DNA from: Halomonas alkaliantarctica
GTDB lineage: Bacteria; Pseudomonadota; Gammaproteobacteria; Pseudomonadales; Halomonadaceae
Direction: 5' to 3'
Assembly (NCBI RefSeq): GCF_029854215.1
Contig: NZ_CP122961.1
Coordinates: 1,488,001-1,552,000 of the forward strand
Length of the DNA: 64,000 bases
The notes below the pieces were generated by a model. It was not told the origin of the DNA, did not search any database, and saw nothing but the letters and a program-made list of their open reading frames with translations. Shown here piece after piece: positions 1-64,000 of this stretch; position 1 is the first letter of the stretch, and every line of letters starts with the position of its first letter. A program made the position numbers and the translations under genes.

Positions 1-1
1 C

Positions 2-1129
2 GCCGTGGTGCATGAAGGCCCACTGGCTCATAACGTAGAGTGGATGCAGCGCTTCGCAGAAGCTCACGGTGCTCGCTTGGCGCCTCATGGTAAAACCACC
101 ATGACGCCTGCGCTTTTCCATCGACAGCTCCAGGCAGGCGCGTGGGGTATCACTCTTGCCACCGCGCCTCAGTGTCGAGCGGCTTTCGCCAATGGCATTA
201 CCCGAATATTGATGGCTAACCAACTGGTCGGCCAGGCCAATATGGCCATTATCGCCAGTCTCATCGAACAGGGCGCTACGTTTTACTGTGTGGTCGATAG
301 CCATGAGAACGTACGCCAGCTTGGACGATTCTTCACTGAACGGGGCTTGGCGTTATCAGTACTTATTGAGGTAGGCGTAGAAGGTGGTCGCTGCGGCTGC
401 CGCAATCAGCAGCAAATTCTTTCGTTGGCGGAGGCAGTAGCCAATGAGCCAGCACTCTCCCTTGTGGGGTTAGAGGGCTATGAAGGTGTGGTTCACGGGG
501 ATAACCCCGAATCCGCTATTCGTACCTATGCTAAATACCTGGTGGATGTTGCCGTAGAGCTCGAAGCTGCTGGACGCTTTGCTGAAGAGAATCCGATTGT
601 CACCGCGTCAGGTTCCGCCTGGTATGACGTGATCGCAGAAGCCTTTGACGGCGCACCGCTGTACGGCAAATTTACCCCTGTGCTACGCCCTGGTTGCTAC
701 GTGGTTCATGACCATGGGCTATATCGCGAAGCGCAGTCTGCGGTGATGGCGCGTCGGCCGGATTTGCAGCAGGGCCTTGAACCTGCTTTGGAAGTCTTTG
801 CACAGGTGCAGTCACTCCCTGAGCATGGGCTTGCAATTGTGGCGTTAGGTAAGCGTGATATCGGTCATGACCAGCTACCCATGGCCCTGCGTCGATTCCG
901 GGAAGCCGGTAAGCCCTCCCAGTCAATGTCAGTTGCTGGCTGGGAGGTGACAAAAATTATGGATCAGCACACCTTTGTACGCCTTCCAGACGGAGCTCAA
1001 GATGTCGAGGTCGGTGATATTGTCGCCTTTGGCGCCTCTCATCCTTGTTTAACCTTCGATAAATGGCGCCAGATACTGTTAGTAGATGATCAACTAAACA
1101 TTAAAGAGCGTATGGCGACCTACTTTTAG
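2..1129 (+). CDS. D-serine dehydratase-like PLP-dependent lyase (5' truncated by window edge)
   Basis: The visible 375 codons match the D-threonine aldolase / eukaryotic-type D-serine dehydratase family: an alanine-racemase-like TIM barrel followed by a C-terminal metal-binding domain. The PLP lysine lies in the motif APHGKTTMTP close to the visible N-terminus. A C-terminal HPC motif (ASHPCLTF), about 30 residues before the stop, fits the zinc ligands known in D-serine dehydratases. The frame is open to the left edge, so the true start is probably upstream. The expected reaction is PLP-dependent deamination of D-serine, or retro-aldol cleavage of a D-beta-hydroxy amino acid; which substrate cannot be read from sequence. 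It converges on the sugar-acid operon that follows and may or may not be functionally linked to it. Confidence 0.8.
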   Translation, partial: AVVHEGPLAHNVEWMQRFAEAHGARLAPHGKTTMTPALFHRQLQAGAWGITLATAPQCRAAFANGITRILMANQLVGQANMAIIASLIEQGATFYCVVDSHENVRQLGRFFTERGLALSVLIEVGVEGGRCGCRNQQQILSLAEAVANEPALSLVGLEGYEGVVHGDNPESAIRTYAKYLVDVAVELEAAGRFAEENPIVTASGSAWYDVIAEAFDGAPLYGKFTPVLRPGCYVVHDHGLYREAQSAVMARRPDLQQGLEPALEVFAQVQSLPEHGLAIVALGKRDIGHDQLPMALRRFREAGKPSQSMSVAGWEVTKIMDQHTFVRLPDGAQDVEVGDIVAFGASHPCLTFDKWRQILLVDDQLNIKERMATYF

Positions 1130-1163
1130 AGGTGTCTGCAGTATTGCCCGTCGCGGCGCAACA

Positions 1164-1880
1164 TTACGCCGTCTCTTGTACGCTTAAGCGCGCAATAGCG
1201 GCGGGTAGTTCATCGGCGTGATGGATGCCAATGGCACCTTCCGGGGTGGTTTCTTCAGTGGGGAAGTGATTGAGGTGAATCACGTGCATGCCCGCCGCTA
1301 GACCCGCTTCAACACCCACCGCCGCGTCATCGATCACTACGCACTGCTGAGGAGCATGGCCCATAGCGGCAGCCGCCTTGCGATACAGCTCTGGGTCGGG
1401 TTTCCAGACGTTGAGGGTATAGGCGCTAAAGAGCTTATCGGTAAAGTGGTGGCCCAACTCGGTGCTTTCCAGCGCACAGCGAATTTTGCGCTCGGGGCCA
1501 TTAGACACCACGGCCTTGGGATGGCTACTTAAGTGGTCTAGAGCAGCAGACATGCCCGGTATTGCCACGAGCTCGGCCCGCATACGGGCTTCCATGCGCG
1601 CCCGCATACGGGCTTCCATGCGCGCCCGCATACCAGCCTCAAGCTGGGAGAACTGGTCTGCTGCCAACGCCTGGAAACGCTTTTCCAGCGTTTGGACGAT
1701 CGTCTGGAAGCGTACCCCGCGAAATTCGTCCATATACTGCCGTGCTGTGAAAGGTAAGCCGAACTCGGGAAGGATTTCGGCCATCACCTCGGCAAGCAGT
1801 ATTTCGCTATCCACCAGGGTGCCATCGCAGTCGAACAGTAAGCACAGGGGTGTAGAAGGGGGCGTGCCGGTGTGCTTCAT
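1164..1880 (-). CDS. HAD-family phosphatase, YieH-like (6-phosphogluconate phosphatase type), with internal 8-residue repeats
   Basis: This is a HAD subfamily IA hydrolase of 238 residues. Motif I is FDCDGTLVDS (nucleophile Asp17, acid/base Asp19). Motif II is VVSNG, the motif III lysine is in WKPDP, and the metal-binding acidic pair is in VVIDDAAVG. Overall it resembles E. coli YieH, a 6-phosphogluconate phosphatase. It is longer than YieH because the cap-domain helix contains a tandem MRARMEAR repeat, encoded by a 24-bp DNA repeat. Its start overlaps the stop of the upstream dehydrogenase by 4 nt (ATGA), so the two are probably translationally coupled. In the operon it could drain 6-phosphogluconate or a related sugar-acid phosphate. 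Family assignment is strong; the substrate is inferred. Confidence 0.85.
   Translation of the reverse strand: MKHTGTPPSTPLCLLFDCDGTLVDSEILLAEVMAEILPEFGLPFTARQYMDEFRGVRFQTIVQTLEKRFQALAADQFSQLEAGMRARMEARMRARMEARMRAELVAIPGMSAALDHLSSHPKAVVSNGPERKIRCALESTELGHHFTDKLFSAYTLNVWKPDPELYRKAAAAMGHAPQQCVVIDDAAVGVEAGLAAGMHVIHLNHFPTEETTPEGAIGIHHADELPAAIARLSVQETA
1577..1633. repeat. 24-bp in-frame tandem repeat (about 2.4 copies) inside the HAD gene
   Basis: Two perfect 24-bp units (1577-1600, 1601-1624) are followed by 9 matching bases of a third (1625-1633). On the minus strand they encode the Arg/Met/Glu-rich repeat MEARMRAR in the cap domain. Because the unit is 8 codons, gain or loss of a unit keeps the frame. 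Confidence 0.95.
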
Positions 1881-2851
1881 CGATAGGTTTCCTCATTGAC
1901 TAAGCTGATAGGTCGCTCGCCCTGGAGTGCTAGTCGAATATTATCCACCGCCCGCTGGGCCATGGCGTCGCGGGTTTCATGGGTAGCAGAACCGATATGC
2001 GGCAGGGCGACCACATTCGGCATCTTCGGCAGTGGGGACGAATCGGGTAGTGGCTCCTTCTCGAATACATCCAGCCCGGCGGCTTGAATCACGCTATTCT
2101 CCAGGGCGTGTATCAACGCGGTTTCATCGACGACTTTACCGCGGGCGATATTGATGAAAATGCCCGTTGGCTTCATTTGCGCGAACTCATCGGCGCCTAT
2201 CAAACGTTCGGTTTCAGCGGTAAGCGGCACAGTGACACAGACGAAATCGGCATCGGCCAACAGCTCGTTGAGTTCGCGGCGCTGCGCGCCTAATTCACTC
2301 TCTAAATCGGGCTTAGGTGAAGCGTTGGAGTAGAGTACCTGCATACCGAATCCCAGGGCTCCGCGTCTTGCAACGGCTTGGCCAATGCGTCCAAACCCCA
2401 CCATGCCCAAGGTTTTGCCATGTACATCGCTGCCAAACAGTGCGGGTCCAATGCTGGCTTGCCATTTGTCGGCTTTGACCCATTCGGCGAGTTCAACCAC
2501 CCGGCGCGCCGCAGCCATAATCAATGCAAAACCGGTGTCCGCGGTGGTTTCGGTAAGTACATCAGGCGTATTGCACAGCATAATGCCGCGCTTAGTAAGT
2601 TCATCAACGGGGATGTTGTCGTAGCCAACAGAGATGGTCGCGATGACTTGCAAGTTGGGCGCAGCATCGAGTAACTGGGGGGTAATGGCCAAGCCAGAAC
2701 CGATAATACCGTGCGCCTCCGCTAATAGAGCGCGATTTTCAGGGGCATCAAGCGCAGTGGTTTTCGGCAGCACATCAACCTCAAACACATCGCTAAGTTC
2801 AGCCTGTTGAGCGTCGCTGAGTCGTCCTTGAATCACTAGACGTTTTTTCAT
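1877..2851 (-). CDS. D-isomer-specific 2-hydroxyacid dehydrogenase (GhrB / 2-ketogluconate reductase type)
   Basis: NAD(P)-dependent 2-hydroxyacid dehydrogenase, about 324 residues. The nucleotide-binding loop is GMVGFGRIGQA. The catalytic Arg lies in NIARG, the catalytic Glu is in the following helix region, and the catalytic His is in LPHIGSAT. Best resemblance is to GhrB/TkrA glyoxylate-hydroxypyruvate-2-ketogluconate reductases and to KguD. An ATG at 2863 is also in frame, but GGAGAG lies right between it and the ATG at 2851 at ideal spacing, so I place the start at 2851. It sits between the PfkB kinase (upstream) and the HAD phosphatase (4-nt overlap). If the pathway is ketogluconate use, it would reduce 2-keto-6-phosphogluconate to 6-phosphogluconate. 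That substrate is inferred from context. Confidence 0.85.
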   Translation of the reverse strand: MKKRLVIQGRLSDAQQAELSDVFEVDVLPKTTALDAPENRALLAEAHGIIGSGLAITPQLLDAAPNLQVIATISVGYDNIPVDELTKRGIMLCNTPDVLTETTADTGFALIMAAARRVVELAEWVKADKWQASIGPALFGSDVHGKTLGMVGFGRIGQAVARRGALGFGMQVLYSNASPKPDLESELGAQRRELNELLADADFVCVTVPLTAETERLIGADEFAQMKPTGIFINIARGKVVDETALIHALENSVIQAAGLDVFEKEPLPDSSPLPKMPNVVALPHIGSATHETRDAMAQRAVDNIRLALQGERPISLVNEETYR

Positions 2852-2872
2852 TGTTCTCTCCATGGTGAAAAG

Positions 2873-2914
2873 CCTGTTATCTAAAACCTGTTATTTAACA
2901 CCTGTTATTTAAAA
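2873..2914. repeat. Three 14-bp tandem repeats in the kinase-dehydrogenase spacer
   Basis: Three adjacent units with consensus CCTGTTATYTAAMA (2873-2886, 2887-2900, 2901-2914). The last unit runs into AACAG, giving a small CTGTT/AACAG hairpin. The array lies between the kinase stop and the ribosome binding site of the dehydrogenase, within the presumed operon mRNA. Confidence 0.9.
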
Positions 2915-2928
2915 ACAGTGGGTGGCGA

Positions 2929-3918
2929 TTAGCCAATTGGCTGGTCGGCTTCAAGCGCTAGCAGTTGCTCGCGATTAGGCAGACCTTCCATATCACCGAC
3001 GACCTGAATGGCCTGGGCGCCAATGAGGTTGCCACGTTGGGCGGCTTGGCGCGCCGTTCTTCCGTCCAGCAGGGCGCTAATTACGCCGACGGCAAAGCCA
3101 TCGCCTGCGCCTACGGTATCCACGACTTCAGCTACGTGGCAACCGTCTACGGTAAAGCTCTCTTCCTGCCCATCGAGGTTGCCACGGTAATAGCTACCTT
3201 CCGGCCCTAGTTTGATGATCACTGCCGAGGCACCTTGATCCAGATAGTAGCCTGCTACGTCGTAAGGCGTTTTCTGTCCGGTCAGGAGTTGGCCCTCTGA
3301 AAGCCCAGGCAATATCCAATCGGCGCGGCCAGCGAGTTCATTGAGGGTTGACCGCATTACGTTTTCGTTGGGCCAAAGAGACGGTCGCAAATTGGGGTCA
3401 AAGGAAATAGTAGCGCCTTGGGCGCGTGCCTGTTCCATCAAATGATGGCTAAGCTGGCAGGCGCTTTCAGATAGCGCCGGGGTAATGCCTGTTGCGTGAA
3501 GGTGGTTAAGCGCCTGAAAGTCGACACTCCGGGCGTCGTCAATAGCAAGGTAGCTAGCGGCACTGCCACGTCTGAAATATTCGACTCGCGGGTCGGCGCC
3601 GCCCTGGGCACGCTCTTTAAAGAGCAGCCCGGTGGGGTGCTGTGCATCTGTATGAATATAGCGTTCATCGATACCTTCAGCGGTTAAAGCCGCCTGAATA
3701 AATTCCCCAAAGCTATCGGTGCCCACTCGGCTTAACCAACCGACATGAAAACCCAGCCTGGAAAGGCCGATAGCGACGTTGTTATCAGCACCGGCCAGGC
3801 GGCGGTGGAAACGCTCAATGCCGGATAATTCCCCCGGTGTATCAGCCACAAACATAGCCATGGCTTCGCCGAAGGTGAGAATGGCTAGCGGGCTAGTGAA
3901 GGAGTGAGGCATGGTCAT
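2929..3918 (-). CDS. PfkB-family sugar kinase (2-ketogluconate / 2-keto-3-deoxygluconate kinase type)
   Basis: Ribokinase/PfkB-family kinase of 329 residues. The N-terminal family motif is GEAMAMF and the substrate-lid region is LAGADNNVAIGLSRLG. The C-terminal signature DTVGAGDGF (Asp267-Phe275) carries the anion hole and the catalytic base Asp273. Sequence features resemble KdgK and KguK, which phosphorylate 2-keto-3-deoxygluconate or 2-ketogluconate. An alternative ATG lies two codons downstream (3912). It is preceded by a LacI-type regulator gene on the same strand and followed by a 2-hydroxyacid dehydrogenase; kinase, reductase and PtxS-like repressor together favour 2-ketogluconate. KdgK activity is the main alternative. 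Confidence 0.85.
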   Translation of the reverse strand: MTMPHSFTSPLAILTFGEAMAMFVADTPGELSGIERFHRRLAGADNNVAIGLSRLGFHVGWLSRVGTDSFGEFIQAALTAEGIDERYIHTDAQHPTGLLFKERAQGGADPRVEYFRRGSAASYLAIDDARSVDFQALNHLHATGITPALSESACQLSHHLMEQARAQGATISFDPNLRPSLWPNENVMRSTLNELAGRADWILPGLSEGQLLTGQKTPYDVAGYYLDQGASAVIIKLGPEGSYYRGNLDGQEESFTVDGCHVAEVVDTVGAGDGFAVGVISALLDGRTARQAAQRGNLIGAQAIQVVGDMEGLPNREQLLALEADQPIG

Positions 3919-3945
3919 AATCTCTTCGTTTGTTTATTATCATTC

Positions 3946-3963
3946 AATGGGAACGATACCATT
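3946..3963. promoter_or_regulatory. Candidate LacI-family operator upstream of the kinase
   Basis: The 18-bp sequence AATGGGAACGATACCATT is centred on CG and has AATGG/CCATT arms, the geometry expected for LacI-family operators. It lies 27 bp upstream of the kinase start, between the regulator gene and the operon it probably controls. Assignment to the adjacent regulator is inference. Confidence 0.5.
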
Positions 3964-3996
3964 TTTGCGACAATTTTTTAGCACTGCCATATAAAA

Positions 3997-5013
3997 TTAG
4001 CGTTGGGTAGAACCTCGTTCAATCAGGGTAGGTGCAAAACTCAGCTCTTTCGGCATTAATGCTGCGTGGGGCTCAATACGATGCATCAAGCATTGAACAG
4101 CCGTTTTGCCAATTGCTTCAGTGGGTTGAGCAAGCGTAGTGATGCCGGGAGGCACTAAGGCGCACCAATCGAGCTCGTCAATCCCCATCAAGCCTACCGT
4201 TCCAAGAGGTAAGCCCAACTGCTGAAACAGGCGTGTCACGATTAGGGTGGCATTTCCGTTACCACACAAGACGGCGCAGGCGTGCCGTTGATGGGTGGTT
4301 AAAAAGTCGCTTAGTGCTTGAAGCGTTGCAGCGCCATTCATGTCAGTGAGCAGTGACGTTGTGTAATTCAGCCCATGTTGCTCGGCCGTTTGGCTAAAAC
4401 GCAATAACCGTTTCTGCCGCGTGCTTGACTGCTCTGGAGCTTCGCTGACATATAGCACGGCTTGGTAACCCTGATCAGCTAAGTGTTCGAGCGCCATATC
4501 AATCGCTTGGTGATTATCGAGCCCGACCACTTCCGCCTCCACATGGTCGACTTCGCGGTCTAGTAACACGATGGGTGTGCCCAGGCTGATAAAGTTATGC
4601 AGTTGGCGTTCGGGGTTACCGGACGCATTCACCACGAGACCTTCTACTTGATAGGCGCCAAGCAGATCTAAATGCTGGCGCTCCTGTTCCGGGTCATTGT
4701 CGGTATTGCACACGATCAGGGAGAAGCCGTATTGGCGGCACGCTTGCTCGACACCGTGAGTGATGGCCACTGAAAATGGATTACGGATATCGGCGACCAG
4801 CATGCCTAGCAACTTAGAGCGACCACCTTTTAGACCACGTGCCATTTGATTTGGCTGGTAGCCAAGGGTGCCTGCCGCATGGGCGATACGCGTCTGAAGT
4901 GAAGGTGAGAGCCGCTCACGCTCTGCGCCAAAATAGCGTGACACGCTGGTTTTAGAGGCTCCAGCGAGTCGGGCTACTTCAAGGATGGTGGAACGGCGTG
5001 GTGTCGGTGGCAT
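3997..5013 (-). CDS. LacI-family transcriptional regulator (PtxS-like)
   Basis: Regulator of 338 residues. The N-terminal LacI helix-turn-helix (TILEVARLAGASKTSVSRYF) occupies about residues 9-28, with the hinge helix region QMARGLKGG at about 57-65. The rest is a periplasmic-binding-protein-like effector domain (GMLVADIRNPFSVAI, CNTDNDPEQE). The HTH, hinge and early core closely recall Pseudomonas PtxS, the 2-ketogluconate-responsive repressor. It precedes the kinase-dehydrogenase-phosphatase genes on the same strand and probably represses them through the palindrome at 3946-3963, possibly also itself. The inducer is not determinable from sequence. Confidence 0.85.
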   Translation of the reverse strand: MPPTPRRSTILEVARLAGASKTSVSRYFGAERERLSPSLQTRIAHAAGTLGYQPNQMARGLKGGRSKLLGMLVADIRNPFSVAITHGVEQACRQYGFSLIVCNTDNDPEQERQHLDLLGAYQVEGLVVNASGNPERQLHNFISLGTPIVLLDREVDHVEAEVVGLDNHQAIDMALEHLADQGYQAVLYVSEAPEQSSTRQKRLLRFSQTAEQHGLNYTTSLLTDMNGAATLQALSDFLTTHQRHACAVLCGNGNATLIVTRLFQQLGLPLGTVGLMGIDELDWCALVPPGITTLAQPTEAIGKTAVQCLMHRIEPHAALMPKELSFAPTLIERGSTQR

Positions 5014-5032
5014 AGAGTGCTTAAAAGTAGTG

Positions 5033-5046
5033 TACTCAAATGAGTA
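5033..5046. promoter_or_regulatory. Palindrome upstream of the LacI-type regulator
   Basis: TACTC-aaat-GAGTA, a perfect 5-bp inverted repeat 20 bp upstream of the regulator start. It may be an operator or part of the promoter region. It does not match the 3946 candidate in sequence. Low confidence. Confidence 0.25.
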
Positions 5047-5157
5047 GTGTCGTTCGTTAAGGTAGCTTTCGTTAAAGCATCTTCCGCTACATTGTAATTA
5101 GCGGAATGAGAACCGCTCGATTTTGGGCTTTTGTGAGGCCAAAAACCATGGTTCACG

Positions 5158-6897
5158 TTAAGCGTGATTTACCATATGGATGTTGTAGTCTGTGGGGTTT
5201 ACCGTACCCTCAAGCTGTCCAATTTGAGTAAAGTCACTATTTTCAAGAACAGTATCTATAGACGTATCCTTGAAGGAAAGGTTTTTAATAACATTAACTT
5301 TACACGGCATTCCTTTTGCGTCCACATCCATTATCCATGCTAAAAAACCGCTTGAGAATTTGGCTAAGCTACCAATGGGGTATAAGCCAAAGTGTTGAAT
5401 ATACTCTACGAGCAACGACTTTTCATAAATAGTCGGGCAGTCGTTAACCCAACGGTAAGCATCAAGAGGTTGCCGCGGTTGTTGCCCATTTCGCTCATGG
5501 GTTAATTTATTGATTATTTTAATAATGCTGATTAGTCTAACGTGTTCGCTCAACTCTGCTGCCTGCTTTCCTTCTGGATAGCCGCTACCATCAAGCCGTT
5601 CGTTGGCATTGAGTATAATATCATGGCAAGCTGGGCTGGCAGTCCAGCCCAGTGTGGTTAATCTGTTGTTCAGTGCAACAACATGCTCTTTAAGTAGCTC
5701 GGCTTGCGATGGAGACATGCGAATTTTAAGTGAGGGCAGCTGTTCGCTAATCAGCAGTGGTTTGCCCATAGTGTGCAATAGAGCACCCGCCACCGCTTCG
5801 CGTGTCTGTGACGCGTAGGGGTCTCGACTGATCAGGATCATTGCTAGCTGGCTACTCACTTGTATGGCATGGCGAACCCACTCGGGTTCATCATGCAAAA
5901 AAGCCAGCGCATATTGAAGACCCTTTCGATCTTGATTGACCATGTAAAGAAGGCTGTCTACACACTCGTAGAGACTTTCTTCTGGAAATAAGTCTTTGTT
6001 TTTGGCGAACATTAACATGACTTGTAGCTGGTGGGCGACTTCTAATGCACCGCGTAACAGAGGGGATCGTTGGTTGTTTTGAGTTTGATCACGCTCTTCT
6101 TTTTGCTGCATTTTCTTCTCTTTCGCATCTGCTATAAATAGCCGTGATTTAGCTCGTGAAGAACTATCCTGTACACCCGAGCGAAAGGCAGCTTCGAACT
6201 CAGATTCCGATACATAATGGAAAAGTGTCTCGGTCATCGTGGCTGTCATATTAATAAATTCAATACCGATAGCAGCATAGTCGTGGCTACCAAAAGGCCG
6301 CATATGACAAATACGCCCTTGAGTGTTAAACGTTTCTCCGTTTGGAAACTCGAGTGTTACCTCTGGCAGCACCTGATTAACGGTAAAAGCCATGCTATCT
6401 TCCAGTCTGACATACACCATGCATCCGCCTACTGAAAGGTTGCGCACTTTACCTTCCACGTTCAGTTCATTGGCAAAGACTTCCAAATGCACACGTGCAT
6501 GCATGCCGAGGATAAAAGGCACACGTAAAGCTCTTCGATTATCGGTGGAAAAGATAGAGCTAGGGAGTTGGCAATGTAAATGGTAAGTGCAGGTATCTAT
6601 TTTAATGACGTGTGCCGGCACATGTTCAATATTATAAATTTCTTCTTCTATACCCGGCGTAGGGTGCGAGGCTTCTATGTCAAAGCAAATAGTATCGTTT
6701 TGTAAATAAGGAGAAAGCGAGCTACCCGTGTAGTGTATAGCTAACGTTATTTTACCGCTGTCCAATTCCATTTTAATAGCTTTCGCCTCAATGGCATAGG
6801 CCGCTTCTTTTGAAAAAATGGAAATAGTATGCTCTTTTTTTAGCAAAGATCTTATTATTTGCCCAGTAGTATTTTGGTTGGTTGTATCGATAATCAT
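5158..6897 (-). CDS. PilZ-domain protein with degenerate HD-GYP-like domain
   Basis: Cytoplasmic protein of 579 residues. Residues 1-115 form a beta-rich N-terminal domain comparable to the YcgR-type partner of PilZ. PilZ follows with both c-di-GMP-binding motifs intact: RRALR (Arg121/Arg125) and NLSVGG (Asn153-Gly158). A charged linker (about 245-280) leads to a region laid out like HD-GYP phosphodiesterases. There the HD dyad reads LLHTMGKP (Asp replaced by Thr376). The HHExxDGxGYP motif reads NANERLDGSGYP (both His lost), and the later metal-site Asp region reads KIINKLTHER. The GYP loop itself is kept (Gly439-Pro441). The protein should bind c-di-GMP through PilZ but probably cannot hydrolyse it, which suggests a receptor or scaffold role. 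It is monocistronic as far as can be seen. Confidence 0.8.
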   Translation of the reverse strand: MIIDTTNQNTTGQIIRSLLKKEHTISIFSKEAAYAIEAKAIKMELDSGKITLAIHYTGSSLSPYLQNDTICFDIEASHPTPGIEEEIYNIEHVPAHVIKIDTCTYHLHCQLPSSIFSTDNRRALRVPFILGMHARVHLEVFANELNVEGKVRNLSVGGCMVYVRLEDSMAFTVNQVLPEVTLEFPNGETFNTQGRICHMRPFGSHDYAAIGIEFINMTATMTETLFHYVSESEFEAAFRSGVQDSSSRAKSRLFIADAKEKKMQQKEERDQTQNNQRSPLLRGALEVAHQLQVMLMFAKNKDLFPEESLYECVDSLLYMVNQDRKGLQYALAFLHDEPEWVRHAIQVSSQLAMILISRDPYASQTREAVAGALLHTMGKPLLISEQLPSLKIRMSPSQAELLKEHVVALNNRLTTLGWTASPACHDIILNANERLDGSGYPEGKQAAELSEHVRLISIIKIINKLTHERNGQQPRQPLDAYRWVNDCPTIYEKSLLVEYIQHFGLYPIGSLAKFSSGFLAWIMDVDAKGMPCKVNVIKNLSFKDTSIDTVLENSDFTQIGQLEGTVNPTDYNIHMVNHA

Positions 6898-6991
6898 ATC
6901 AAACCTACCGTTATTATATTGTCATGGCTTATATGAGTTTGACTAGGCTGTATTGTGTTGAATTTTTTAGTTTATTGGTTATTCCCGACAT

Positions 6992-7006
6992 GTTAGGACG
7001 CCTAAC
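6992..7006. other. Short perfect hairpin in an AT-rich spacer
   Basis: GTTAGG-acg-CCTAAC within the 287-bp divergent spacer 6898-7184 between the PilZ gene and cmoM. It may be an operator or RNA hairpin. The spacer is AT-rich and contains a 60-codon frame with no ribosome binding site, which I do not call as a gene. Confidence 0.3.
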
Positions 7007-7184
7007 CCTGGGTAGATTAGCTATTATTTTGCGTCAATTTGCAAACCTATTTATATTTATTTTAGGTGTCATTTGTAGTTATTTGATAATTTTTGCTTAT
7101 ATTTGATGTGAGCCGGAATGTCATTCGGTTGAGCAGCAAGAATCAGGTAAACTGCGCGTTTTCTTTTACAGCGATGCCCGCGGC

Positions 7185-8024
7185 ATGTCTTCAAACCCTC
7201 AATCAATCAATTCTCAATCGAACAGCTATGCATTGACTCAGGCTGGCGATCGCTATTTCGACGGCTTGGCAGAGAAGTTTTCCCGTTCGCTCTATCAGGC
7301 GCCGAGGGGGGAGCTGCGCCTAGCCATGCTCGACTATCTGCTACCTGAAATGTTGAGCCTAGAGGGGCAGCGAGTGCTGGATGTGGGCGGTGGCCTGGGT
7401 CAGCAGGCGGCATGGTTCGCTGAACGTGGGCACTGCGTATCGATGACTGAGCCCTCAGCGGATATGTTGAACTACGCAAAAAACTGGCACCGAGACGTTA
7501 AATCGTTACCGGAAGGGGCCATCACGTATCTGCAGACGCCACTGCAACTGTTAACGCAGCATGCGCCTGGCCCGTGGCCCCTCATTACCTGCCATGCAGT
7601 GTTGGAATGGTTAGGTGACCCGCAAGCGGCGTTGGCTGCCTTGAGTAATTTATTAGCACCGGGTGGCCAGCTTAGCTTGATGGTGTTTAATCGCGATGCT
7701 CTGCGCTTTTCTAACGCGGTCAAAGGCAATCTTGAGAAGGCGTTGAGCGACCGCTTAGCGGGGAAGGGCAAGCGCCAACGATTGACGCCTATTTCGCCCG
7801 TTAGCCACGCCGAGATTGAGCAGTGGGGTGCGGATAACGGCTTAATGATAGACGCAGTCGCTGGTATTCGCGTCTTTCAAGATTACTTGCGCCAACCCCC
7901 TGCCACGCCAGAAGAAGCTGAAACGCTGTTGGCGTTGGAAAAACAGTACTGTCGCCATGACCCCCACTGGCGGCTTGGCCGCTACCTGCTGTACACCCTT
8001 ACTAAATCGGAGACGCCTGAATGA
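7185..8024 (+). CDS. cmoM: tRNA 5-carboxymethoxyuridine methyltransferase CmoM
   Basis: Class I SAM-dependent methyltransferase of 279 residues matching E. coli CmoM (SmtA). It has the conserved N-terminal block FDGLAEKFSRSLY, the SAM-binding glycine motif VLDVGGGLGQ, HAVLEWLGDP and a C-terminal VFQDYLR...LE.QYCR..P...LGRY pattern. CmoM methylates the carboxyl group of cmo5U at wobble position 34 of tRNAs. An N-terminal extension of about 20 residues relative to E. coli is present; no strong ribosome binding site precedes the ATG, so the exact start is uncertain. It overlaps rsmC by 4 nt (ATGA). The two earlier enzymes of the pathway, cmoA and cmoB, lie at 28.2-30 kb. Confidence 0.92.
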   Translation: MSSNPQSINSQSNSYALTQAGDRYFDGLAEKFSRSLYQAPRGELRLAMLDYLLPEMLSLEGQRVLDVGGGLGQQAAWFAERGHCVSMTEPSADMLNYAKNWHRDVKSLPEGAITYLQTPLQLLTQHAPGPWPLITCHAVLEWLGDPQAALAALSNLLAPGGQLSLMVFNRDALRFSNAVKGNLEKALSDRLAGKGKRQRLTPISPVSHAEIEQWGADNGLMIDAVAGIRVFQDYLRQPPATPEEAETLLALEKQYCRHDPHWRLGRYLLYTLTKSETPE

Positions 8025-9040
8025 GTGCCCAAGCCCCAGCGTGCCAGCTGTTAGAGCGCCAAAAAGATAACTATGCAGCACTGTGGGTCGTTGGCCCGCC
8101 AGTCGATAGCTGGCTTATTGAGCAAACGACGGGTGTGATTAGTGGTGATTTTGACGTACTAGGGGAATGGCAGGCGAAAGGCAAGCAGGCCCGAACGCCT
8201 TTTGCCTTAGCGGCGGGCGAGCCATTCGGTAAAGAGATTGTGCTGTTTTGGCCGAAGGCACATCAGTTAGGTATTTGGTGGCTCAAGTGGTTATGCGAGC
8301 AGCTACCCGAAGGGACACCTATTGAAATTGTCGGTGAGCATCAAGGCGGAATTAAACGCGTACCCAAGATGCTGGAAGAGCTGGGCATGCCTTGGGACAA
8401 ACGCGACAACGCCCGGCGCTGCTCGTTGTTTGCCACCCAGACTGTTGCGTTAGACCTAGCCAGTGGGAACGGGGCTAGCGATAGCGCTTGGCAGCAATTC
8501 GAGACGGCCGGATTAACGCTGGTCAGTCACCCAGGTGTATTTGGTCACGGCAAAGTCGATGAAGGTACGCTGTTACTGTTGCAGAGCATTGAGAATAGCT
8601 TGCCGAAAAAACCGCTCAAAGTGCTGGATATGGGCTGTGGCGACGGCATCATTAGCGCCTGGTTGGCTCAGCGTGGTCACTATGTGACAGCCGTGGACGT
8701 CAGTGCCTTTGCGGTAGAGGCGTGTAAGCGCACCTTAGCGGCGAATGGACTAGAGGGGCGGGTGCTTTGCAGTGATGTTTACAGCGCGCTTGAAGGCGAG
8801 CATTTTGACTGTATTGTTAGCAATCCGCCTTTTCATAAAGAGCGCGACATTAGCTATGGCCCCAGTCAGCGTTTAATCAGCGCAGCGCCGGAGCATCTCA
8901 ATGTGGACGGGCGGTTAATCCTGGTGGCAAATGGCTTTTTGCCCTATCCAGACCACTTGCAGCGGGCGTTTCAGGACTTCCAGACCCTGGCGGATAATCG
9001 CCGCTTCAAGGTTTACGGCGCGATTAAATCACACTCCTAG
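8021..9040 (+). CDS. rsmC: 16S rRNA (guanine-N2)-methyltransferase RsmC
   Basis: Protein of 339 residues with the RsmC two-domain plan: a degenerate N-terminal methyltransferase-like domain (RNA recognition) and a catalytic C-terminal domain. The SAM motif is VLDMGCGDGIIS and the catalytic/base-binding motif is SNPPFH. RsmC modifies G1207 of 16S rRNA. The conserved HPGVFGHGKVDEGT block precedes the catalytic domain as in E. coli. It is translationally coupled to cmoM by a 4-nt overlap, so two RNA methyltransferases share an operon. Confidence 0.92.
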   Translation: MSAQAPACQLLERQKDNYAALWVVGPPVDSWLIEQTTGVISGDFDVLGEWQAKGKQARTPFALAAGEPFGKEIVLFWPKAHQLGIWWLKWLCEQLPEGTPIEIVGEHQGGIKRVPKMLEELGMPWDKRDNARRCSLFATQTVALDLASGNGASDSAWQQFETAGLTLVSHPGVFGHGKVDEGTLLLLQSIENSLPKKPLKVLDMGCGDGIISAWLAQRGHYVTAVDVSAFAVEACKRTLAANGLEGRVLCSDVYSALEGEHFDCIVSNPPFHKERDISYGPSQRLISAAPEHLNVDGRLILVANGFLPYPDHLQRAFQDFQTLADNRRFKVYGAIKSHS

Positions 9041-9093
9041 GCCTTATCCATGCGCTTTTCCTCAAACTTGCCACATTCAGCTGTCCTCAAATT

Positions 9094-9132
9094 TACCGTT
9101 AAGGTCTATCGTTAAAGGCTATCGTTAAGAGC
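9094..9132. repeat. Three imperfect 13-bp tandem repeats after rsmC
   Basis: Units 9094-9106, 9107-9119 and 9120-9132 share the core TATCGTTAA(A/G)(G/A)GC (first unit TACCGTTAAGGTC). They occupy the leader of the SIMPL-domain gene. Confidence 0.8.
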
Positions 9133-9151
9133 TATGATGCAAATAAGTAGT

Positions 9152-9164
9152 CGTTAATCTAACG
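9152..9164. promoter_or_regulatory. Small palindrome upstream of the SIMPL-domain gene
   Basis: CGTTA-atc-TAACG, a 5-bp perfect inverted repeat ending 22 bp before the ATG. It reuses the CGTTAA word of the adjacent tandem repeats. Possible operator; low confidence. Confidence 0.25.
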
Positions 9165-9186
9165 GTAGTGAGCAGGAGTGGCGGCA

Positions 9187-9915
9187 ATGGCGGGAAACAT
9201 TCGAAATACAGCGATACTGGGAAGTGCCGTTTTGCTGGGCGGGCTGTTGGCACTCGGGCTGGTATGGAGTGGTAGTTATATCAAGGGCGCCGCGGAGGTA
9301 TGGCAGCAGTCGTCACGAAGCGTTACGGTGCGCGGCTTAGCCGAGCGCGAAGTGCCGGCGGATTTGGTGCTGTGGCCGTTCAATTACAGTGTCAGCGCTA
9401 ATAGCTTGGGTGACCTTGAGCAGCAGCTTTCCAGCGACGAGCAGTCGATTCGCGATTTTCTGCAGGCGCAAGGGTTTGCATCGGAGCATGTTAGCTCTAC
9501 TCCGCCGAGGATTACCGACCAATTTAGCAATCAGTACGGTGGACAGCGCCCGGATGAGCGCTACCGCGCCGAAGCGACGCTGCTACTGCGCTCTCCTGAT
9601 GTTGAGGGTGTAATCGAGGCAATCCCCAGTGCGACTTCACTGGTTCGAGAGGGCGTGTTGCTCTCTCCCAGCTACGAATACCGCACGGAGTTTTTATTTA
9701 CCGGTCTTGATGCGATCAAACCCGAAATGATCGCAGAGGCCACTGCAGATGCGCGCAATGCCGCACAGCAGTTTGCCGAAGATTCCGGTAGCCAAGTGGG
9801 CCAGATTCGTCAGGCGACCCAGGGCTACTTCTCCATTGAGGATTTGGACAGCTACACGCCGCAAACCAAACGTGTTCGCGTTGTCACCACGGTGGACTAT
9901 TCCTTACAAGACTAA
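9187..9915 (+). CDS. SIMPL-domain (DUF541) protein, membrane-anchored
   Basis: Protein of 242 residues with one N-terminal hydrophobic segment (about residues 7-30) followed by an extracytoplasmic SIMPL domain. Recognisable elements are VTVRGLAEREVPADL at its start, the IR..L...G central pattern and the final KRVRVVTTVDYSL strand. SIMPL proteins such as E. coli YggE are periplasmic or exported with poorly defined stress-related roles. AGGAG at 9174-9178 lies 8 nt before the ATG at 9187; the in-frame GTG at 9178 overlaps that site and is rejected as start. It converges on greB. Confidence 0.8.
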   Translation: MAGNIRNTAILGSAVLLGGLLALGLVWSGSYIKGAAEVWQQSSRSVTVRGLAEREVPADLVLWPFNYSVSANSLGDLEQQLSSDEQSIRDFLQAQGFASEHVSSTPPRITDQFSNQYGGQRPDERYRAEATLLLRSPDVEGVIEAIPSATSLVREGVLLSPSYEYRTEFLFTGLDAIKPEMIAEATADARNAAQQFAEDSGSQVGQIRQATQGYFSIEDLDSYTPQTKRVRVVTTVDYSLQD

Positions 9916-9948
9916 CCTTTATAGGATCAGGCCTTACAGGACTAGGCA
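9904..9948. repeat. Three imperfect 15-bp tandem repeats spanning the SIMPL gene stop
   Basis: Units TTACAAGACTAACCT, TTATAGGATCAGGCC and TTACAGGACTAGGCA lie head to tail, starting inside the last codons of the SIMPL gene and running through the convergent spacer toward greB. There is no clear intrinsic terminator here. Confidence 0.7.
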
Positions 9949-9966
9949 GCGTTAATGGCGCAAGGG

Positions 9967-10482
9967 TCAGCCAGTGTAATCAATGGCGGTGATGGTATAA
10001 AACGTATCACCGTTAGGCGTCAGCACTTTGGCTTCATCCCCCACCTGTTTGCTGAGCAGTGCTTTGGCCATGGGCGCATCGATACTGATCCAGCGCTTTT
10101 TAGTGTCAATTTCGTCGTGGCCAACGATTCTGAGATGCACTTGAGCGCCATTTTCATCTTCCAGACTTACGTAGGCGCCGAAAAACACCTTGCTGGTATC
10201 GGCTGGCAGGCGGTCTACGATTTGCAGTTCGTCCAAACGTTTCGTCAGGTAAGTAATCCGGGCAATAACGCGGTTTAACTCTTTCTTGTTATAGGTGTAA
10301 TCGGCATTTTCACTGCGATCACCCTGGGCTGCCGCTTCGCCGACTTTCTCAGAAATAGCGGGACGTTTAACCCGCGACAGATGATCCAAAATAGCGCGCA
10401 AGCGAGCCGCCCCTTCTGGGGTAATCAGGTTGCTCTTAGGGGCTTGACGCGGGTCTTTGGCTGGATCGCGCCAGCGGGTCAT
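9967..10482 (-). CDS. greB: Transcription elongation factor GreB
   Basis: Protein of about 171 residues with the Gre two-domain plan. An N-terminal antiparallel coiled coil carries the acidic tip motif GDRSENADYTYNKK, whose Asp/Glu residues coordinate the second Mg2+ for transcript cleavage by backtracked RNA polymerase. A C-terminal FKBP-like domain carries VFFGAYVSLED, RIVGHDEID and ISIDAPMAKALL. The latter patterns favour GreB over GreA. Two ATGs are possible; AAAGG sits about 7 nt before the inner one (10482), preferred over 10497. It is divergent from the periplasmic TPR-like gene. Confidence 0.93.
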   Translation of the reverse strand: MTRWRDPAKDPRQAPKSNLITPEGAARLRAILDHLSRVKRPAISEKVGEAAAQGDRSENADYTYNKKELNRVIARITYLTKRLDELQIVDRLPADTSKVFFGAYVSLEDENGAQVHLRIVGHDEIDTKKRWISIDAPMAKALLSKQVGDEAKVLTPNGDTFYTITAIDYTG

Positions 10483-10581
10483 GTTGCGGCCTTTCATTAC
10501 CTATTCCCCATTGTGTTTCGAGCTACCTACCTTACGTTAATTGCGCGAAGCATACCAAGCACATACTATTGGCGAATCATT

Positions 10582-10591
10582 CAAACGTTTG
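10582..10591. promoter_or_regulatory. CAAACGTTTG palindrome in the greB divergent promoter region
   Basis: Perfect 10-bp palindrome centred in the 187-bp spacer between greB and the TPR-like gene. It could be a transcription factor half-site pair; short enough to be chance. Confidence 0.25.
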
Positions 10592-10669
10592 TTACATTTT
10601 TTGCTATATTGATCGAGAGGCCCGCTATTGGTGGGTCTAACCAGGACAACAATAATGTTAGGAGCATGT

Positions 10670-11329
10670 ATGCGAACGCACTCTTTTTTACGCAACTCTT
10701 TTTCACGTTCAGTAATCGCCGCCGCCATTGGTAGTGCCCTGATGCTGTCTCCGCTAACCGCTTCTGCGTTTGAAGACGAGGTCTTCTCGCTTAAAAACAG
10801 ATGGGAGCATACCGTAACGGAACTCCCCGCCAACGAGCGGGAGCGGACGTTAAAGGCGTTGGCAGGTGAAGCGGAGCAGTTGGCCGAGCAGTACAGCACC
10901 CAAGCTGACGTTCTTGTCTGGGAGGGCATCATTTTGGCATCCTATGCCCGCGAGCGTGGCGGCTTAGGCGCATTGGGCACGGCGGAAGATGCGCGCGATG
11001 CGTTAGAGGAGGCTGTGGCCATAGATCCTCAAGGGCTGAACGGTTCCGCCTATGTAACCCTCGGTGCGTTATACGACCGGGTGCCCGGCGGACTGATTGG
11101 TTTTGGCGATAGCGATACCGCTGAACGCATGTTCCAGCGTGCCTTGGAGATCCGTCCAGACGGCATCGATGTGAACTACTACTACGCTGCCTTTTTGAAA
11201 GAAGAGGGCAACGAGCAGGCCGCTCGCGAGCACGCCCAGCGTGCGGTTAACGGCACCGCTCGCGATAACCGACAAGTCTCCGATGAAGCGCTTCGCCGTG
11301 ATGCCGAGGCGTTGCTTAATCAGCTGTAA
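10670..11329 (+). CDS. Exported TPR-like protein (TatT-like)
   Basis: About 219 residues beginning with a Sec-type signal peptide: basic MRTHSFLRNSFSR, hydrophobic core AAAIGSALMLSPL, likely cleavage after TASA. The mature part is alpha-helical with TPR-like repeats. The clearest are the ALEEAVAIDPQGLNGSAYVTLGALY and MFQRALEIRPDGIDVNYYYA segments. The GALYDRVPGG pattern resembles TRAP-associated TatT-type proteins. TAGGAG ends 5 nt before the ATG at 10670; the upstream in-frame GTG (10628) would bury the signal peptide and is rejected. Function is unknown; a periplasmic protein-interaction role is likely. Confidence 0.7.
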   Translation: MRTHSFLRNSFSRSVIAAAIGSALMLSPLTASAFEDEVFSLKNRWEHTVTELPANERERTLKALAGEAEQLAEQYSTQADVLVWEGIILASYARERGGLGALGTAEDARDALEEAVAIDPQGLNGSAYVTLGALYDRVPGGLIGFGDSDTAERMFQRALEIRPDGIDVNYYYAAFLKEEGNEQAAREHAQRAVNGTARDNRQVSDEALRRDAEALLNQL

Positions 11330-11344
11330 TCCACCCTCTGAATT

Positions 11345-11399
11345 GGCATTCCCGGTGGCAAGCAATGATAATAGATCGATTATCACCACCGGGAGTGCC
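11345..11399 (+). promoter_or_regulatory. Leader hairpin enclosing the nudF ribosome binding site
   Basis: Outer arms 11345-11358 and 11386-11399 pair over 14 bp (one G-T pair). Inside, TGATAAT (11366-11372) pairs with ATTATCA (11379-11385) around a 6-nt loop, with a 7-nt bulge on the left. The GGGAG at 11391-11395, at correct spacing for the nudF ATG at 11402, lies in the 3' arm. No T-run follows, so this is more like an RBS-occluding structure than a terminator. Confidence 0.7.
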
Positions 11400-11401
11400 C
11401 C

Positions 11402-12106
11402 ATGGCGTCCAACTCCAAGCACGATTCTGTTCAGAATCCTCCTTTCAAAAACACGGTTCTTAGCGTTCCAGACTTTAAGCGCGACGATGTTGAGCTGATT
11501 AAGCGGGAGACGCTACACCAGGGTTTTTTCCGCCTGGAAGCCTTAGAGCTTCGCCACCGGCTATTTGAAGGTGGGTGTAGCGAACCCATGCGTCGAGAAG
11601 TGCACAATCGCTTTGATGCTGTGGGTGTGCTGCTCTACGACCCCGAGCGAGACTCACTGGTGCTTATTGAGCAGTTTCGTGCCGGCGCCATTGATGATGC
11701 CATCTCTCCCTGGAAGCTCGAACTCGTGGCCGGTTTGGTCGAAAAAGATGAATCGCTGGAAAATGTGGCGCGTCGTGAGGCATGGGAGGAGGCCGGTTGT
11801 AAAGTGGCCCAATTAACCAAACTTCACACTTATTATCCCAGTCCAGGCGCCTGCAACGAGCAAGTCACACTATTTTGTGGTTTGGTAGATACCCATGGAT
11901 TAGGCGGGATTCATGGCTTAGATGAAGAGCATGAAGATATTCGTGTTCACGTCATGCCTTTTGCGAACGCTTGGGAACTCTTAGAGCAAGGGCGACTCGA
12001 CAACGCCATGTGTTTAATTGGTCTACATTGGCTTAATAGCCAGCGAGCCTCACTGCGTGCTGCCTCTCAGCGCGCGTTGACGCAAAGCGAAACCGACGAG
12101 GAGTGA
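11402..12106 (+). CDS. nudF: ADP-ribose pyrophosphatase NudF
   Basis: Nudix hydrolase of 234 residues. The Nudix box is complete: GLVEKDESLENVARREAWEEAG spans it, with the REAWEEAG core supplying the metal-binding glutamates. Flanking family blocks such as REVHNRFDAVGVLLYDPERD, VLIEQFRAGA and HGLDEEHEDIRVHV correspond to E. coli NudF. It hydrolyses ADP-ribose to AMP and ribose 5-phosphate. It heads a three-gene unit nudF-yqiB-cpdA with short overlaps, the same order as in E. coli. Its ribosome binding site is inside a strong hairpin (11345-11399), suggesting control of translation initiation. Confidence 0.92.
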   Translation: MASNSKHDSVQNPPFKNTVLSVPDFKRDDVELIKRETLHQGFFRLEALELRHRLFEGGCSEPMRREVHNRFDAVGVLLYDPERDSLVLIEQFRAGAIDDAISPWKLELVAGLVEKDESLENVARREAWEEAGCKVAQLTKLHTYYPSPGACNEQVTLFCGLVDTHGLGGIHGLDEEHEDIRVHVMPFANAWELLEQGRLDNAMCLIGLHWLNSQRASLRAASQRALTQSETDEE

Positions 12107-12108
12107 AC

Positions 12109-12555
12109 ATGGCGAGAACGGCCTATGTCACCGATTTAAAATCGCTCCAAGGGGAGTGCAGCGCCAACTATTTACGTTTGGTGCGCCTGGTGGGCGATAT
12201 GGAGGCCGGCCAGCGTCGTGATATTGCCCTGCGCGGCGATAAACAGCATTTCGGCGATCTGCATCTGTATATTCAAGAGCAGGCGCCTTACACCACCATG
12301 GTGAATGTTTCTCAAACTGGCCCGTTAGATACCGTCATGGAAGGGCCGCGTATGCGCGTACACCTCTATCACGATGTACGCATGGCGGAAGTGACTGACT
12401 TTCAGCGCGAGCGTCACTTTAGTGGCCGCTACCGCTATCCTAATGCCCGTATGCATCAGCCGGATGAGAAACTTCAGCTCAACCGCTTCTTAGGCGAGTG
12501 GCTGGCTCATGGCCTTGCCCACGGCCACAGCGTTGACGTGCCGGAGACACCCTAA
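12109..12555 (+). CDS. yqiB: DUF1249 family protein YqiB
   Basis: Small soluble protein of 148 residues matching the DUF1249/YqiB family, whose gene conventionally lies between nudF and cpdA. Visible family blocks are LQGECSANYLRLVRL, RMRVHLYHDVRMAEV and PNARMHQPDEKLQLNRFLGEWL. Biochemical function is not established. GAGGAG (12098-12103) precedes the ATG at 12109 by 5 nt, so the in-frame GTG at 12103 is rejected. The start codon lies just past the nudF stop (12106), and its stop overlaps the cpdA ATG by 1 nt. Confidence 0.88.
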   Translation: MARTAYVTDLKSLQGECSANYLRLVRLVGDMEAGQRRDIALRGDKQHFGDLHLYIQEQAPYTTMVNVSQTGPLDTVMEGPRMRVHLYHDVRMAEVTDFQRERHFSGRYRYPNARMHQPDEKLQLNRFLGEWLAHGLAHGHSVDVPETP

Positions 12556-13319
12556 TGCGTGTGGTTCAAATTACCGATGCCCATCTCTATGCGGATATCG
12601 AAGCTCGTTCCCGTGCGGGAATACCCTGGCGACAGTTTCAGCAGGTGTTGAGTGCTGTTGTCGCCGAAAAGCCCGATATCGTGCTGTTTACCGGTGATAT
12701 TAGCCAGGATGAATCGGCTGCTTCCTACGCCTTGGCAGTGCAGGCGCTGGAGCAGTTGCCTTGCCCCTGGTACTGGCTGCCGGGCAATCACGATCAACCC
12801 GAGTTCATGGCTGCCGAGCGTCCGATGGTCGATCAAGTGGACTTGGATTCGTGGCGCATACTGCTGCTCAATACCCAGGTGGAGGGCAAGCCCCGCGGCG
12901 AACTGGGAAGCGAACGGCTAGCTAAGCTTGCTGAACAGTTAGAGAACGATGATCGCCCCACGCTGATTGCCATGCACCATCCACCGGTTAACGTGGGTGC
13001 GGTGTGGATGGATGCTATTGGCCTACAAGATCGCGACGCATTTTGGCAACTGTTAAGTAAACACCCGCAGGTTAAGATCATCCTATTTGGTCACGCGCAC
13101 CAAGCCTACGCCGAGCATCATATGTTAGGCGCAGGTAGAGGCATAGGTGATGCGACTATAGATGTTTATGGCTGCCCGGCGATGGCCGATCAGTTTCTGC
13201 CCGGTGCCGAGCAGTTTGCCATTGATGAAGCTTCCCGCCCTGGCTATCGGGTTATCGATTTGGCGTATAGCGATGCCCAGGGAAGCGAGTGGCAGAGTTG
13301 GATAGAGCGCATTGACTAG
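12555..13319 (+). CDS. cpdA: 3',5'-cyclic-AMP phosphodiesterase CpdA
   Basis: Metallophosphoesterase of 254 residues. Metal-site motifs appear in order: ITDAHLY, FTGDISQD, LPGNHDQP, MHHPPV and LFGHAHQ. This is the CpdA family that degrades cAMP. It is the last gene of nudF-yqiB-cpdA, with a 1-nt overlap to yqiB. In E. coli parE follows in this cluster; here parE is about 19 kb away, beyond cysDN, tup and the T6SS block. Confidence 0.9.
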   Translation: MRVVQITDAHLYADIEARSRAGIPWRQFQQVLSAVVAEKPDIVLFTGDISQDESAASYALAVQALEQLPCPWYWLPGNHDQPEFMAAERPMVDQVDLDSWRILLLNTQVEGKPRGELGSERLAKLAEQLENDDRPTLIAMHHPPVNVGAVWMDAIGLQDRDAFWQLLSKHPQVKIILFGHAHQAYAEHHMLGAGRGIGDATIDVYGCPAMADQFLPGAEQFAIDEASRPGYRVIDLAYSDAQGSEWQSWIERID

Positions 13320-13423
13320 ACGTTTATTGCTCTCTTATTTCTAGATAGGTTTTTTAGGAATAAAAAGATAGTTATTAATTCTTTTGGGTTATTACCGGCT
13401 CGGCGTTACCCTACTCACATTCG

Positions 13424-13447
13424 AACGTACAATTATTTATAACGTAC
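13424..13447. promoter_or_regulatory. Direct/inverted AACGTAC elements upstream of cysD
   Basis: AACGTAC occurs at 13424-13430 and again at 13441-13447, 17 bp apart, in an AT-rich stretch about 50 bp upstream of the cysD start. CGTAC/GTACG also makes an inverted pair. Could be a CysB or promoter-associated site; assignment is speculative. Confidence 0.3.
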
Positions 13448-13495
13448 GCTGATTTTAGCTTGTGTGACGAGCTTGTTCTTGTGAGGTAAGGGGCC

Positions 13496-14494
13496 ATGAC
13501 CCAATTGTCTACATTGTCGTCAAAAGAGCGGTCGCCAGAGACGCGTTCTTCATCTTCAGCGACGCAGGGGGAGGCTATCAATGCCCCTGATGCCGCGCGC
13601 TTGACCCACCTCAAGCAATTAGAAGCCGAGTCTATCCATATTATTCGTGAAGTCGCCGCCGAGTTCGCCAACCCGGTGATGATGTACTCCATCGGTAAAG
13701 ACTCGTCGGTAATGCTGCACTTGGCGCGCAAAGCTTTTTACCCCGGTACACCGCCATTCCCGCTGATGCACGTGGACACCACGTGGAAGTTTCGCGAAAT
13801 GATTGAGTTCCGTAACCGCATGGCCGAAGAGGCGGGTATGGAACTGATTGTGCACACCAATGAAGAGGGGCGGGCTGCCAATATCAACCCGTTCGATCAC
13901 GGCAGCGCCAAATACACCGATATCATGAAAACCCAGGCGCTCAAGCAGGCGCTGGATAAGTACGGGTTTGATGCCGCCTTTGGTGGAGCTCGTCGTGATG
14001 AAGAAGCGTCGCGTGCTAAAGAGCGCGTCTACTCGTTCCGCGATAAGTATCACCGCTGGGATCCTAAAAACCAGCGCCCTGAACTGTGGAACGTGTATAA
14101 CGCCAAGGTCAATAAAGGCGAATCGATCCGCGTTTTCCCGCTTTCTAACTGGACCGAGCTGGATATCTGGCAGTACATCTACTTAGAGTCGATTCCCATC
14201 GTGCCGCTCTACTACTCGGCCAAGCGGCCCATCGTCGAGCGCGACGGTATGCAAGTTATGGTCGATGACGACCGCATGCCATTAGCACCTGGCGAAGTGC
14301 CGGAAATGAAGTCGGTACGGTTTCGAACGCTTGGCTGCTACCCGCTAACCGGCGCGGTGGAGTCCGAAGCCGCGACGCTTCCGGAAATTATTCAAGAGAT
14401 GCTGCTGACCCGAACCAGTGAACGCAGTGGCCGCGCCATCGATCGCGATCAGGTGGGTTCCATGGAGAAGAAAAAGCGCGAGGGGTACTTCTGA
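13496..14494 (+). CDS. cysD: Sulfate adenylyltransferase subunit CysD
   Basis: ATP sulfurylase catalytic subunit, 332 residues. It belongs to the PAPS-reductase-like adenine nucleotide alpha-hydrolase fold, with the PP-loop at [19 protein letters not shown]. Further conserved blocks are [32 protein letters not shown] and [13 protein letters not shown]. With CysN it makes adenosine 5'-phosphosulfate from sulfate and ATP. Compared with E. coli (302 aa) the N-terminus is about 25-30 residues longer and rich in Ser/Glu, but GAGGTAAGG just before the ATG supports this start. It overlaps cysN by 1 nt. Confidence 0.95.
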
Positions 14495-15936
14495 TGTCTC
14501 ACCAATCTACTTTAATCGCCGATAATATCGAGCAGTACCTGCACGAGCACGAAAACAAAGACCTGCTGCGTTTTATTACCTGCGGCAGCGTCGACGACGG
14601 CAAATCGACGCTGATTGGCCGTCTGCTTCACGACTCGAAAATGATCTTTGAAGATCAACTGGCGGCGATCACTCAGGCTTCTAAAACCAGTGGTACTACC
14701 GGTGATACCGTTGATCTGGCGCTATTGGTTGATGGGCTGCAGTCAGAGCGTGAGCAGGGCATTACCATAGATGTGGCGTACCGCTTTTTCTCTACCGATA
14801 AGCGCAAGTTTATTATCGCCGATACGCCTGGGCATGAGCAGTACACCCGCAATATGGCCACGGGCGCTTCAACCGCAAGTTTGGCGATTATCCTAATCGA
14901 TGCCCGCTACGGCGTGCAGACCCAGACCCGCCGCCATAGCTTTATTGCCGACCTGCTGGGTATTCAGCACCTAGTGATTGCGGTTAATAAGATGGATCTG
15001 GTGGACTTTTCCGAGCAGCGCTTTAACGAGATCGTCGATGAGTACCGCGCCTTTGCCACTAACCTGCAAGCGCCGGATATTCGCTTTGTACCGATGTCGG
15101 CCCTGAATGGCGACAACGTGGTCAATCGCAGCGAACAAACACCCTGGTACTTTAGCGACGGCTATCAGGGGCAAACGTTGATTGAACTGCTGGAAAGTGT
15201 CGAGATCACACGCGACCAGAACCTTAGCGATCTGCGTTTGCCGGTTCAGTACGTCAATCGTCCGAACCTGGACTTCCGCGGTTATTGCGGCACCTTAGCC
15301 GCGGGTGTATTACGCCCTGGGCAAGCCGTTAAGGCACTTCCCTCGGGTAAAACCTCGCGGGTTGCACGGGTTGTTACTTTTGATGGAGACCTTGCGGCGG
15401 CTTATCCAGGCCAGGCAATTACCGTCACCCTGGAAGATGAAATCGATATCTCCCGGGGCGACTGGCTGGTGGCAGCGGATAGCGAACTGCCGCTATCCAA
15501 CACCTTTAAAGCTGATATTGTCTGGATGCAGGAAGAGGCGTTAACGCCAGGTAAGCTCTACGATTTCAAATTGGCGACCCGCGATCTTTCCGGTCAGGTC
15601 AGTGCGATCGATTACCAAATCGACGTCAATACCCTGGAGAAGCATGCTACTCACTCGCTGGGTCTAAATGCGATAGCCCGCTGCGACGTAGAGCTGACCG
15701 CCGCTATACCGGTGGATAATTACCGCACTAGCCCGGGCACAGGCAGCTTTATCATCATTGATCGGTTGACCAACGTGACTGTAGGCGCCGGTATGATCCG
15801 CGGCACTGCAAGCGCTCCAGATAGTGTTTCAAGTACCACCGATTGGGCTGCCTTCGAGCGCGATCTAAATGCCCTAGTGCGTAAGCACTTTCCTCACTGG
15901 GAAGCGAAAGATATAAGTGGTTTATTCAACCGCTAA
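14494..15936 (+). CDS. cysN: Sulfate adenylyltransferase GTPase subunit CysN
   Basis: GTPase of 480 residues in the EF-Tu-like family. G1 is [20 protein letters not shown]3 is [12 protein letters not shown] and G4 is NKMD, followed by two beta-barrel domains. It couples GTP hydrolysis to APS formation by CysD. The length matches stand-alone CysN; there is no C-terminal APS-kinase (CysC) fusion of the kind seen in many bacteria, and no cysC is in the window. The gene is followed by a strong intrinsic terminator. Confidence 0.95.
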
Positions 15937-15971
15937 AAAGCTTGGGCGCACGCACCGCAGCACAAAGCACA

Positions 15972-16003
15972 ACGGCACGCCTTGAAGGCGTGCCGTTTTT
16001 TTT
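15972..16003 (+). terminator. Intrinsic terminator of cysDN
   Basis: Perfect 11-bp stem (15972-15982 with 15986-15996), TGA loop, followed by an eight-T tract. It lies between the convergent cysN and tupA genes and may also serve the tup operon from the other side. Confidence 0.9.
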
Positions 16004-16018
16004 GGATGAGTTGAAATA

Positions 16019-16828
16019 TCACTCAGCGTTAGGGAAAAACAGCTGCTGACCATCGACCTCAAAATCCGCAATCGCTTGCTGGCCCTGTTCAGAAACCAGC
16101 CACTCGTGCCACTGGGCGGCGAGGTCGTGCTTCAAGTGAGGATGACGCTCTGCCGATAGCAGTAGGCTGCCATACTGGTTGAATAGCGCTTCATCGCCTT
16201 CAAACAGCAAGGTAAGGTTTTGCGGATTGTCAAAAGCGACCCAAGTTGCGCGATCGGTCATTGCGTAGGCATCCATACCCGCGGCGGTGTTTAGCGTGGG
16301 CCCCATGCCACTGCCTAGCTCGCGATACCACTCACCCTGTGGCGTGACCCCAGCATCTTCCCATAAACGCAGCTCGGCGCGGTTCGTGCCGCTATCGTCC
16401 CCGCGTGAGGCGAAGGGGGATTCACTCTCGGCAATACGTTGCATGGCATCGATAACAGTTTCGCTATCGCTGATGCCCGCAGGGTCGTCGCTGGGTCCAA
16501 CGATCACAAAATCGTTGTACATTACATTCAGGCGTTCAGTGGCATAGCCCTCGGCCACAAATTTTTCTTCCCCCACAGTATCGTGAACCAGCAAGCTATC
16601 CGCATCGCCACGGCGGCCAATTTCGAACGCCTGGCCGGTGCCTACGGCGACTACGTGCACATCAATCCCCGTCTCTTCGGTGAATGCGGGGAGGATAGCG
16701 TCAAACAAGCCTGAGTTTTCGGTAGAGGTGGTTGAGGCCAGCGTAATGTAGTCATCGGCTGCCATCAGCGTACCGCTGAAGGTTAGCCCTAGCGCTCCTG
16801 CAGTGATAATCGCGGTAGTCTTATTCAT
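16019..16828 (-). CDS. tupA: Tungstate ABC transporter substrate-binding protein TupA
   Basis: Periplasmic binding protein of 269 residues. The signal peptide covers about residues 1-23 (hydrophobic ITAGALGLTFSGTLMA, then ADDYI). The TupA hallmark TTSTENSGL near the mature N-terminus contributes oxyanion ligands. Other family blocks are AVGTGQAFEIGRRGDAD, FASRGDDSGTN and YAMTDRATW. It binds tungstate with high selectivity and hands it to TupB. It is the distal gene of a tupB-tupC-tupA operon, an order different from the common tupABC. The stop lies just beyond the cysN terminator. Confidence 0.92.
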   Translation of the reverse strand: MNKTTAIITAGALGLTFSGTLMAADDYITLASTTSTENSGLFDAILPAFTEETGIDVHVVAVGTGQAFEIGRRGDADSLLVHDTVGEEKFVAEGYATERLNVMYNDFVIVGPSDDPAGISDSETVIDAMQRIAESESPFASRGDDSGTNRAELRLWEDAGVTPQGEWYRELGSGMGPTLNTAAGMDAYAMTDRATWVAFDNPQNLTLLFEGDEALFNQYGSLLLSAERHPHLKHDLAAQWHEWLVSEQGQQAIADFEVDGQQLFFPNAE

Positions 16829-16872
16829 GGTAGTGCTCCTTGATGATAGTTAATTCCACGGCTAATTCAGTG

Positions 16873-17604
16873 TTACCAAACCAGTTCGCCTCGAATAAAC
16901 GCCCCCGCCTCGCGTGAGGTGGGAGCGCTAAAAAAGTCGCTAACAGGGGTGTGTTCAAGTAATTCACCGTTATGCAAAAAAACGACGTCATTGGCTAAGC
17001 GGCGCGCTTGGTGCAAGTCGTGAGTGGTCATAACGATACGTGTACCGCTGTGATGAAATTCCAGTACGGCATCTTCAACGGCGTTTATCGCGGCGGGGTC
17101 GAGCGCCGAGGTAGGCTCATCTAAAAACAGTACTTGGGGGTTGAGCAGCCATGCTCGCGCCAGCGCTAAGCGCTGCTGCTCACCGCCGGAAAGCACCCGC
17201 GCAGGCCGCTTGGCGAGGTGCGCTAAACCAAACTTCTCAAGGGCACTCATCGCCTGAGCTTTTCGGGGTAATGCTTTAAGTTCGGGTCGTGCCGCTTTGT
17301 TGATCGCTAACACATAGGTCAGGTTATCCAGCGCTGAGCGACGCAGCAGCACGGGGCGCTGGAAAACCATGGCTTGCGCAGGCTGGGTACCTTGCCAGCG
17401 AACTGAGCCGGTAGTCGGCGTTAACAGGCCATGGGCCAAGCGCATTAGCAGGCTTTTGCCCGCACCATTAGGGCCCATAATTAGCGTACGCTGGCAGCCT
17501 GCTAGGCGCAGCGACGTCGGCTTAAGCAGCGTATGACCGCGATGGATAAAGCTCACGTTGTCGAGCTCATGAGTAGCGACGGGGGGAGTGTGATGAGCGT
17601 TCAT
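16873..17604 (-). CDS. tupC: Tungstate ABC transporter ATP-binding protein TupC
   Basis: ABC ATPase of 243 residues. Walker A is GPNGAGKS, the signature is LSGGEQQRLALARAW, Walker B is VLFLDEP and the H-loop is MTTHDL. It powers the TupB permease. Its start overlaps the tupB stop by 4 nt and it is followed 44 bp later by tupA. The substrate follows from the unmistakable TupA partner. Confidence 0.9.
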   Translation of the reverse strand: MNAHHTPPVATHELDNVSFIHRGHTLLKPTSLRLAGCQRTLIMGPNGAGKSLLMRLAHGLLTPTTGSVRWQGTQPAQAMVFQRPVLLRRSALDNLTYVLAINKAARPELKALPRKAQAMSALEKFGLAHLAKRPARVLSGGEQQRLALARAWLLNPQVLFLDEPTSALDPAAINAVEDAVLEFHHSGTRIVMTTHDLHQARRLANDVVFLHNGELLEHTPVSDFFSAPTSREAGAFIRGELVW

Positions 17605-18305
17605 CCCAACCGCCTTTTCGCCGTTTCGCCGATCATGTGGGCAATCGCATTAATCATGGTGACCAGGGCAAGCAGAATGATCCCTAAGCCCAGCGCCATG
17701 GGGAGGTTGCCCTTGCTGGTTTCCAGCACAATGCTGGTGGTCATCACCCGGGTGACGCCATCGATATTGCCACCCACAATCATTACCGCGCCCACCTCGG
17801 CGCTAGCGCGACCAAAGCCCGCCAGGATCACTGTTAACAGCCCGAAGCGCGCATCCCAAAGCAAGGTGGGGATCATGCGTAGGCGGGTTAGTCCTAGTGA
17901 GTTCAACTGCTCGGCATACTCACCGTGAAGCGCCTCCACCTGCTGGCGGGTAAGGGCGGCGATGATCGGTAGCACCAAAATCACTTGAGCGATCACCATG
18001 GCCGTGGGGGTAAACAGCAGCCCCCATTCGCCGAGTGGGCCTGCGCGTGAAAGCAGCAGGTAGACGCAAAGCCCTGCGACCACTGGCGGCAAGCCCATGA
18101 GCGCATTAAGGGCGACAATGACGACGTTACGTCCAGGAAAGCGCCATAGCGCCAGAGCGGCACCTAAGGGCAGGGCTATCAGGCTGGCAATCATCACCGC
18201 CATAAGCGACACCTTTAATGAAAGCATCACGATGTCGATTAGCGCGCTATCCATACTCAGGATCAGGGTAAGAGCGGTACTAAAGGCGTTGTCACTGGTC
18301 AGCAT
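17601..18305 (-). CDS. tupB: Tungstate ABC transporter permease TupB
   Basis: Membrane permease of 234 residues with about five or six hydrophobic segments. It has the binding-protein-dependent transport (EAA) loop region LNSLGLTRLRMIPTLLWDA, which contacts the ATPase. The segment ALMGLPPVVAGLCVYLLLSR is typical of TupB/ModB-like permeases. First gene of the tup operon; the divergent regulator gene lies 171 bp away. Confidence 0.9.
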   Translation of the reverse strand: MLTSDNAFSTALTLILSMDSALIDIVMLSLKVSLMAVMIASLIALPLGAALALWRFPGRNVVIVALNALMGLPPVVAGLCVYLLLSRAGPLGEWGLLFTPTAMVIAQVILVLPIIAALTRQQVEALHGEYAEQLNSLGLTRLRMIPTLLWDARFGLLTVILAGFGRASAEVGAVMIVGGNIDGVTRVMTTSIVLETSKGNLPMALGLGIILLALVTMINAIAHMIGETAKRRLG

Positions 18306-18412
18306 TGAGCGTTGGTATCATTTTGTATGTGAACTGTTGTGGGGAAAACGGCTGTAGGAGAATTGGCATGATGTATCGAAAAGTGACTTAATGCACTCTG
18401 TGCTGGAATAGG

Positions 18413-18430
18413 TGCAGTTATATGCAGTTA
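18413..18430. promoter_or_regulatory. Paired TGCAGTTA direct repeats between tupB and its divergent regulator
   Basis: TGCAGTTA at 18413-18420 and 18423-18430, spaced by one helical turn (10 bp). A related ATGCAGTG follows at 18458-18465. They sit in the shared control region of the tup operon and the HTH regulator and are candidate binding sites for that regulator. Confidence 0.45.
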
Positions 18431-18476
18431 AACTACGAAAATTGCTGTTTGTATTTATGCAGTGAGGTTTCTGTTA

Positions 18477-19364
18477 ATGTCTGAACGATATGCTTACCTG
18501 ACCACTGCAGAGGTCGCCGACTATTTGCGCCTAAAAGAGCGCAAGGTGTATGACTTGGTGCGCCAAGGCCAGATCCCCTGTAGCCGGGTAACGGGAAAGC
18601 TGTTGTTTCCCCGCCAGCAAATAGACCTATGGGTGCTGAACCACTTGGAAGGTGATCAGGCGCAGCGTTTATCAGTGCCGCTAGTGGTCGCGGGTAGTCA
18701 GGATCCGCTGCTTGAGTGGGCCATTCGGGAAAGCGGCTCTGATTTGGCGATGCTGTGCCAAGGCAGTGGCGACGGTGTTCGGCGGTTGCTCGACGGCAAG
18801 GCAATGCTGGCGGGTATTCATCTGCTGGATGCCACCACTCAGCGCTACAACGAACCCGGCGCACTCGGTTTAAGCGGCATGCGTGATCTGTTGATAGTGC
18901 ACTGGGCAAAGCGCCGCCAGGGGCTGCTATTGCCGGTCGACAACCCGCTGAGAATTACCGGGCTGGGTGATTTGAAACGAGCCGATGTCCGCGTAGCGCA
19001 TCGCCAACCCGACGCGGGGGCAGCAAGGCTGCTGGGCTGTTTACTACAGCAAGTGGGAATAGAGAGCTCGACGCTTAACTGGGCGCCACACGCTTCCTTA
19101 AGTGAAGATGACTTGGCTCTCAGCATTGGTCAGAGCGAAGCGGATGTAGGTTTGGGCGTGGAAGCCGCCGCCCATCGCCAGCAACTGGGCTTTATTCCAC
19201 TGTGCGAGGAGCCGTTTGATTTAATTATGCAGCGGCGCAGCTATTTCGAGCCTTCAGTACAGCGGCTTCTGGCGTTTGTGCATCAAGCGCGTTTTGCCGA
19301 GCGAGCAACACAGTTGGGTGGTTACAATCTCGCCGAGACAGGCAGAATTGTGCATAACGCCTAG
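18477..19364 (+). CDS. HTH (excisionase-type) regulator with periplasmic-binding-like domain, probable tungstate/oxyanion sensor
   Basis: About 295 residues. Residues 1-55 form an excisionase/MerR-like winged helix: YLTTAEVADYLRLKERKVY, then GQIPCSRVTGKLLFPRQQI. The remainder resembles a PBP-like domain (PF12727 type), with VRVAHRQPDAGAARLLG and EADVGLGVEAAAHRQQLGFIP blocks typical of molybdate/tungstate-associated regulators. GTGAGG (18462-18467) serves as ribosome binding site for the ATG at 18477, so the in-frame GTG at 18462 is rejected. Divergent transcription from tupBCA argues that it senses tungstate or molybdate and controls uptake; ligand and sign of control are inferred. Confidence 0.75.
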   Translation: MSERYAYLTTAEVADYLRLKERKVYDLVRQGQIPCSRVTGKLLFPRQQIDLWVLNHLEGDQAQRLSVPLVVAGSQDPLLEWAIRESGSDLAMLCQGSGDGVRRLLDGKAMLAGIHLLDATTQRYNEPGALGLSGMRDLLIVHWAKRRQGLLLPVDNPLRITGLGDLKRADVRVAHRQPDAGAARLLGCLLQQVGIESSTLNWAPHASLSEDDLALSIGQSEADVGLGVEAAAHRQQLGFIPLCEEPFDLIMQRRSYFEPSVQRLLAFVHQARFAERATQLGGYNLAETGRIVHNA

Positions 19365-19431
19365 TGCTCTATTCGATAAGGCGTCATCAGCAGGAGGGCT
19401 TGACCCTGATTCAATATGCGCCACACTAGTG

Positions 19432-19448
19432 AGGCGTTATTAACGCCT
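19432..19448. promoter_or_regulatory. AGGCGTTA-t-TAACGCCT palindrome upstream of the PfpI-family gene
   Basis: Perfect 8-bp inverted repeat with a single central base, 20 bp upstream of the ATG and just before the AGGAG ribosome binding site. It could be a repressor operator or an mRNA hairpin. Confidence 0.4.
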
Positions 19449-19468
19449 ATCATCACGAAAAGGAGAGC

Positions 19469-20035
19469 ATGATGAAACAAGGACTAAACGGTAAACGCGT
19501 CGCTATTCTAGCCGCAGATGGTTTTGAAGAGTCTGAGCTGAGCGTGCCGCGGGCCGCCTTACAGAAAGAGGGTGTTGAGGTTCACTTGGTCACCCCCGAC
19601 GGTAAAGGAATTCGCGCCTGGGCAGAAACCGACTGGGGCGATACCTATGAAGCTGATAAAGCCCTTGCCGATGTCAGTGAGTCTGATTACCACGCCTTGG
19701 TATTGCCAGGTGGTTTGTTCAACCCCGACGAACTGCGCACCAACGACGATGCGTTGAGTTTCGTGAAGGGTTTTTTCCAGGCCGGTAAGCCTGTCGCGGC
19801 TATCTGTCACGCGCCATGGATTTTAATTAATGCAGGCGTGGTCGAAGGCCGTCGTATGACGTCGGTACCCAGTGTCGCACAAGATTTACGCAATGCAGGC
19901 GTGGAGTGGGTTGATGAGCCGGTGGTTGTGGACAGCGGACTCGTCACCAGCCGCACGCCGAAAGACTTGGATGCCTTTAACGCCAAGTTGCTTGAAGAGC
20001 TGCAAGAAGGGCGTCACTCCGGTCAACACGCTTGA
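19469..20035 (+). CDS. DJ-1/PfpI-family protein (YhbO/PfpI type)
   Basis: Protein of 188 residues in the class I glutamine-amidotransferase-like DJ-1/PfpI family. The nucleophile elbow AICHAPW contains the conserved Cys-His, and the Glu in FEESE near the N-terminus completes the usual active-site cluster. Relatives are described as intracellular proteases or glyoxalase/deglycase-like stress proteins; the exact activity is debated in the family. AAGGAGAG precedes tandem ATG codons (19469 and 19472). The stop overlaps the start of the App1-like gene, so the two are probably coupled. Confidence 0.85.
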   Translation: MMKQGLNGKRVAILAADGFEESELSVPRAALQKEGVEVHLVTPDGKGIRAWAETDWGDTYEADKALADVSESDYHALVLPGGLFNPDELRTNDDALSFVKGFFQAGKPVAAICHAPWILINAGVVEGRRMTSVPSVAQDLRNAGVEWVDEPVVVDSGLVTSRTPKDLDAFNAKLLEELQEGRHSGQHA

Positions 20036-21153
20036 TGAGCGTATTGCGCCAGTGGGCAAGCTTCGTCAAAAGGCTTGTCCACGTAATTGCCAAACCCATC
20101 AAAGGAGACAGTGGCCGCGGTGGGATGGTGGTTCATCCCTACCGCGGCTATGGCTCCCAGCATGAAGTATTTGTCATGGGCCGGGTGTTTCGCCAGGCCG
20201 CTCTAGGCCGGGCAATTCCTCGCCATGGCATGCTGCGCGATACCGCAGACGTTGCCCGACGCGTTTTACGCCGGGGGCTGGCCGAGGCGCAGGTAGAAAT
20301 TCACATCGGTGAAAATCAGCTCTGCGTCGGCACGGATCGAGACGGCTATTTCGATGTGCATTTGCCGATCAGCCACACCCTACCGATAGATGTCTCCTGG
20401 CACCGCGCTGATATTTTGGTGCATTGCGTGGGCCAAAAGCCGGTACGTACTCACGTCGAGGTATATGTGCCGCCACCGGAGGCTGACTTACTGGTCATCA
20501 GTGATATCGACGACACCGTGATGTTTACCGGGGTGGCGGAGAAGCTCAAAATGCTTTACCGCCTGTTTGTTAAAAAGCCCCATCGCCGCACGGCTTTTCC
20601 TGGCGTTGCATCCCTTTATCAGGCGCTTCATCGTGGCGTTAGTGAACGCGCTGAACGGCCCATTTTGTATGTCTCGCGGGGGCCGTGGGCCATTTACGAA
20701 ATGCTCGAAACCTTTTTTCAGATCAATCGCATTCCCGTAGGCCCCATCATTTTCTTACGTGAGTGGGGCATCTCTTGGCGCCGTCCGTGGCCACGCCGCG
20801 CGGAAGAGCATAAACGTGATTTGATTGACCGCATGCTTACCCTGTATGACGGCATGCCGTGCATATTAATTGGCGACAGTGGTCAGCACGACCCTGAAGT
20901 GTATATCGAGATAGTTAAAGCGTACCCTGACCGAATTAAAGCTATTTATATTCGCCGTGTAGACAAAGACCCCAAACGCGAAGAGGCGATTCAGCGCCTG
21001 CGTGATGAGTTGCTGGGCACCCAGTGTGAGTTGGTGCTTGCCGCCGATAGCGTACTGATTGCCGAACACGCCCACGCCCTGGGTGATATCTCTGCTCACG
21101 GCTTAGCGGCAGTACAGCGCGATGTTGAGGAGCATCGCAACAATCCTGATTAA
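20035..21153 (+). CDS. App1-family (DUF2183) phosphatidate phosphatase-like protein
   Basis: Protein of 372 residues. The conserved DUF2183/App1 core contains the HAD-like catalytic motif SDIDDTVMFTG (DxDxT). It is followed by YVSRGPWAIYEMLETFF, IGDSGQHDPEVY and RIKAIYIRRVD. Yeast App1 is a Mg2+-dependent phosphatidate phosphatase; bacterial relatives are poorly studied. A basic N-terminal segment and the beta-rich region at about 80-140 precede the catalytic part. The ATG at 20035 overlaps the PfpI-family stop (TGATG). Possible role in phospholipid turnover, inferred from the family only. Confidence 0.8.
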   Translation: MSVLRQWASFVKRLVHVIAKPIKGDSGRGGMVVHPYRGYGSQHEVFVMGRVFRQAALGRAIPRHGMLRDTADVARRVLRRGLAEAQVEIHIGENQLCVGTDRDGYFDVHLPISHTLPIDVSWHRADILVHCVGQKPVRTHVEVYVPPPEADLLVISDIDDTVMFTGVAEKLKMLYRLFVKKPHRRTAFPGVASLYQALHRGVSERAERPILYVSRGPWAIYEMLETFFQINRIPVGPIIFLREWGISWRRPWPRRAEEHKRDLIDRMLTLYDGMPCILIGDSGQHDPEVYIEIVKAYPDRIKAIYIRRVDKDPKREEAIQRLRDELLGTQCELVLAADSVLIAEHAHALGDISAHGLAAVQRDVEEHRNNPD

Positions 21154-21268
21154 CCGAATCCCGCATAACGCTGTTGCCAAATCAGCCCCCATGGTAAAAA
21201 GCTAAGCTGACAAGAAGGTCGTTTGCCGCTGATCGCTTACTGGCGGTTTTATGTAGATAGGGGCTGCC

Positions 21269-21943
21269 ATGGTTGTTTTGCTGATCATTTTTGCGCTGGC
21301 GGTATTTGTGCTTCCCAACGTTTGGGCCAAGTGGGTGCTTAAGCGGCATACCCGCGGCCGTGACGATTATCCGGGCACAGGGGCAGAACTAGCCGATCAC
21401 TTGTTGCGTCGATTGGGCATTGAGGGCGCGAGCGTTGAGCGCACCGAGTTCGGTGACCATTACGATCCTGAAACGCGCTGTGTGCGACTTTCTCCGGATA
21501 ATTACGATGGCCGTTCGCTAACGGCCGTCACGGTGGCTGCCCATGAAGTAGGGCACGCTATTCAGCATCATCAGGGTTACGCGCCGCTACTGGCCCGAAG
21601 CCGATTAGTAGGCGTCGCCCAAAAAGCCGAAAAACTCGGCGCCCTGCTGATGATGGCTGCGCCTTTTCTCTTTCTATTGACGCGCTTGCCAGGTGGCCTA
21701 GCGATAGTGATTGCCATGGCAGTGATTAGCTTTGGCACCGCGGCATTGGTTCATTTAGTGACTTTGCCGGTAGAGTTCGATGCTAGTTTCAACCGCGCGC
21801 TGCCGCTATTGAAAGAGTATGTGCCCCCCTACGATATGCCTGGCGCCCGGCACGTACTCACCGCCTGCGCTTTTACCTACGTGGCCGCCTCACTCGCCAG
21901 CGTGATGAACCTAGGCCGCTGGCTGGTGATTTTGCGGCGCTGA
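21269..21943 (+). CDS. Membrane zinc metallopeptidase (YugP / Zn_peptidase_2 family)
   Basis: Protein of 224 residues with an N-terminal membrane segment (VVLLIIFALAVFVLPNVWA), a zinc site HEVGHAIQHH (about residues 92-101) and two or three further hydrophobic segments (LLMMAAPFLFLLTRLP, AIVIAMAVISFGTAALVHL, and near the C-terminus). The later FDASFNRAL block is also typical of PF04298 peptidases, which are membrane-bound neutral zinc peptidases with unknown physiological substrates. It is the last housekeeping gene before the T6SS module. Confidence 0.82.
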   Translation: MVVLLIIFALAVFVLPNVWAKWVLKRHTRGRDDYPGTGAELADHLLRRLGIEGASVERTEFGDHYDPETRCVRLSPDNYDGRSLTAVTVAAHEVGHAIQHHQGYAPLLARSRLVGVAQKAEKLGALLMMAAPFLFLLTRLPGGLAIVIAMAVISFGTAALVHLVTLPVEFDASFNRALPLLKEYVPPYDMPGARHVLTACAFTYVAASLASVMNLGRWLVILRR

Positions 21944-22023
21944 AATAAATGGACATGCCTGCCCTCGTTTTACCTAGCCAAACGCACCTAGAATATTTGT
22001 CTCGTACCTGCTTAACTGCTCAT

Positions 22024-22058
22024 TTGTAAGATATTGCTTAAAATGTTGTAAGACATTG
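22024..22058. promoter_or_regulatory. Paired 13-bp direct repeats upstream of vgrG
   Basis: TTGTAAGATATTG (22024-22036) and TTGTAAGACATTG (22046-22058), 12 of 13 bases identical, start to start 22 bp (two helical turns). They lie about 90-125 bp upstream of the vgrG start in the 206-bp spacer and look like tandem sites for one regulator. Confidence 0.5.
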
Positions 22059-22149
22059 ACGTTTCGTGCCGTTAATGGGTTGTTCTGCTAACTGGTATCG
22101 CTAACCTAATCTTTTTTTATTAGTGTTTGACGATCCAAGGGGCAGTTTG

Positions 22150-24249
22150 ATGGCAGGCGGCACTGGCTTACAATTTACCCTAATGCTCCCCGGTATTGAT
22201 GATATCGCGGTGATCGATTTCACCCATCGCGAGGCGCTCTCCCAGCCCTTTGAGCTGGTGCTGAACCTGGCGAGCCGGGACGGCAGTCTTGATGCTGCTG
22301 AACTGCTGGATCGCGAAGCCACCCTGACCATCTGGCAGGACGGCGAACCGCTGCGTCGAGTACACGGTATCGTTAGCGAATTTGGCCGGGGTGACCGAGG
22401 ACACCGCCGCACCTTCTACTCCCTGGTGCTGCGCCCCGCGCTATGGCGGCTCTCGCTGCGCCAGAACTCGCGTATTTTCCAAAAAGCCGACCCGCTCACC
22501 ATCATTAATACCCTCTGCGATGAACGCGGCATTACCGACGTGTCCTTTGCGGTCACCCGCGAGCCGGAGCAGCGGGAGTATTGCGTTCAGTATCGCGAAA
22601 CCGACCTCGCCTTTATCGAACGCCTGGCCGCCGAAGAAGGTCTCTTCTACTTCCATGAATTTGAAGCGCGTGACGGCGGCGCCCACCGGCTGATCTTCGC
22701 CGACGATCCCCAAGTGCTGGTAAGCGTTGGCGAACGCTCCTACCACAGCCGGGCGGGAGGCACCGCCCCCATGCGCCATGTACGCAAACTCAGCCACACC
22801 GCTAGAGTCGCCGCCGCTTCCGCCACGCTGAAGGATTACAGCTTTAAAAATCCAGCGTATGCGCAGCTGCATGAACACCTGGGCCGTGATGTTGAGCAAC
22901 ACGGCCAAAACGCTGACTACGAGCACTACGACTACCCCGGCCGCTATAAGCAGGATGCCTCTGGCAAGCCCTTTACCCGCATCCGTTTAGAACAGCTACG
23001 CCGTGAAGCGCTCACCGCCAACGCCGAAAGTGACCTGCCCGAATTCGCCCCTGGCCTGCGCTTCACGCTGACCGACCACGACACCGAAAGCCTCAACCGC
23101 GACTGGCAGGCCATTGAAGTAAGCCACTTCGGCGAACAGCCCCAGGCGCTGGAAGAAGACGGGATGACGCAGGGCGACGTGGACGGCATGACCCGCTACC
23201 ACAACCAGGTCACGCTGATCCCCGGTGATGCCCCCTGGCGAGCAACGCCGAATCCCAAACCCCGCGTCGATGGCCCCCAAGTGGCCTTTGTGGTGGGCCC
23301 CGAAGGCGAAGAGATTCACTGCGACGAACACGGCCGAGTCAAAGTCCAGTTCCCCTGGGACCGCTACGCAGAGCCAAATGACACGGCGAGCTGCTGGGTA
23401 CGCGTCGCCCAAGGCTGGGCAGGCGGTGGCTACGGCAGTATCGCCATTCCGCGTATTGGCCATGAAGTGATTATTTCTTTTTTAGAAGGCGACCCGGATC
23501 AGCCACTGATCACCGGGCGTACCTACCACGCGGTGAATACCGCACCTTATCCGCTGCCGGAACACAAAACCCGCACGGTGCTGCGCACCCAAAGCCACAA
23601 GGCTGAAGGCTTCAACGAACTGCGCTTCGAAGACGAAGCAGGCGAAGAACAGATTTGGCTCCACGCCCAGAAAGACCTGGAGCTGTTAACGCTTAACGAC
23701 CGCACCGAAGAGATTCGCAACGACAGCCACCTCAAGGTGCACAACGACCGCATCAGCGAGATTGATAACGATAACCACCATACGGTGCACAGCAACCGCC
23801 ACACGCAGGTAGACGGCGACGACTACCTCATCGTGAACGGCACGCGCCACGAGAAAGTTGGTCAGGCGCAGCTGATGGAAGCAGGACGAGAAATTCATCA
23901 AAAATCCGGCGCCAAAACCGTCATTGATGCCGGGGCAGAGATCACCCTCAAAGCCGGGGGCAGCTTTATAAAACTCGACCCTAGCGGCATTACGATTGTA
24001 GGCGCCCAGGTCAAGATCAACTCTGGGGGGAGCCCCGGCACCGGTAGTGGGCAATCGGTAATAGGTGCCTTATTACCTGGCCATGTTGCCACTGAGCGGC
24101 ACGAACGAATTGATCCTTTACAGCAAGACCAACTACTGACAGCAGCGATGCAAGGCGCTGCCGTGGTAGAAATATGCCAACGGCTGAAGGACGGCAATAA
24201 CGATAATGTTGATCGCTGTGCCTTGGGAGATCAGTGCCCATGTCGCTAA
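22150..24249 (+). CDS. vgrG: Type VI secretion system tip protein VgrG
   Basis: Protein of 699 residues with the full VgrG plan: an N-terminal gp27-like region (DRGHRRTFYSLVLRPALWRL, EQREYCVQYRETDLAFIERL), a gp5 OB-fold (EGEEIHCDEHGRVKVQFPWD, SCWVRVAQGWAGGGYGS) and a beta-helical needle with repeated short segments. The core ends near ITLKAGGSFIKLDPSGITI. A roughly 70-residue tail follows, finishing in a Cys-containing stretch (CALGDQCPCR). AAGGGG lies 7 nt before the ATG at 22150; the in-frame GTG at 22123 is rejected. It trimerises to form the puncture tip and carries cargo; the next gene encodes the matching DUF4123 adaptor. No T6SS sheath, baseplate or ATPase genes are in the window, so it depends on a system elsewhere. 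Confidence 0.95.
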   Translation: MAGGTGLQFTLMLPGIDDIAVIDFTHREALSQPFELVLNLASRDGSLDAAELLDREATLTIWQDGEPLRRVHGIVSEFGRGDRGHRRTFYSLVLRPALWRLSLRQNSRIFQKADPLTIINTLCDERGITDVSFAVTREPEQREYCVQYRETDLAFIERLAAEEGLFYFHEFEARDGGAHRLIFADDPQVLVSVGERSYHSRAGGTAPMRHVRKLSHTARVAAASATLKDYSFKNPAYAQLHEHLGRDVEQHGQNADYEHYDYPGRYKQDASGKPFTRIRLEQLRREALTANAESDLPEFAPGLRFTLTDHDTESLNRDWQAIEVSHFGEQPQALEEDGMTQGDVDGMTRYHNQVTLIPGDAPWRATPNPKPRVDGPQVAFVVGPEGEEIHCDEHGRVKVQFPWDRYAEPNDTASCWVRVAQGWAGGGYGSIAIPRIGHEVIISFLEGDPDQPLITGRTYHAVNTAPYPLPEHKTRTVLRTQSHKAEGFNELRFEDEAGEEQIWLHAQKDLELLTLNDRTEEIRNDSHLKVHNDRISEIDNDNHHTVHSNRHTQVDGDDYLIVNGTRHEKVGQAQLMEAGREIHQKSGAKTVIDAGAEITLKAGGSFIKLDPSGITIVGAQVKINSGGSPGTGSGQSVIGALLPGHVATERHERIDPLQQDQLLTAAMQGAAVVEICQRLKDGNNDNVDRCALGDQCPCR

Positions 24250-25046
24250 GAACACCCCCAATGTCGGTCTTTTATTTGATCGACTTGGCCCTTTATCCGC
24301 AGCTGTCGCAACAGCTATTTGCTATAGATGAAAGCCCTGTCTATGAACGGTTGTATCTGCAAACGGCCTACGCACGTTATGCGCAACAAGGCCCGATTCT
24401 GTTCAGCCCTTCAAATGGCAGTGCCCATGTTGCCGCTGCACGTTGGGTGCAGCAGGGAGCCGCTATCGCACTGCACACACGTGCAACGCTTTCAGAAGTT
24501 GCCAAGCATTACCGGCAACTCACCCATGTCGAACGCCAAACGGGCCCTCCCGCCTTGTTTCGTTATGCCGATTCGCGGATATATGTCGGTCTAGTCAGTG
24601 GTTTGACCGAGGGCGAAACGCACGCATTGCTGGGGCCTATCAACGTAATGAATGGCGTGGCCAACGGTGAAGCATGGCAGCTCGAATCACCAGCCCCTGA
24701 TGATGAGCCGCCGGGCAAGTTCAAATTGACGGCTGACCATGAGCAGGCATTTCAGCGCAAGCGTGAGCAAACGTTTTGCCAGCAGTTGGCCAGTGATCAT
24801 GGCGTTGCATTATCACAAGCGCAGCAATGGTTACAGCAAATGAAAGCGCTACCCCTCACGACGGAATATGCGCGTTGGGAAGGGTGCCAGATTCTTGCTG
24901 CATCAGACTACCCTGAGCCGCTTTCGTCACGCCATATGCAGCAACTGTCGTCCTATGGCGGCTCCTGGCAAGCGTTGCTGGGTGAGTTAAAGATGTTGAC
25001 CAGCGAGCAAGCCCCTTTAGTAGACACTGATGGTGACGACAGATGA
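24240..25046 (+). CDS. DUF4123 T6SS effector adaptor/chaperone
   Basis: Protein of 268 residues. The N-terminal part (VFYLIDLALYPQL, PVYERLYLQTAYARY, GPILFSPS) and the RYADSRIYVGLV block fit the DUF4123 adaptor family, which loads effectors onto a cognate VgrG tip. A C-terminal helical segment follows (about 155-265). Its ATG overlaps the end of vgrG by 10 nt and its stop overlaps the effector start by 4 nt, a tightly coupled vgrG-adaptor-effector order. GGGAGA precedes the ATG at 24240; a second ATG at 24261 is possible. It should act in the cytoplasm and not be injected itself. Confidence 0.85.
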   Translation: MSLRTPPMSVFYLIDLALYPQLSQQLFAIDESPVYERLYLQTAYARYAQQGPILFSPSNGSAHVAAARWVQQGAAIALHTRATLSEVAKHYRQLTHVERQTGPPALFRYADSRIYVGLVSGLTEGETHALLGPINVMNGVANGEAWQLESPAPDDEPPGKFKLTADHEQAFQRKREQTFCQQLASDHGVALSQAQQWLQQMKALPLTTEYARWEGCQILAASDYPEPLSSRHMQQLSSYGGSWQALLGELKMLTSEQAPLVDTDGDDR

Positions 25047-26938
25047 CCGAAACATTATCACAACCGCCATTACAGCCCAGCCGAACAAGCGATACCGGCG
25101 TCAGCGTACCTGCCCACTGCAGCGTGGGGGTTATCGTATTGATCGTGCATAGCGATACATTGGGCCGCTATTTGCCCGAAGGCACGATGGTTAGGTTGGT
25201 CGATTCTGCGGGTAAGACTTACAGCGCGATCATTGATGCCGAAGGCATTAGCCGTCACGAAGGCGTGGCGCCAGGAAAGGTCGCTTGGCAATTAGTAAAT
25301 ACTCATGGACAGCACCTAGTAGCCGTTGATGATGAGCCGCTGGATCCGTGTCGAGCGGCGGCAGCGCCGCCTGAAATCGATGTAGCCATGGATGAAACGA
25401 CAATCCAGGCGACCTATCTGCCCCCGCCGATCAGCCTCAATCTGCGTGACGAAGTAACGTCGACTGAGGCCGATTTACTGAGTGATGAGCAACTGGAACA
25501 GCTGCGTTTGGCGGGCAACAACGCCACGCTGTTTTTGCATGGCTACAATGTCCCGCTAGGCCAGCATGGCGTTTTTGCTTCTTGGGATAAGCGCACCGAT
25601 ATCAGTGCTGAACCCTTATTAACCACTGCCCATATGGCAAGTAGTGCCACAATTCTTCAAGATATCGACAAGGTCGATATCCAAGTGCCTGTTAATAGAG
25701 GATATGTAGCAAGCAATTTATATCATACGCCGACAGAAAATGGATCGGACGAGTACCGTGATGCGTATTGTAACGGCAGTGGAGCGTATAACTGGTTCGT
25801 TCACATGGAGCATCGGCTCAATCTTGCTGCTGGAATGAATGAGGAGGATTGGCGACCCTATACCCGTATGGTTGGGATCGCGTGGTTGGGCGATACCGGG
25901 AGCGTCGATTTTTTCCAGGCTGAACTCAATGCTATGGCGGCAGGACGGCGTTTGGTTGCCTTGTTGGAGCAGCTTAACGACGCGGGCATCGCTATCAATA
26001 TCATTAGCCACTCGCTGGGCGCACGCGTGGTACTGACGGCCCTCAATATCCTCGGAGAGCAAGAGCGCCATCAATGGATCGACAATATTTATTTATGGGA
26101 ACCAGCGGTTGCCGATAACGCGCTAGTCAACGATGCCTCGCAGGACAGCCACCCGCTGGGCATGGGTGTTTTCCCCGACGCACACAAAGCGGTGAAAAAA
26201 GTGGTGGTGTTGCACTCCGAGGAAGATGGCATTCTCGGTCCGCCACCGCAGGACAGCCCTTCCTTCTGGCAACAGGTAGCTGAAATCATCAGTCCCGCAG
26301 CAGTGTGGGCACACGAGTTATTCAGTGCCGATGATATGTTGGATGAGCTAATCGGCTCATTTGGAGGTGCTTACGGCAAAAAGTGGTGGACATTCCCCGC
26401 CGGCCTGTCGACCCCCTTCATCCGGTACTACAGCAATAAGGCACCAGCCGATACGGTGAGTCCTCCTGTGCCTCAGCCCATACCGGTCGGCCCTGACCCT
26501 TATGGCAGAGAACGCGCCGCACGTGCTTGGCAGGAATTCAGAGCGCTGGCGATTGAGGAAGCGCGAGAGGCACTTGCTAGTGCCAACCCGCTACCCACTT
26601 ATGACCTGTTAGCACCGCTAGCCCACCACGCCGTGGTGAGCGAAGAGCGAGCAGCTGCGTATATCGATACCCTGCAGTGGCTAGTAGGCAGAAACTGGCG
26701 CGCAGGAAAAAGCCCTCGTCCAGCGCTTGGAAGTATTGGGTTTGGTGAGGTGAGAACCGAAAAAGATTTTATTCGAAATAGGCTTGATAGAAAGGTTTTT
26801 GATTTTGTTGACCAGACACTATGGCTCTTTGACCACTCGGGAATGAAAGTCCCTAGCGATGAGGTGTTTGGGAAGAGCTATCAGGAAGGGATCGTTGATC
26901 GGATAAAGGAGACATCACGCTTTGGTCGCTATGAATAA
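25043..26938 (+). CDS. Putative T6SS lipase-like effector (alpha/beta hydrolase)
   Basis: Protein of 631 residues without signal peptide. Residues 25-110 form a beta-rich domain. From about 155 an alpha/beta-hydrolase core begins with the oxyanion-region motif TLFLHGYNVPLG. The nucleophile elbow is IISHSLGARV, with Ser324 in a SxSxG variant of GxSxG, in a DUF900-like context. A likely acid residue lies in VVLHSEEDGILG (about 387-399). A C-terminal region of about 160 residues, largely helical, matches nothing I recognise. Position directly after a DUF4123 adaptor and before an exported membrane-anchored protein argues for an antibacterial phospholipase/esterase effector (Tle-like). The family number is not assignable, and the activity is inferred. 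The 3' end is more AT-rich than neighbouring genes. Confidence 0.75.
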   Translation: MTETLSQPPLQPSRTSDTGVSVPAHCSVGVIVLIVHSDTLGRYLPEGTMVRLVDSAGKTYSAIIDAEGISRHEGVAPGKVAWQLVNTHGQHLVAVDDEPLDPCRAAAAPPEIDVAMDETTIQATYLPPPISLNLRDEVTSTEADLLSDEQLEQLRLAGNNATLFLHGYNVPLGQHGVFASWDKRTDISAEPLLTTAHMASSATILQDIDKVDIQVPVNRGYVASNLYHTPTENGSDEYRDAYCNGSGAYNWFVHMEHRLNLAAGMNEEDWRPYTRMVGIAWLGDTGSVDFFQAELNAMAAGRRLVALLEQLNDAGIAINIISHSLGARVVLTALNILGEQERHQWIDNIYLWEPAVADNALVNDASQDSHPLGMGVFPDAHKAVKKVVVLHSEEDGILGPPPQDSPSFWQQVAEIISPAAVWAHELFSADDMLDELIGSFGGAYGKKWWTFPAGLSTPFIRYYSNKAPADTVSPPVPQPIPVGPDPYGRERAARAWQEFRALAIEEAREALASANPLPTYDLLAPLAHHAVVSEERAAAYIDTLQWLVGRNWRAGKSPRPALGSIGFGEVRTEKDFIRNRLDRKVFDFVDQTLWLFDHSGMKVPSDEVFGKSYQEGIVDRIKETSRFGRYE

Positions 26939-28157
26939 GCAAAAATTTGCTGCTTTGATACTCGTTGTTGGCACCGTATTAGCCTTGGCCTATTACGGAG
27001 TACGGGCACTCACTGGGCTTGAGCCAGCTACCTCGCTAAGCATGTCCAGCGATGGTCGCTATGTGATCTCTGCCCACGAAGATGGGGCTTTGGTGCTGTG
27101 GGATATAGAAGATCAGCAAAAGGAGCAACTGGCCGATAATGCGAACCTTTATAGTGCTTACTTTATTCCCGAAGGCGACGTTTTTCTCTGGCAGGATCAA
27201 GATGATGTGGTTTATGTACAGCGCGTCAATGGAGATGTGGTTGAGGAATTTGAGCACTTCCCCACTTACGGGCATGTAATGTCCGTCGATAGGCAACATT
27301 ACCTTTCCAGCAACAAAACCTGGAACATTTATCATGGGCATGGCGATGCTTTACGTCCCGTGTTACTCGATAGCCACAGTCCCAGCTTTACCGGCACCGG
27401 GCAAGTCTTGAATTTGTCGATGGGCGGCGACTTTTTTGTCTCCGGTGGCTCGGGAAGCCCAGGGGGAGAGCTTACAGACTCCCCGCCGGTGAGAGAAGAA
27501 GGCGAGTTTCGTTTTTCCTCCAGCTATGGCGGGGTGACGTTATGGGATATTGATACCTTGGAACCCGTGGCTAAACTGCCGGGTAACTCTTCGAAAACCT
27601 ATGCCACCATCAGCCCTGACGGGGATTGGGTGGTTAGTGGCGACGAGAATGGTATTGGACTTTTCTGGGACACGAATTCGCCAGAAAATCGCATGCGTCT
27701 AGCGGATTATGATCATGGTGTTTTTCTCCAAGATCTACCAGAGGGCTTACCTGAGAACCAATATAGGGATAAAAGTGAGCTGATCCCCGTACCAGAGTCT
27801 ACCAAGCCGGACAAATGGGGAAGTATCCGCTCCTTGGCTACTCCTACAACAATCGCCTTGGCTTTTATCAATGGTAGCGAAGAGTTTTTACGTATTGGCC
27901 ATGCCCAATACGAAGGCGAGGACATGAGTCGCACCTATGCAGCACTGTTCGAAGCTGGCAACCCCTGGCCTCAGGCGTACCTTGATCTGGGCACTGATCC
28001 TTTTCCTTCGGTCAATAACTACTCCCGCAATTTAAGCATCGATTCAGCCCCGGACGCTAACCTGCTGGTCACCGGGCATGCCTTCGATGGCGGCATCACC
28101 GTGTACCGTTATGACCCTGAAGAGCGCACGCTAGCCAAGGAGTGGGTGGGGCGTTGA
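26931..28157 (+). CDS. Membrane-anchored WD/beta-propeller protein, candidate immunity protein
   Basis: About 408 residues. One N-terminal hydrophobic helix (LILVVGTVLALAYYGVRAL) acts as anchor or uncleaved signal, with the bulk predicted outside the cytoplasm. WD-like blades are visible: SMSSDGRYVISAHEDGALVL ending in WDIED, GVTLWDIDTLEPVAKLPG, and SPDGDWVVSGDENGIGLFWD. It overlaps the effector by 8 nt. A TTG at 26922 is also in frame and lies 10 nt after AAGGAG, so the protein may start three codons earlier. Periplasmic exposure fits neutralisation of an injected periplasmic lipase. The immunity role comes from gene order only; immunity proteins of known lipase effectors are usually other folds. 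Confidence 0.65.
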   Translation: MNKQKFAALILVVGTVLALAYYGVRALTGLEPATSLSMSSDGRYVISAHEDGALVLWDIEDQQKEQLADNANLYSAYFIPEGDVFLWQDQDDVVYVQRVNGDVVEEFEHFPTYGHVMSVDRQHYLSSNKTWNIYHGHGDALRPVLLDSHSPSFTGTGQVLNLSMGGDFFVSGGSGSPGGELTDSPPVREEGEFRFSSSYGGVTLWDIDTLEPVAKLPGNSSKTYATISPDGDWVVSGDENGIGLFWDTNSPENRMRLADYDHGVFLQDLPEGLPENQYRDKSELIPVPESTKPDKWGSIRSLATPTTIALAFINGSEEFLRIGHAQYEGEDMSRTYAALFEAGNPWPQAYLDLGTDPFPSVNNYSRNLSIDSAPDANLLVTGHAFDGGITVYRYDPEERTLAKEWVGR

Positions 28158-28197
28158 GGTTCCAGTTAGAAGGTAAACAACTTTTTACGAAAACTCG

Positions 28198-29205
28198 TTA
28201 CCCCGGCTTATTCGCCAATATCACCGCCCGCCGAGGTGCGGAGTAGCCTTCGATAGTGCGCGTGCGATCTTCGGGGTCAAGAAAATCGGCTAGCGATTGG
28301 TAGGTCATCCACTCGGTTGAGCGCTGCTCGTCAAGTGTGGTTACAGCTTCATCCACCACGCGCACGTTGGTAAAACCGCAGCGTTCTAGCCAGTGGCATA
28401 GCGCTTTGGAAGAAGGCAGGAAGTAGACGTTGGGCATCGCGGCGTAACGTTCGCCGGGCACAAATACGGTCTGTTCGTCGCCTTCGACTACCAGCGTTTC
28501 CAGCACCAGCTCGCCACCTGGCGCTAACGCTGCTTTTAGCTGCTGAAGATGCTCAAGGGGGGCAGGGCGATGGTAGAGCACGCCCATGGAGAAAACCGTA
28601 TCGAAAAAGCCGAGATTCTCCGGTACATCTTCTATACCCACCGGTAAAAACTGTGTTCTACCGCCATCGGCATTGCCGACGAAGTGGCGTACCGCCTGAA
28701 ACTGCCAGTAGAAGCGCGGCGAAGGGTCGATCACCAGCACAAAAGCAGCCCCCGCTCCGGCCATTCGCCAAGCGTGATAACCACTACCACCGCCCACGTC
28801 GAGCACCTTACGATATTTTAGCGGCGCTAGGTGTGGCGCCACTCTCTGCCATTTCCAGTCCGAGCGCCATTCGGTGTCAATATGAATGCCGCCCAGTTGA
28901 AAAGGACCTTTACGCCAGGGGGCGAGCTTTCTTAGCAGGTTAAAACACTGGCGCTGCTGGCTATCGCTAAGGTCGAGATCAACCGTGACGGTGTCGCTGT
29001 TTAAGTTCACGCGTCGCTCTGCGGGCAGCGCGGGCAATTTGGCGACGGCTTTTTCCCAAGCGGATAGGTCACCGTGGCGGTTACGGTCAAGCCCATGGGC
29101 TAATTGCTCGGGAAGCTTCGCCAGCCAAGCGGTGAGCGATGAGTCAAGAACTGCTTGATCCAGAAATGCTTGATAGAGGGCGCGGTGGTCGTCGGGTAGT
29201 GGCAC
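28198..29205 (-). CDS. cmoB: tRNA U34 carboxymethyltransferase CmoB
   Basis: About 335 residues, matching E. coli CmoB over its length. Diagnostic blocks are LAPWRKGPFQLGGIHIDTEW, the SAM site VLDVGGGSGYHAWRMAGAGA, DTVFSMGVLYHRPAPLEHL and RSTEWMTYQSLADFLDP. It transfers the carboxymethyl group of carboxy-SAM to ho5U34 of tRNA. The ribosome binding site AAGGAGGGG lies inside the end of cmoA. The best-spaced start is the GTG at 29205, 1 nt after the cmoA TGA; the longer in-frame start at 29226 would precede that site. Confidence 0.94.
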   Translation of the reverse strand: MPLPDDHRALYQAFLDQAVLDSSLTAWLAKLPEQLAHGLDRNRHGDLSAWEKAVAKLPALPAERRVNLNSDTVTVDLDLSDSQQRQCFNLLRKLAPWRKGPFQLGGIHIDTEWRSDWKWQRVAPHLAPLKYRKVLDVGGGSGYHAWRMAGAGAAFVLVIDPSPRFYWQFQAVRHFVGNADGGRTQFLPVGIEDVPENLGFFDTVFSMGVLYHRPAPLEHLQQLKAALAPGGELVLETLVVEGDEQTVFVPGERYAAMPNVYFLPSSKALCHWLERCGFTNVRVVDEAVTTLDEQRSTEWMTYQSLADFLDPEDRTRTIEGYSAPRRAVILANKPG

Positions 29206-29206
29206 C

Positions 29207-29956
29207 TCACCCCTCCTTAAAAGCAATGATGGACGCGAAATTTAAATACTGAAACCAGGTCATCGAACGGGGGAAGCCCGCCTGCTTTAGACGCCCGTGC
29301 AGTGCGTCCAACGTGTCGGGCACCAGCACATTCTCAAGGGCAGTACGTTTCTGGCTAATCTCTAAATCGCTGTAGCCATTGGCGCGCTTGAAATCGTGAT
29401 AGCGTTCAACCCGCCAAGCGTTGTCGCGCTCGTCGGCATCCACGGTTTTCTCAGAGAGAATCAGCACACCACCGGGTTCCAGCGCTGCATAAAGCCGCGC
29501 CAATAGCGCATCACGGTCGGCGGCGGGTAGAAACTGTAGGGTAAAGTTGAGAATGATCATGCCCGAAGGCGCATACTCCAGGGTACGAATGTCGGCTTCT
29601 TCTACCTGCATAGCGTGTGCTGGGCACTCGTCAGCAAAAGTTTGCCGTGCCTGTGCCACCATGGCGGGAGAGAGATCGACGCCCGTGTAGCGAAAGGCAT
29701 CAGGTGCCAGCGCCCCTGCCAGCGCAAGACCGGAAGCGCCCAGTGAACAGCCAAGGTCATATACATGGGCGCCGTGACGCAGATGGCGCTGGGCAATTAA
29801 GCTCAACATGCCAAGGATTTGTCCGTAGCCAGGTACCGATCGACGGATCATGTCAGGAAAGCACGCGACTACCTTTTCATCGAAAGAGAACCGCGCTACT
29901 CGGTCAAGGGGTGTCGAAAAGATAGCGTCACGGTAAGATGCATTACTCATGGGCAA
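29207..29956 (-). CDS. cmoA: Carboxy-S-adenosyl-L-methionine synthase CmoA
   Basis: Protein of 249 residues with the CmoA pattern: FDEKVVACFPDMIRRSVPGY near the N-terminus, the SAM motif VYDLGCSLGASGLAL, LNFTLQFLP and LILSEKTVD. It converts SAM and prephenate to carboxy-SAM, the donor used by CmoB. It is directly upstream of cmoB (1-nt gap), so donor synthesis and transfer are co-expressed. It borders the T6SS module on the far side through convergent cmoB. Confidence 0.95.
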   Translation of the reverse strand: MPMSNASYRDAIFSTPLDRVARFSFDEKVVACFPDMIRRSVPGYGQILGMLSLIAQRHLRHGAHVYDLGCSLGASGLALAGALAPDAFRYTGVDLSPAMVAQARQTFADECPAHAMQVEEADIRTLEYAPSGMIILNFTLQFLPAADRDALLARLYAALEPGGVLILSEKTVDADERDNAWRVERYHDFKRANGYSDLEISQKRTALENVLVPDTLDALHGRLKQAGFPRSMTWFQYLNFASIIAFKEG

Positions 29957-30005
29957 GCCGGGATCATGGAAAAGGCGTGCTAGTTTACGCGCCCTTAATT
30001 GACGA

Positions 30006-30050
30006 GAACAGGCCTGTCTAGAACAGACTCACATAGAACAGCCCTGTTTA
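30006..30050. repeat. Three 15-bp repeats in the pgi leader
   Basis: GAACAG recurs at exactly 15-bp spacing (30006, 30021, 30036). Units are GAACAGGCCTGTCTA, GAACAGACTCACATA and GAACAGCCCTGTTTA. The first contains the perfect palindrome ACAGGCCTGT and the third the related ACAG-cc-CTGT. They sit 60-105 bp upstream of the pgi start. Confidence 0.85.
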
Positions 30051-30109
30051 AGTTTATTAACCTGCTTAAAAAGCCCCGCTGCAAGGATCGACGCCACTGG
30101 AGAAGCTAC

Positions 30110-31792
30110 ATGGCCTCAGCATCAAGCGCTACCCCCGATACGCTACCTGCGTGGCAGACGTTAAAGCATCATGCTGAAACACTGCAGCACGTTCACTTGA
30201 AAACGCTATTTGGCACCGAGCCCTCCCGTTGGGAAAGCTTTACTCGCCAGGTGGCTGGCTTGACGCTGGATCTCTCCAAGCAGCGCTGGGATGACGATAC
30301 GCTCGAGCATCTGTTTACACTGGCCAGCGAAGCAGGCGTGCCCTCTGCCATTGAGGCGTTGCTAAATGGTAAGCGAGTGAACGTCAGTGAAAACCGCCCG
30401 GCGTTACATACGGCGCTGCGTTTGCCCGCCGATGCCACCCTTGAGGTTGAGGGTGAAGATATCGTCGCCGCCGTGCATGAAAGCCTTAGCCAAATGGAGC
30501 GCTTGGTCAGCCGGTTGCACGCAGGGCAGTGGCGCGGAGCCACCGGCAAGCCGATTCGGCATGTGGTTAATCTAGGCGTCGGCGGTTCAGATCTGGGTCC
30601 GTTAATGGTCACCCATGCGTTGGCAGATTTTCGGCCCAAAGATATTCATCCAGTCGAAGTGCATTTTGCCTCCACCATGGATGGCTCGCAGTTAGCGGAT
30701 TATCTGAGCCGGTTGAATCCTGAAACCACCATCTTTGTGCTGTCGTCCAAGTCGTTTACCACCATTGATACGCTCTCCAACGCTAACACTGCGCGTGAGT
30801 GGCTATTGGGCCGCTTAACCCAGCATGGCGCAACGCCGATTAGCGCTGAGCTGGTAGTGCGTCAGCACTTCATTGGTGTTTCGGCGAGCCCCGAGAAAAT
30901 GACCGAGTGGGGCATTGCAGAGGATCACCAGTTAACCTTCTGGGAGTGGGTTGGCGGGCGCTACTCGCTATGGGGCACTATTGGCTTACCCATTGTTCTG
31001 GTGGTGGGGATGGCGAATTTCCGGGAGTTTTTAGCCGGTGCGCACGCCATGGATCGCCATTTCGCTGAGGCAGATATGGCAGAAAACCTGCCTGTGCTAC
31101 TGGGGTTGGCGGGAATCTGGAACGTCAATTTTCTAGATATCCGTGCCCACTCCATTCTGCCCTACGATGGCCGTTTGGAGTATTTCGCCGCTTACCTTGA
31201 ACAGCTTGAGATGGAATCCAACGGCAAGTCGGTCACCCGCCAAGGCCAGCCGGTCAACTACTCGACTTGCCCTGTGCTCTGGGGCCAACTTGGCCCCAAC
31301 GCCCAGCATGCGTTTTACCAATTGCTACACCAAGGCACTCAGCCGGTGGTGTGTGACTTTATCGCGCCGCTTAAACGTTACGACGAGGTGGAAGATCCGG
31401 ATACCCGACGCCACCTAAAAACCCAGCACCGCCTGGCACTGGCTAACTGCTTTGCTCAGTCCCGCGTTCTTATGCTTGGCGACGACGCTTTGGAAGATGA
31501 CGGCCCGAGGCCAGAGCACAAGCGTTACCGTGGCAACCAGCCCTCGACGACGGTGCTACTTGACCAGCTTACGCCCGCTACCCTCGGTTCGCTTATCGCG
31601 CTTTACGAGCACAAGGTGTTTGTTCAAGCGGTGATTTGGGATATCAACCCGTTCGACCAGTGGGGCGTTGAGCTGGGAAAACAGATTGCCACGGATACCC
31701 AAAAGATTATCGACCATGAGGGCGATCTATCGCGGATGGATGCTTCCAGCCGTGGATTGATAGAAGCATTTTGGGCCGCCGAGCATGAGTGA
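30110..31792 (+). CDS. pgi: Glucose-6-phosphate isomerase
   Basis: Protein of 560 residues, full length for bacterial Pgi. Signatures are VNLGVGGSDLGP, FASTMDGSQLADYL, WNVNFLDIRAHSILPYDGRL, MESNGKSV and WDINPFDQWGVELGK. The catalytic Glu, His and Lys regions all look intact. It interconverts glucose 6-phosphate and fructose 6-phosphate. GGAGAAG precedes the ATG at 30110. The open frame extends 37 codons upstream through the 15-bp repeats, but that extension has no family similarity and is rejected. Monocistronic. Confidence 0.96.
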   Translation: MASASSATPDTLPAWQTLKHHAETLQHVHLKTLFGTEPSRWESFTRQVAGLTLDLSKQRWDDDTLEHLFTLASEAGVPSAIEALLNGKRVNVSENRPALHTALRLPADATLEVEGEDIVAAVHESLSQMERLVSRLHAGQWRGATGKPIRHVVNLGVGGSDLGPLMVTHALADFRPKDIHPVEVHFASTMDGSQLADYLSRLNPETTIFVLSSKSFTTIDTLSNANTAREWLLGRLTQHGATPISAELVVRQHFIGVSASPEKMTEWGIAEDHQLTFWEWVGGRYSLWGTIGLPIVLVVGMANFREFLAGAHAMDRHFAEADMAENLPVLLGLAGIWNVNFLDIRAHSILPYDGRLEYFAAYLEQLEMESNGKSVTRQGQPVNYSTCPVLWGQLGPNAQHAFYQLLHQGTQPVVCDFIAPLKRYDEVEDPDTRRHLKTQHRLALANCFAQSRVLMLGDDALEDDGPRPEHKRYRGNQPSTTVLLDQLTPATLGSLIALYEHKVFVQAVIWDINPFDQWGVELGKQIATDTQKIIDHEGDLSRMDASSRGLIEAFWAAEHE

Positions 31793-31998
31793 TACATAGT
31801 TGTGATTTGAGCCGGGGTTAACTCTACGACCTATCTCCGGCCCCTGTTCGCAAGCATGGCTAGATATACAGCTTTTTCGTTTTCCGCTATCCTGTGGCCC
31901 TTTAGTAAGCTGCCGATCCCTTTTTTAACCACCGTTTCTAACAACTGACTAAACGCCCAGCGAGGCTGCCAGCACTATTTTTCAGGAATCGACGTTAC

Positions 31999-33894
31999 AT
32001 GACCCAGTTTGATGCCTCTCAGTACGGCGCGAGTTCCATCGAAGTCCTGTCCGGGCTCGAGCCGGTACGTAAGCGTCCCGGTATGTATACCGACACCACA
32101 CGCCCCAATCACTTAGCCCAGGAAGTCATAGATAACAGCGTCGATGAAGCGCTGGCGGGTCACGCCACCATGATCAACGTCGTGCTGCATAGCGACGGCG
32201 GGATCGAAGTGCAGGACAACGGCCGGGGTATGCCGATCGATCTGCACCCTGAGCACGGTGTTTCAGGCGTTGAACTGATATTTACCAAATTGCACTCAGG
32301 TGGCAAATTCTCCTCTACTAGCTATCGCTTCTCAGGCGGCCTGCATGGGGTAGGGGTGTCGGTGGTTAACGCGCTATCGCGCCGGTTAGATGTTGAAGTC
32401 ACCCGCGACGGCGCGCGCCATGCCATGGCCTTCGAATTTGGCGAGAAAGTCGAAGAGTTACATGAGATTGGCAAAGCCCCGAAGCGGGCGAGCGGCACGC
32501 TGGTGCGCTTCTGGCCGGATGAGAGCTACTTCGATAGCCCCAAGCTTGCGTTAACGCGGCTTAAACACCTGTTACGTGCCAAAGCGGTGCTGTGTCCCGG
32601 CTTAAAAGTCACGTTGCTAGAACCAGACGGTACCGCCACCGAGTGGGAATTTGCCGATGGTTTGCGCGACTACCTGGTCGAAGCCACCGACGGCTACGAA
32701 GTGCTGCCGGCGGAGCCGTTTGTCGGCCACTTCAATGACGACGAGCACGGCGTGGATTGGGCGATCCAGTGGCTACCCGAAGGTGGCGAAGTGTTGCTGG
32801 AGAGCTACGTTAACCTGATTCCCACCCCGCAGGGCGGCACCCACGTGAACGGCTTTCGTTCCGGGCTGCTGGATGCGCTGCGCGAATTCTGCGAATACCG
32901 CAACCTGTTGCCCCGGGGCATAAAACTCACCGCCGACGATCTTTGGGAGCGCACCTCCTTTGTGCTCTCGGTAAAAATGCTCGACCCACAGTTTGCCGGG
33001 CAAACCAAAGAGCGGCTCTCGTCACGAACCATTGCCGGTTTTGTTTCCGGCGTCGTTAAGGACGCTTTCTCGCTTTGGCTGAATCACCACGTGGATCAGG
33101 CCGAAGCGATTGCCGAGCTGGTGATCAGCGCGGCGCAAAATCGTCAGAAAAAAGCCAAAAAGGTCGCCCGTAAAAAGGTCACGTCCGGCCCGGCGCTGCC
33201 CGGTAAACTGGCGGACTGCTCCGGCCAGGATCCCGCCCAGAGCGAGCTGTTTTTGGTTGAAGGGGACTCGGCCGGCGGCAGTGCTAAGCAGGCGCGTAAC
33301 CGCGAAACCCAGGCCATTCTGCCCCTGCGCGGTAAAATCCTGAATACCTGGGAGGTGGAGACCCACGATATTTACGGCTCCCAAGAGGTTCACGATATCG
33401 CGGTCGCCATTGGCGCCGATCCTGGCAGCGCCGATTTAGAAAAACTGCGTTACCACAAAATCTGTATTCTCGCCGACGCCGACTCCGACGGCCTGCACAT
33501 CGCCACACTGCTCTGTGCGCTGTTTGTACGCCATTTTCCGAGTTTGGTCGACGCAGGGCATGTCTATGTAGCGATGCCGCCGCTCTACCGTATCGATCTG
33601 GGTAAAGAAGTGCACTACGCCCTGGATGAGAGCGAAAAAGCCGCCATTCTCAAGCAATTGGCCAACAAGCGCGGCACACCTAACGTACAGCGCTTTAAAG
33701 GCCTGGGTGAAATGAGCCCGTTGCAGCTGCGGGAAACCACCATGTCGACGGAAACCCGGCGCTTAGTGCAGCTCACCCTGACGGAGGGCGACGGCACCAT
33801 GGAAATGATGGATATGCTGCTGGCCAAAAAACGTGCCGGTGACCGCAAAAAGTGGCTGGAAGATTACGGCAACCTCGCAGACATTGAGGTATAA
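31999..33894 (+). CDS. parE: DNA topoisomerase IV subunit B ParE
   Basis: Protein of 631 residues, typical of ParE. GHKL ATPase features: EVIDNSVDEALAGHA, DNGRGMPID, the lid GGLHGVGVSVVNALS. The TOPRIM domain has EGDSAGGSAKQARNR and the metal-binding DADSDGLHIATLL. C-terminal QRFKGLGEMSPLQL completes the family pattern. With ParC it decatenates replicated chromosomes. parC follows after 6 nt in an evident operon, then serB. The 206-bp upstream spacer (31793-31998) shows nothing I can identify beyond AT-rich promoter-like sequence. Confidence 0.96.
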   Translation: MTQFDASQYGASSIEVLSGLEPVRKRPGMYTDTTRPNHLAQEVIDNSVDEALAGHATMINVVLHSDGGIEVQDNGRGMPIDLHPEHGVSGVELIFTKLHSGGKFSSTSYRFSGGLHGVGVSVVNALSRRLDVEVTRDGARHAMAFEFGEKVEELHEIGKAPKRASGTLVRFWPDESYFDSPKLALTRLKHLLRAKAVLCPGLKVTLLEPDGTATEWEFADGLRDYLVEATDGYEVLPAEPFVGHFNDDEHGVDWAIQWLPEGGEVLLESYVNLIPTPQGGTHVNGFRSGLLDALREFCEYRNLLPRGIKLTADDLWERTSFVLSVKMLDPQFAGQTKERLSSRTIAGFVSGVVKDAFSLWLNHHVDQAEAIAELVISAAQNRQKKAKKVARKKVTSGPALPGKLADCSGQDPAQSELFLVEGDSAGGSAKQARNRETQAILPLRGKILNTWEVETHDIYGSQEVHDIAVAIGADPGSADLEKLRYHKICILADADSDGLHIATLLCALFVRHFPSLVDAGHVYVAMPPLYRIDLGKEVHYALDESEKAAILKQLANKRGTPNVQRFKGLGEMSPLQLRETTMSTETRRLVQLTLTEGDGTMEMMDMLLAKKRAGDRKKWLEDYGNLADIEV

Positions 33895-33900
33895 CCCCAG

Positions 33901-36153
33901 ATGACCATGGATATTCAAGTAGCTGAGGGGGACGTCGAACGTCTATCCCTGCGTGACTACACCGAAAAAGCGTACCTCGACTACTCGATGTACGTCATTC
34001 TCGACCGCGCCTTGCCCAATATCGGCGACGGTATGAAACCTGTGCAGCGGCGGATTATTTACGCCATGCGCGAGCTGGCGCTGCACGCTAACGCCAAGTA
34101 TAAAAAGTCGGCGCGTACCGTCGGTGACGTGTTGGGTAAATTCCACCCCCATGGCGACAGCGCCTGCTACGAAGCTATGGTGCTGATGGCTCAGCCGTTT
34201 AGCTACCGATACCCGCTGGTAGACGGCCAAGGCAACTGGGGTAGTCCCGACGACCCCAAATCTTTCGCTGCCATGCGCTACACCGAGGCCAAGCTTTCCA
34301 AGTTTGCCGAAGTGCTGCTGGGTGAACTGGGTCAAGGCACCGTCGATTGGGCACCCAACTTTGATGGCACCATGCAGGAGCCACTGGTACTGCCGGCCAA
34401 GTTACCCCATGTGCTGCTCAATGGCGGTACAGGGATTGCGGTTGGCATGGCGACCGATATTCCGCCGCATAATGTGTCAGAAGTCGTCGAAGCCACATGC
34501 CATTTGCTGCGCAACCCTAAGGCGACTACTGCCGATTTAATGGAGTTCGTCCCTGCGCCGGATTTTCCCACCGATGCGGAAATTATTACTCCGCCTGCTG
34601 ATCTGCGAAAGCTGTACGAATCGGGGCGTGGCTCGGTCAAGCTGCGCGCTCGCTATGAGCGCGAAGAGGCCAATATCGTGATCACTTCGGTGCCGTACCA
34701 GGTGAGTGGCGCCAAGGTACTTGAGCAGATTGCCGCGCAAATGCAGGCCAAAAAGCTGCCCATGGTGGCCGACCTGCGCGATGAGTCGACTCATGAAGAG
34801 CCAACCCGTTTAGTGATTGAGCCGCGCTCCAACCGCATTGACGTCGAGTCGTTGATGGCGCACCTGTTCGCCACCACCGACTTGGAAAAGAACGTGCGTG
34901 TGAACATGAACGTGATCGGTCTGGACGGCCGCCCACGGGTCATGCCGCTGCCGGAAATGCTGGGCGAATGGCTGCAGTTCCGGCGCAGCACGGTACGCCG
35001 TCGTTTAGAGCATCGCCTGGGCAAGGTTGAAGATCGCCTGCATATCCTGGCAGGCCTGTTAATCGCCTACCTCGATCTGGACGAAGTAATCCGCATTATT
35101 CGTGAAGAGGATGATCCGAAAGCCTCGCTGATGGCGACGTTTAGTCTCTCCGAGCGCCAAGCGGAAGCCATTTTAGAGCTGCGCTTGCGTCACCTTGCCA
35201 AGCTCGAAGAGATGAAAATACGCGGCGAGCAGGATGAACTGGAAAAAGAGCGCAAATATTTAGAAGGGCTGTTAGGCAGCGAAGCCAAGCTCACCACGCT
35301 GATCGAAAAAGAGATCCGCGCGTCGGGTAAAGAGCATGGCGACGAACGACGCTCGCCGCTGGTCGAACGCGAAGAGTCCAAGGCGCTTTCAGAAGTCGAA
35401 CTGCTAGGCGCTGACCCGATTACCGTAGTGCTTTCCGATAAAGGCTGGATTCGCGCGGCGAAAGGGCACGATATCGACCCCGAGGGGCTCTCTTATAAAG
35501 CCGGAGATAGCTTTCAACTGGCGGCGAAAGGTAAAACCAATCAGCCGCTGGTGCTGCTGGATGACACCGGTCGTGCCTACACGCTGTCTGCGCATAACCT
35601 ACCCAGTGCGCGGGGGCAAGGTGAACCGGTTACCGGGCGCGCTAATGTTGCCGCCGGAGCGAAAATGGCGGGGCTGATGTTTGCGCCACCGGAGCGACGC
35701 TTCGTACTTGCCACTGACGGTGGCTATGGCTTTGTGGCGCGGCTCGATACGCTCACCGGTAAAAACAAAGCCGGTAAAGCGGTACTTAGCCTGCCTAAGG
35801 GCTGCAACGTCATGGCGCCAGTGGAAGTGCCAGAGGGCGACGAGCTGTGGGTGGCTTCTGTTTCAAATGAGGGCAGACTGCTGCTGTTCCCCTTGGAGCA
35901 GTTACCCGAGATGTCTAAAGGTAAGGGCAATAAAATGCTCGATATCCCAGGCCCACGAGCCGCCCGCCGGGAGGAGTTTGTTACCGGTATTGTGGTGCTA
36001 GCCTCCAGTGACGCGCTGTTGATTCATGCCGGTAAGCGCAAGCTAACACTAAAAGCTGACGATTTAGCTTATTATCGCGGCGAGCGTGGCCGCCGCGGCA
36101 GCAAGTTGCCCCGCGGCTTCCAAAAAGTAGATCGACTAGAGGCAGGGGAATAA
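33901..36153 (+). CDS. parC: DNA topoisomerase IV subunit A ParC
   Basis: Protein of 750 residues. The active-site tyrosine is in [11 protein letters not shown]. The quinolone-resistance-determining stretch reads [14 protein letters not shown], with the wild-type-like Ser and Glu that are commonly mutated in resistant strains. The C-terminal beta-pinwheel contains [24 protein letters not shown] blades. Breaks and rejoins DNA in the topoisomerase IV heterotetramer. A second ATG two codons downstream (33907) could be used. Followed 3 nt later by serB. Confidence 0.96.
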
Positions 36154-36156
36154 GTA

Positions 36157-37083
36157 ATGGCACGCGGTGATTTGATCCTAACCGTATTAGCGGCGCGTTT
36201 ATCCGCGGATATTCAATCCCAGGTAGACGCACTGATTGTGCAATTTGGCCTGCAGAAAAGAAGCACCCAGCGTCTTGCCGACGTCTCGTTACAGCAAAGC
36301 AAGTGCATCGACTGTATCGAGCATCGTCTGGTAGGTGAGGTGGATATTGAAGCTATCCGTAATGCCGCACGGGTACTGAGCGAGACTCTGACGGTTGATA
36401 TTGTTGTCCAAGCGGATACCCGCGATCACGTTCAGCCCCGTTTGGTGTGTTTCGATATGGACTCCACGCTGATCAAAGCCGAAGTGATTGATGAGCTGGC
36501 TCGCCGCCATGGCGTGGGTGATGAAGTCGCAGAAGTCACTGAACGTGCCATGCGTGGCGAGTTGGATTTCAAAGCGAGCTTTCGTGAGCGGATGAGCAAG
36601 CTGGCCGGTTTGGATGAGTCCGTACTGGCGGAAATCGCGGAAGAGCTGCCACTGATGGAAGGCGTAGAGCGCTTGATGGACAACCTGAAACGACTAGGCT
36701 TTCGCACTGCTATTCTCTCTGGCGGCTTCACCTACTTTGCTCGCCACTTGCAGGAGAAGCTTGGCTTTGATGAGATCCACGCCAATGAACTGGTCATCGA
36801 AAATGGCAAGGTGACCGGCGAAGTAAGCGAACCGATCGTCGATGCCGAGCGCAAAGCCGAACTGTTAGAGTCCATTGCATTACGAGAAGGGTTTACTCCG
36901 GATCAAACAATTGCGGTAGGCGATGGTGCTAACGATCTAAAAATGCTCGCCAAGGCAGGCATGGGAATCGCTTTTCGGGCCAAGCCACTGGTGCGTGCCC
37001 AGGCACGTCAGGCGATTTCTACCTCCGGCCTTGATGGTGTTCTCTATCTGCTGGGCTATCACCAGCAGGATTTAACCCCGTAA
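36157..37083 (+). CDS. serB: Phosphoserine phosphatase SerB
   Basis: Protein of 308 residues. An N-terminal ACT-like regulatory region (about 1-95) precedes a HAD phosphatase domain with motif I FDMDSTLIKAEVIDEL, motif II AILSGGFTYF and motif IV VGDGANDLKML. Catalyses the last step of serine synthesis. AGGGGAAT precedes the ATG; it is probably cotranscribed with parEC (3-nt gap). Downstream is a REP-like element instead of a classical terminator. Confidence 0.95.
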   Translation: MARGDLILTVLAARLSADIQSQVDALIVQFGLQKRSTQRLADVSLQQSKCIDCIEHRLVGEVDIEAIRNAARVLSETLTVDIVVQADTRDHVQPRLVCFDMDSTLIKAEVIDELARRHGVGDEVAEVTERAMRGELDFKASFRERMSKLAGLDESVLAEIAEELPLMEGVERLMDNLKRLGFRTAILSGGFTYFARHLQEKLGFDEIHANELVIENGKVTGEVSEPIVDAERKAELLESIALREGFTPDQTIAVGDGANDLKMLAKAGMGIAFRAKPLVRAQARQAISTSGLDGVLYLLGYHQQDLTP

Positions 37084-37109
37084 AACCAGCTGTGGCACCG
37101 TCGAGAAAA

Positions 37110-37192
37110 GTGTCGTTGCGAGGAGCGTGCAACGCGGCAATCTCAAACTGCGCAGGCGCAGTTCAACCCAAGATGGCCGCGCTTCGCTCGCA
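37110..37192. repeat. REP-like structured intergenic element between serB and phaG
   Basis: The convergent spacer contains CGTTGC...GCAACG (37114-37134), the perfect hairpin AACTGCGC-ag-GCGCAGTT (37146-37163) and then CGCGCTTCGCTCGC. The wording GTTGCGAGGAGCG...GCGGCAATCTC resembles dispersed extragenic palindromic elements of many proteobacteria. It may act as a transcription end or mRNA stabiliser; no T-run is present. Confidence 0.55.
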
Positions 37193-37218
37193 ATTAGCAA
37201 AGTGAGGGTGCTTCGCCT

Positions 37219-37605
37219 TCATCCATGGCCTTTATCGGGGTGCGGAACAGGTTTATCGCCCACCTCTTCTGGACGCAGCTCTACCGGTTTACCCTGGGTT
37301 TTATCGACGTGCTTTAAATGCAGGTGTAAGCCGGACTTGGCCAGCAAGTGGGCGCTGACGGGGGCGGTAATAAACAGAAAGAGCGTGATTAACAGCTCTT
37401 GAATATCGGGTTTGCCGTCCAGACTCCAGAAATACAGCATCGAAGCGATGAGCATGCAGCCAATACCCAAAGTGGTGGCCTTAGTCGGGCCGTGCAGGCG
37501 CATATAGAAATCGCGCAAGTGGGCCATTCCCAGTGAGCCGATAAACACAAAGATCCCGCCAGCCACCAGTAGCAGTGATATAAGCGCTTCAATGATTACT
37601 GACAT
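37219..37605 (-). CDS. phaG: Mrp/Pha antiporter subunit G
   Basis: Small membrane protein of 128 residues with three hydrophobic segments. The MrpG/PhaG hallmark is GMAHLRDFYMRLHGPTKATTLG. A hydrophilic His/Lys-rich C-terminal tail of about 30 residues follows. Last gene of the phaAB-C-D-E-F-G operon. Required for assembly and activity of the multisubunit monovalent cation/proton antiporter in the inner membrane. Confidence 0.93.
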   Translation of the reverse strand: MSVIIEALISLLLVAGGIFVFIGSLGMAHLRDFYMRLHGPTKATTLGIGCMLIASMLYFWSLDGKPDIQELLITLFLFITAPVSAHLLAKSGLHLHLKHVDKTQGKPVELRPEEVGDKPVPHPDKGHG

Positions 37606-37639
37606 AGCTCCCCCTGAATCATTCGATAGCTCATGTTAA

Positions 37640-37909
37640 TCATTCGATAATGTCTCCGCGCAGAATATATTTGCACACCGCAACGGTACTGATGAAACCT
37701 AGCATGGCGATCAGCAGCGCCGACTCGAAATAGGTTTTGCTGTTCAGCCACAGCCCCAACAGCACAATCAGCGCAATCGAGTTGACGTACATAGTGTCCA
37801 GCGCGAGTACCCGGTCGGGCAGGCTGGGGCCGATGGTAAGCCGGTAGAGGTTCATCAATAGTGCCATCACCACCAAGGCTAAGGTGATATAAAGCGCAAT
37901 GCTCAGCAT
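37640..37909 (-). CDS. phaF: Mrp/Pha antiporter subunit F
   Basis: Protein of 89 residues with three transmembrane segments and the MrpF pattern RLTIGPSLPDRVLALDTM, whose Pro-Asp-Arg is conserved. It overlaps the phaE stop by several nt. Structural subunit of the antiporter. Confidence 0.93.
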   Translation of the reverse strand: MLSIALYITLALVVMALLMNLYRLTIGPSLPDRVLALDTMYVNSIALIVLLGLWLNSKTYFESALLIAMLGFISTVAVCKYILRGDIIE

Positions 37910-38400
37910 TCGTATATCTCCTTGAGCGGGCGTTCGTAGCGCTCACGAATCTGGCAAATCAGCGCCTCTTCGTCGTCTACATCTAAGGCATGAATCAGTA
38001 GTGACTTACCATCCAGGCGCAGATTGGCGGAGACAGTGCCGGGAGTCAGGCTAATGGTGCTAGCCAGCAGCGTGATAGTAAATCGATCCTCCAGCATTAA
38101 TGGATATTCAACAAAATGAGGCTTCATCTTCCGCCAGGGGTTGGCAATCAAATAGGCAACTTCAAAATTGGCCACTACGATATCGCCTAGTACTCGCAGT
38201 AAAAAGCGCAGTAGGGCGAAAGGCTTAGCGATCCGTGGGCGTGCGTCCCAAAAACGGTAGGTCAGTAGAGGGATCAAGATAGCTAAGGAGCCACCGAGTA
38301 CGAATTGGCCAAAGGCGTAGCTGCGCACCAGCAGCAGCCAAACGACGAGCAGTAGTATCGATAAAACAGGCGTGGGTAGCCAGGAGCGCGGAGTAATCAT
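37903..38400 (-). CDS. phaE: Mrp/Pha antiporter subunit E
   Basis: Protein of 165 residues. N-terminal hydrophobic hairpin (VLSILLLVVWLLLVRSYAFG), then RFLLRVLGDIVVANFEVAYL, and the MrpE signature TLLASTISLTPGTVSANL. The soluble C-terminal domain includes IHALDVDDEEAL. Overlaps both phaD (4 nt) and phaF. Confidence 0.93.
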   Translation of the reverse strand: MITPRSWLPTPVLSILLLVVWLLLVRSYAFGQFVLGGSLAILIPLLTYRFWDARPRIAKPFALLRFLLRVLGDIVVANFEVAYLIANPWRKMKPHFVEYPLMLEDRFTITLLASTISLTPGTVSANLRLDGKSLLIHALDVDDEEALICQIRERYERPLKEIYEC

Positions 38401-39908
38401 TGGGCATCTCCAGCATCAGGTAGTAGCGTGCGAATCAGCACCTGGGGGGTGGCTAATTGCTCAGCCGTGGCTTGAGTGTAGCTGCTCACTGGCCCGGCCA
38501 TGGCGACTAGCAGAGGGGCTGCACTTAGCAGCCAAATAACCCCAAACCACTGGCAACGGGAAAGCGGTGTACCGCTGATCGTGCCCCGGTGGCTACGCCA
38601 AAACAGCGTAGAGCCTGCCCGGGAGAGGGCGATCAGCGAGGCTAAACTGGTTAGCAGTAGCAGCGGCCATAGCCATAGTCGTTGGTTGCCTTCGGCAGCA
38701 TTGAGCATCAATGCCTTGCCGAAAGCGCCGGAGAACGGCGGGATGCCTGCGACGGCGATAGCGCCGACAAAAAACAGCATGGCGAGTGCTGTGCCCTGCA
38801 CCATTGGACGGCCCTTGACGATGCGTGTACCCGCTTTGCCGCGCTGGAGGCCAATCATTTCCGCTAGCAGGAACAGACCACCGGTGATTAACGTTGTGTG
38901 GATCAGGTAGTATAGAAGCGCAGAGACCGCCTGGGGCGAGCGCATGCCGATACCCGCCAGCAGCGTGCCCACCGACACCAGCACTAGGTACGCAACCAGT
39001 AAGCGCAAATCTCGCGCTGCCAGTACCCCAATGCCTGCGGCAGCCAGGGTAGCGAGTGATAGCCACCACACCCAGGGCTGTTCCAGCGCTTCCAAACCGC
39101 CAGCGCTATCGCCAAAAATAAGCGAGTAGACGCGCAGAATGGCGTAAATACCCACTTTGGTCATAATGGCAAACAGCGCTGCTACAGGCGCGGGGGCCGA
39201 GGCGTAAGCTTTGGGTAGCCAGAAGTAGAGCGGCAGAATGGCCGCTTTTAGTCCAAACACCACCAGTAGCATCAGTGCGCCAGCGGTCACTAGACCTTCA
39301 CGCTCAGCGGGTAGTTCGGCGACCCGAATTGCCATATCGGCCATGTTGAGTGTACCCGTAGCGCCATACAGGATTCCCACCGCAATCAGAAACAGCGAAG
39401 AGCCCGCCAGATTGAGCACTACATAGTGCACGCTGGCCTGAATCCGCGCTTTACCACCGCCGTGAAGTAAAAGGGCGTAGGATGCTAGCAGAAGTACTTC
39501 AAAAAAGACGAAGAGGTTAAATAAATCACCGGTTAAAAAAGCACCGTTAATGCCCAGCAGTTGCCACTGAAAAAGGCCGTGGAAGTTGCTGCCTTTTTCG
39601 TCGTCACCGGCGCAGGCAAAAACCACCGCGCCAACGGCCAGCACGGCCGTAAGCAGCAGCATCAACGCCGAGAGGCGATCCAGCACTAGCACAATGCCGA
39701 ACGGGGCTTGCCAGTCACCCAGCGCGTAGTAGGTGATTTCACCACCGGCGGCTTGCCGTAATAGGCCTATCGCAACCAGCAGCAGTAGCACCGTGGCAGT
39801 AACGCTAACAGTCCGCTTATAGCGCACCAATCCTTGGCGCTGATAGAGTAGCAATATGCCCGCGACTAGCGGTAGAACGACAGGGAAAACAATTAGATGC
39901 TGCATCAT
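38397..39908 (-). CDS. phaD: Mrp/Pha antiporter subunit D
   Basis: Polytopic protein of 503 residues, homologous to proton-pumping subunits of complex I (NuoM/N type). It has about 13-14 helices, with conserved blocks such as LFNLFVFFEVLLLASYALLL, LPLYFWLPKAYASAPAPVAA and AGIPPFSGAFGKALML. The Glu in FFEVLL and the Lys residues in the middle helices belong to the presumed proton path. Overlaps phaC and phaE by 4 nt each. Confidence 0.94.
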   Translation of the reverse strand: MMQHLIVFPVVLPLVAGILLLYQRQGLVRYKRTVSVTATVLLLLVAIGLLRQAAGGEITYYALGDWQAPFGIVLVLDRLSALMLLLTAVLAVGAVVFACAGDDEKGSNFHGLFQWQLLGINGAFLTGDLFNLFVFFEVLLLASYALLLHGGGKARIQASVHYVVLNLAGSSLFLIAVGILYGATGTLNMADMAIRVAELPAEREGLVTAGALMLLVVFGLKAAILPLYFWLPKAYASAPAPVAALFAIMTKVGIYAILRVYSLIFGDSAGGLEALEQPWVWWLSLATLAAAGIGVLAARDLRLLVAYLVLVSVGTLLAGIGMRSPQAVSALLYYLIHTTLITGGLFLLAEMIGLQRGKAGTRIVKGRPMVQGTALAMLFFVGAIAVAGIPPFSGAFGKALMLNAAEGNQRLWLWPLLLLTSLASLIALSRAGSTLFWRSHRGTISGTPLSRCQWFGVIWLLSAAPLLVAMAGPVSSYTQATAEQLATPQVLIRTLLPDAGDAQ

Positions 39909-40237
39909 TCTCGGTCTTCCTTTTTACCGTCTACGTGGTCGTTCCCCATTTCACTCCGCGCCCGCATGGCCAGGATCACCACAAATGCTGTCATCGCAAA
40001 GCCGATCACGATGGCTGTGAGCACTAGCGCCTGGGGCAGCGGGTCGGCATAACCCGTACCCTCTGACACAATGGCAGCACCATCAGTAGTTAATCCCCCC
40101 ATCGAAAACAGGAACAAATTCACTGCGTAAGAGAGCAGCGTAAGGCCCACCACCACTGGGAAGGTGCGGCCTCGTAACGTTAGATAGAGACCCGAAGCGG
40201 TTAATACGCCGGTGGTCATCGCATAAAGCAGTTCCAT
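39905..40237 (-). CDS. phaC: Mrp/Pha antiporter subunit C
   Basis: Protein of 110 residues, three helices, NuoK-like. LRGRTFPVVVGLTLLSYAVN and DPLPQALVLTAIVIGFAMTA match MrpC. Overlaps phaAB by 1 nt and phaD by 4 nt. The symbol here is the antiporter gene, not a PHA synthase. Confidence 0.93.
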   Translation of the reverse strand: MELLYAMTTGVLTASGLYLTLRGRTFPVVVGLTLLSYAVNLFLFSMGGLTTDGAAIVSEGTGYADPLPQALVLTAIVIGFAMTAFVVILAMRARSEMGNDHVDGKKEDRE

Positions 40238-43074
40238 TAACGAGGCTCCTTGGCAGAGGTGGCGGCACTGTTGTCAGCATCCTGTTCGCTGGCTTCGGTC
40301 ACCGGGCGGTGAGCAGTGGTGACTTTACCCAGGTTGGCAAGAATCATCAGCGTGGCGCCCACTACCGCTAAATAGACACCCAGATCAAAGAGCAACGCGG
40401 TAGCCAGCTCGAACTTACCAATGAGCGGCAGGCTGAAATAACCGAAAGAGGAAGTTAAGAACGGATGGCCAAACAGCCAGCTGCCCAGCCCGGTTAGGGT
40501 GGCAATCGCCACACCAATGACGGCCACCGGCTGAAACGGGAAATCTAAACGTTCTTGTGCCCATGCTACGCCCCGGGCCATATACACTAGGATCAAGGCG
40601 ACTGCGGTAATCAGCCCGGCGATAAAGCCACCACCCGGCTGATTGTGGCCGCGCAGGAAGATAAACGCTGATACCAACAGCGCCAGCGGCAGCAGGGTCA
40701 TGGAAATTGACGTGAGTACCGCTGGGTAGCGGTCAGGTGACCATACCCGGCCTTCGCCGTCACTGTGCGGCATAAACAGGCGCAAGCGGTTTAGCAGCTT
40801 AAAGATCGCCAGACCTGCGATGGCCAGTACGGTGATTTCGCCCAAGGTATCGAAACCCCGAAAGTCGACCAGAATCACGTTGACCACGTTGTAGCCGCCA
40901 CCGCCGGGCTTGCTGTTCTCCACAAAGAAGCTGGAAATCGACAGCGTCTCGCGTGTCATGACCGCATAGTTAAGGCTGGCAATCACCAAACCCAAGGTGC
41001 CGGCTAGCAACATATCGCGAACGTTGCGTAGTGGACTGGATTCCCGTGGTGTCTTCTGTGGCAAGAAAAATAGCGCCAGCATCAGCAGAATCATAGTCAC
41101 CACTTCCACTGAAAGCTGTGTGAGGGCTAGATCGGGCGCCGAGAAGCGGGCAAAGGTGAGTGCCACAAATAGCCCGACGACCGATAGCATTAGCAGAGAA
41201 ATCAGACGGTAGCGGTGGGTGGCAGCGGTGGCCACGCCACCAAACATCAGCATTCCCGCCCCGAGTATAAGGATACCGTCCAGTTCCTGATTGCCAGCAG
41301 CACCCGTTAAGTCGGTGATCTGAACCAGGCCGATCCCCCCCATGACTAATGCGCCTAGCCAGAGCCAGCCTACGTAGCGCTGTAGTGAATTGCCTTCCAG
41401 CGCGGCAATAAACTGTTCGGCGCGATAGCCCATAGCGACAAGAATACGCTCGAACACCCGCCGGGCATCCACCCCGGCAAACTGCTGGGTAAATCGACGC
41501 ACCTCGTCATGGCGCCAATAGAGTGCAATACCCACCACGAAGGCGATCACGCTCATGATGAGCGGTAGATTCACGCCGTGCCAGATAGCCAGGTGGAAAT
41601 CGAGCGGACTACCGATCACCGCTTGGCTGGCGAGTTCAAGTAAGCCCGTTGCCATAAAGGCCGGGAAAAGTCCCACTATCACACACAGGGCTACCAATAT
41701 TTCCACTGGCAAACGCATGAGGTGTGGCGGCTCATGGGGCGATTTCGGAGGGGCTTCACGGGCCGGTTTAAAGAAAACGGCGTGTACTAAACGCAGTGAA
41801 TAGGCCACGGAAAGAATGCCGCCAACCGCCGCTAATGCGGGTAATAACCAGCTTAGGCCACCTAGCACGGGTGTCTCTAGCGCCTCGGTGAAGAACATCT
41901 CTTTGGATAAGAAACCGTTAAGCAGGGGTACGCCTGCCATGGCCGCTGCCGCTAGCGTGGTCAAGAGCGCCGTCACTGGCATGGCTTTTTTCAGACCACC
42001 TAGCCTTTTCAATTCACGGGTGCCTGCCTCGTGATCAATAATGCCGGAACTCATAAACAGTGCGGCTTTAAAGGTGGCGTGATTCAGAATGTGAAACAGG
42101 GCAGCTAAAATCGCCATGGGGCTGCCGATACCCAGCAGCACGGTGATCAAGCCTAGATGACTAACGGTGGAGAACGCCAGAATACCCTTTAGGTCGGTCT
42201 TCATCAGTGCAAACCAGGCGCCATACAGCATCGTCACGATGCCCACTAGGGAGACCACCACGCTCCACAGCTCGCTACCCGCAATAGCGGGGTGCAGCCG
42301 CGCCATGAGAAAAATGCCCGCTTTAACCATGGTGGCAGAGTGCAGGTAGGCCGACACTGGCGTAGGCGCTGCCATGGCGTGGGGTAACCAAAAATGGAAC
42401 GGAAACTGCGCCGATTTGGTAAACGCCCCCAGCAGTACCAAACCGAGCATTAGCGGGTACCGTGAATCCGCCAGAATCACGTCGCCGCTGGCCAGCACAT
42501 CGCCCATGTTGAAGCTGCCTGCCATGTCGCCCAGCAGCAGTAAGCCCGCCAATAGCGCAAGGCCGCCCGCGCCGGTGACAGTGAGCGCCATGCGCGCGCC
42601 TTTACGGGCATCCGATTGGTGCGACCAGTAACCGATCAGCAAAAACGAAGAGAGGCTGGTTAACTCCCAGAACAGCCAGAGCAGAATCAGGTTGTCCGAC
42701 ATTGAAATACCTACCATTGACGCCATAAAAAGCATCAGGAAGGCGTAGAATCGGCCATAGGGTTCGTCTTTGGCTAAATAGTAGTGCGCATAAAGAATGA
42801 TCAGCAGGCCGATGCCGAGTATCAATAGGTTGAACAGCAGCGATAGCCCATCAAGGCGGAACGCCAGGTTCAATGCCAGCTCCGGCATCCAGGTGGCCGA
42901 AAAACGCAGCTGCTCGCCATCTAAAAGAGCTGGCACATTGAGTAGCGTCATTACTAGGGCGGTAGCGGGCAGCACCGCCGTTGCAAGGGAACAGAAACCG
43001 CGCCCGCGCCGTGCGGTAAGTGCCGGCACCAGTACGCCTAGCAGAGGCAATAAGGCTATCCAAAGCAGTGTCAT
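40237..43074 (-). CDS. phaAB: Mrp/Pha antiporter fused subunit A/B
   Basis: Polytopic protein of 945 residues. The N-terminal two thirds are NuoL-like MrpA ([64 protein letters not shown]). The C-terminal part continues into an MrpB-like domain ([40 protein letters not shown]). Fusion of A and B marks the group-2 (Pha) architecture with six genes instead of seven. It is the first gene of the operon and carries ion-translocating functions. The system exchanges Na+ and/or K+ for protons, fitting a salt- and alkali-tolerant organism. Confidence 0.95.
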
Positions 43075-43159
43075 GGGATCATCCAGCGGATAAAGTAAAA
43101 AAAGTCAAAAGACTACCAACAGGGCGTCTAAAGAGGCGTTCTGGTGGCGTAGGATACAT

Positions 43160-43185
43160 CAAGTGAAACAACAGGATATCACTTG
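43160..43185. promoter_or_regulatory. Inverted repeat in the phaAB/channel divergent region
   Basis: CAAGTGA (43160-43166) and TCACTTG (43179-43185) form perfect 7-bp arms with a 12-nt spacer, in the 174-bp region between the two divergent starts. Candidate operator shared by antiporter and channel. Confidence 0.4.
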
Positions 43186-43248
43186 TGTAGCAGGCGTGTA
43201 ATTTTAGTATAAAGTGTGCGGATTAACCGTTGAGAGATTTTTTGTTAC

Positions 43249-44136
43249 ATGAGCGAGCCCTTTACTACCTGGCAGTCCCGATTTGAAAAGCTGCGGTCAA
43301 ACAAGTTTTTTGAAGCGGTAGTGATCGCCATTATCGTCATTTCCGCCCTGGTGATAGGGGCCAAAACCTACGACGAAACCACTCGGGTTGAGCAGTGGCT
43401 GCTCTATCTCGATATTGCGGTAACGATATTTTTCCTGATTGAAATTTTAATCAGAATGGCCGCAGAGCGCAGCCTGCTCGACTTCTTTAAAAAGGGCTGG
43501 AACGTTTTTGACTTTCTGATTGTGACCGCCAGCCTCATCCCCATGGATGACTCGGAAATGGTACTGCTAGCCAGGCTACTGCGTATTTTCCGAGTACTAC
43601 GCCTGGTGTCGATGATTCCTGAGCTGCAGATGCTGCTCAGCGCTCTTGTGAAGTCGGTGCCACGGATGGGCTACGTGGTCTTGCTGATGTTTATCATTTT
43701 CTATATATACGCCGCCGTTGGCAGCTTTTTGTTTCACAACGTCGATGAATTTTTGTGGGGGAATATTTCCGTCGCGATGCTTACGCTTTTTCGTATCGCT
43801 ACCTTTGAAGACTGGACAGACGTTATGTACGCCACCCAAGAGGACTATGCTTGGAGCTGGGTCTATTATTTAACGTTTATATTTCTGACCGCGTTTATTT
43901 TCCTCAATATGATGATTGGTATTGTGCTGGATGTGATGCAGAAAGAGAGCGCCCAAATGGCGCTGGACAGCGGCGAAGGCGAAGAAGCCGAGCTACAGTC
44001 GCTGCGCAACGATGTTCGCGGGCTGAAAGCGCAGCTTGATCGCATGGAATCCGCCCTCTCTCAAACGAACTCGACAGCCCCCACACACCAGTATGACGCT
44101 GACGGCAAGCACACTGACAAGCCTACAACTGACTGA
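43249..44136 (+). CDS. BacNav-type voltage-gated cation channel with an acidic TFEDWTD filter
   Basis: Protein of 295 residues forming one six-helix voltage-gated channel unit (tetramer expected). S1-S3 lie at about 20-95. S4 carries four arginines at three-residue steps (Arg109, 112, 115, 118). S5 is at about 140-162. The pore has selectivity filter TFEDWTD (Thr185-Asp191), and S6 is at about 203-228 ([20 protein letters not shown]). A predicted C-terminal coiled coil (about 245-272) fits BacNav tetramerisation. Typical sodium-selective relatives have TLESWS-like filters; the two Asp residues here match positions that confer calcium selectivity in the engineered CavAb channel. It is divergent from the Mrp antiporter. 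Confidence 0.88.
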
Positions 44137-44155
44137 TTTTAGGAGAGCCGACCTT

Positions 44156-45859
44156 ATGTTGACTGATCCAGCCAAAAAGTACCGCCCCTTTGTGGCCGTT
44201 GATCTGCCTGATCGCCAGTGGCCGAGCAAGCGTATCGAAACGGCACCTACCTGGTGCAGCGTTGACTTGCGTGACGGCAATCAGTCGCTAATTGACCCGA
44301 TGGATCAGGAACGCAAGCAGCGCTTATTCGACATGCTGCTAAGTGTTGGCTTTAAACAGATCGAAGTGGGCTTTCCATCAGCCTCCCAAACTGACTTCGA
44401 TTTTGTGCGCTCGCTGATTGAGCAGGATAAAATTCCTGACGATGTGACCATTCAGGTGCTTACCCAGGCACGGCCACACTTGATTGAACGCACTTTCGAA
44501 GCGCTGCAGGGTGCCAAAAACGTCATTGTCCACGTCTATAACGCCACCGATCCGATGTTTCGCCGGGTGGTGTTCAACGTCGATAAAACCGAGTGCGTGC
44601 AAATCGCCGTGGAAGCCACCCAGCAGATCCGCGCCCAGATGGACGCCGCGCCAGAAACCAACTGGACGTTTCAGTACTCGCCGGAGCTGTTTACTACCAC
44701 CGAGATGGATTTCGCTGTTGAGATTGTCGAAGCGGTTATGGACGCTTACGGTGCTAGCGCCGATAACCCGATGATTGTTAACCTGCCAGCTACAGTGGAA
44801 GTCGCCACGCCCAACAACTATGCCGACCAGATTGAGTGGTTCTGCCGACACGTTAACAATCGCGACCACTTGATTGTTAGCGTTCACCCCCACAATGACC
44901 GCGGTACCGGCGTAGCGGCGGCAGAACTGACGCTGATGGCCGGGGCTGATCGCGTTGAGGGCACGCTGTTTGGCAACGGCGAGCGCACCGGCAATGTCGA
45001 TATCGTCACGTTGGCGATGAATATGTATACCCAAGGCGTTCACCCGCAGCTCGATTTCTCTAATATCACGCCCATCATGCGCGAAGTGGAGTACTGCAAC
45101 CAGTTACCAGTGCATCCGCGCCACCCCTACGTCGGCGATTTGGTATTTACCGCGTTCTCTGGCTCCCACCAGGATGCGATCAAAAAAGGCATGGCGGATC
45201 GTCGCGCTAATCCAGATGCCGTTTGGGATGTGCCCTATCTACCTATCGACCCGCTGGATGTTGGCCGCAGCTATGAAGCGGTAATTCGTGTTAATAGCCA
45301 GTCGGGTAAAGGCGGTGTCTCCTACCTGCTTGAGCAGGAACACGGTATTGAGCTACCGCGTCGGCTCTCTATTGAATTCAGCCAGGTGGTGCAGGAAGTG
45401 GCAGAGCGTACCGGGCGTGAGATCACCTCGCAGATGATCTATCAGGCATTCGCGGATGAGTATTTAGAGCAGCGAGCGCCCTTTGCATTAATTAACCACC
45501 GTTTGTCGTCTGAGCCCGACAGCCCCAAAGTCACGCTGGACGCCGTGATTGAGGAGAACGGCACACGGCAAACGTTAAAGGGCGAGGGTAACGGCCCGTT
45601 AGCTGCCTTTGTTAAAGCGCTGGCAGCCGCAGGGCACGATGTCGAGATTATCGACTACCACGAGCACTCCCGTGGCCAGGGCGCTGACGCTGAAGCGATC
45701 GCCTATGTGGAAGTGCGTATCGACGGCAAAGCGGTGTTCGGTGTAGGCAACGATGAAAGCATTACCAGTGCGTCGATGAAGGGCGTATTGAGCGCCATCA
45801 ATCGCCACCATTCTACCCAGCCTGCGGCGGCCAACGTGACGGCGGAGACGTTAGGGTAA
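44156..45859 (+). CDS. leuA: 2-isopropylmalate synthase LeuA
   Basis: Protein of 567 residues of the longer LeuA type (as in pseudomonads). The TIM-barrel active site has [11 protein letters not shown], the metal-binding HPHNDRGTG and [13 protein letters not shown]. The C-terminal LeuA allosteric dimer domain ends the protein ([20 protein letters not shown]). Condenses acetyl-CoA and 2-ketoisovalerate, the first committed leucine step. AGGAGAG precedes the ATG at 44156; the frame extends 40 codons upstream into the channel gene but that part is rejected. No leuBCD nearby and no leader peptide was recognised. Confidence 0.95.
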
Positions 45860-45887
45860 TCCTGCGGTTACTAATTGAGTGAGGTGA

Positions 45888-47012
45888 ATGGCGATGCGGC
45901 CCTGGCAGATAGTGGTAGTAACCGCGATAGTGGTCGCCGGGCTAGCATCGACTTTGGCCTCTCATGAGCCGTTTGAGTCCAAACTGGTTCGGTTGGAAGC
46001 TCAGCGGGCGCTGCCTTCGCTGGAGGCGTCGCTACAGCAGGAAACACCGGAGCTCAATGCGCTGTTTCTTAGCTATGCTGACGATCAGGCGCTGTGGATG
46101 AGCGCCTCTTTGGCAATGTTGCGCCACGGTGATATAGCCCGCGATGTCCTTGTGGAGTACGGCTTACTGCCCGATTTTCAGCGAGTATTGGTGCGCTATG
46201 GGGCCGACGCCGTACTGCCCATCAGCTTTTTTCGCAGCCACGATGTAGCCACGCTCAGGGCACAACACTGGGTCGGCGAACTCTACCAGCAGGTTAGCCG
46301 TTGGTGGAGTGATGAAGAGGGTGAGTCAGATTCAGCGTTCACTCCTTATCTTCGCGGGCAGATGGGCATTGCGCTGCTGGATGCCAACGGCCATGCGCTG
46401 CTTAACCAGTTTGTGGTCAGCGAAGAAGGCGAAGTGGAGTGGCTACAGGGTGAGCGTCTGGTTGCGGGCCTAGGCGATTTCTTTACCGGCGGGCTACGCG
46501 ATTTGGAAAGCCAGTGGCGACGGGGCGACGATATTGGTGCCGCCGATCTAGGCTGGGCTGGGGTAGATCTGCTGGTAATGGCTAGCACCGTTAAGGTGCT
46601 GCGGGCAGGCCGGGCCGCTCGCGCTGCCCGCGTGGGCAGTGTGGAAGCCCATGGTGCTCGGACGGGGCTGCGCCAAGGGGTGCTAGCGTCCGGCGGACGC
46701 TTTGCGACGTTACCGCGCATGGCCAAAGTCGCTGCAGTAGCGGGTACCGCCTATGTGGTGGTGCGCCACCCAAGCTTAGTGAGCGCACTCGGTGCCAATC
46801 TCTCTTCTTGGCTTGGCTGGCCGATTTGGCTTGGTCAGTTTCTTATCTGGCTGATCGTACTACTGCCGATTCTATTCATTGCTCGCTTTATCTACCGCTG
46901 GTTACTCACGCCACTTTTGTGGCTGCTGGTGCCAGTCATTCGGGTGTGTTTTGGGGCGGCAAATAAACAGTTAGCCAAGCGTACCAAGGCGCAGACCAGT
47001 GATCTTGGCTGA
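45888..47012 (+). CDS. Unrecognised membrane protein
   Basis: Protein of 374 residues that I cannot assign to a family. A hydrophobic N-terminal segment (IVVVTAIVVAGLASTLA) looks like a signal or anchor. An alpha-helical extracytoplasmic part follows (about 30-180), including LFLSYADDQALWMSASLAML. Next is an Ala/Arg-rich stretch (AGRAARAARVGS). The C-terminus has two or three hydrophobic helices (FLIWLIVLLPILFIARFIYR, LLTPLLWLLVPVIRVCFG). GTGAGGTGA precedes the ATG. It is followed by a perfect GC-rich hairpin before the convergent PQQ dehydrogenase gene. Confidence 0.6.
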   Translation: MAMRPWQIVVVTAIVVAGLASTLASHEPFESKLVRLEAQRALPSLEASLQQETPELNALFLSYADDQALWMSASLAMLRHGDIARDVLVEYGLLPDFQRVLVRYGADAVLPISFFRSHDVATLRAQHWVGELYQQVSRWWSDEEGESDSAFTPYLRGQMGIALLDANGHALLNQFVVSEEGEVEWLQGERLVAGLGDFFTGGLRDLESQWRRGDDIGAADLGWAGVDLLVMASTVKVLRAGRAARAARVGSVEAHGARTGLRQGVLASGGRFATLPRMAKVAAVAGTAYVVVRHPSLVSALGANLSSWLGWPIWLGQFLIWLIVLLPILFIARFIYRWLLTPLLWLLVPVIRVCFGAANKQLAKRTKAQTSDLG

Positions 47013-47038
47013 AGCAGTGTAAATAAGAAGCTACTGAC

Positions 47039-47073
47039 ACAATCGGGGCGGCCTTGGAGGCCGCCCCGATTGT
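47039..47073. terminator. Bidirectional terminator-like hairpin
   Basis: Perfect 16-bp stem (47039-47054 with 47058-47073) and 3-nt loop, very GC-rich (GGGGCGGCC core), in the convergent spacer between the unknown membrane protein gene and the PQQ dehydrogenase gene. The flanking T-run is weak on both sides. Confidence 0.8.
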
Positions 47074-47094
47074 TACTTGCCCATTGTGCTAGCG

Positions 47095-49119
47095 TTATTC
47101 GGGCAGCGCATAAACTGCGATCTGATCACCTACCTGATCTTTCAGGATGGTATTGCCACCTGAAACAAAGGCGACATATTGGCGACCGTTATACTCGTAG
47201 ACGGCCGGATTTGAGACGGAGGGCGCTTCGGTCTGATCCGACCACAGCTCCTCGCCGGTTTCAAGGGAGTAGGCACGCACCTTGGCATCCATCGAAGCGC
47301 CGATAAAAATAATATCGCCTGCGGTGACCGCCGGGCCACCGATGGTGGGCGAGCCCCAGCTCTCGGGCATAAAGAAGCCATACTGCTGCGATGCACCCAC
47401 CGGGCGACGCCATTTGACATCACCCGTAGTCATGTCTAAGGCGACAAGCTCACCGAAGGGCGGTTCCCAGCAGGGCATACCTAACCGGTTCAGTGCGACC
47501 TCGAGGCGCATTCCATAGGGCGCGCCTTCTTGAGGGGCGAAGCCGCTTTCGTTGCCGGACCCGCTATCCGCCAGCTCATAATCATCGCGATTATAGAGCT
47601 TAATGTACTGCACAATGTGCGAGGTGTTGACGATCGCCGTCTGGCTCTCAGGGTCGAAGGCTACGCCTCCCCACTGCACGCCCCCTGCGCTGATCGGGTA
47701 GCCGAGTGTGCCTTCGCCTTGGGTAGTGGGGGGCGTGTACATACCTTCATAGTGAAGGTCGTCCCACAGGGCTGAACACTCACCAAAACTCACCGCATCG
47801 GCCAGTGCCCATACTTTTGGTTTCTCAGACTGATCTAGCAGCGGTGCCGGTTTAGTTGGGAAGGGTTGAGTCGGCGCGTAGACTTCGCCTTCAACGCTGC
47901 CATCCCCACCGGGAACAGAGCGCTCTTCTATGGGCCAGACATCCTCCCCGGTTTTGCGATTCACCACGAACAGAAAGCCCATTTTGGTTGATTGGATGAG
48001 TGCCGGTATCTCCTCGCCATTGACGGTAATATCCATTAGCGTTGGGGCGGCATTGATATCGTAATCCCAGATATCGTGATGCACCCACTGGCGCGACCAG
48101 ACGACTTCGCCGGTCTCGATATCCAGCGCGGTGGTGGATGTGCCCAGGGGCACCTCTTCGGTGCGGTTGCCGCCCCAATAGTTAGGGGAAGGGGAGGAGA
48201 CTGGAAGGTAGACTAAACCAAGCTCCTCGTCGGCGGACATATGTGTCCAGACATTGGCGGTGCCGCTCTGCTCACGCATCTGATCGCTCAATGCCTGGAA
48301 CGTCCATTCACGCTCTCCGGTGCGGGCATTAATTGAGTAAACGGTGCCGGGAGGAGCCTGCTCGTAGGCCCAGTCCATCCCCGCCCAACCGAGAATCAGA
48401 TGCTCGCCCACCACGGTGGGCGGTTGCAGTAGCGAAAGCGGCCAATGGTCGTTGGTGTCATTCCACTGGTTGACGTTGAGCACACCATTATCGGCAAAGT
48501 CGGCACACTGTTCGCCGCTATCGGCATCGACCGCAAATAGTTGTGCATCCATAGTGCCCATATAGATGATTTTCTGGCAGGGCTCACCTGCTACCGGGTC
48601 GTCGGCTTCCCAATAAGCGACACCGCGGTTTTTCAAGGCGGGCTGGGTCAGCGCTTCCAGGGAGGACTGGGTATCAAAGCTCCATTTCTCTTCGCCACTG
48701 CCTGGGTCTAACGCGAGGATGCGATAGAAGGGGGTGCCAATATAAAGGGTATCGTTAGCAAACACTGGAGTCGCTGACCAAACGGTGGCGGGTAAATCAC
48801 CCGAGCCATCCGCGACATCGCCGGTATGCACTTCCCATACCTTCTCTAGCTCGCCGACGTTATCGGCAGTGATTTGATCAAGCGGACTATATTTTTGGGC
48901 ATTAAGCTGGCCGTGGAAACTGTCCCAGGTTGGTTCACCAGGCACTAACGGTACAGGCGCGCGGGCAGGCGCCCCTTCGGGCGCAGCACTCTCCTCAGTT
49001 GGTTGATCCTGAGCCCATAGCGGCAGTGGTGTAAGACAAATCGCCAGGGCGGTAACTGCACCACAACCAAACATGACGGATTTAAACGGAGTACGTGTAG
49101 CGGTTGATAGCGCTGTCAT
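47095..49119 (-). CDS. PQQ-dependent dehydrogenase, catalytic subunit (membrane glucose/quinate dehydrogenase type)
   Basis: About 674 residues. A basic N-terminus and one hydrophobic segment (MFGCGAVTALAICLTPLPLWA) lead into an eight-bladed quinoprotein propeller: DSFHGQLNAQKYSPLDQI, TPVFANDTLYIGTPFYRILA, QWVHHDIWDYDINAAPTLMD, GGVQWGGVAFDPESQ and YVAFVSGGNTIL. It resembles the periplasmic part of membrane-bound glucose/quinate/shikimate dehydrogenases but lacks their five fused N-terminal helices. These appear to be supplied by the small upstream gene. AAGGAG lies 6 nt before the ATG at 49119; the longer in-frame start at 49179 would overlap that gene. It oxidises a sugar or alcohol in the periplasm and feeds electrons to quinone; the substrate is not determinable. 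Confidence 0.85.
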   Translation of the reverse strand: MTALSTATRTPFKSVMFGCGAVTALAICLTPLPLWAQDQPTEESAAPEGAPARAPVPLVPGEPTWDSFHGQLNAQKYSPLDQITADNVGELEKVWEVHTGDVADGSGDLPATVWSATPVFANDTLYIGTPFYRILALDPGSGEEKWSFDTQSSLEALTQPALKNRGVAYWEADDPVAGEPCQKIIYMGTMDAQLFAVDADSGEQCADFADNGVLNVNQWNDTNDHWPLSLLQPPTVVGEHLILGWAGMDWAYEQAPPGTVYSINARTGEREWTFQALSDQMREQSGTANVWTHMSADEELGLVYLPVSSPSPNYWGGNRTEEVPLGTSTTALDIETGEVVWSRQWVHHDIWDYDINAAPTLMDITVNGEEIPALIQSTKMGFLFVVNRKTGEDVWPIEERSVPGGDGSVEGEVYAPTQPFPTKPAPLLDQSEKPKVWALADAVSFGECSALWDDLHYEGMYTPPTTQGEGTLGYPISAGGVQWGGVAFDPESQTAIVNTSHIVQYIKLYNRDDYELADSGSGNESGFAPQEGAPYGMRLEVALNRLGMPCWEPPFGELVALDMTTGDVKWRRPVGASQQYGFFMPESWGSPTIGGPAVTAGDIIFIGASMDAKVRAYSLETGEELWSDQTEAPSVSNPAVYEYNGRQYVAFVSGGNTILKDQVGDQIAVYALPE

Positions 49120-49129
49120 GGGTGGCTCC

Positions 49130-49495
49130 TTAGGAGTGGGTGAGGCGGGTATGCTGGGCTGGCCGAACCATATCAACAATCAAACCGACCAGACCAACCA
49201 CCATGGCGGCGCCGATCCACCACTGGTGCAACAGAATGCCGGCGAAAAATGTACCGGCAAGCCCTATCAGTATAAGTATCCGAAGGGTGATGGCTGCACC
49301 GCGGCTTGTTACTTTAAAAAGTAGTAGCGCCATCACCGCAAGGGCGAGGCAAGCCACAATGGCAACCAGTGCACCGAGCGTCCCTGTGATCCCGGTCAGA
49401 GGCGTGAGATAGGCGTATAAAGCGATGGCAAGCCCGGCAAGCGAGGCTGTTAAAAGTACGAGCGCGCCCGGTCTGGACGAGAGAGATGATGGCAT
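49130..49495 (-). CDS. Small membrane protein, likely membrane subunit of the PQQ dehydrogenase
   Basis: Protein of 121 residues with four hydrophobic helices (LVLLTASLAGLAIALYAYLT, LGALVAIVACLALAVMALLL, ITLRILILIGLAGTFFAGIL, IGAAMVVGLVGLIVDMVR). It corresponds in size and character to the fused N-terminal membrane domain of membrane-bound glucose/quinate dehydrogenases. It is followed 10 bp later by the catalytic gene on the same strand. Association with that subunit is inferred from gene order and from the missing domain. Confidence 0.7.
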   Translation of the reverse strand: MPSSLSSRPGALVLLTASLAGLAIALYAYLTPLTGITGTLGALVAIVACLALAVMALLLFKVTSRGAAITLRILILIGLAGTFFAGILLHQWWIGAAMVVGLVGLIVDMVRPAQHTRLTHS

Positions 49496-49639
49496 AGCGC
49501 TATGGCCTTCTGCTGAGTGAGGTGCCCAACGTTGAGACTAATTCAACGTCGGAAATCATTAGCACTATAACTTTAGCAGAAAACGATACTTTTACGATTT
49601 TGAGCACCCCAACGTGATCAAATATAGAAAGCGCAGCCC

Positions 49640-49653
49640 TCACTTTTTAGTGA
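49640..49653. other. Small hairpin in the PQQ dehydrogenase upstream region
   Basis: TCACT-tttt-AGTGA within the 247-bp spacer 49496-49742 that separates epmB from the small membrane gene. The spacer is AT-rich and also holds a repeated CAACGT word (about 49529-49551) that may belong to the promoter region. Confidence 0.3.
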
Positions 49654-49742
49654 TTGGCAAACATTGCAAAAGCGCATATCTCTAGTTTTGCTTTGATTTA
49701 AATTGATGCAACGTCTCAGTGCCGCAGTTTCTTCAACATCCT

Positions 49743-50801
49743 TCACAGCGGCGTTTTACTTCCCTTTCCAGGAATTTCCCGCACCAAGCGTGGCATTAAG
49801 AACCCAGGAAGATGATCGCGTAGCTGAGCTGCCAGCTCGCGCGCTTCACAATCGGGCACATCGAAGTGCGCAGCACCCTGAACCGGGTCCAGTACGTGCA
49901 GATAGTAAGGCAGAATGCCCGCTTCGAAGAGCCGTTCAGAAAGCGCGGCCAGGGTAGTGGCGGTGTCGTTCACATCGCGCAGCAGTACACTCTGGTTGAG
50001 CAGTGTCGCACCGGCTTGTTTGAGGCGTGTACAGGCATCTACTACGGCTTGGTCGATTTCATTGGCGTGGTTAATATGCAGCACCACCACTTTTTGTAAA
50101 CGCGTCGACGCTAGCCAACCAAGAAGGGCGTCATCAACCCGGTCGGGAATTACCACCGGTAGGCGGGTATGGATGCGCAGCCGTTTAAGATGCGGGATGC
50201 TTTCTAGCTGTTCCACCAGCCATGCTAGCTGGCGATCGTTGGCAGCCAGCGGATCGCCGCCTGAGAGAATCGCCTCGTGAATAGTCGTATCGCCTCGTAA
50301 GTAGTCGAGTGCTTCCTGCCACTGCGCTCTGGAGGGTGAGTTATCGCTATAGGGAAAATGGCGGCGAAAGCAGTAGCGGCAGTTAATGGCACAGTTAGGA
50401 CTGGCGATGAGCAGCACTCGACCAGCATACTTATGAATCAGCCCTTTAGCGGGCCGATGGTCGGCTTCTTCGAGCGGATCAACGACGTATCCATGCGGCG
50501 TGAGCGCTTCTTCGCCCAGCGGCAGCACCTGGCGCAGAAGTGGGTCGTCTATGTCGGCATAGGCTATTCTATTGAGATACGCCTCTGGCACACATACTTC
50601 AAATAGATCGTGGCCTGCTTGAGCGCCTGCCAACCAGTCGCTGCTTAGTCCCAGCCGTTCGCATAGTGCTTGCGGGTCGCGAATGGCGTGGGAGAGCTGT
50701 TGCTGCCAACTCGATTGCACCATTGAATAGCAATGGCTTTGCGTTTCTGACGCGGCAATAATGATGTTCTCCTGCAAAAAAGCCCTCCTTCGGGTTATCA
50801 T
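49743..50801 (-). CDS. epmB: EF-P beta-lysylation enzyme EpmB (lysine 2,3-aminomutase-like)
   Basis: Radical SAM protein of the KamA family, up to 352 residues. The cluster motif is CAINCRYCFRRHFPY (CxxxCxxC), with SGGDPL, LRIHTRLPVVIPDR and LHINHANEI as further active-site blocks. EpmB converts alpha-lysine to beta-lysine for EF-P. The start is uncertain. An ATG at 50801 and an ATG at 50723 lack good ribosome binding sites, while AGGAGAAC lies immediately before an in-frame ATC-ATT-ATT. Similarity to E. coli EpmB begins around SSWQQQLSHAIRDP. Divergent from efp. Confidence 0.92.
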   Translation of the reverse strand: MITRRRAFLQENIIIAASETQSHCYSMVQSSWQQQLSHAIRDPQALCERLGLSSDWLAGAQAGHDLFEVCVPEAYLNRIAYADIDDPLLRQVLPLGEEALTPHGYVVDPLEEADHRPAKGLIHKYAGRVLLIASPNCAINCRYCFRRHFPYSDNSPSRAQWQEALDYLRGDTTIHEAILSGGDPLAANDRQLAWLVEQLESIPHLKRLRIHTRLPVVIPDRVDDALLGWLASTRLQKVVVLHINHANEIDQAVVDACTRLKQAGATLLNQSVLLRDVNDTATTLAALSERLFEAGILPYYLHVLDPVQGAAHFDVPDCEARELAAQLRDHLPGFLMPRLVREIPGKGSKTPL

Positions 50802-50928
50802 GCGCGCACTTATTTAACGACGCCATTTGCAACGCTGCTGGCATATAAAACAAGTTGACGGCGGCAAAGTATGGCTTCGCGCACCACCTGTTGAAACAAA
50901 TAACTGAAATGGATGATTGAGAAACATT

Positions 50929-51495
50929 ATGGCGAACTATTCTACCAACGAATTCAAGGCCGGTCTGAAAGTAATGCTCGATGGCGATCCTTGTTCGATC
51001 GTTGAGAACGAGCTGGTCAAGCCCGGTAAGGGGCAGGCGTTTAACCGCGTTAAGCTGCGGAATCTAATGACTGGCCGCGTAGGTGAGAAGACTTTCAAAT
51101 CCGGTGACTCGTTGGAAGGTGCCGATGTCATGGATTTAGAGATGGAATATCTCTATAACGACGGTGATATGTGGCACTTTATGAAGACCGATGGCTCCTT
51201 CGAGCAGTACGCTGTGGAGAAGAAAGCCTTGGGTGATACTGAAAAATGGCTTAAGGAACAGGTGCCTTATGTCATTACGCTCTGGAATGACAAGGCGATC
51301 TCCGTCACACCGCCGAATTTCATTGAGTTGGAAGTCGTTGAAACCGATCCAGGCTTGAAAGGCGATACTGCTCAAGGTGGCTCTAAGCCTGCGACGTTAT
51401 CGTCCGGCGCTGTTGTTCGCGTGCCGCTGTTTATCAATCAGGGCGAAGTGCTGAAAATTGATACGCGCAGTGGTGACTACGTCTCCCGCGCTTAA
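50929..51495 (+). CDS. efp: Elongation factor P
   Basis: Protein of 188 residues with the three EF-P domains. Lys34 sits in the loop KPGKGQAF, the residue beta-lysylated by EpmA/EpmB in enterobacteria. EF-P relieves ribosome stalling at polyproline. The ATG at 50929 fits the family N-terminus ([14 protein letters not shown]); the upstream TTG at 50917 is rejected. It lies between divergent epmB and downstream epmA, with a terminator-like hairpin before epmA. Confidence 0.96.
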
Positions 51496-51521
51496 TCGCT
51501 TTTCTGGGCGCTTGTATGTCT

Positions 51522-51556
51522 TAATGGCCACGCTATGTGCGTGGCCATTATTGTTT
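51522..51556 (+). terminator. Terminator or attenuator between efp and epmA
   Basis: Perfect 12-bp stem (51522-51533 with 51539-51550), TATGT loop, followed by TTGTTT. It lies 26 bp after the efp stop and about 25 bp before the epmA start, and would allow more efp than epmA transcript. Confidence 0.75.
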
Positions 51557-51581
51557 AAGGCGGTTTCTCCAAGGAGTCCTT

Positions 51582-52562
51582 ATGGCCATTGATTGGCAAC
51601 CCTCCGCATCTCTTGAAACGCTGCGTGAACGGGCGCAGTTAATGGCCAAAGTGCGCACTTTTTTTGCCCAGCGCGACGTGTTGGAAGTGGAAACGCCAGT
51701 GCTGGGGCAGGGAGGCAGTACGGATGTGCACTTGGTGTCGCTGCACACCTTGGCACGCACGGACAAAGGACAGCGCCGCCTATGGCTGCAAACCTCCCCT
51801 GAATTCCATATGAAACGTTTGCTCGCAGCGGGTAGTGGGCCGATATTTCAGCTCGCACGAAGTTTTCGTGACGGTGAAATAGGTGGCCGCCATAATATCG
51901 AGTTCACTATGCTGGAGTGGTATCGACCGCAGTTTACGCTGGATCAGCTGATTGATGAGACCGCGACGCTCATCATGTCGCTGCTGCCCAGTTTTCCCGG
52001 CCCACTTGTGCATTATCGCTACCGGGAACTGTTTCATACCCATTTAGAAGTTGATCCGTTTACCACGCCCCTGGAAAAGCTGCGTTCGTTAGCCGCGAAA
52101 CGGGCACAAATGCCTGCCCAATCCTTAGCCGCTGAAGGCCGTGATACCTGCCTTGACCTGTTGATGAGCGTGGTGATTGAGCCGCAGCTAGGCCAGCGTG
52201 AGCTAAGCGTGGTGGTAGATTATCCGGCCAGCCAGGCGGCACTGGCGCGACGCCATCAAGATGCAGACGGTCAGTGGGTGGCTTCCCGCTTTGAGGTTTA
52301 TCTAAACGGTATTGAGTTGGCCAACGGCTACGATGAGCTGATTGATGCGGCTGAACAGCGCTCCCGGTTTGCTGAAGACAACGCTGAGCGCCGCCGCTTG
52401 GGCCTGCCGGAAGTGGATGTGGATGAGCGCCTGTTGGCCGCACTTGACCACGGAATGCCTGAAGGCGCCGGTGTGGCGTTGGGGATAGATCGTTTGATTC
52501 AATTAGCACTCGGCAAAGCACGCCTGGAAGACGTGCTTACATTCTCAACCCCCAGCTGTTAG
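51582..52562 (+). CDS. epmA: EF-P--(R)-beta-lysine ligase EpmA (GenX/PoxA)
   Basis: Protein of 326 residues, a class II lysyl-tRNA synthetase-like catalytic core without anticodon-binding domain. Class II motifs are seen in ETPVLGQGGSTDVHL, the FQLARSFRDGEIGGRHNIEF stretch and the C-terminal GVALGIDRLIQLALG. It attaches beta-lysine to EF-P Lys34. AAGGAG lies 6 nt before the ATG at 51582; the upstream in-frame start at 51537 falls within the hairpin and is rejected. Confidence 0.95.
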   Translation: MAIDWQPSASLETLRERAQLMAKVRTFFAQRDVLEVETPVLGQGGSTDVHLVSLHTLARTDKGQRRLWLQTSPEFHMKRLLAAGSGPIFQLARSFRDGEIGGRHNIEFTMLEWYRPQFTLDQLIDETATLIMSLLPSFPGPLVHYRYRELFHTHLEVDPFTTPLEKLRSLAAKRAQMPAQSLAAEGRDTCLDLLMSVVIEPQLGQRELSVVVDYPASQAALARRHQDADGQWVASRFEVYLNGIELANGYDELIDAAEQRSRFAEDNAERRRLGLPEVDVDERLLAALDHGMPEGAGVALGIDRLIQLALGKARLEDVLTFSTPSC

Positions 52563-52590
52563 CGGTTAGTCGCTAATAGGCTGCAAGCTG

Positions 52591-54141
52591 TCAAGCTGAA
52601 AGCCTTCGCAGTAGGAATACCAGTGGTACGCTGGCAATGTAGATCAGCCCCATCCAAGTAAAGATGTCGTTAAAGGCCAACACTTGGGCCTGCTGAGAGA
52701 CTCGTTGCGCCAGCATGGCGACGGCGGCGTGATAGGTATCGGGCACCGAGCCGGCGAGCATCGCCTGGTATTTGGCGATCTCCGCTACCACGACCTCGCG
52801 GCTGGTATCGATAGCAGGGATGAGCTGATTCCAGTGAAAGTCCTCGCGGATGTCGCGCACCGTATCGAGCAGCGCCAGTCCCATGGCTCCCCCCAGGTTG
52901 CGCATAACGTTAAAAAGCCCGCTGGCGTTGCCTACTTCGCTCGGCGGCAGGGTGCCCAGGGCAATACGCGAGGCTGGAATGATACACAAGATCAGCCCCA
53001 TGCCGCGCACGATCTGCGGCACGCAGAACTGCCAAAAGCCCGACTCCACGGTAAGATTGGCGTTCATTATGGTGCCCACGCCGACCAGCAGCAGGCCCAT
53101 AAATAGCATCATGCGCAGATCGAGGCGGTTGGATAACTGACCGGCAACCGGCGCGCACAGAAACATCGTCAGCCCGGTGACGAACATCACCTGGCCAATT
53201 TGCAGGCTTGAATAGCCGCGCACATAGCCAAAAAACAGCGGCATGATGTAGACCAGCCCGTAGAGCGCGATGCCGATGATAAAGCCCATCCCGGCGCCGA
53301 TGGCAAAGTTACGGTTGGCAAAGGCGCGCAGATCGACGATGGGGTGGTCGCTGCGCAGGGTGCGGATGAAGAACCAGGCTCCTGCCACCAGACAGGTCAG
53401 GCTGAACAGCAAGATCCGCTGGCTGGCAAACCAGTCATCGCCGGGCCCTTCTTCAAGCACAAACTCTAGCGAGCCCAAAAATACCGCGATCAATACCAGG
53501 CCGATCAAGTCCAGGCGGCGCGCGACCGCGTGGTTGGGCTTGTCGATATCGAGAAATGTCCAGGCGGCCCAGCAGACTAGAACGCCGGGAATCACGTTGG
53601 CCAGGAACAGCCAGTGCCAGCTGAGCGTCTCGGTAATGTAGCCGCCCACGGTGGGACCCACCGAGGGTGCCATGGTGACAACCATGCCGATCACCGCCTG
53701 CACACTGCCCATTACCCGTCGAGGAAAGATCGAAAAGCTAACTGCCTGGGTAATGGGAATCATCGCCCCACCCATAAAGCCCTGAATGGCGCGCAGCACA
53801 ATCAGTTGCTCGATCGAGGTGGCCAGCGCGCAGCCGAGACTGGCCAGAGTGAAACCGGCGCAGGACAGGGTGAAGGCCACCCGGGTTGAGAGGATGCGCA
53901 TCAGCATGCCTGACAGCGGAATCATTACAATCTCGGCGATCAGGTAGGCGGTCTGCACCCAGGAGATCTGATCCTCGCTGGCCGAGAGCCCCGCCTGGAT
54001 TTCGTTGAGCGAGCTGGCGACGATCTGAATATCCAGAATTGCCATGAACATGCCGAACACCGCAGCGATAAAACCAATGCGCTGCGGCCAGGTTGGCATG
54101 TCGTTGACGCCCGCCGCTGGGCCGGCGACCGTCTCGCTCAT
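52591..54141 (-). CDS. DHA2-family MFS multidrug transporter, EmrB-like
   Basis: Polytopic protein of 516 residues with about 14 helices, the DHA2 (EmrB/QacA) topology. Motif D1-like FGMFMAILDIQIVASSLNEI opens the protein, and motif C-type ITETLSWHWLFLANVIPGVL follows. Conserved blocks also include RAIQGFMGGAMIPITQA and MRNLGGAMGLALLDTV. Pumps drugs or organic compounds, driven by protons, through a tripartite path with the membrane fusion protein encoded just upstream (4-nt overlap) and an outer-membrane channel not in this window. Confidence 0.92.
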   Translation of the reverse strand: MSETVAGPAAGVNDMPTWPQRIGFIAAVFGMFMAILDIQIVASSLNEIQAGLSASEDQISWVQTAYLIAEIVMIPLSGMLMRILSTRVAFTLSCAGFTLASLGCALATSIEQLIVLRAIQGFMGGAMIPITQAVSFSIFPRRVMGSVQAVIGMVVTMAPSVGPTVGGYITETLSWHWLFLANVIPGVLVCWAAWTFLDIDKPNHAVARRLDLIGLVLIAVFLGSLEFVLEEGPGDDWFASQRILLFSLTCLVAGAWFFIRTLRSDHPIVDLRAFANRNFAIGAGMGFIIGIALYGLVYIMPLFFGYVRGYSSLQIGQVMFVTGLTMFLCAPVAGQLSNRLDLRMMLFMGLLLVGVGTIMNANLTVESGFWQFCVPQIVRGMGLILCIIPASRIALGTLPPSEVGNASGLFNVMRNLGGAMGLALLDTVRDIREDFHWNQLIPAIDTSREVVVAEIAKYQAMLAGSVPDTYHAAVAMLAQRVSQQAQVLAFNDIFTWMGLIYIASVPLVFLLRRLSA

Positions 54142-55313
54142 GACTCGGGCTGCTCTGCCGCTAACTGTTTGGCAGGTCGAGTATCATTTTGCAGATCAAG
54201 GTCACGGGTATCGATCTCGGGTACGGCCGAGAGTCCGGCGCGGAGTTGGCTCAGCGCCTCGGTGGGGCCGGTGATGCGGATTTTGACCGGCACCCGCTGG
54301 ACGATTTTGTTGAAGTTGCCGGTGGCATTGTCCTGGGGCAGTAGGCTGAACTCGGTGCCGGTGGCCGGTGACAGGCTATCGACGACGCCTTCGTAGGTGG
54401 TATTCGGGTAGGCATCCAGATGCACTTCAACCGGCTGGCCGACGCGAATACGCTCAAGCTGGGTCTCCTTAAAGTTGGCCGCTACGTAGGCCGACTCGAT
54501 GGGTACCAACTGCAAAAGCGTCAGCGACGGCTGCGCTAAAGTGCCGACCTCAACGCGCAAATTGCCAACCACGCCGTCCCGGGGCGCGACGATGCGGGTC
54601 TTGTCCAACTGGTGGCGAGCATAGTCAAGATCGGCGCTGGCGGCGTCCAGATTGGCTTCAGCGCGGGTCACGCCGCTCTCGGCCACGGCCAGCTGCCGCC
54701 TGGCCGAAACAACGGCGGCTTGGCTTTCGGCAAGCTTTGCCTGGGCGACACTCAGCGCGGCCTGGTCGTCTTCGCGCTGCTGGCGGGAGCCGTAGTTGTT
54801 GGCGGCAAGCGACGAGGAGCGCTCCAGGTGCTGGCGCGCCTGGTCAAGATTAGCCTGGGCCGCCTGCTGCTGAGCCCTGGCCTGATCGATAGCCGCCTGC
54901 TGCAAGTCTACCTGACGGTGGGACTGGGCGATTGAGGCAGCGGCCACTGCCTGCCGGGCTTCGGCCTGGGTAACCTGATCGCGGTAGCTCTCGGCGTTGA
55001 GGCGAATTAGCAGATCGCCTTGTTTGACCGTTTGGTTATCGTCTACTGCCACCTCGGTGACCCGCGCTGATAGCTCAGCGCGTACCGCGACACTGTCGGT
55101 GCGCACGTAGGCATTGTCGGTCTCTTCCATGAAGCGCCCGGTTTGCCACCAGCCCACGCCCCACCAGGATAGCGCCGCCAGGACGATTAGCCCCGCCACC
55201 ATAGCGAGTAACTTGCGGCTAGTTTTGCTGCTGGAGCGTACATCTTGACCCGAGACGGTATGGCTGCTTTGTCGCTCATCCGGTGGCTCGCCCGGCTTAG
55301 TATTCGATGTCAT
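54138..55313 (-). CDS. HlyD/EmrA-family membrane fusion protein
   Basis: About 391 residues. Hydrophilic N-terminus, one transmembrane helix (LLAMVAGLIVLAALSWWGVGWW), a lipoyl-like half (NAYVRTDSVAVRAELSARVT), a long Ala/Gln-rich coiled-coil hairpin (about 125-225) and the second half RIVAPRDGVVGNLRVEVGTL. The PIESAYVAANFKETQLERI block is typical of EmrA. AAGGAGT precedes the ATG at 55313; an in-frame GTG at 55319 is less well placed. Forms the periplasmic bridge of the efflux pump. Confidence 0.92.
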   Translation of the reverse strand: MTSNTKPGEPPDERQSSHTVSGQDVRSSSKTSRKLLAMVAGLIVLAALSWWGVGWWQTGRFMEETDNAYVRTDSVAVRAELSARVTEVAVDDNQTVKQGDLLIRLNAESYRDQVTQAEARQAVAAASIAQSHRQVDLQQAAIDQARAQQQAAQANLDQARQHLERSSSLAANNYGSRQQREDDQAALSVAQAKLAESQAAVVSARRQLAVAESGVTRAEANLDAASADLDYARHQLDKTRIVAPRDGVVGNLRVEVGTLAQPSLTLLQLVPIESAYVAANFKETQLERIRVGQPVEVHLDAYPNTTYEGVVDSLSPATGTEFSLLPQDNATGNFNKIVQRVPVKIRITGPTEALSQLRAGLSAVPEIDTRDLDLQNDTRPAKQLAAEQPES

Positions 55314-55395
55314 GACCACTCCTTAAGGCAGTAGCGCCCCCTGCTAGGGCTCCCTGTGAGGCAAAGACACCTCCCATGGGGAAAAAGACAAATAG

Positions 55396-55416
55396 TGTAA
55401 TGAATGCTACATTACA
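55396..55416. promoter_or_regulatory. Candidate TetR operator between pump and regulator
   Basis: TGTAATG-aatgcta-CATTACA, perfect 7-bp arms in a 21-bp site, in the divergent region between the EmrA-like gene and the TetR gene. Its placement fits simultaneous control of both promoters by the adjacent TetR protein. Confidence 0.65.
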
Positions 55417-55496
55417 TTTCCAGGGCAAAAAATATTACTTCTGTGTGCCGCATCTTTATACTTAATCCTTATTTATATACCTCTATAGGAGTGTCA

Positions 55497-56159
55497 ATGC
55501 CACGCTCAACCGCGCCAGATATGCTCGGTCGCAACATAACTGATGCCGTAACGTCGCGCGGCGTGGCGCGCCGTGAACGTCTGTTGGACGCTGCCCGGGA
55601 TGTTTTTCTTGAACAGGGCTATGCCGGTGCCAGCGTTAACGACGTGGTTGCCCGCGCAGGCGGATCGTTGGCGACGCTGTATAAGCAGTTTGGTAACAAG
55701 GAGGGATTATTCACCGCGGCGATGGAGCGTCATATCGCCACCGCCTGGGCAGTGCTGGAGGAGGGGCGACGGGATCACCAAGCCCTCGAGCAGGTGCTGT
55801 ACGAGCTAGGCCGCCGAATGCTGACGTTGGTGTTCGAGCCTGGCGTGATCCGTTTAGTTCGCGGCTTAGCTTTTGAGGCCGAACGGGCTCCGGAGCTCGG
55901 TGAGCTGTTTCTCACACGCGGTCCCGACCAGACCCGTCAGGCGTTAGCTGCTTACTTAAGCGAACAGGTGGATAGTGGCCGTCTTGACCTCGACGATCCG
56001 CGTGAAGCGGCCGGTATGTTTGTGGGCATGTTGCTTGGTGAATGGCACATTGACGCTCTGCTTGGTCGTCATGTGCGTCTTGACCAGGCGCGTTGCAACG
56101 CTCGAGCTCGACGCTGTGTCGAGCTCTTCCTCTCAGGTGCGTCTAGTGCTTCGACCTAG
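55497..56159 (+). CDS. TetR/AcrR-family regulator of the EmrAB-like pump
   Basis: About 220 residues. N-terminal TetR helix-turn-helix: RRERLLDAARDVFLEQGYAG, then VVARAGGSLATLYKQFGNKEGLF. The C-terminal ligand domain resembles AcrR-type regulators (RGPDQTRQALAAYL, AGMFVGMLLGEW). AGGAG precedes the ATG at 55497; the 31 codons upstream in frame run through the promoter and are rejected. Divergent from the pump genes; probably a ligand-released repressor. Confidence 0.88.
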   Translation: MPRSTAPDMLGRNITDAVTSRGVARRERLLDAARDVFLEQGYAGASVNDVVARAGGSLATLYKQFGNKEGLFTAAMERHIATAWAVLEEGRRDHQALEQVLYELGRRMLTLVFEPGVIRLVRGLAFEAERAPELGELFLTRGPDQTRQALAAYLSEQVDSGRLDLDDPREAAGMFVGMLLGEWHIDALLGRHVRLDQARCNARARRCVELFLSGASSAST

Positions 56160-56179
56160 GTCATTCAGGGGGAAGGTTA

Positions 56180-57013
56180 TTAATACGCTCCCAGCGTTTG
56201 CCCCATCTGCACCATGCTGCGCAGCGGATTGTTTGCGAAACTAGGCGGCTTGGCAAAGCACATCACCACGGTAGAGCCGAGCTTGAAGCGGCCCATCTCT
56301 GCGCCTTTTTCTAGAGTAATGGGTTGGCCAAACTGCATGCGCTGAGGATGCCCCGCCAGTGGCGTTACCTGCCCTGACCACACAGTCTCGATAGCAGCGA
56401 CAATCATCGCGCCGACCAATACCATCGCCATGGGGCCGTGCTCGGTATCAAAAATACATACTAAACGCTCGTTGCGAGCGAACAGGCCCGGCACATAGTT
56501 AGCAGTGGCTTGGTTGACCGAGAAGAGCCGCCCAGGCACGTAGACCATCTCGCGCAGGGTGCCGGTTACCGGCATGTGCACCCGGTGGTAGTCCCGTGGG
56601 GAGAGATACACGGTGGCAAAACTGCCGCCTAAAAACTCCTCTGCCAGTGCCGTATCCCCGCCCAGTAGGGTCTGTGCGGAGTAGGTGTGCCCTTTGGCCT
56701 GCACCAACTGTCCTGCCTGTAAACGACCATATTGGGAAAGCGTGCCATCGGCGGGGCTGAGGATGCCATCGCCTAGTGGGCGAGCATCGGCTTTGAGCGC
56801 ACGGGTGAAGAAGTCGTTGAACGTAGCGTAGGCGGTGGGGTCTGGTTCCAGCGCTTGGCTCATGTCGACGTTAAAGCGCTTGATAAACGCTTTAATCAAG
56901 GTGTCTTTCACCCATGGGTTGTCGCACTGAGCGAACTTGCCGGTTAGACGTGAGAGCGCGTGGTGAGGCAGCGGGTACTGGAGTAGCGAAAAAGCTTTTT
57001 GGGAAAGAGTCAC
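56180..57013 (-). CDS. psd: Phosphatidylserine decarboxylase
   Basis: Pyruvoyl enzyme of about 277 residues. [15 protein letters not shown] and [19 protein letters not shown] match bacterial Psd. The self-cleavage motif LGST lies in [12 protein letters not shown], where the Ser becomes the pyruvoyl group. It makes phosphatidylethanolamine at the inner membrane. The start is uncertain: the GTG at 57013 gives an N-terminus that aligns with E. coli ([14 protein letters not shown]), while the open frame reaches 57079 inside the rhodanese gene. Probably cotranscribed with that gene. Confidence 0.9.
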
Positions 57014-57023
57014 AGTAATATTT

Positions 57024-57866
57024 TCACTTCTCGATGGGTGTGTCGTCGCGGTTGCCCCATTCACCCCAGGAACCCGCATAGCCGCGCATATTAAAGCCTA
57101 GCGCCTTGCCCACCAGCCAGGTAAAACTACTGCGGTGGTGGCTTTGGCAGTGGGTGGCAATTTCCATGTCCGGAGTTAGGCCCAGGGCGCCTAGCTCAGT
57201 GATGAGTTCGGCGTAATCGCGTATGCGCAGCGCGCGGTTGCGATCCATGGCATGGAGCCAATCCATATTGACCGCCCCTGGAATATGGCCCATGTGCTTG
57301 TTGTTACCGCGTACGCCATCGTACTCATCTTTGGAGCGCGCATCCCATACCGCAAACTGCTTATCGTCGAGCTTCTCCTTGATTTCGTCGTAGGTAATCA
57401 GGGCTTGGGGATTGAGAAACTCGGCGTGGTATTCGCTGGGGGTTGGGGCGGTCGGTTCTGTGCTCTCTTCCAGGCCTGCATCGCGCCAGGCGTGAATGCC
57501 GCCGTTCAAATAGGAGTAGCGAGTGTGGCCGATCAGGTCTAGCGTCCACAGTAACCGCGCCGCCCATCCGCCGCCTTCATCGTCGTAGGCTACTACGTGG
57601 GTGTCGCGGGTAAGGCCTAATGCACTAAATAGCCTTGATAGTGCCTCGACGCTAGGAACGTCGCTGGGTACAGGCCCTTCGCCACGCATCAAATAGCGAA
57701 AATCGAGGAAAATAGCCCCAGGCACATGGCCCTGGCGATAGCTATCGCCATTAACCGGCACATCGATAATCAGCAGCTGTGGATCATCCAAATGTTCCTG
57801 CAACTGTTCGGGTTCAACGATTAGCGGCAGTAGGTTGGATTCCGACGATTGGCTTTCGGTGCTCAT
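57024..57866 (-). CDS. Rhodanese-family sulfurtransferase (two-domain)
   Basis: Protein of 280 residues with two rhodanese domains. The N-terminal one is inactive-looking ([20 protein letters not shown]). The C-terminal one has the catalytic cysteine in [10 protein letters not shown]. Resembles thiosulfate and 3-mercaptopyruvate sulfurtransferases (SseA-like), although the active loop CQSHHRS differs from the classic SseA loop CGSGVTA. Transfers sulfane sulfur to a thiol or cyanide acceptor. Located between rsgA and psd on the same strand with short spacers. Confidence 0.85.
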
Positions 57867-57884
57867 GAGTAACTCCTCTAAATC

Positions 57885-58904
57885 CTAGCTATCCAAGCTA
57901 TCAAGTATGCGCCGGTAGCTGGTAAAGCGTGCTGGATGAATCTTGCCTGCCTCGACCGCTGCGAGTAAAGCGCAGCCTGGCTCATTACGGTGGCGGCAGT
58001 CACGAAAGCGGCAGTGACCAATATAGTCGTGAAACTCAATAAAGCCGTCGGTGACTTCCTGCTCGTTGAGGTGCACCAGGCCAAACTCACGAATACCCGG
58101 TGAGTCGATGAGGTCGCCGTCGGCCACTTCCGCCCGGCTCATGGTGTAGAGGCGGGCCGTGGTCGTGGTGTGGGTGCCTTTGCGGGAGTCTTCCGAGAGC
58201 GCGCCAATGCGCAAAGTCTCATCAGGTAGCAGCAGATCGATTAGCGAAGACTTGCCCACGCCGCTTTGACCGACAAACACCGAGGTGCGGCCTTCAAGCT
58301 GGCTGCGCAGAGCATCCAGTCCGGTTTCGGTAGCGGTGGTGGTGCGCACGACGGGATAGCCCAAATCGCGATAGCGTTCCAACAATTTGCCTAACTCGCC
58401 ACCGTCTTCTGGCAGCAGGTCGGTTTTGTTGAGCACCAGCACTGGCGCTATACCGGTGGCTTCGGCGGCAACCAGATAGCGGTCGATAAGGTTAGCGTGA
58501 GGCGCGGGTTCGACCGCAAATACGATCAATAGCTGATCAATATTGGCGGCCACCGGTTTGAGCAGGCCGCGAGCGTCGGGGCGCTTAAGTACGCTATCGC
58601 GCTCTTCACGGGCTACCACCACGCCGGAGCCTTCCTGACCTGCGCGCCATATCACCCGATCGCCGGTGACCAGGCCGTCCAGATTGGCGCGTAGATGGCA
58701 GCGCACAGGTTCATTATCGCTATTGCGTACCTCTAGGGTACGTCCAAAGTGAGCAACGACACGGCCCGGTTGTTCGGCACCGTATTCGCCAGCGGCGAGT
58801 TTTTCAGCGTCTTGCACATCGCGCTTTTCAGCACGCTGGGCACGTTCTGCCTGGACTTTGTCGACTCGCCACTGCTGCTGGCGACTTAATTTACGTTTGC
58901 TCAT
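57885..58904 (-). CDS. rsgA: Small ribosomal subunit biogenesis GTPase RsgA
   Basis: Protein of 339 residues. N-terminal OB-fold after a basic segment (LSRQQQWRVDKVQAERAQRA), then a circularly permuted GTPase: G4 LNKTDLL precedes G1 GQSGVGKSSLID and G3 DSPGIREFG. The C-terminal zinc-binding part is CRFRDCRHRNEPGC. Assists late 30S maturation. A 13-bp perfect inverted repeat lies 11 bp upstream of its start. Confidence 0.95.
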   Translation of the reverse strand: MSKRKLSRQQQWRVDKVQAERAQRAEKRDVQDAEKLAAGEYGAEQPGRVVAHFGRTLEVRNSDNEPVRCHLRANLDGLVTGDRVIWRAGQEGSGVVVAREERDSVLKRPDARGLLKPVAANIDQLLIVFAVEPAPHANLIDRYLVAAEATGIAPVLVLNKTDLLPEDGGELGKLLERYRDLGYPVVRTTTATETGLDALRSQLEGRTSVFVGQSGVGKSSLIDLLLPDETLRIGALSEDSRKGTHTTTTARLYTMSRAEVADGDLIDSPGIREFGLVHLNEQEVTDGFIEFHDYIGHCRFRDCRHRNEPGCALLAAVEAGKIHPARFTSYRRILDSLDS

Positions 58905-58914
58905 GTCTACCCGA

Positions 58915-58947
58915 TGCTAGGTACAATAAGCTCCATTGTACCTAGCA
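58915..58947. promoter_or_regulatory. Perfect 13-bp inverted repeat just upstream of rsgA
   Basis: Arms 58915-58927 (TGCTAGGTACAAT) and 58935-58947 with a 7-nt loop, between rsgA and the divergent orn gene and only 10 bp from the rsgA ATG. On the rsgA mRNA the loop shows GGAG while the actual ribosome binding site follows the stem. Operator or leader hairpin. Confidence 0.7.
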
Positions 58948-59054
58948 AAGGTGTCATTGTATTTATCTAGTCGCCAAGTAGGCCTGTATAGCTGCTTGAC
59001 GGGCCAATTTAAGGCACACTTGCGCGATGTTATACGCATTTAGGCAAAGGAATA

Positions 59055-59666
59055 ATGGTAATGAGCAACGAAACGACGGGTGCAACGGAAGGAAAAACGG
59101 CGCCACGGGATGATCTGCTGGTGTGGATTGATCTCGAGATGACCGGTCTCGATCCAAATAAAGAGCGCATTATTGAAGTAGCCACACTCATTACGGATGC
59201 GGATTTGAATGTGGTGGCTGAGGGGCCAGTCATTGCGGTGAAGCAGCCCGACAGCCTGCTGGCGCAGATGGATGACTGGAACCAGAAAACCCACGGTGAA
59301 TCAGGCTTAGTCGCACGGGTGAAAGCCAGCCAAGTGGAAACTACCGAAGCTGAGCAGCAAACCCTGGCATTTCTTCAGCAGTATGCGGTGGCGGGCTCGT
59401 CTCCCATGTGCGGCAACAGCATCCATCAGGATCGGCGTTTTCTCGAGCGTGAGATGCCTGCGTTGCTCAACTTTTTCCACTACCGCAATCTTGATGTGTC
59501 TACCATAAAAGAAGTGGCCAAACGCTGGAATCCCGGTGCGTTGGCGGGCTTTAGTAAGCAGAATGTGCACTTGGCGATGGACGATATTAAAGAGTCGATT
59601 GCTGAGCTGACCCACTACCGGAGTACGTTTTTGCGCGTTGAGCAGAGCAGCGACGAGGAAGAGTAG
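59055..59666 (+). CDS. orn: Oligoribonuclease
   Basis: Protein of about 203 residues in the DEDDh exonuclease family. Motifs are [11 protein letters not shown], the central [17 protein letters not shown] and the C-terminal [11 protein letters not shown]. Degrades 2-5 nt RNAs including pGpG, the product of c-di-GMP breakdown. Two ATG codons (59055 and 59061) lie after AAAGGA; spacing favours neither clearly. The N-terminus is about 15 residues longer than E. coli Orn. Its stop abuts that of convergent queG. Confidence 0.95.
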
Positions 59667-60800
59667 CTAAGAAGAGCCGGTATCTGTAGCAATACGCTCG
59701 CCGCGCTTCCTGCGCTGCTCCTCAAGCGCCCAGGCGACATGTTCACGCACCAGCGCGCTTGGGTAGGCCCGGCGTACCCATAACGCGGCTTCCACGGTCT
59801 CGCTCCAGGGCGCGTTGCCCAGTCCAATGGCGATATTGCGCAGCCAGCGCTGGTAGCCAATGCGCCGAATGGGGCTGCCAGCGGTTTTGTCCAGAAACTC
59901 CGCTTCGCCCCAGCCAAACAGGCTAATAAGCGATGCGCGGTCTAGGTCATGGCGTGGGGCAAAGTCATCTTCCTGGGTGATATGGGTAAAACGGGTGAAA
60001 GGGCAGACCAGTTGGCAGTCGTCGCAGCCGTAAATACGGTTGCCCATGGCGCGACGAAACTCAACCGGAATCGCCCCGTGCAGCTCAATGGTGAGGTACG
60101 AAATGCACTTGCGAGAGTCGACCACTTTATCGTCAACGATGGCGCCGGTAGGGCAGGCGGTGCGGCAAGCGCTACAGCTACCGCAGTGTTCGTGCTCAAA
60201 CGGTGCGTCAATGGGAAGCGGTAGGTCGGTATAAAGTTCGCCCAGAAAAAACAGCGAGCCCGCTTTGGGGTTGAGCAGCATGGCGTTTTTGCCAAACCAG
60301 CCGAGCCCCGCTTTTTGGGCCAGGGCGCGCTCCATGACCGGTGCAGAGTCGACAAAAGCGCGGTAACCAAAGTCGCCGACTTCTTGCTCAATTTTTTTTG
60401 CTAATAGGGCTAACCGTTTGCGTATTAGCTTGTGATAATCACGCCCTAAGGCGTAGCGCGATACGTAGGCGCGGCTGGGCTGACCGAGCACCTTGGTGCT
60501 CTCCGCCTCGGCGGGTAGATAATCCATGCGTACGCTGATAATGCGTTGAGTGCCGGGTTCGAGTTCCGCAGGGCGAGTGCGCTTGGTGCCATGCTTGGCC
60601 ATAAAGCCCATTTCGCCGTGGTAGCCCTTTTCCAGCCACTCATCAAGGTGGGCTTCATGTGTCGACAGCTCGGTATCGGTGATGCCCACCTGCTGAAAGC
60701 CCAGCTCTCGCCCCCAGGTTTTAATCAGATCGGCAAGGCGAGCAAGTTTCTGGTCAGTCATTGCACCATCAGAACGTGCAAAGGCAGTGGAATTCGACAT
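59667..60800 (-). CDS. queG: Epoxyqueuosine reductase QueG
   Basis: Protein of about 377 residues. Cobalamin-binding N-terminal domain (FVDSAPVMERALAQKAGLGW, then GKNAMLLNPKAGS), two 4Fe-4S clusters (CGSCSACRTACP and CDDCQLVCP) and a C-terminal HEAT-like segment. It reduces epoxyqueuosine to queuosine in tRNA, the last step of the pathway. The ATG at 60800 is preferred over an in-frame TTG two codons upstream. Divergent from nnr; the two 5' regions overlap closely. Confidence 0.94.
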   Translation of the reverse strand: MSNSTAFARSDGAMTDQKLARLADLIKTWGRELGFQQVGITDTELSTHEAHLDEWLEKGYHGEMGFMAKHGTKRTRPAELEPGTQRIISVRMDYLPAEAESTKVLGQPSRAYVSRYALGRDYHKLIRKRLALLAKKIEQEVGDFGYRAFVDSAPVMERALAQKAGLGWFGKNAMLLNPKAGSLFFLGELYTDLPLPIDAPFEHEHCGSCSACRTACPTGAIVDDKVVDSRKCISYLTIELHGAIPVEFRRAMGNRIYGCDDCQLVCPFTRFTHITQEDDFAPRHDLDRASLISLFGWGEAEFLDKTAGSPIRRIGYQRWLRNIAIGLGNAPWSETVEAALWVRRAYPSALVREHVAWALEEQRRKRGERIATDTGSS

Positions 60801-60876
60801 AGTCAATCAACAGCAAGGTATTAAGCGCGCTATGCTAACGCATTGGCAGCCATCAAAACATGTGAAAGGAGCGATC

Positions 60877-62370
60877 GTGACGGTCCCGAGTACTTCCATG
60901 CTACGCCCTCTATATAAATCCGCCCAGGTGCGGGAACTGGATCGCCGCACCATTGCTGGCGGCATTGATGGTTTTGCGCTAATGCAACGCGCTGCTTCAA
61001 GTGCCTGGCACAGTTTTCGCTCCCGCTGGCCACAAGTGCGCAGTTTAACCGTGATGTGTGGGAGTGGTAACAACGGTGGCGATGGTCACGTGCTGGCGGC
61101 GCTGGCCATGCAGTCCGGTCTTAAGGTGCAGCGAATTACGCTGAAGCCCCTCGTCGAGCTAAGCGGTGATGCGGCCCGTGCAGCAGAACTGGCAACATCC
61201 GCGGGGGTGGGCTGCGAGGAGTGGCACGCTGGCATTGAGCTCACCGGCGAAGTGATTGTCGATGCGCTGTTGGGTACCGGCCTGACCGGTGAGGTAGAGG
61301 GACGCTTCAAGCGGGCTATCGAAATGATCAATGCCGCGCATCGGTCGGTACTGGCTATTGATATTCCCTCAGGATTAGTCGCAGACACCGGTGCTGTGCT
61401 GGGTATTGCTGTTAAAGCCGCCTGCACGGTGACCTTTATCGGCGATAAGGTGGGCTTGCATACAGGGGAGGCGCCAGCTTATACCGGCGAGATCGATTTT
61501 CGCCCCCTGGGCGTCAAAGCCCAAGCCTATTTCGACATTCCCCCCACGGCTTGGCGTCTGGATGATTCGCTACTGGCAGATGCCTTTGCACCACGCCTGC
61601 GCACCAGCCATAAAGGTGACATGGGGCACGTGCTGGTGATGGGTGGCGCCCCTGGTTTCGGTGGTGCTGCGCTGATGGCCTGCCAAGCTGCCGCGCGCAT
61701 GGGGGCTGGGAAAGTAAGCCTGGCGACGGCCCCAGAGCATATCACTGCCAGTTTAGTGCGTTGCCCGGAGGTGATGGCCCATGGCGTACGCGGTGGCGCT
61801 GAGGCCGCAGAGCTGCCTAATAACGCTGACGTGGTGGTAGTAGGGCCCGGGCTAGGCCAGGCTGCCTGGGGGCAGGCGGTGCTTCAGAGTGCGCTTCAGT
61901 CAGATGCGCCGCTGGTGGTGGATGCTGACGGGCTTAATCTGTTGGCGCGTCAATGGCCGGATGTTCGCCGCGATAACTGGATATTGACCCCGCACCCTGG
62001 TGAAGCCGCACGATTGCTGGGCTGTGAAGTGGCCGATATTCAGTCAGATCGGCCTGCTGCAGCTCAAGCACTGCAACGCGCCCGGGGAGGCGTGGTGATT
62101 CTAAAAGGCGCGGGCAGTTTAATTGCTGGCCCCAGTGGTTTGGTAGTGTGCCCCTACGGCAACCCGGGCATGGCCAGCGGCGGAATGGGCGATGTGCTTA
62201 GCGGCATGCTGGGAGCGCTGGTCGCGCAGCGCGGAGATGTAGAGTTCAGCGCCTGGCTAGCCACGATGGTGCACGCGTTAGCGGCTGATCGAGCGGCAGA
62301 GCAAGAAGGCGAGCGTGGCCTGCTAGCCAGCGATCTGGCATCCTATGCGCGAAAATTGATTAATCCGTGA
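60877..62370 (+). CDS. nnr: Bifunctional NAD(P)HX epimerase/dehydratase
   Basis: Protein of about 497 residues with both domains. The N-terminal YjeF_N epimerase has LMQRAASSAWHSF and MCGSGNNGGDGHVLAALA. The C-terminal ADP-dependent dehydratase has GHVLVMGGAPGFGGAALMA, LTPHPGEAARLLG and the NPGMASGGMGDVLSGMLGA motif. Repairs hydrated NAD(P)H. AAAGGAG lies 5 nt before the GTG at 60877, preferred over the long frame starting at 60787, which would overlap queG. Followed by tsaE and an amidase, the usual proteobacterial order. Confidence 0.94.
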   Translation: MTVPSTSMLRPLYKSAQVRELDRRTIAGGIDGFALMQRAASSAWHSFRSRWPQVRSLTVMCGSGNNGGDGHVLAALAMQSGLKVQRITLKPLVELSGDAARAAELATSAGVGCEEWHAGIELTGEVIVDALLGTGLTGEVEGRFKRAIEMINAAHRSVLAIDIPSGLVADTGAVLGIAVKAACTVTFIGDKVGLHTGEAPAYTGEIDFRPLGVKAQAYFDIPPTAWRLDDSLLADAFAPRLRTSHKGDMGHVLVMGGAPGFGGAALMACQAAARMGAGKVSLATAPEHITASLVRCPEVMAHGVRGGAEAAELPNNADVVVVGPGLGQAAWGQAVLQSALQSDAPLVVDADGLNLLARQWPDVRRDNWILTPHPGEAARLLGCEVADIQSDRPAAAQALQRARGGVVILKGAGSLIAGPSGLVVCPYGNPGMASGGMGDVLSGMLGALVAQRGDVEFSAWLATMVHALAADRAAEQEGERGLLASDLASYARKLINP

Positions 62371-62381
62371 AGGCAGCCCAC

Positions 62382-62888
62382 ATGCAGGTGCAATTAGACA
62401 ACGAAGAAGCCCAGGTCGCCTTTGGCGAAGCACTCGGGCAGGTGTTGCAAGGACGCGGGCTGGTGTATCTGGAAGGTGAACTGGGAGCCGGTAAAACTAC
62501 GCTAACCCGCGGTATCCTGCGTGCTTATGGCCATCGAGGGACAGTTAAAAGCCCCACTTATACGCTGGTCGAGCCTTACGAGCTGGGTGCTCAACGGGTT
62601 TATCATCTAGATTTGTACCGCTTGTCAGATCCAGAAGAGCTTGAATTTATCGGTGGTCGAGACGTGCTGGCCGACGATGCGCTCAGTATTGTTGAATGGC
62701 CCAGCCGAGGGGAGGGGTGGCTGCCAGCGCCTGATATCGCGCTGGCGCTGGAAGTGGTCGCTCATGGTCGCTTAGCCTCATTAACAGCGATCAGTGATCG
62801 GGGCAGGCGAATGCTGGCATTATTGGAAAGTAAGGCAAGCAAGGTAAGTTCCGACCATTTGGGCAACGGTGTGATTCAATGGAAATAA
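62382..62888 (+). CDS. tsaE: tRNA threonylcarbamoyladenosine biosynthesis protein TsaE
   Basis: Protein of about 168 residues. Walker A is EGELGAGKTTLTRGIL; SPTYTLVEPYE, HLDLYRL and SIVEWPSRG are typical TsaE blocks. ATPase supporting the TsaBDE complex in t6A37 synthesis. GAAGG precedes the ATG at 62382; the GTG at 62367 overlapping the nnr stop is also in frame. Its 3' end overlaps the amidase start by 10 nt. Confidence 0.95.
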   Translation: MQVQLDNEEAQVAFGEALGQVLQGRGLVYLEGELGAGKTTLTRGILRAYGHRGTVKSPTYTLVEPYELGAQRVYHLDLYRLSDPEELEFIGGRDVLADDALSIVEWPSRGEGWLPAPDIALALEVVAHGRLASLTAISDRGRRMLALLESKASKVSSDHLGNGVIQWK

Positions 62889-64000
62889 AGGGCATAGCGG
62901 CACGAGTATATTGTCTATTAGCCGCCAGTTTTTTTGCCCTGGCGGCAGTTAATGTTCAAGCTTCCAGCGTGGAGAGTATGCGTCTTTGGGCGGCGCCGGA
63001 TCATGCCCGGCTGGTATTTGATCTGTCCTCTGCCACGAATGCCAACGTGTTTTCACTAGAGAACCCTGCGCGGTTGGTGATTGATTTAGATGATACTCAA
63101 ATGGACACCGATCCCAGTACGCTGCCTTTGCATGACAGTGCGATCACCTCGGTCCGCACCGGCGCGCGAGAAGGCGGCGGTCTACGGGTAGTGCTTGAGC
63201 TCAATCGAGAAATTGAGCCGCGTCACTTTACCCTGACGCCTAACGACCAGTACGGCCACCGGCTGGTTGTCGATCTTGAGTATCCTGGTGAGAGCGCCGT
63301 CGAGAACCCGATCGACCCTATCGAGGCGATGATTCGGGATCAAGAAACTCAGGCCCTGCGGGCATCTACTCAAGGCCAACTACCCAGCAGTGTCGCGTCG
63401 CCTAGTGACGCAGCCCCGGCAGAAGTCCAGGAAGCCAAACCGCACCCAAGGCGCGATATTATTATTGCTGTGGATGCCGGTCATGGCGGCGAAGACCCTG
63501 GGGCGATTGGCCCATCAGGTACTCGTGAAAAGGACGTAGTGCTGGAAATTGCCCGGAACTTAGCCGCGCAGGTGAACGGCACCGAAGGCTTTAAAGCCGT
63601 GCTGGTGCGGGATGGAGACTATTATTTGGGACTTCGTCAGCGCACCTCGTTGGCCCGTGAACAGAAGGCCGACTTCTTTGTCTCCATACACGCCGACGCC
63701 TTCACCAGTCCAAGGCCACAAGGTAGTTCGGTCTATGCGCTCTCCCAGAGGGGGGCCACCTCGGAAACCGCCCAGTGGTTGGCCGATAGCGAGAACCGCT
63801 CCGATCTGATCGGCGGTGTCGATGGCAGCCTCTCTTTGCGCGATAAAGACCAGGTGCTGCGCGGCGTGCTCCTGGACTTGACCATGACTGCTACCTTAAA
63901 CGATTCCCTGTCTATCGGCGGGCAGGTGTTAGAGAAACTAGGTCGGATTAATCGGCTGCATAAGTCCCGCGTTGAACAGGCTGGGTTTATGGTACTGAAA
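62879..64000 (+). CDS. N-acetylmuramoyl-L-alanine amidase (AmiB/AmiC type), 3' end beyond window
   Basis: Open frame of 374 codons from the ATG at 62879 to the window edge with no stop. A signal peptide (CLLAASFFALAAVNVQA) is followed by an AMIN domain (SMRLWAAPDHARLVFDLSSA, LVIDLDDTQMD, LRVVLELNREIEPRHFTL). After a Ser/Ala/Pro-rich linker (about 145-190), the amidase_3 catalytic domain begins with IIAVDAGHGGEDPGAIGP, containing a zinc His; EKDVVLEIA supplies the zinc Glu and FVSIHADAF a second zinc His. Splits septal peptidoglycan for daughter-cell separation. The long linker region may make it EnvC/NlpD-activated as in E. coli. mutL normally follows in this gene order. Confidence 0.93.
   Translation, partial: MEIKGIAARVYCLLAASFFALAAVNVQASSVESMRLWAAPDHARLVFDLSSATNANVFSLENPARLVIDLDDTQMDTDPSTLPLHDSAITSVRTGAREGGGLRVVLELNREIEPRHFTLTPNDQYGHRLVVDLEYPGESAVENPIDPIEAMIRDQETQALRASTQGQLPSSVASPSDAAPAEVQEAKPHPRRDIIIAVDAGHGGEDPGAIGPSGTREKDVVLEIARNLAAQVNGTEGFKAVLVRDGDYYLGLRQRTSLAREQKADFFVSIHADAFTSPRPQGSSVYALSQRGATSETAQWLADSENRSDLIGGVDGSLSLRDKDQVLRGVLLDLTMTATLNDSLSIGGQVLEKLGRINRLHKSRVEQAGFMVLK

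What the first reader, a model, noticed from the sequence alone, without database searches (positions are those of the whole stretch)
22150..28157. Orphan T6SS cargo module: VgrG, DUF4123 adaptor, lipase-like effector, beta-propeller partner
Four overlapping or adjacent genes on one strand form a complete tip-adaptor-toxin-immunity set without any structural T6SS gene nearby, inserted between housekeeping genes. The effector has an alpha/beta-hydrolase core with Ser324 in ISHSLG rather than the usual GxSxG, plus an unrecognised C-terminal region of about 160 residues, so it may be a new lipase/esterase effector type.
Basis: partly seen in the sequence, partly recalled or inferred. Interest (0 to 1): 0.8.

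Follow-up and report, generated by a model that had tools for sequence, protein, structure and literature searches.

The report
Bacterial lipase weapon with swappable tail
This is a small gene set that probably lets a salt-loving bacterium inject a membrane-attacking enzyme into rival bacteria while a propeller-shaped partner protects its own cells; the cargo-gene layout is a known kind, but the enzyme-plus-protector pair looks like a new variety whose matching ends seem to be exchanged between strains as one piece.

Summary
In detail: vgrG, DUF4123 adaptor, alpha/beta-hydrolase and WD40 genes lie head to tail at 22150-28157. The genome (4.23 Mb, Halomonas-like) holds a complete T6SS 2 Mb away, so this is an auxiliary cargo cluster, a known kind. 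The effector is probably an antibacterial phospholipase or esterase. Family homologues follow vgrG and DUF4123 (16 of 18 loci) and precede the WD40 gene (20 of 20); both families share 18 of 19 genomes among 275. Distant homologues are fused to VgrG, in genomes without the WD40 family. SHSLG is unremarkable (Tle3 has SHSQG). The 'unrecognised' C-terminus is no separate domain: it carries an invariant HSxM motif that probably supplies the catalytic His. New here: the effector's end and the first three quarters of the immunity gene seem to be exchanged as one unit. They fall to 53-82% nucleotide identity between two cassettes 95% identical upstream, the tail tracks the immunity protein, and orphan tail-immunity copies lie in tandem. 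Tle1 and Tle3 profiles do not reach their cut-offs. Verdict: real; a new variant of a known kind.

The parts
22150..24249 (+). vgrG (T6SS tip protein, 699 aa from the ATG; in-frame GTG at 22123)
   Evidence: TIGR03361 617 bits, Phage_GPD 282 bits (queried from the TTG at 22147, one codon longer); ATG context
24079..24249 (+). Cargo-specific C-terminal extension of VgrG (about 56 aa, ends CALGDQCPCR), approximate start
   Evidence: In G259 this part is replaced together with the cargo
24234..25046 (+). DUF4123 adaptor (Tap/Tla type)
   Evidence: PF13503 3.9e-21; weak Tla1 NF053803 9.4e-9, 35 bits against a cut-off of 200
25043..26938 (+). Effector: alpha/beta-hydrolase, 631 aa, no signal peptide seen by eye
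   Evidence: DUF900 in 15 of 15 aligned members at E<=0.1; VgrG fusions of homologues
25043..25432 (+). N-terminal region (residues 1-130), probable loading domain
   Evidence: Present in adaptor-linked copies, not matched in three VgrG-fused copies, where the match starts at profile positions 117-140; inference
26012..26014 (+). Codon of Ser324 (nucleophile, ISHSLG)
   Evidence: Invariant in A1 and A3
26213..26512 (+). Residues 391-490 (possible lid), tracks the adjacent immunity protein
   Evidence: Window Mantel r 0.71-0.78
26225..26227 (+). Codon of Asp395 (candidate catalytic acid)
   Evidence: Invariant in A1 and A3
26741..26812 (+). Hypervariable segment, residues 567-590
   Evidence: 51% mean divergence in 13 close pairs against 12% in residues 131-420
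26813..26854 (+). Motif [DN]Q..W...HSxM..P with His598 (codon 26834-26836), candidate catalytic His
   Evidence: Kept in 15 of 15 full-length copies, 3 of 3 VgrG fusions and 9 of 9 C-terminal pieces aligned
26931..28157 (+). WD40-repeat protein with N-terminal hydrophobic anchor, putative immunity protein
   Evidence: PF00400 35 bits; next to the effector in 20 of 20 family loci that hold its 3' end
27828..28157 (+). Conserved 3' arm of the immunity gene (about the last 110 codons)
   Evidence: Copies become alike again here

Best explanation
A T6SS auxiliary cargo cluster. The adaptor (DUF4123) docks the hydrolase on the cargo-specific C-terminal extension of its own VgrG, and the tip is fired by the T6SS encoded 2 Mb away. 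The hydrolase then acts in the periplasm of the struck cell on membrane lipids as a serine phospholipase or esterase (Ser324-Asp395-His598). The membrane- or lipid-anchored WD40 propeller faces the periplasm and protects kin by binding the effector at its variable end. Effector end and immunity gene evolve as one matched unit that recombination replaces, leaving old tails and old immunity genes behind as tandem arrays. Shown by sequence: gene order, co-occurrence, VgrG fusion, invariant residues, mosaic divergence, tail-immunity covariation. Inferred: lipid substrate, periplasmic action, triad, binding, kin protection, and recombination as the cause of the mosaic.
For: Order vgrG-DUF4123-effector in 16 of 18 family loci that hold the effector's 5' end, WD40 directly behind in 20 of 20 that hold its 3' end. 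VgrG-hydrolase fusions in distant genomes: L088 and L087 clear, L086 weaker. Effector and WD40 families are each in 19 of 275 genomes, 18 shared. tssC found in 16 of 19 effector genomes against 106 of the other 256. Complete T6SS in the own genome. WD40 copies carry a hydrophobic anchor, or a lipobox-like Cys in genera g14 and g15 (read by eye). Tail distance follows immunity distance (r 0.785, p 0.0024, n=8; partial on core 0.78, p 0.0044) while core distance does not (0.22, p 0.12).
Against: DUF900 similarity of the window protein is borderline and a 2024 survey calls the function of DUF900 unknown (PMC11878206, passage). Three effector genomes (G145, G147, G153) show no tssC. Loci L055 and L062 have no vgrG or DUF4123 gene beside them. 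Three VgrG-fused homologues come from genomes without a WD40 hit (one of these genomes is 85% complete), so WD40 is not universal. Counts are not corrected for shared ancestry, and the covariation test has only eight pairs.
Confidence: 0.85

Rival explanations
1. The effector acts mainly on eukaryotic predators or hosts, and the WD40 protein is a helper (membrane anchor or co-factor), not an immunity protein.
For: VgrG-fused homologues G718, G860 and G759 have no WD40 hit in their genomes, as expected of effectors that need no antibacterial immunity.
Against: WD40 occurs in tandem arrays of divergent copies, is kept when the effector is displaced (L060), and covaries with the effector tail, all typical of immunity genes.
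Confidence: 0.08
2. A divergent member of the Tle3 phospholipase family rather than a separate family.
For: Same xHSxG variant and similar order and spacing of the candidate Ser, Asp and His; PF24322 hits 9 of 15 members weakly (best 0.0046) and the fusion L086 at 1.2e-4; Tle3 triad from PMC9860674 (passages).
Against: 14.7 bits for the window protein and 22.2 for L086 against a cut-off of 27; nothing named Tle3 among solved chains at E<=10 (whether that structure is in the copy was not checked); DUF900 scores higher (up to 60.7 bits). The Asp that precedes the Tle3 catalytic His and binds the cation is Asn, Glu, Ala or Ser in 7 of 15 copies here.
Confidence: 0.3
3. An intracellular housekeeping hydrolase whose position behind vgrG is accidental.
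For: Weak matches in proteins without vgrG, DUF4123 or WD40 hits beside them exist (G136).
Against: Conserved cassette in several genera and VgrG fusions elsewhere.
Confidence: 0.02

Closest known systems
Tle3/Tli3 of adherent-invasive E. coli (PMC9860674, passages read)
   Same: T6SS alpha/beta-hydrolase with xHSxG nucleophile, late catalytic His, lipoprotein immunity, interaction with its VgrG
   Different: Sequence match below the family cut-off; immunity here is a WD40 protein; a switchable tail is not mentioned in the passages read
Tle1-Tla1-VgrG4a of P. aeruginosa (PMC13133936, passages read)
   Same: vgrG and DUF4123 adaptor genes beside a lipase gene; the last residues of VgrG bind adaptor and toxin, as the co-swapped VgrG extension here suggests
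   Different: No Tle1 profile hit at E<=1; immunity proteins there are DUF3304 lipoproteins
Vibrio cholerae auxiliary clusters and immunity gene arrays (PMC5361080, passages read)
   Same: vgrG-adaptor-effector-immunity clusters; displaced effectors leave immunity genes behind
   Different: Here the retained piece includes a conserved arm plus the end of the effector with its HSxM motif
Orphan vgrG5a module of Pseudomonas ogarae F113 (PMC10671463, passages read)
   Same: Same four-gene auxiliary layout away from the tss genes
   Different: MATE-like effector and an immunity protein with three membrane segments
Beta-propeller inhibitors Tsi1, X-Tfi XAC2610 and PliI (PMC10933484, one passage read)
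   Same: Propeller-fold inhibitors of enzymes that act in the periplasm
   Different: They inhibit peptidoglycan hydrolases; relation to this WD40 family not tested
DUF900 alpha/beta-hydrolases (PF05990; PMC11878206, passage read)
   Same: Profile match of the hydrolase core
   Different: That survey places the family in alphaproteobacteria and gives no function; here members are T6SS-linked and fused to VgrG

Membership tests
T6SS auxiliary cargo cluster | vgrG plus adaptor, effector and immunity genes away from the structural cluster, in a genome with a T6SS | tested here: met
T6SS auxiliary cargo cluster | Effector secreted by the T6SS | not testable with these tools
   Needs a secretion assay
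DUF4123 adaptor (Tap) | PF13503 above cut-off, between vgrG and effector | tested here: met
   75.9 bits against 25.8
DUF900 (PF05990) | Score above cut-off | tested here: met
   20.6 against 20.5, borderline; 35-61 bits in four distant homologues
Tle3 (PF24322) | Score above cut-off of 27 bits | tested here: not met
   14.7 bits; L086 22.2 bits
Tle3 (PF24322) | Ser-Asp-His triad geometry with a bound cation | not testable with these tools
Tle1 (PF09994) | Profile match | tested here: not met
   No hit at E<=1; the library does hold the model (it matched another protein)
Tle2, Tle4, Tle5 | Sequence match to the family | tested here: inconclusive
   No such name among Pfam or NCBIfam hits at E<=1; presence of dedicated models not checked
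WD40 repeat family | PF00400 above cut-off | tested here: met
   35.2 against 27
T6SS immunity protein | Neutralises the cognate effector | not testable with these tools
   Only adjacency, co-occurrence, arrays and covariation tested

The most novel reading that the evidence does not exclude
A switchable enzyme. The effector's last part (hypervariable segment plus the catalytic-His motif) and the first three quarters of the overlapping immunity gene form one recombination cassette, bounded by a conserved arm inside the effector and another at the end of the immunity gene. Orphan arm-tail-immunity copies kept in tandem are silent cassettes from which one double crossover could change toxin specificity and matching immunity together, even though the exchanged piece carries one residue of the active site.
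Probability: 0.4. Interest if true: 0.8.

Novelty: new variant of a known kind. Interest (0 to 1): 0.6.

Why it matters
If the tail of this enzyme and its propeller partner are exchanged as one unit, that explains how a single-domain toxin can change specificity without ever being unprotected, and it ties an unannotated hydrolase family (DUF900-like, function called unknown in a 2024 survey) to bacterial competition. The arrays give natural matched and mismatched pairs, so the rule 'tail decides immunity' can be tested directly.

Tried and rejected
Solved-structure searches by sequence: nothing for the effector and the adaptor alone, nothing credible for the A1 profile (best 0.16, a santalene synthase), for the A3 profile (best 0.14, an S-layer protein; lipases at E 0.53-2.4) or for L086 (best 0.95, a lipase); the WD40 profile hits 326 sequences at E<=0.01, the 60 shown being mostly eukaryotic WD40 proteins. 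Plasmid, phage and viral-contig searches with the effector found nothing, so spread by plasmid or phage was dropped as unsupported. A search for true Tle3 proteins to allow a profile-profile comparison gave 0 of 371 genomes over the cut-off and two weak hits, so that comparison could not be made. Defence-system profiles: none. The promoter scan gave four sites against 4.8 expected, the terminator scan ten against 6.3 (sd 2.9); neither was used. Positive point selection on the hypervariable segment is not supported: dN and dS rise together there, and dS could not be computed in 4 of 10 pairs. In the genus g15 nearly all effector windows correlate with immunity, so that group does not discriminate.
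Full report
What is there. Profiles name a VgrG (617 bits), a DUF4123 protein (75.9 bits), a hydrolase with borderline DUF900 similarity (20.6 against a cut-off of 20.5) and a WD40 protein. The genes overlap by 16, 4 and 8 bases, as in an operon. Flanks are a zinc-metallopeptidase gene and a methyltransferase gene (PF08003, cmoB by recall). G+C falls from 59% in vgrG to 52% in the WD40 gene; the window mean is 55%.

The machine. The window lies in a single-contig 4.23 Mb genome at 1.488-1.552 Mb. The one named relative found is Halomonas sp. HL-48 (85% identity in the best segment). The genome has four vgrG genes, three DUF4123 genes, and a structural cluster at about 3.52-3.55 Mb with tssA, B, C, E, F, G, J, K, L, M, hcp, a ClpB-type ATPase taken as tssH, a PAAR-lysozyme protein, and FHA and VasI proteins. 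The module is thus an auxiliary cluster served from a distance, a kind already described (PMC10671463 and PMC5361080; passages).

Distribution. The effector has relatives in 19 of 275 family genomes (own included), one of them (G136) only a weak generic match (4e-6). The WD40 family, searched by profile, is in 19 of 275, 18 of them shared; the odd ones are G136 and G149, the latter with a match of 44 positions in a 58-aa frame (Fisher 5e-26, ancestry not corrected). A tssC profile match is in 122 of 275 genomes (120 over the cut-off) and in 16 of 19 effector genomes; G145, G147 and G153 lack it (Fisher 4e-4). Outside the family, the profile found the own genome and one weak hit among 390 order genomes, and 12 of 369 class genomes, own included: five others below 1e-29 and six weak (2e-8 to 2e-4). 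No match in plasmid, phage or viral collections.

Neighbourhoods. I examined 21 effector loci in 18 family genomes, the window included (the duplicate record L010 and the weak G136 hit left out). Of 18 that hold the 5' end, 16 have DUF4123 and vgrG upstream; L055 and L062 do not. Of 20 that hold the 3' end, all 20 have a WD40 gene behind it, some of these cut by a contig end (e.g. L047) or in pieces (L057). Several loci are broken or cut (vgrG in two ORFs in L048, L053 and L058; effector in three ORFs in L057; N- and C-terminal pieces only in L063). One genome, G146, has two full-length effectors with different tails, each with its own WD40 gene (L054, L055). In distant genomes the hydrolase is fused to VgrG: L088 (213.6 bits to TIGR03361, above its cut-off), L087 (69.7 bits, below it; Phage_GPD 62.7, above its cut-off) and L086 (Phage_GPD 28.4 bits, just below its cut-off of 30.1). 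Those three genomes have no WD40 hit (G759 is 85% complete); G710 and G678 have both families.

The enzyme. Ser324 and Gly326 are invariant in 15 full-length homologues; the motif is SHSLG in 13 and GHSLG in 2, AHSLG or AHSQG in four distant ones. Asp395 is invariant as well. The C-terminal end carries [DN]Q..W...HSxM..P; His598 is kept in 15 of 15 full-length copies, in the three VgrG fusions and in nine of nine C-terminal pieces that I aligned; the contig-truncated L084 does not reach it, and the broken L057 was not in those alignments. I infer the triad Ser324-Asp395-His598. AIEC Tle3 has Ser265 (SHSQG), Asp377 and His574 (PMC9860674, passages), a similar plan. The Tle3 profile stays below its cut-off, so I do not file it as Tle3.

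Cargo swap at this very site. In G259 (L060) the same chromosomal site (flanking genes) holds a vgrG whose last part is that of another VgrG of the own genome, followed by that VgrG's 303-aa and 398-aa cargo pair (94% and 88% nucleotide identity to L042), then the last part of our effector (homology from about residue 474) and a full-length WD40 ORF. I read this as replacement of the toxin with retention of its immunity gene.

Tail and immunity go together. Among eight effectors of genera g1 and g8 with their adjacent WD40 protein, tail distance follows WD40 distance (r 0.785, p 0.0024; partial on core 0.78, p 0.0044), core distance does not (r 0.22, p 0.12). The WD40 copies fall into two types, A and B, in both genera. 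I assigned tail types by eye, mainly from the last 19 residues; they match the first WD40 type in 8 of 8. By overall tail identity L052 is not clear-cut (70% to an A tail, 71% to a B tail). As a check, the A/B split of the effectors has four fixed differences (residues 457, 620, 621, 626) and the other 19 splits of the same shape have none. Further copies in the arrays are of either type: L046.2 B, L048.2 A, L049.2 A, L050.2 B, L052.2 A, L052.3 B. By windows, residues 361-520 and 601-631 follow the immunity protein (p<=0.017) and the others do not; of 21 overlapping windows, not corrected for number, the best is 601-631 with r 0.91, p 0.0005. The hypervariable segment 567-590 is the most divergent (51% against 12% in 13 close pairs), but windows over it do not follow the immunity protein (541-580 and 571-610, r 0.19 and 0.04). 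In g15 nearly all windows correlate, which tells nothing.

One exchange unit. Between the orthologous cassettes of G147 (L053) and G153 (L056) nucleotide identity is 94.6% in vgrG (3' part), 95.0% in DUF4123, 94.9% in effector codons 1-571, then 75.7% in the effector tail (Fisher 5.5e-16), 69-82% in the first 960 or so bases of the WD40 gene and 88-93% in its end. The tandem orphan copy repeats the pattern: arm 93.9%, tail 72.5%, WD40 53-80% and then 94-100%. The next gene downstream is 88.9%, so the background is not uniform. The orphan ORF (214 codons) starts in the conserved arm, has its own overlapping WD40 gene, lacks Ser324, and shows dN/dS of 0.22, like the full-length gene (0.23). Synonymous divergence is highest in the hypervariable segment in the pairs where it can be computed, and uncomputable in 4 of 10; in L046/L010 it drops again to zero in residues 613-630, so there the exchanged piece is not the whole tail. 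In 8 of 9 same-genome tandem pairs of WD40 copies the last 300 bases are more alike than the rest (L048 equal); but this also holds, mostly less strongly, in 13 of 13 between-genome pairs that I chose, so a conserved end alone does not prove exchange. I read the whole as recombination exchanging tail plus immunity as one piece. The detailed mosaic rests on one orthologous pair, so the claim is moderate.

Known and new. Displacement of effectors with retained immunity genes is known in Vibrio cholerae, Tle lipases with DUF4123 adaptors are known, and propeller-fold inhibitors exist, among them Tsi1 of the T6SS (PMC10933484, one passage). A 2012 survey states that beta-propellers had not been found among polymorphic-toxin immunity proteins (PMC3482391, passage). 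A 2024 survey calls the function of DUF900 unknown (PMC11878206, passage); it was the only paper that holds both 'type VI secretion' and 'DUF900'. Searches for T6SS immunity with WD40, beta-propeller immunity with phospholipase or lipoprotein, Halomonas T6SS effectors (PMC13337758 read in passages, on regulation), type VI lipase effectors or DUF4123 and hypervariable specificity regions listed no description of this pair, judged from titles, starts of abstracts and the passages read. Lists were capped, and most subscription papers and all preprints are outside the library.

Noticed in passing
L042:2813-4929 (own genome, about 1.731-1.733 Mb) and L060:6341-8457: A second cargo pair behind a VgrG without DUF4123: a 303-aa protein with no significant Pfam hit and a 398-aa anchored protein with weak BNR/sortilin (propeller-type) similarity, perhaps another propeller immunity protein.
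   Followed up: partly
VgrG C-termini: window 24217-24249, and L040, L042, L043, L046, L010, L051, L053, L054, L056, L059, L060, L063: A C-x-L-x(2,3)-C-x-C tail ends 11 of 11 compared VgrGs that stand next to a DUF4123 gene and is missing in 2 of 2 without one; possible adaptor-docking signature.
   Followed up: partly
L086:7670-11272, L087:7806-11150, L088:6209-10702: VgrG-hydrolase fusion proteins (1114-1497 aa) from genomes of 1.3-2.4 Mb that have tssC but no WD40 hit.
   Followed up: partly
L043:6570-14001: A 1182-aa effector candidate with weak VasX_N similarity behind vgrG and DUF4123, followed by an array of repeated related ORFs (beginning with versions of YYADTAYKPAKR).
   Followed up: no
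G145, G147, G153 (L058, L053, L056): Cassette present, tssC not found; vgrG is in two ORFs in L053 and L058. Perhaps loss of the machine with immunity arrays retained.
   Followed up: no
L085:1463-4530 and L084:3-2066: A similar N-terminal stretch (VFDQFKFS...) begins both a hydrolase of this family and a 332-aa protein upstream of a Tle1-like gene; possible unrecognised loading domain.
   Followed up: no
L040:7812-8690 (own genome): PAAR protein fused to a phage-lysozyme domain next to the structural cluster.
   Followed up: no
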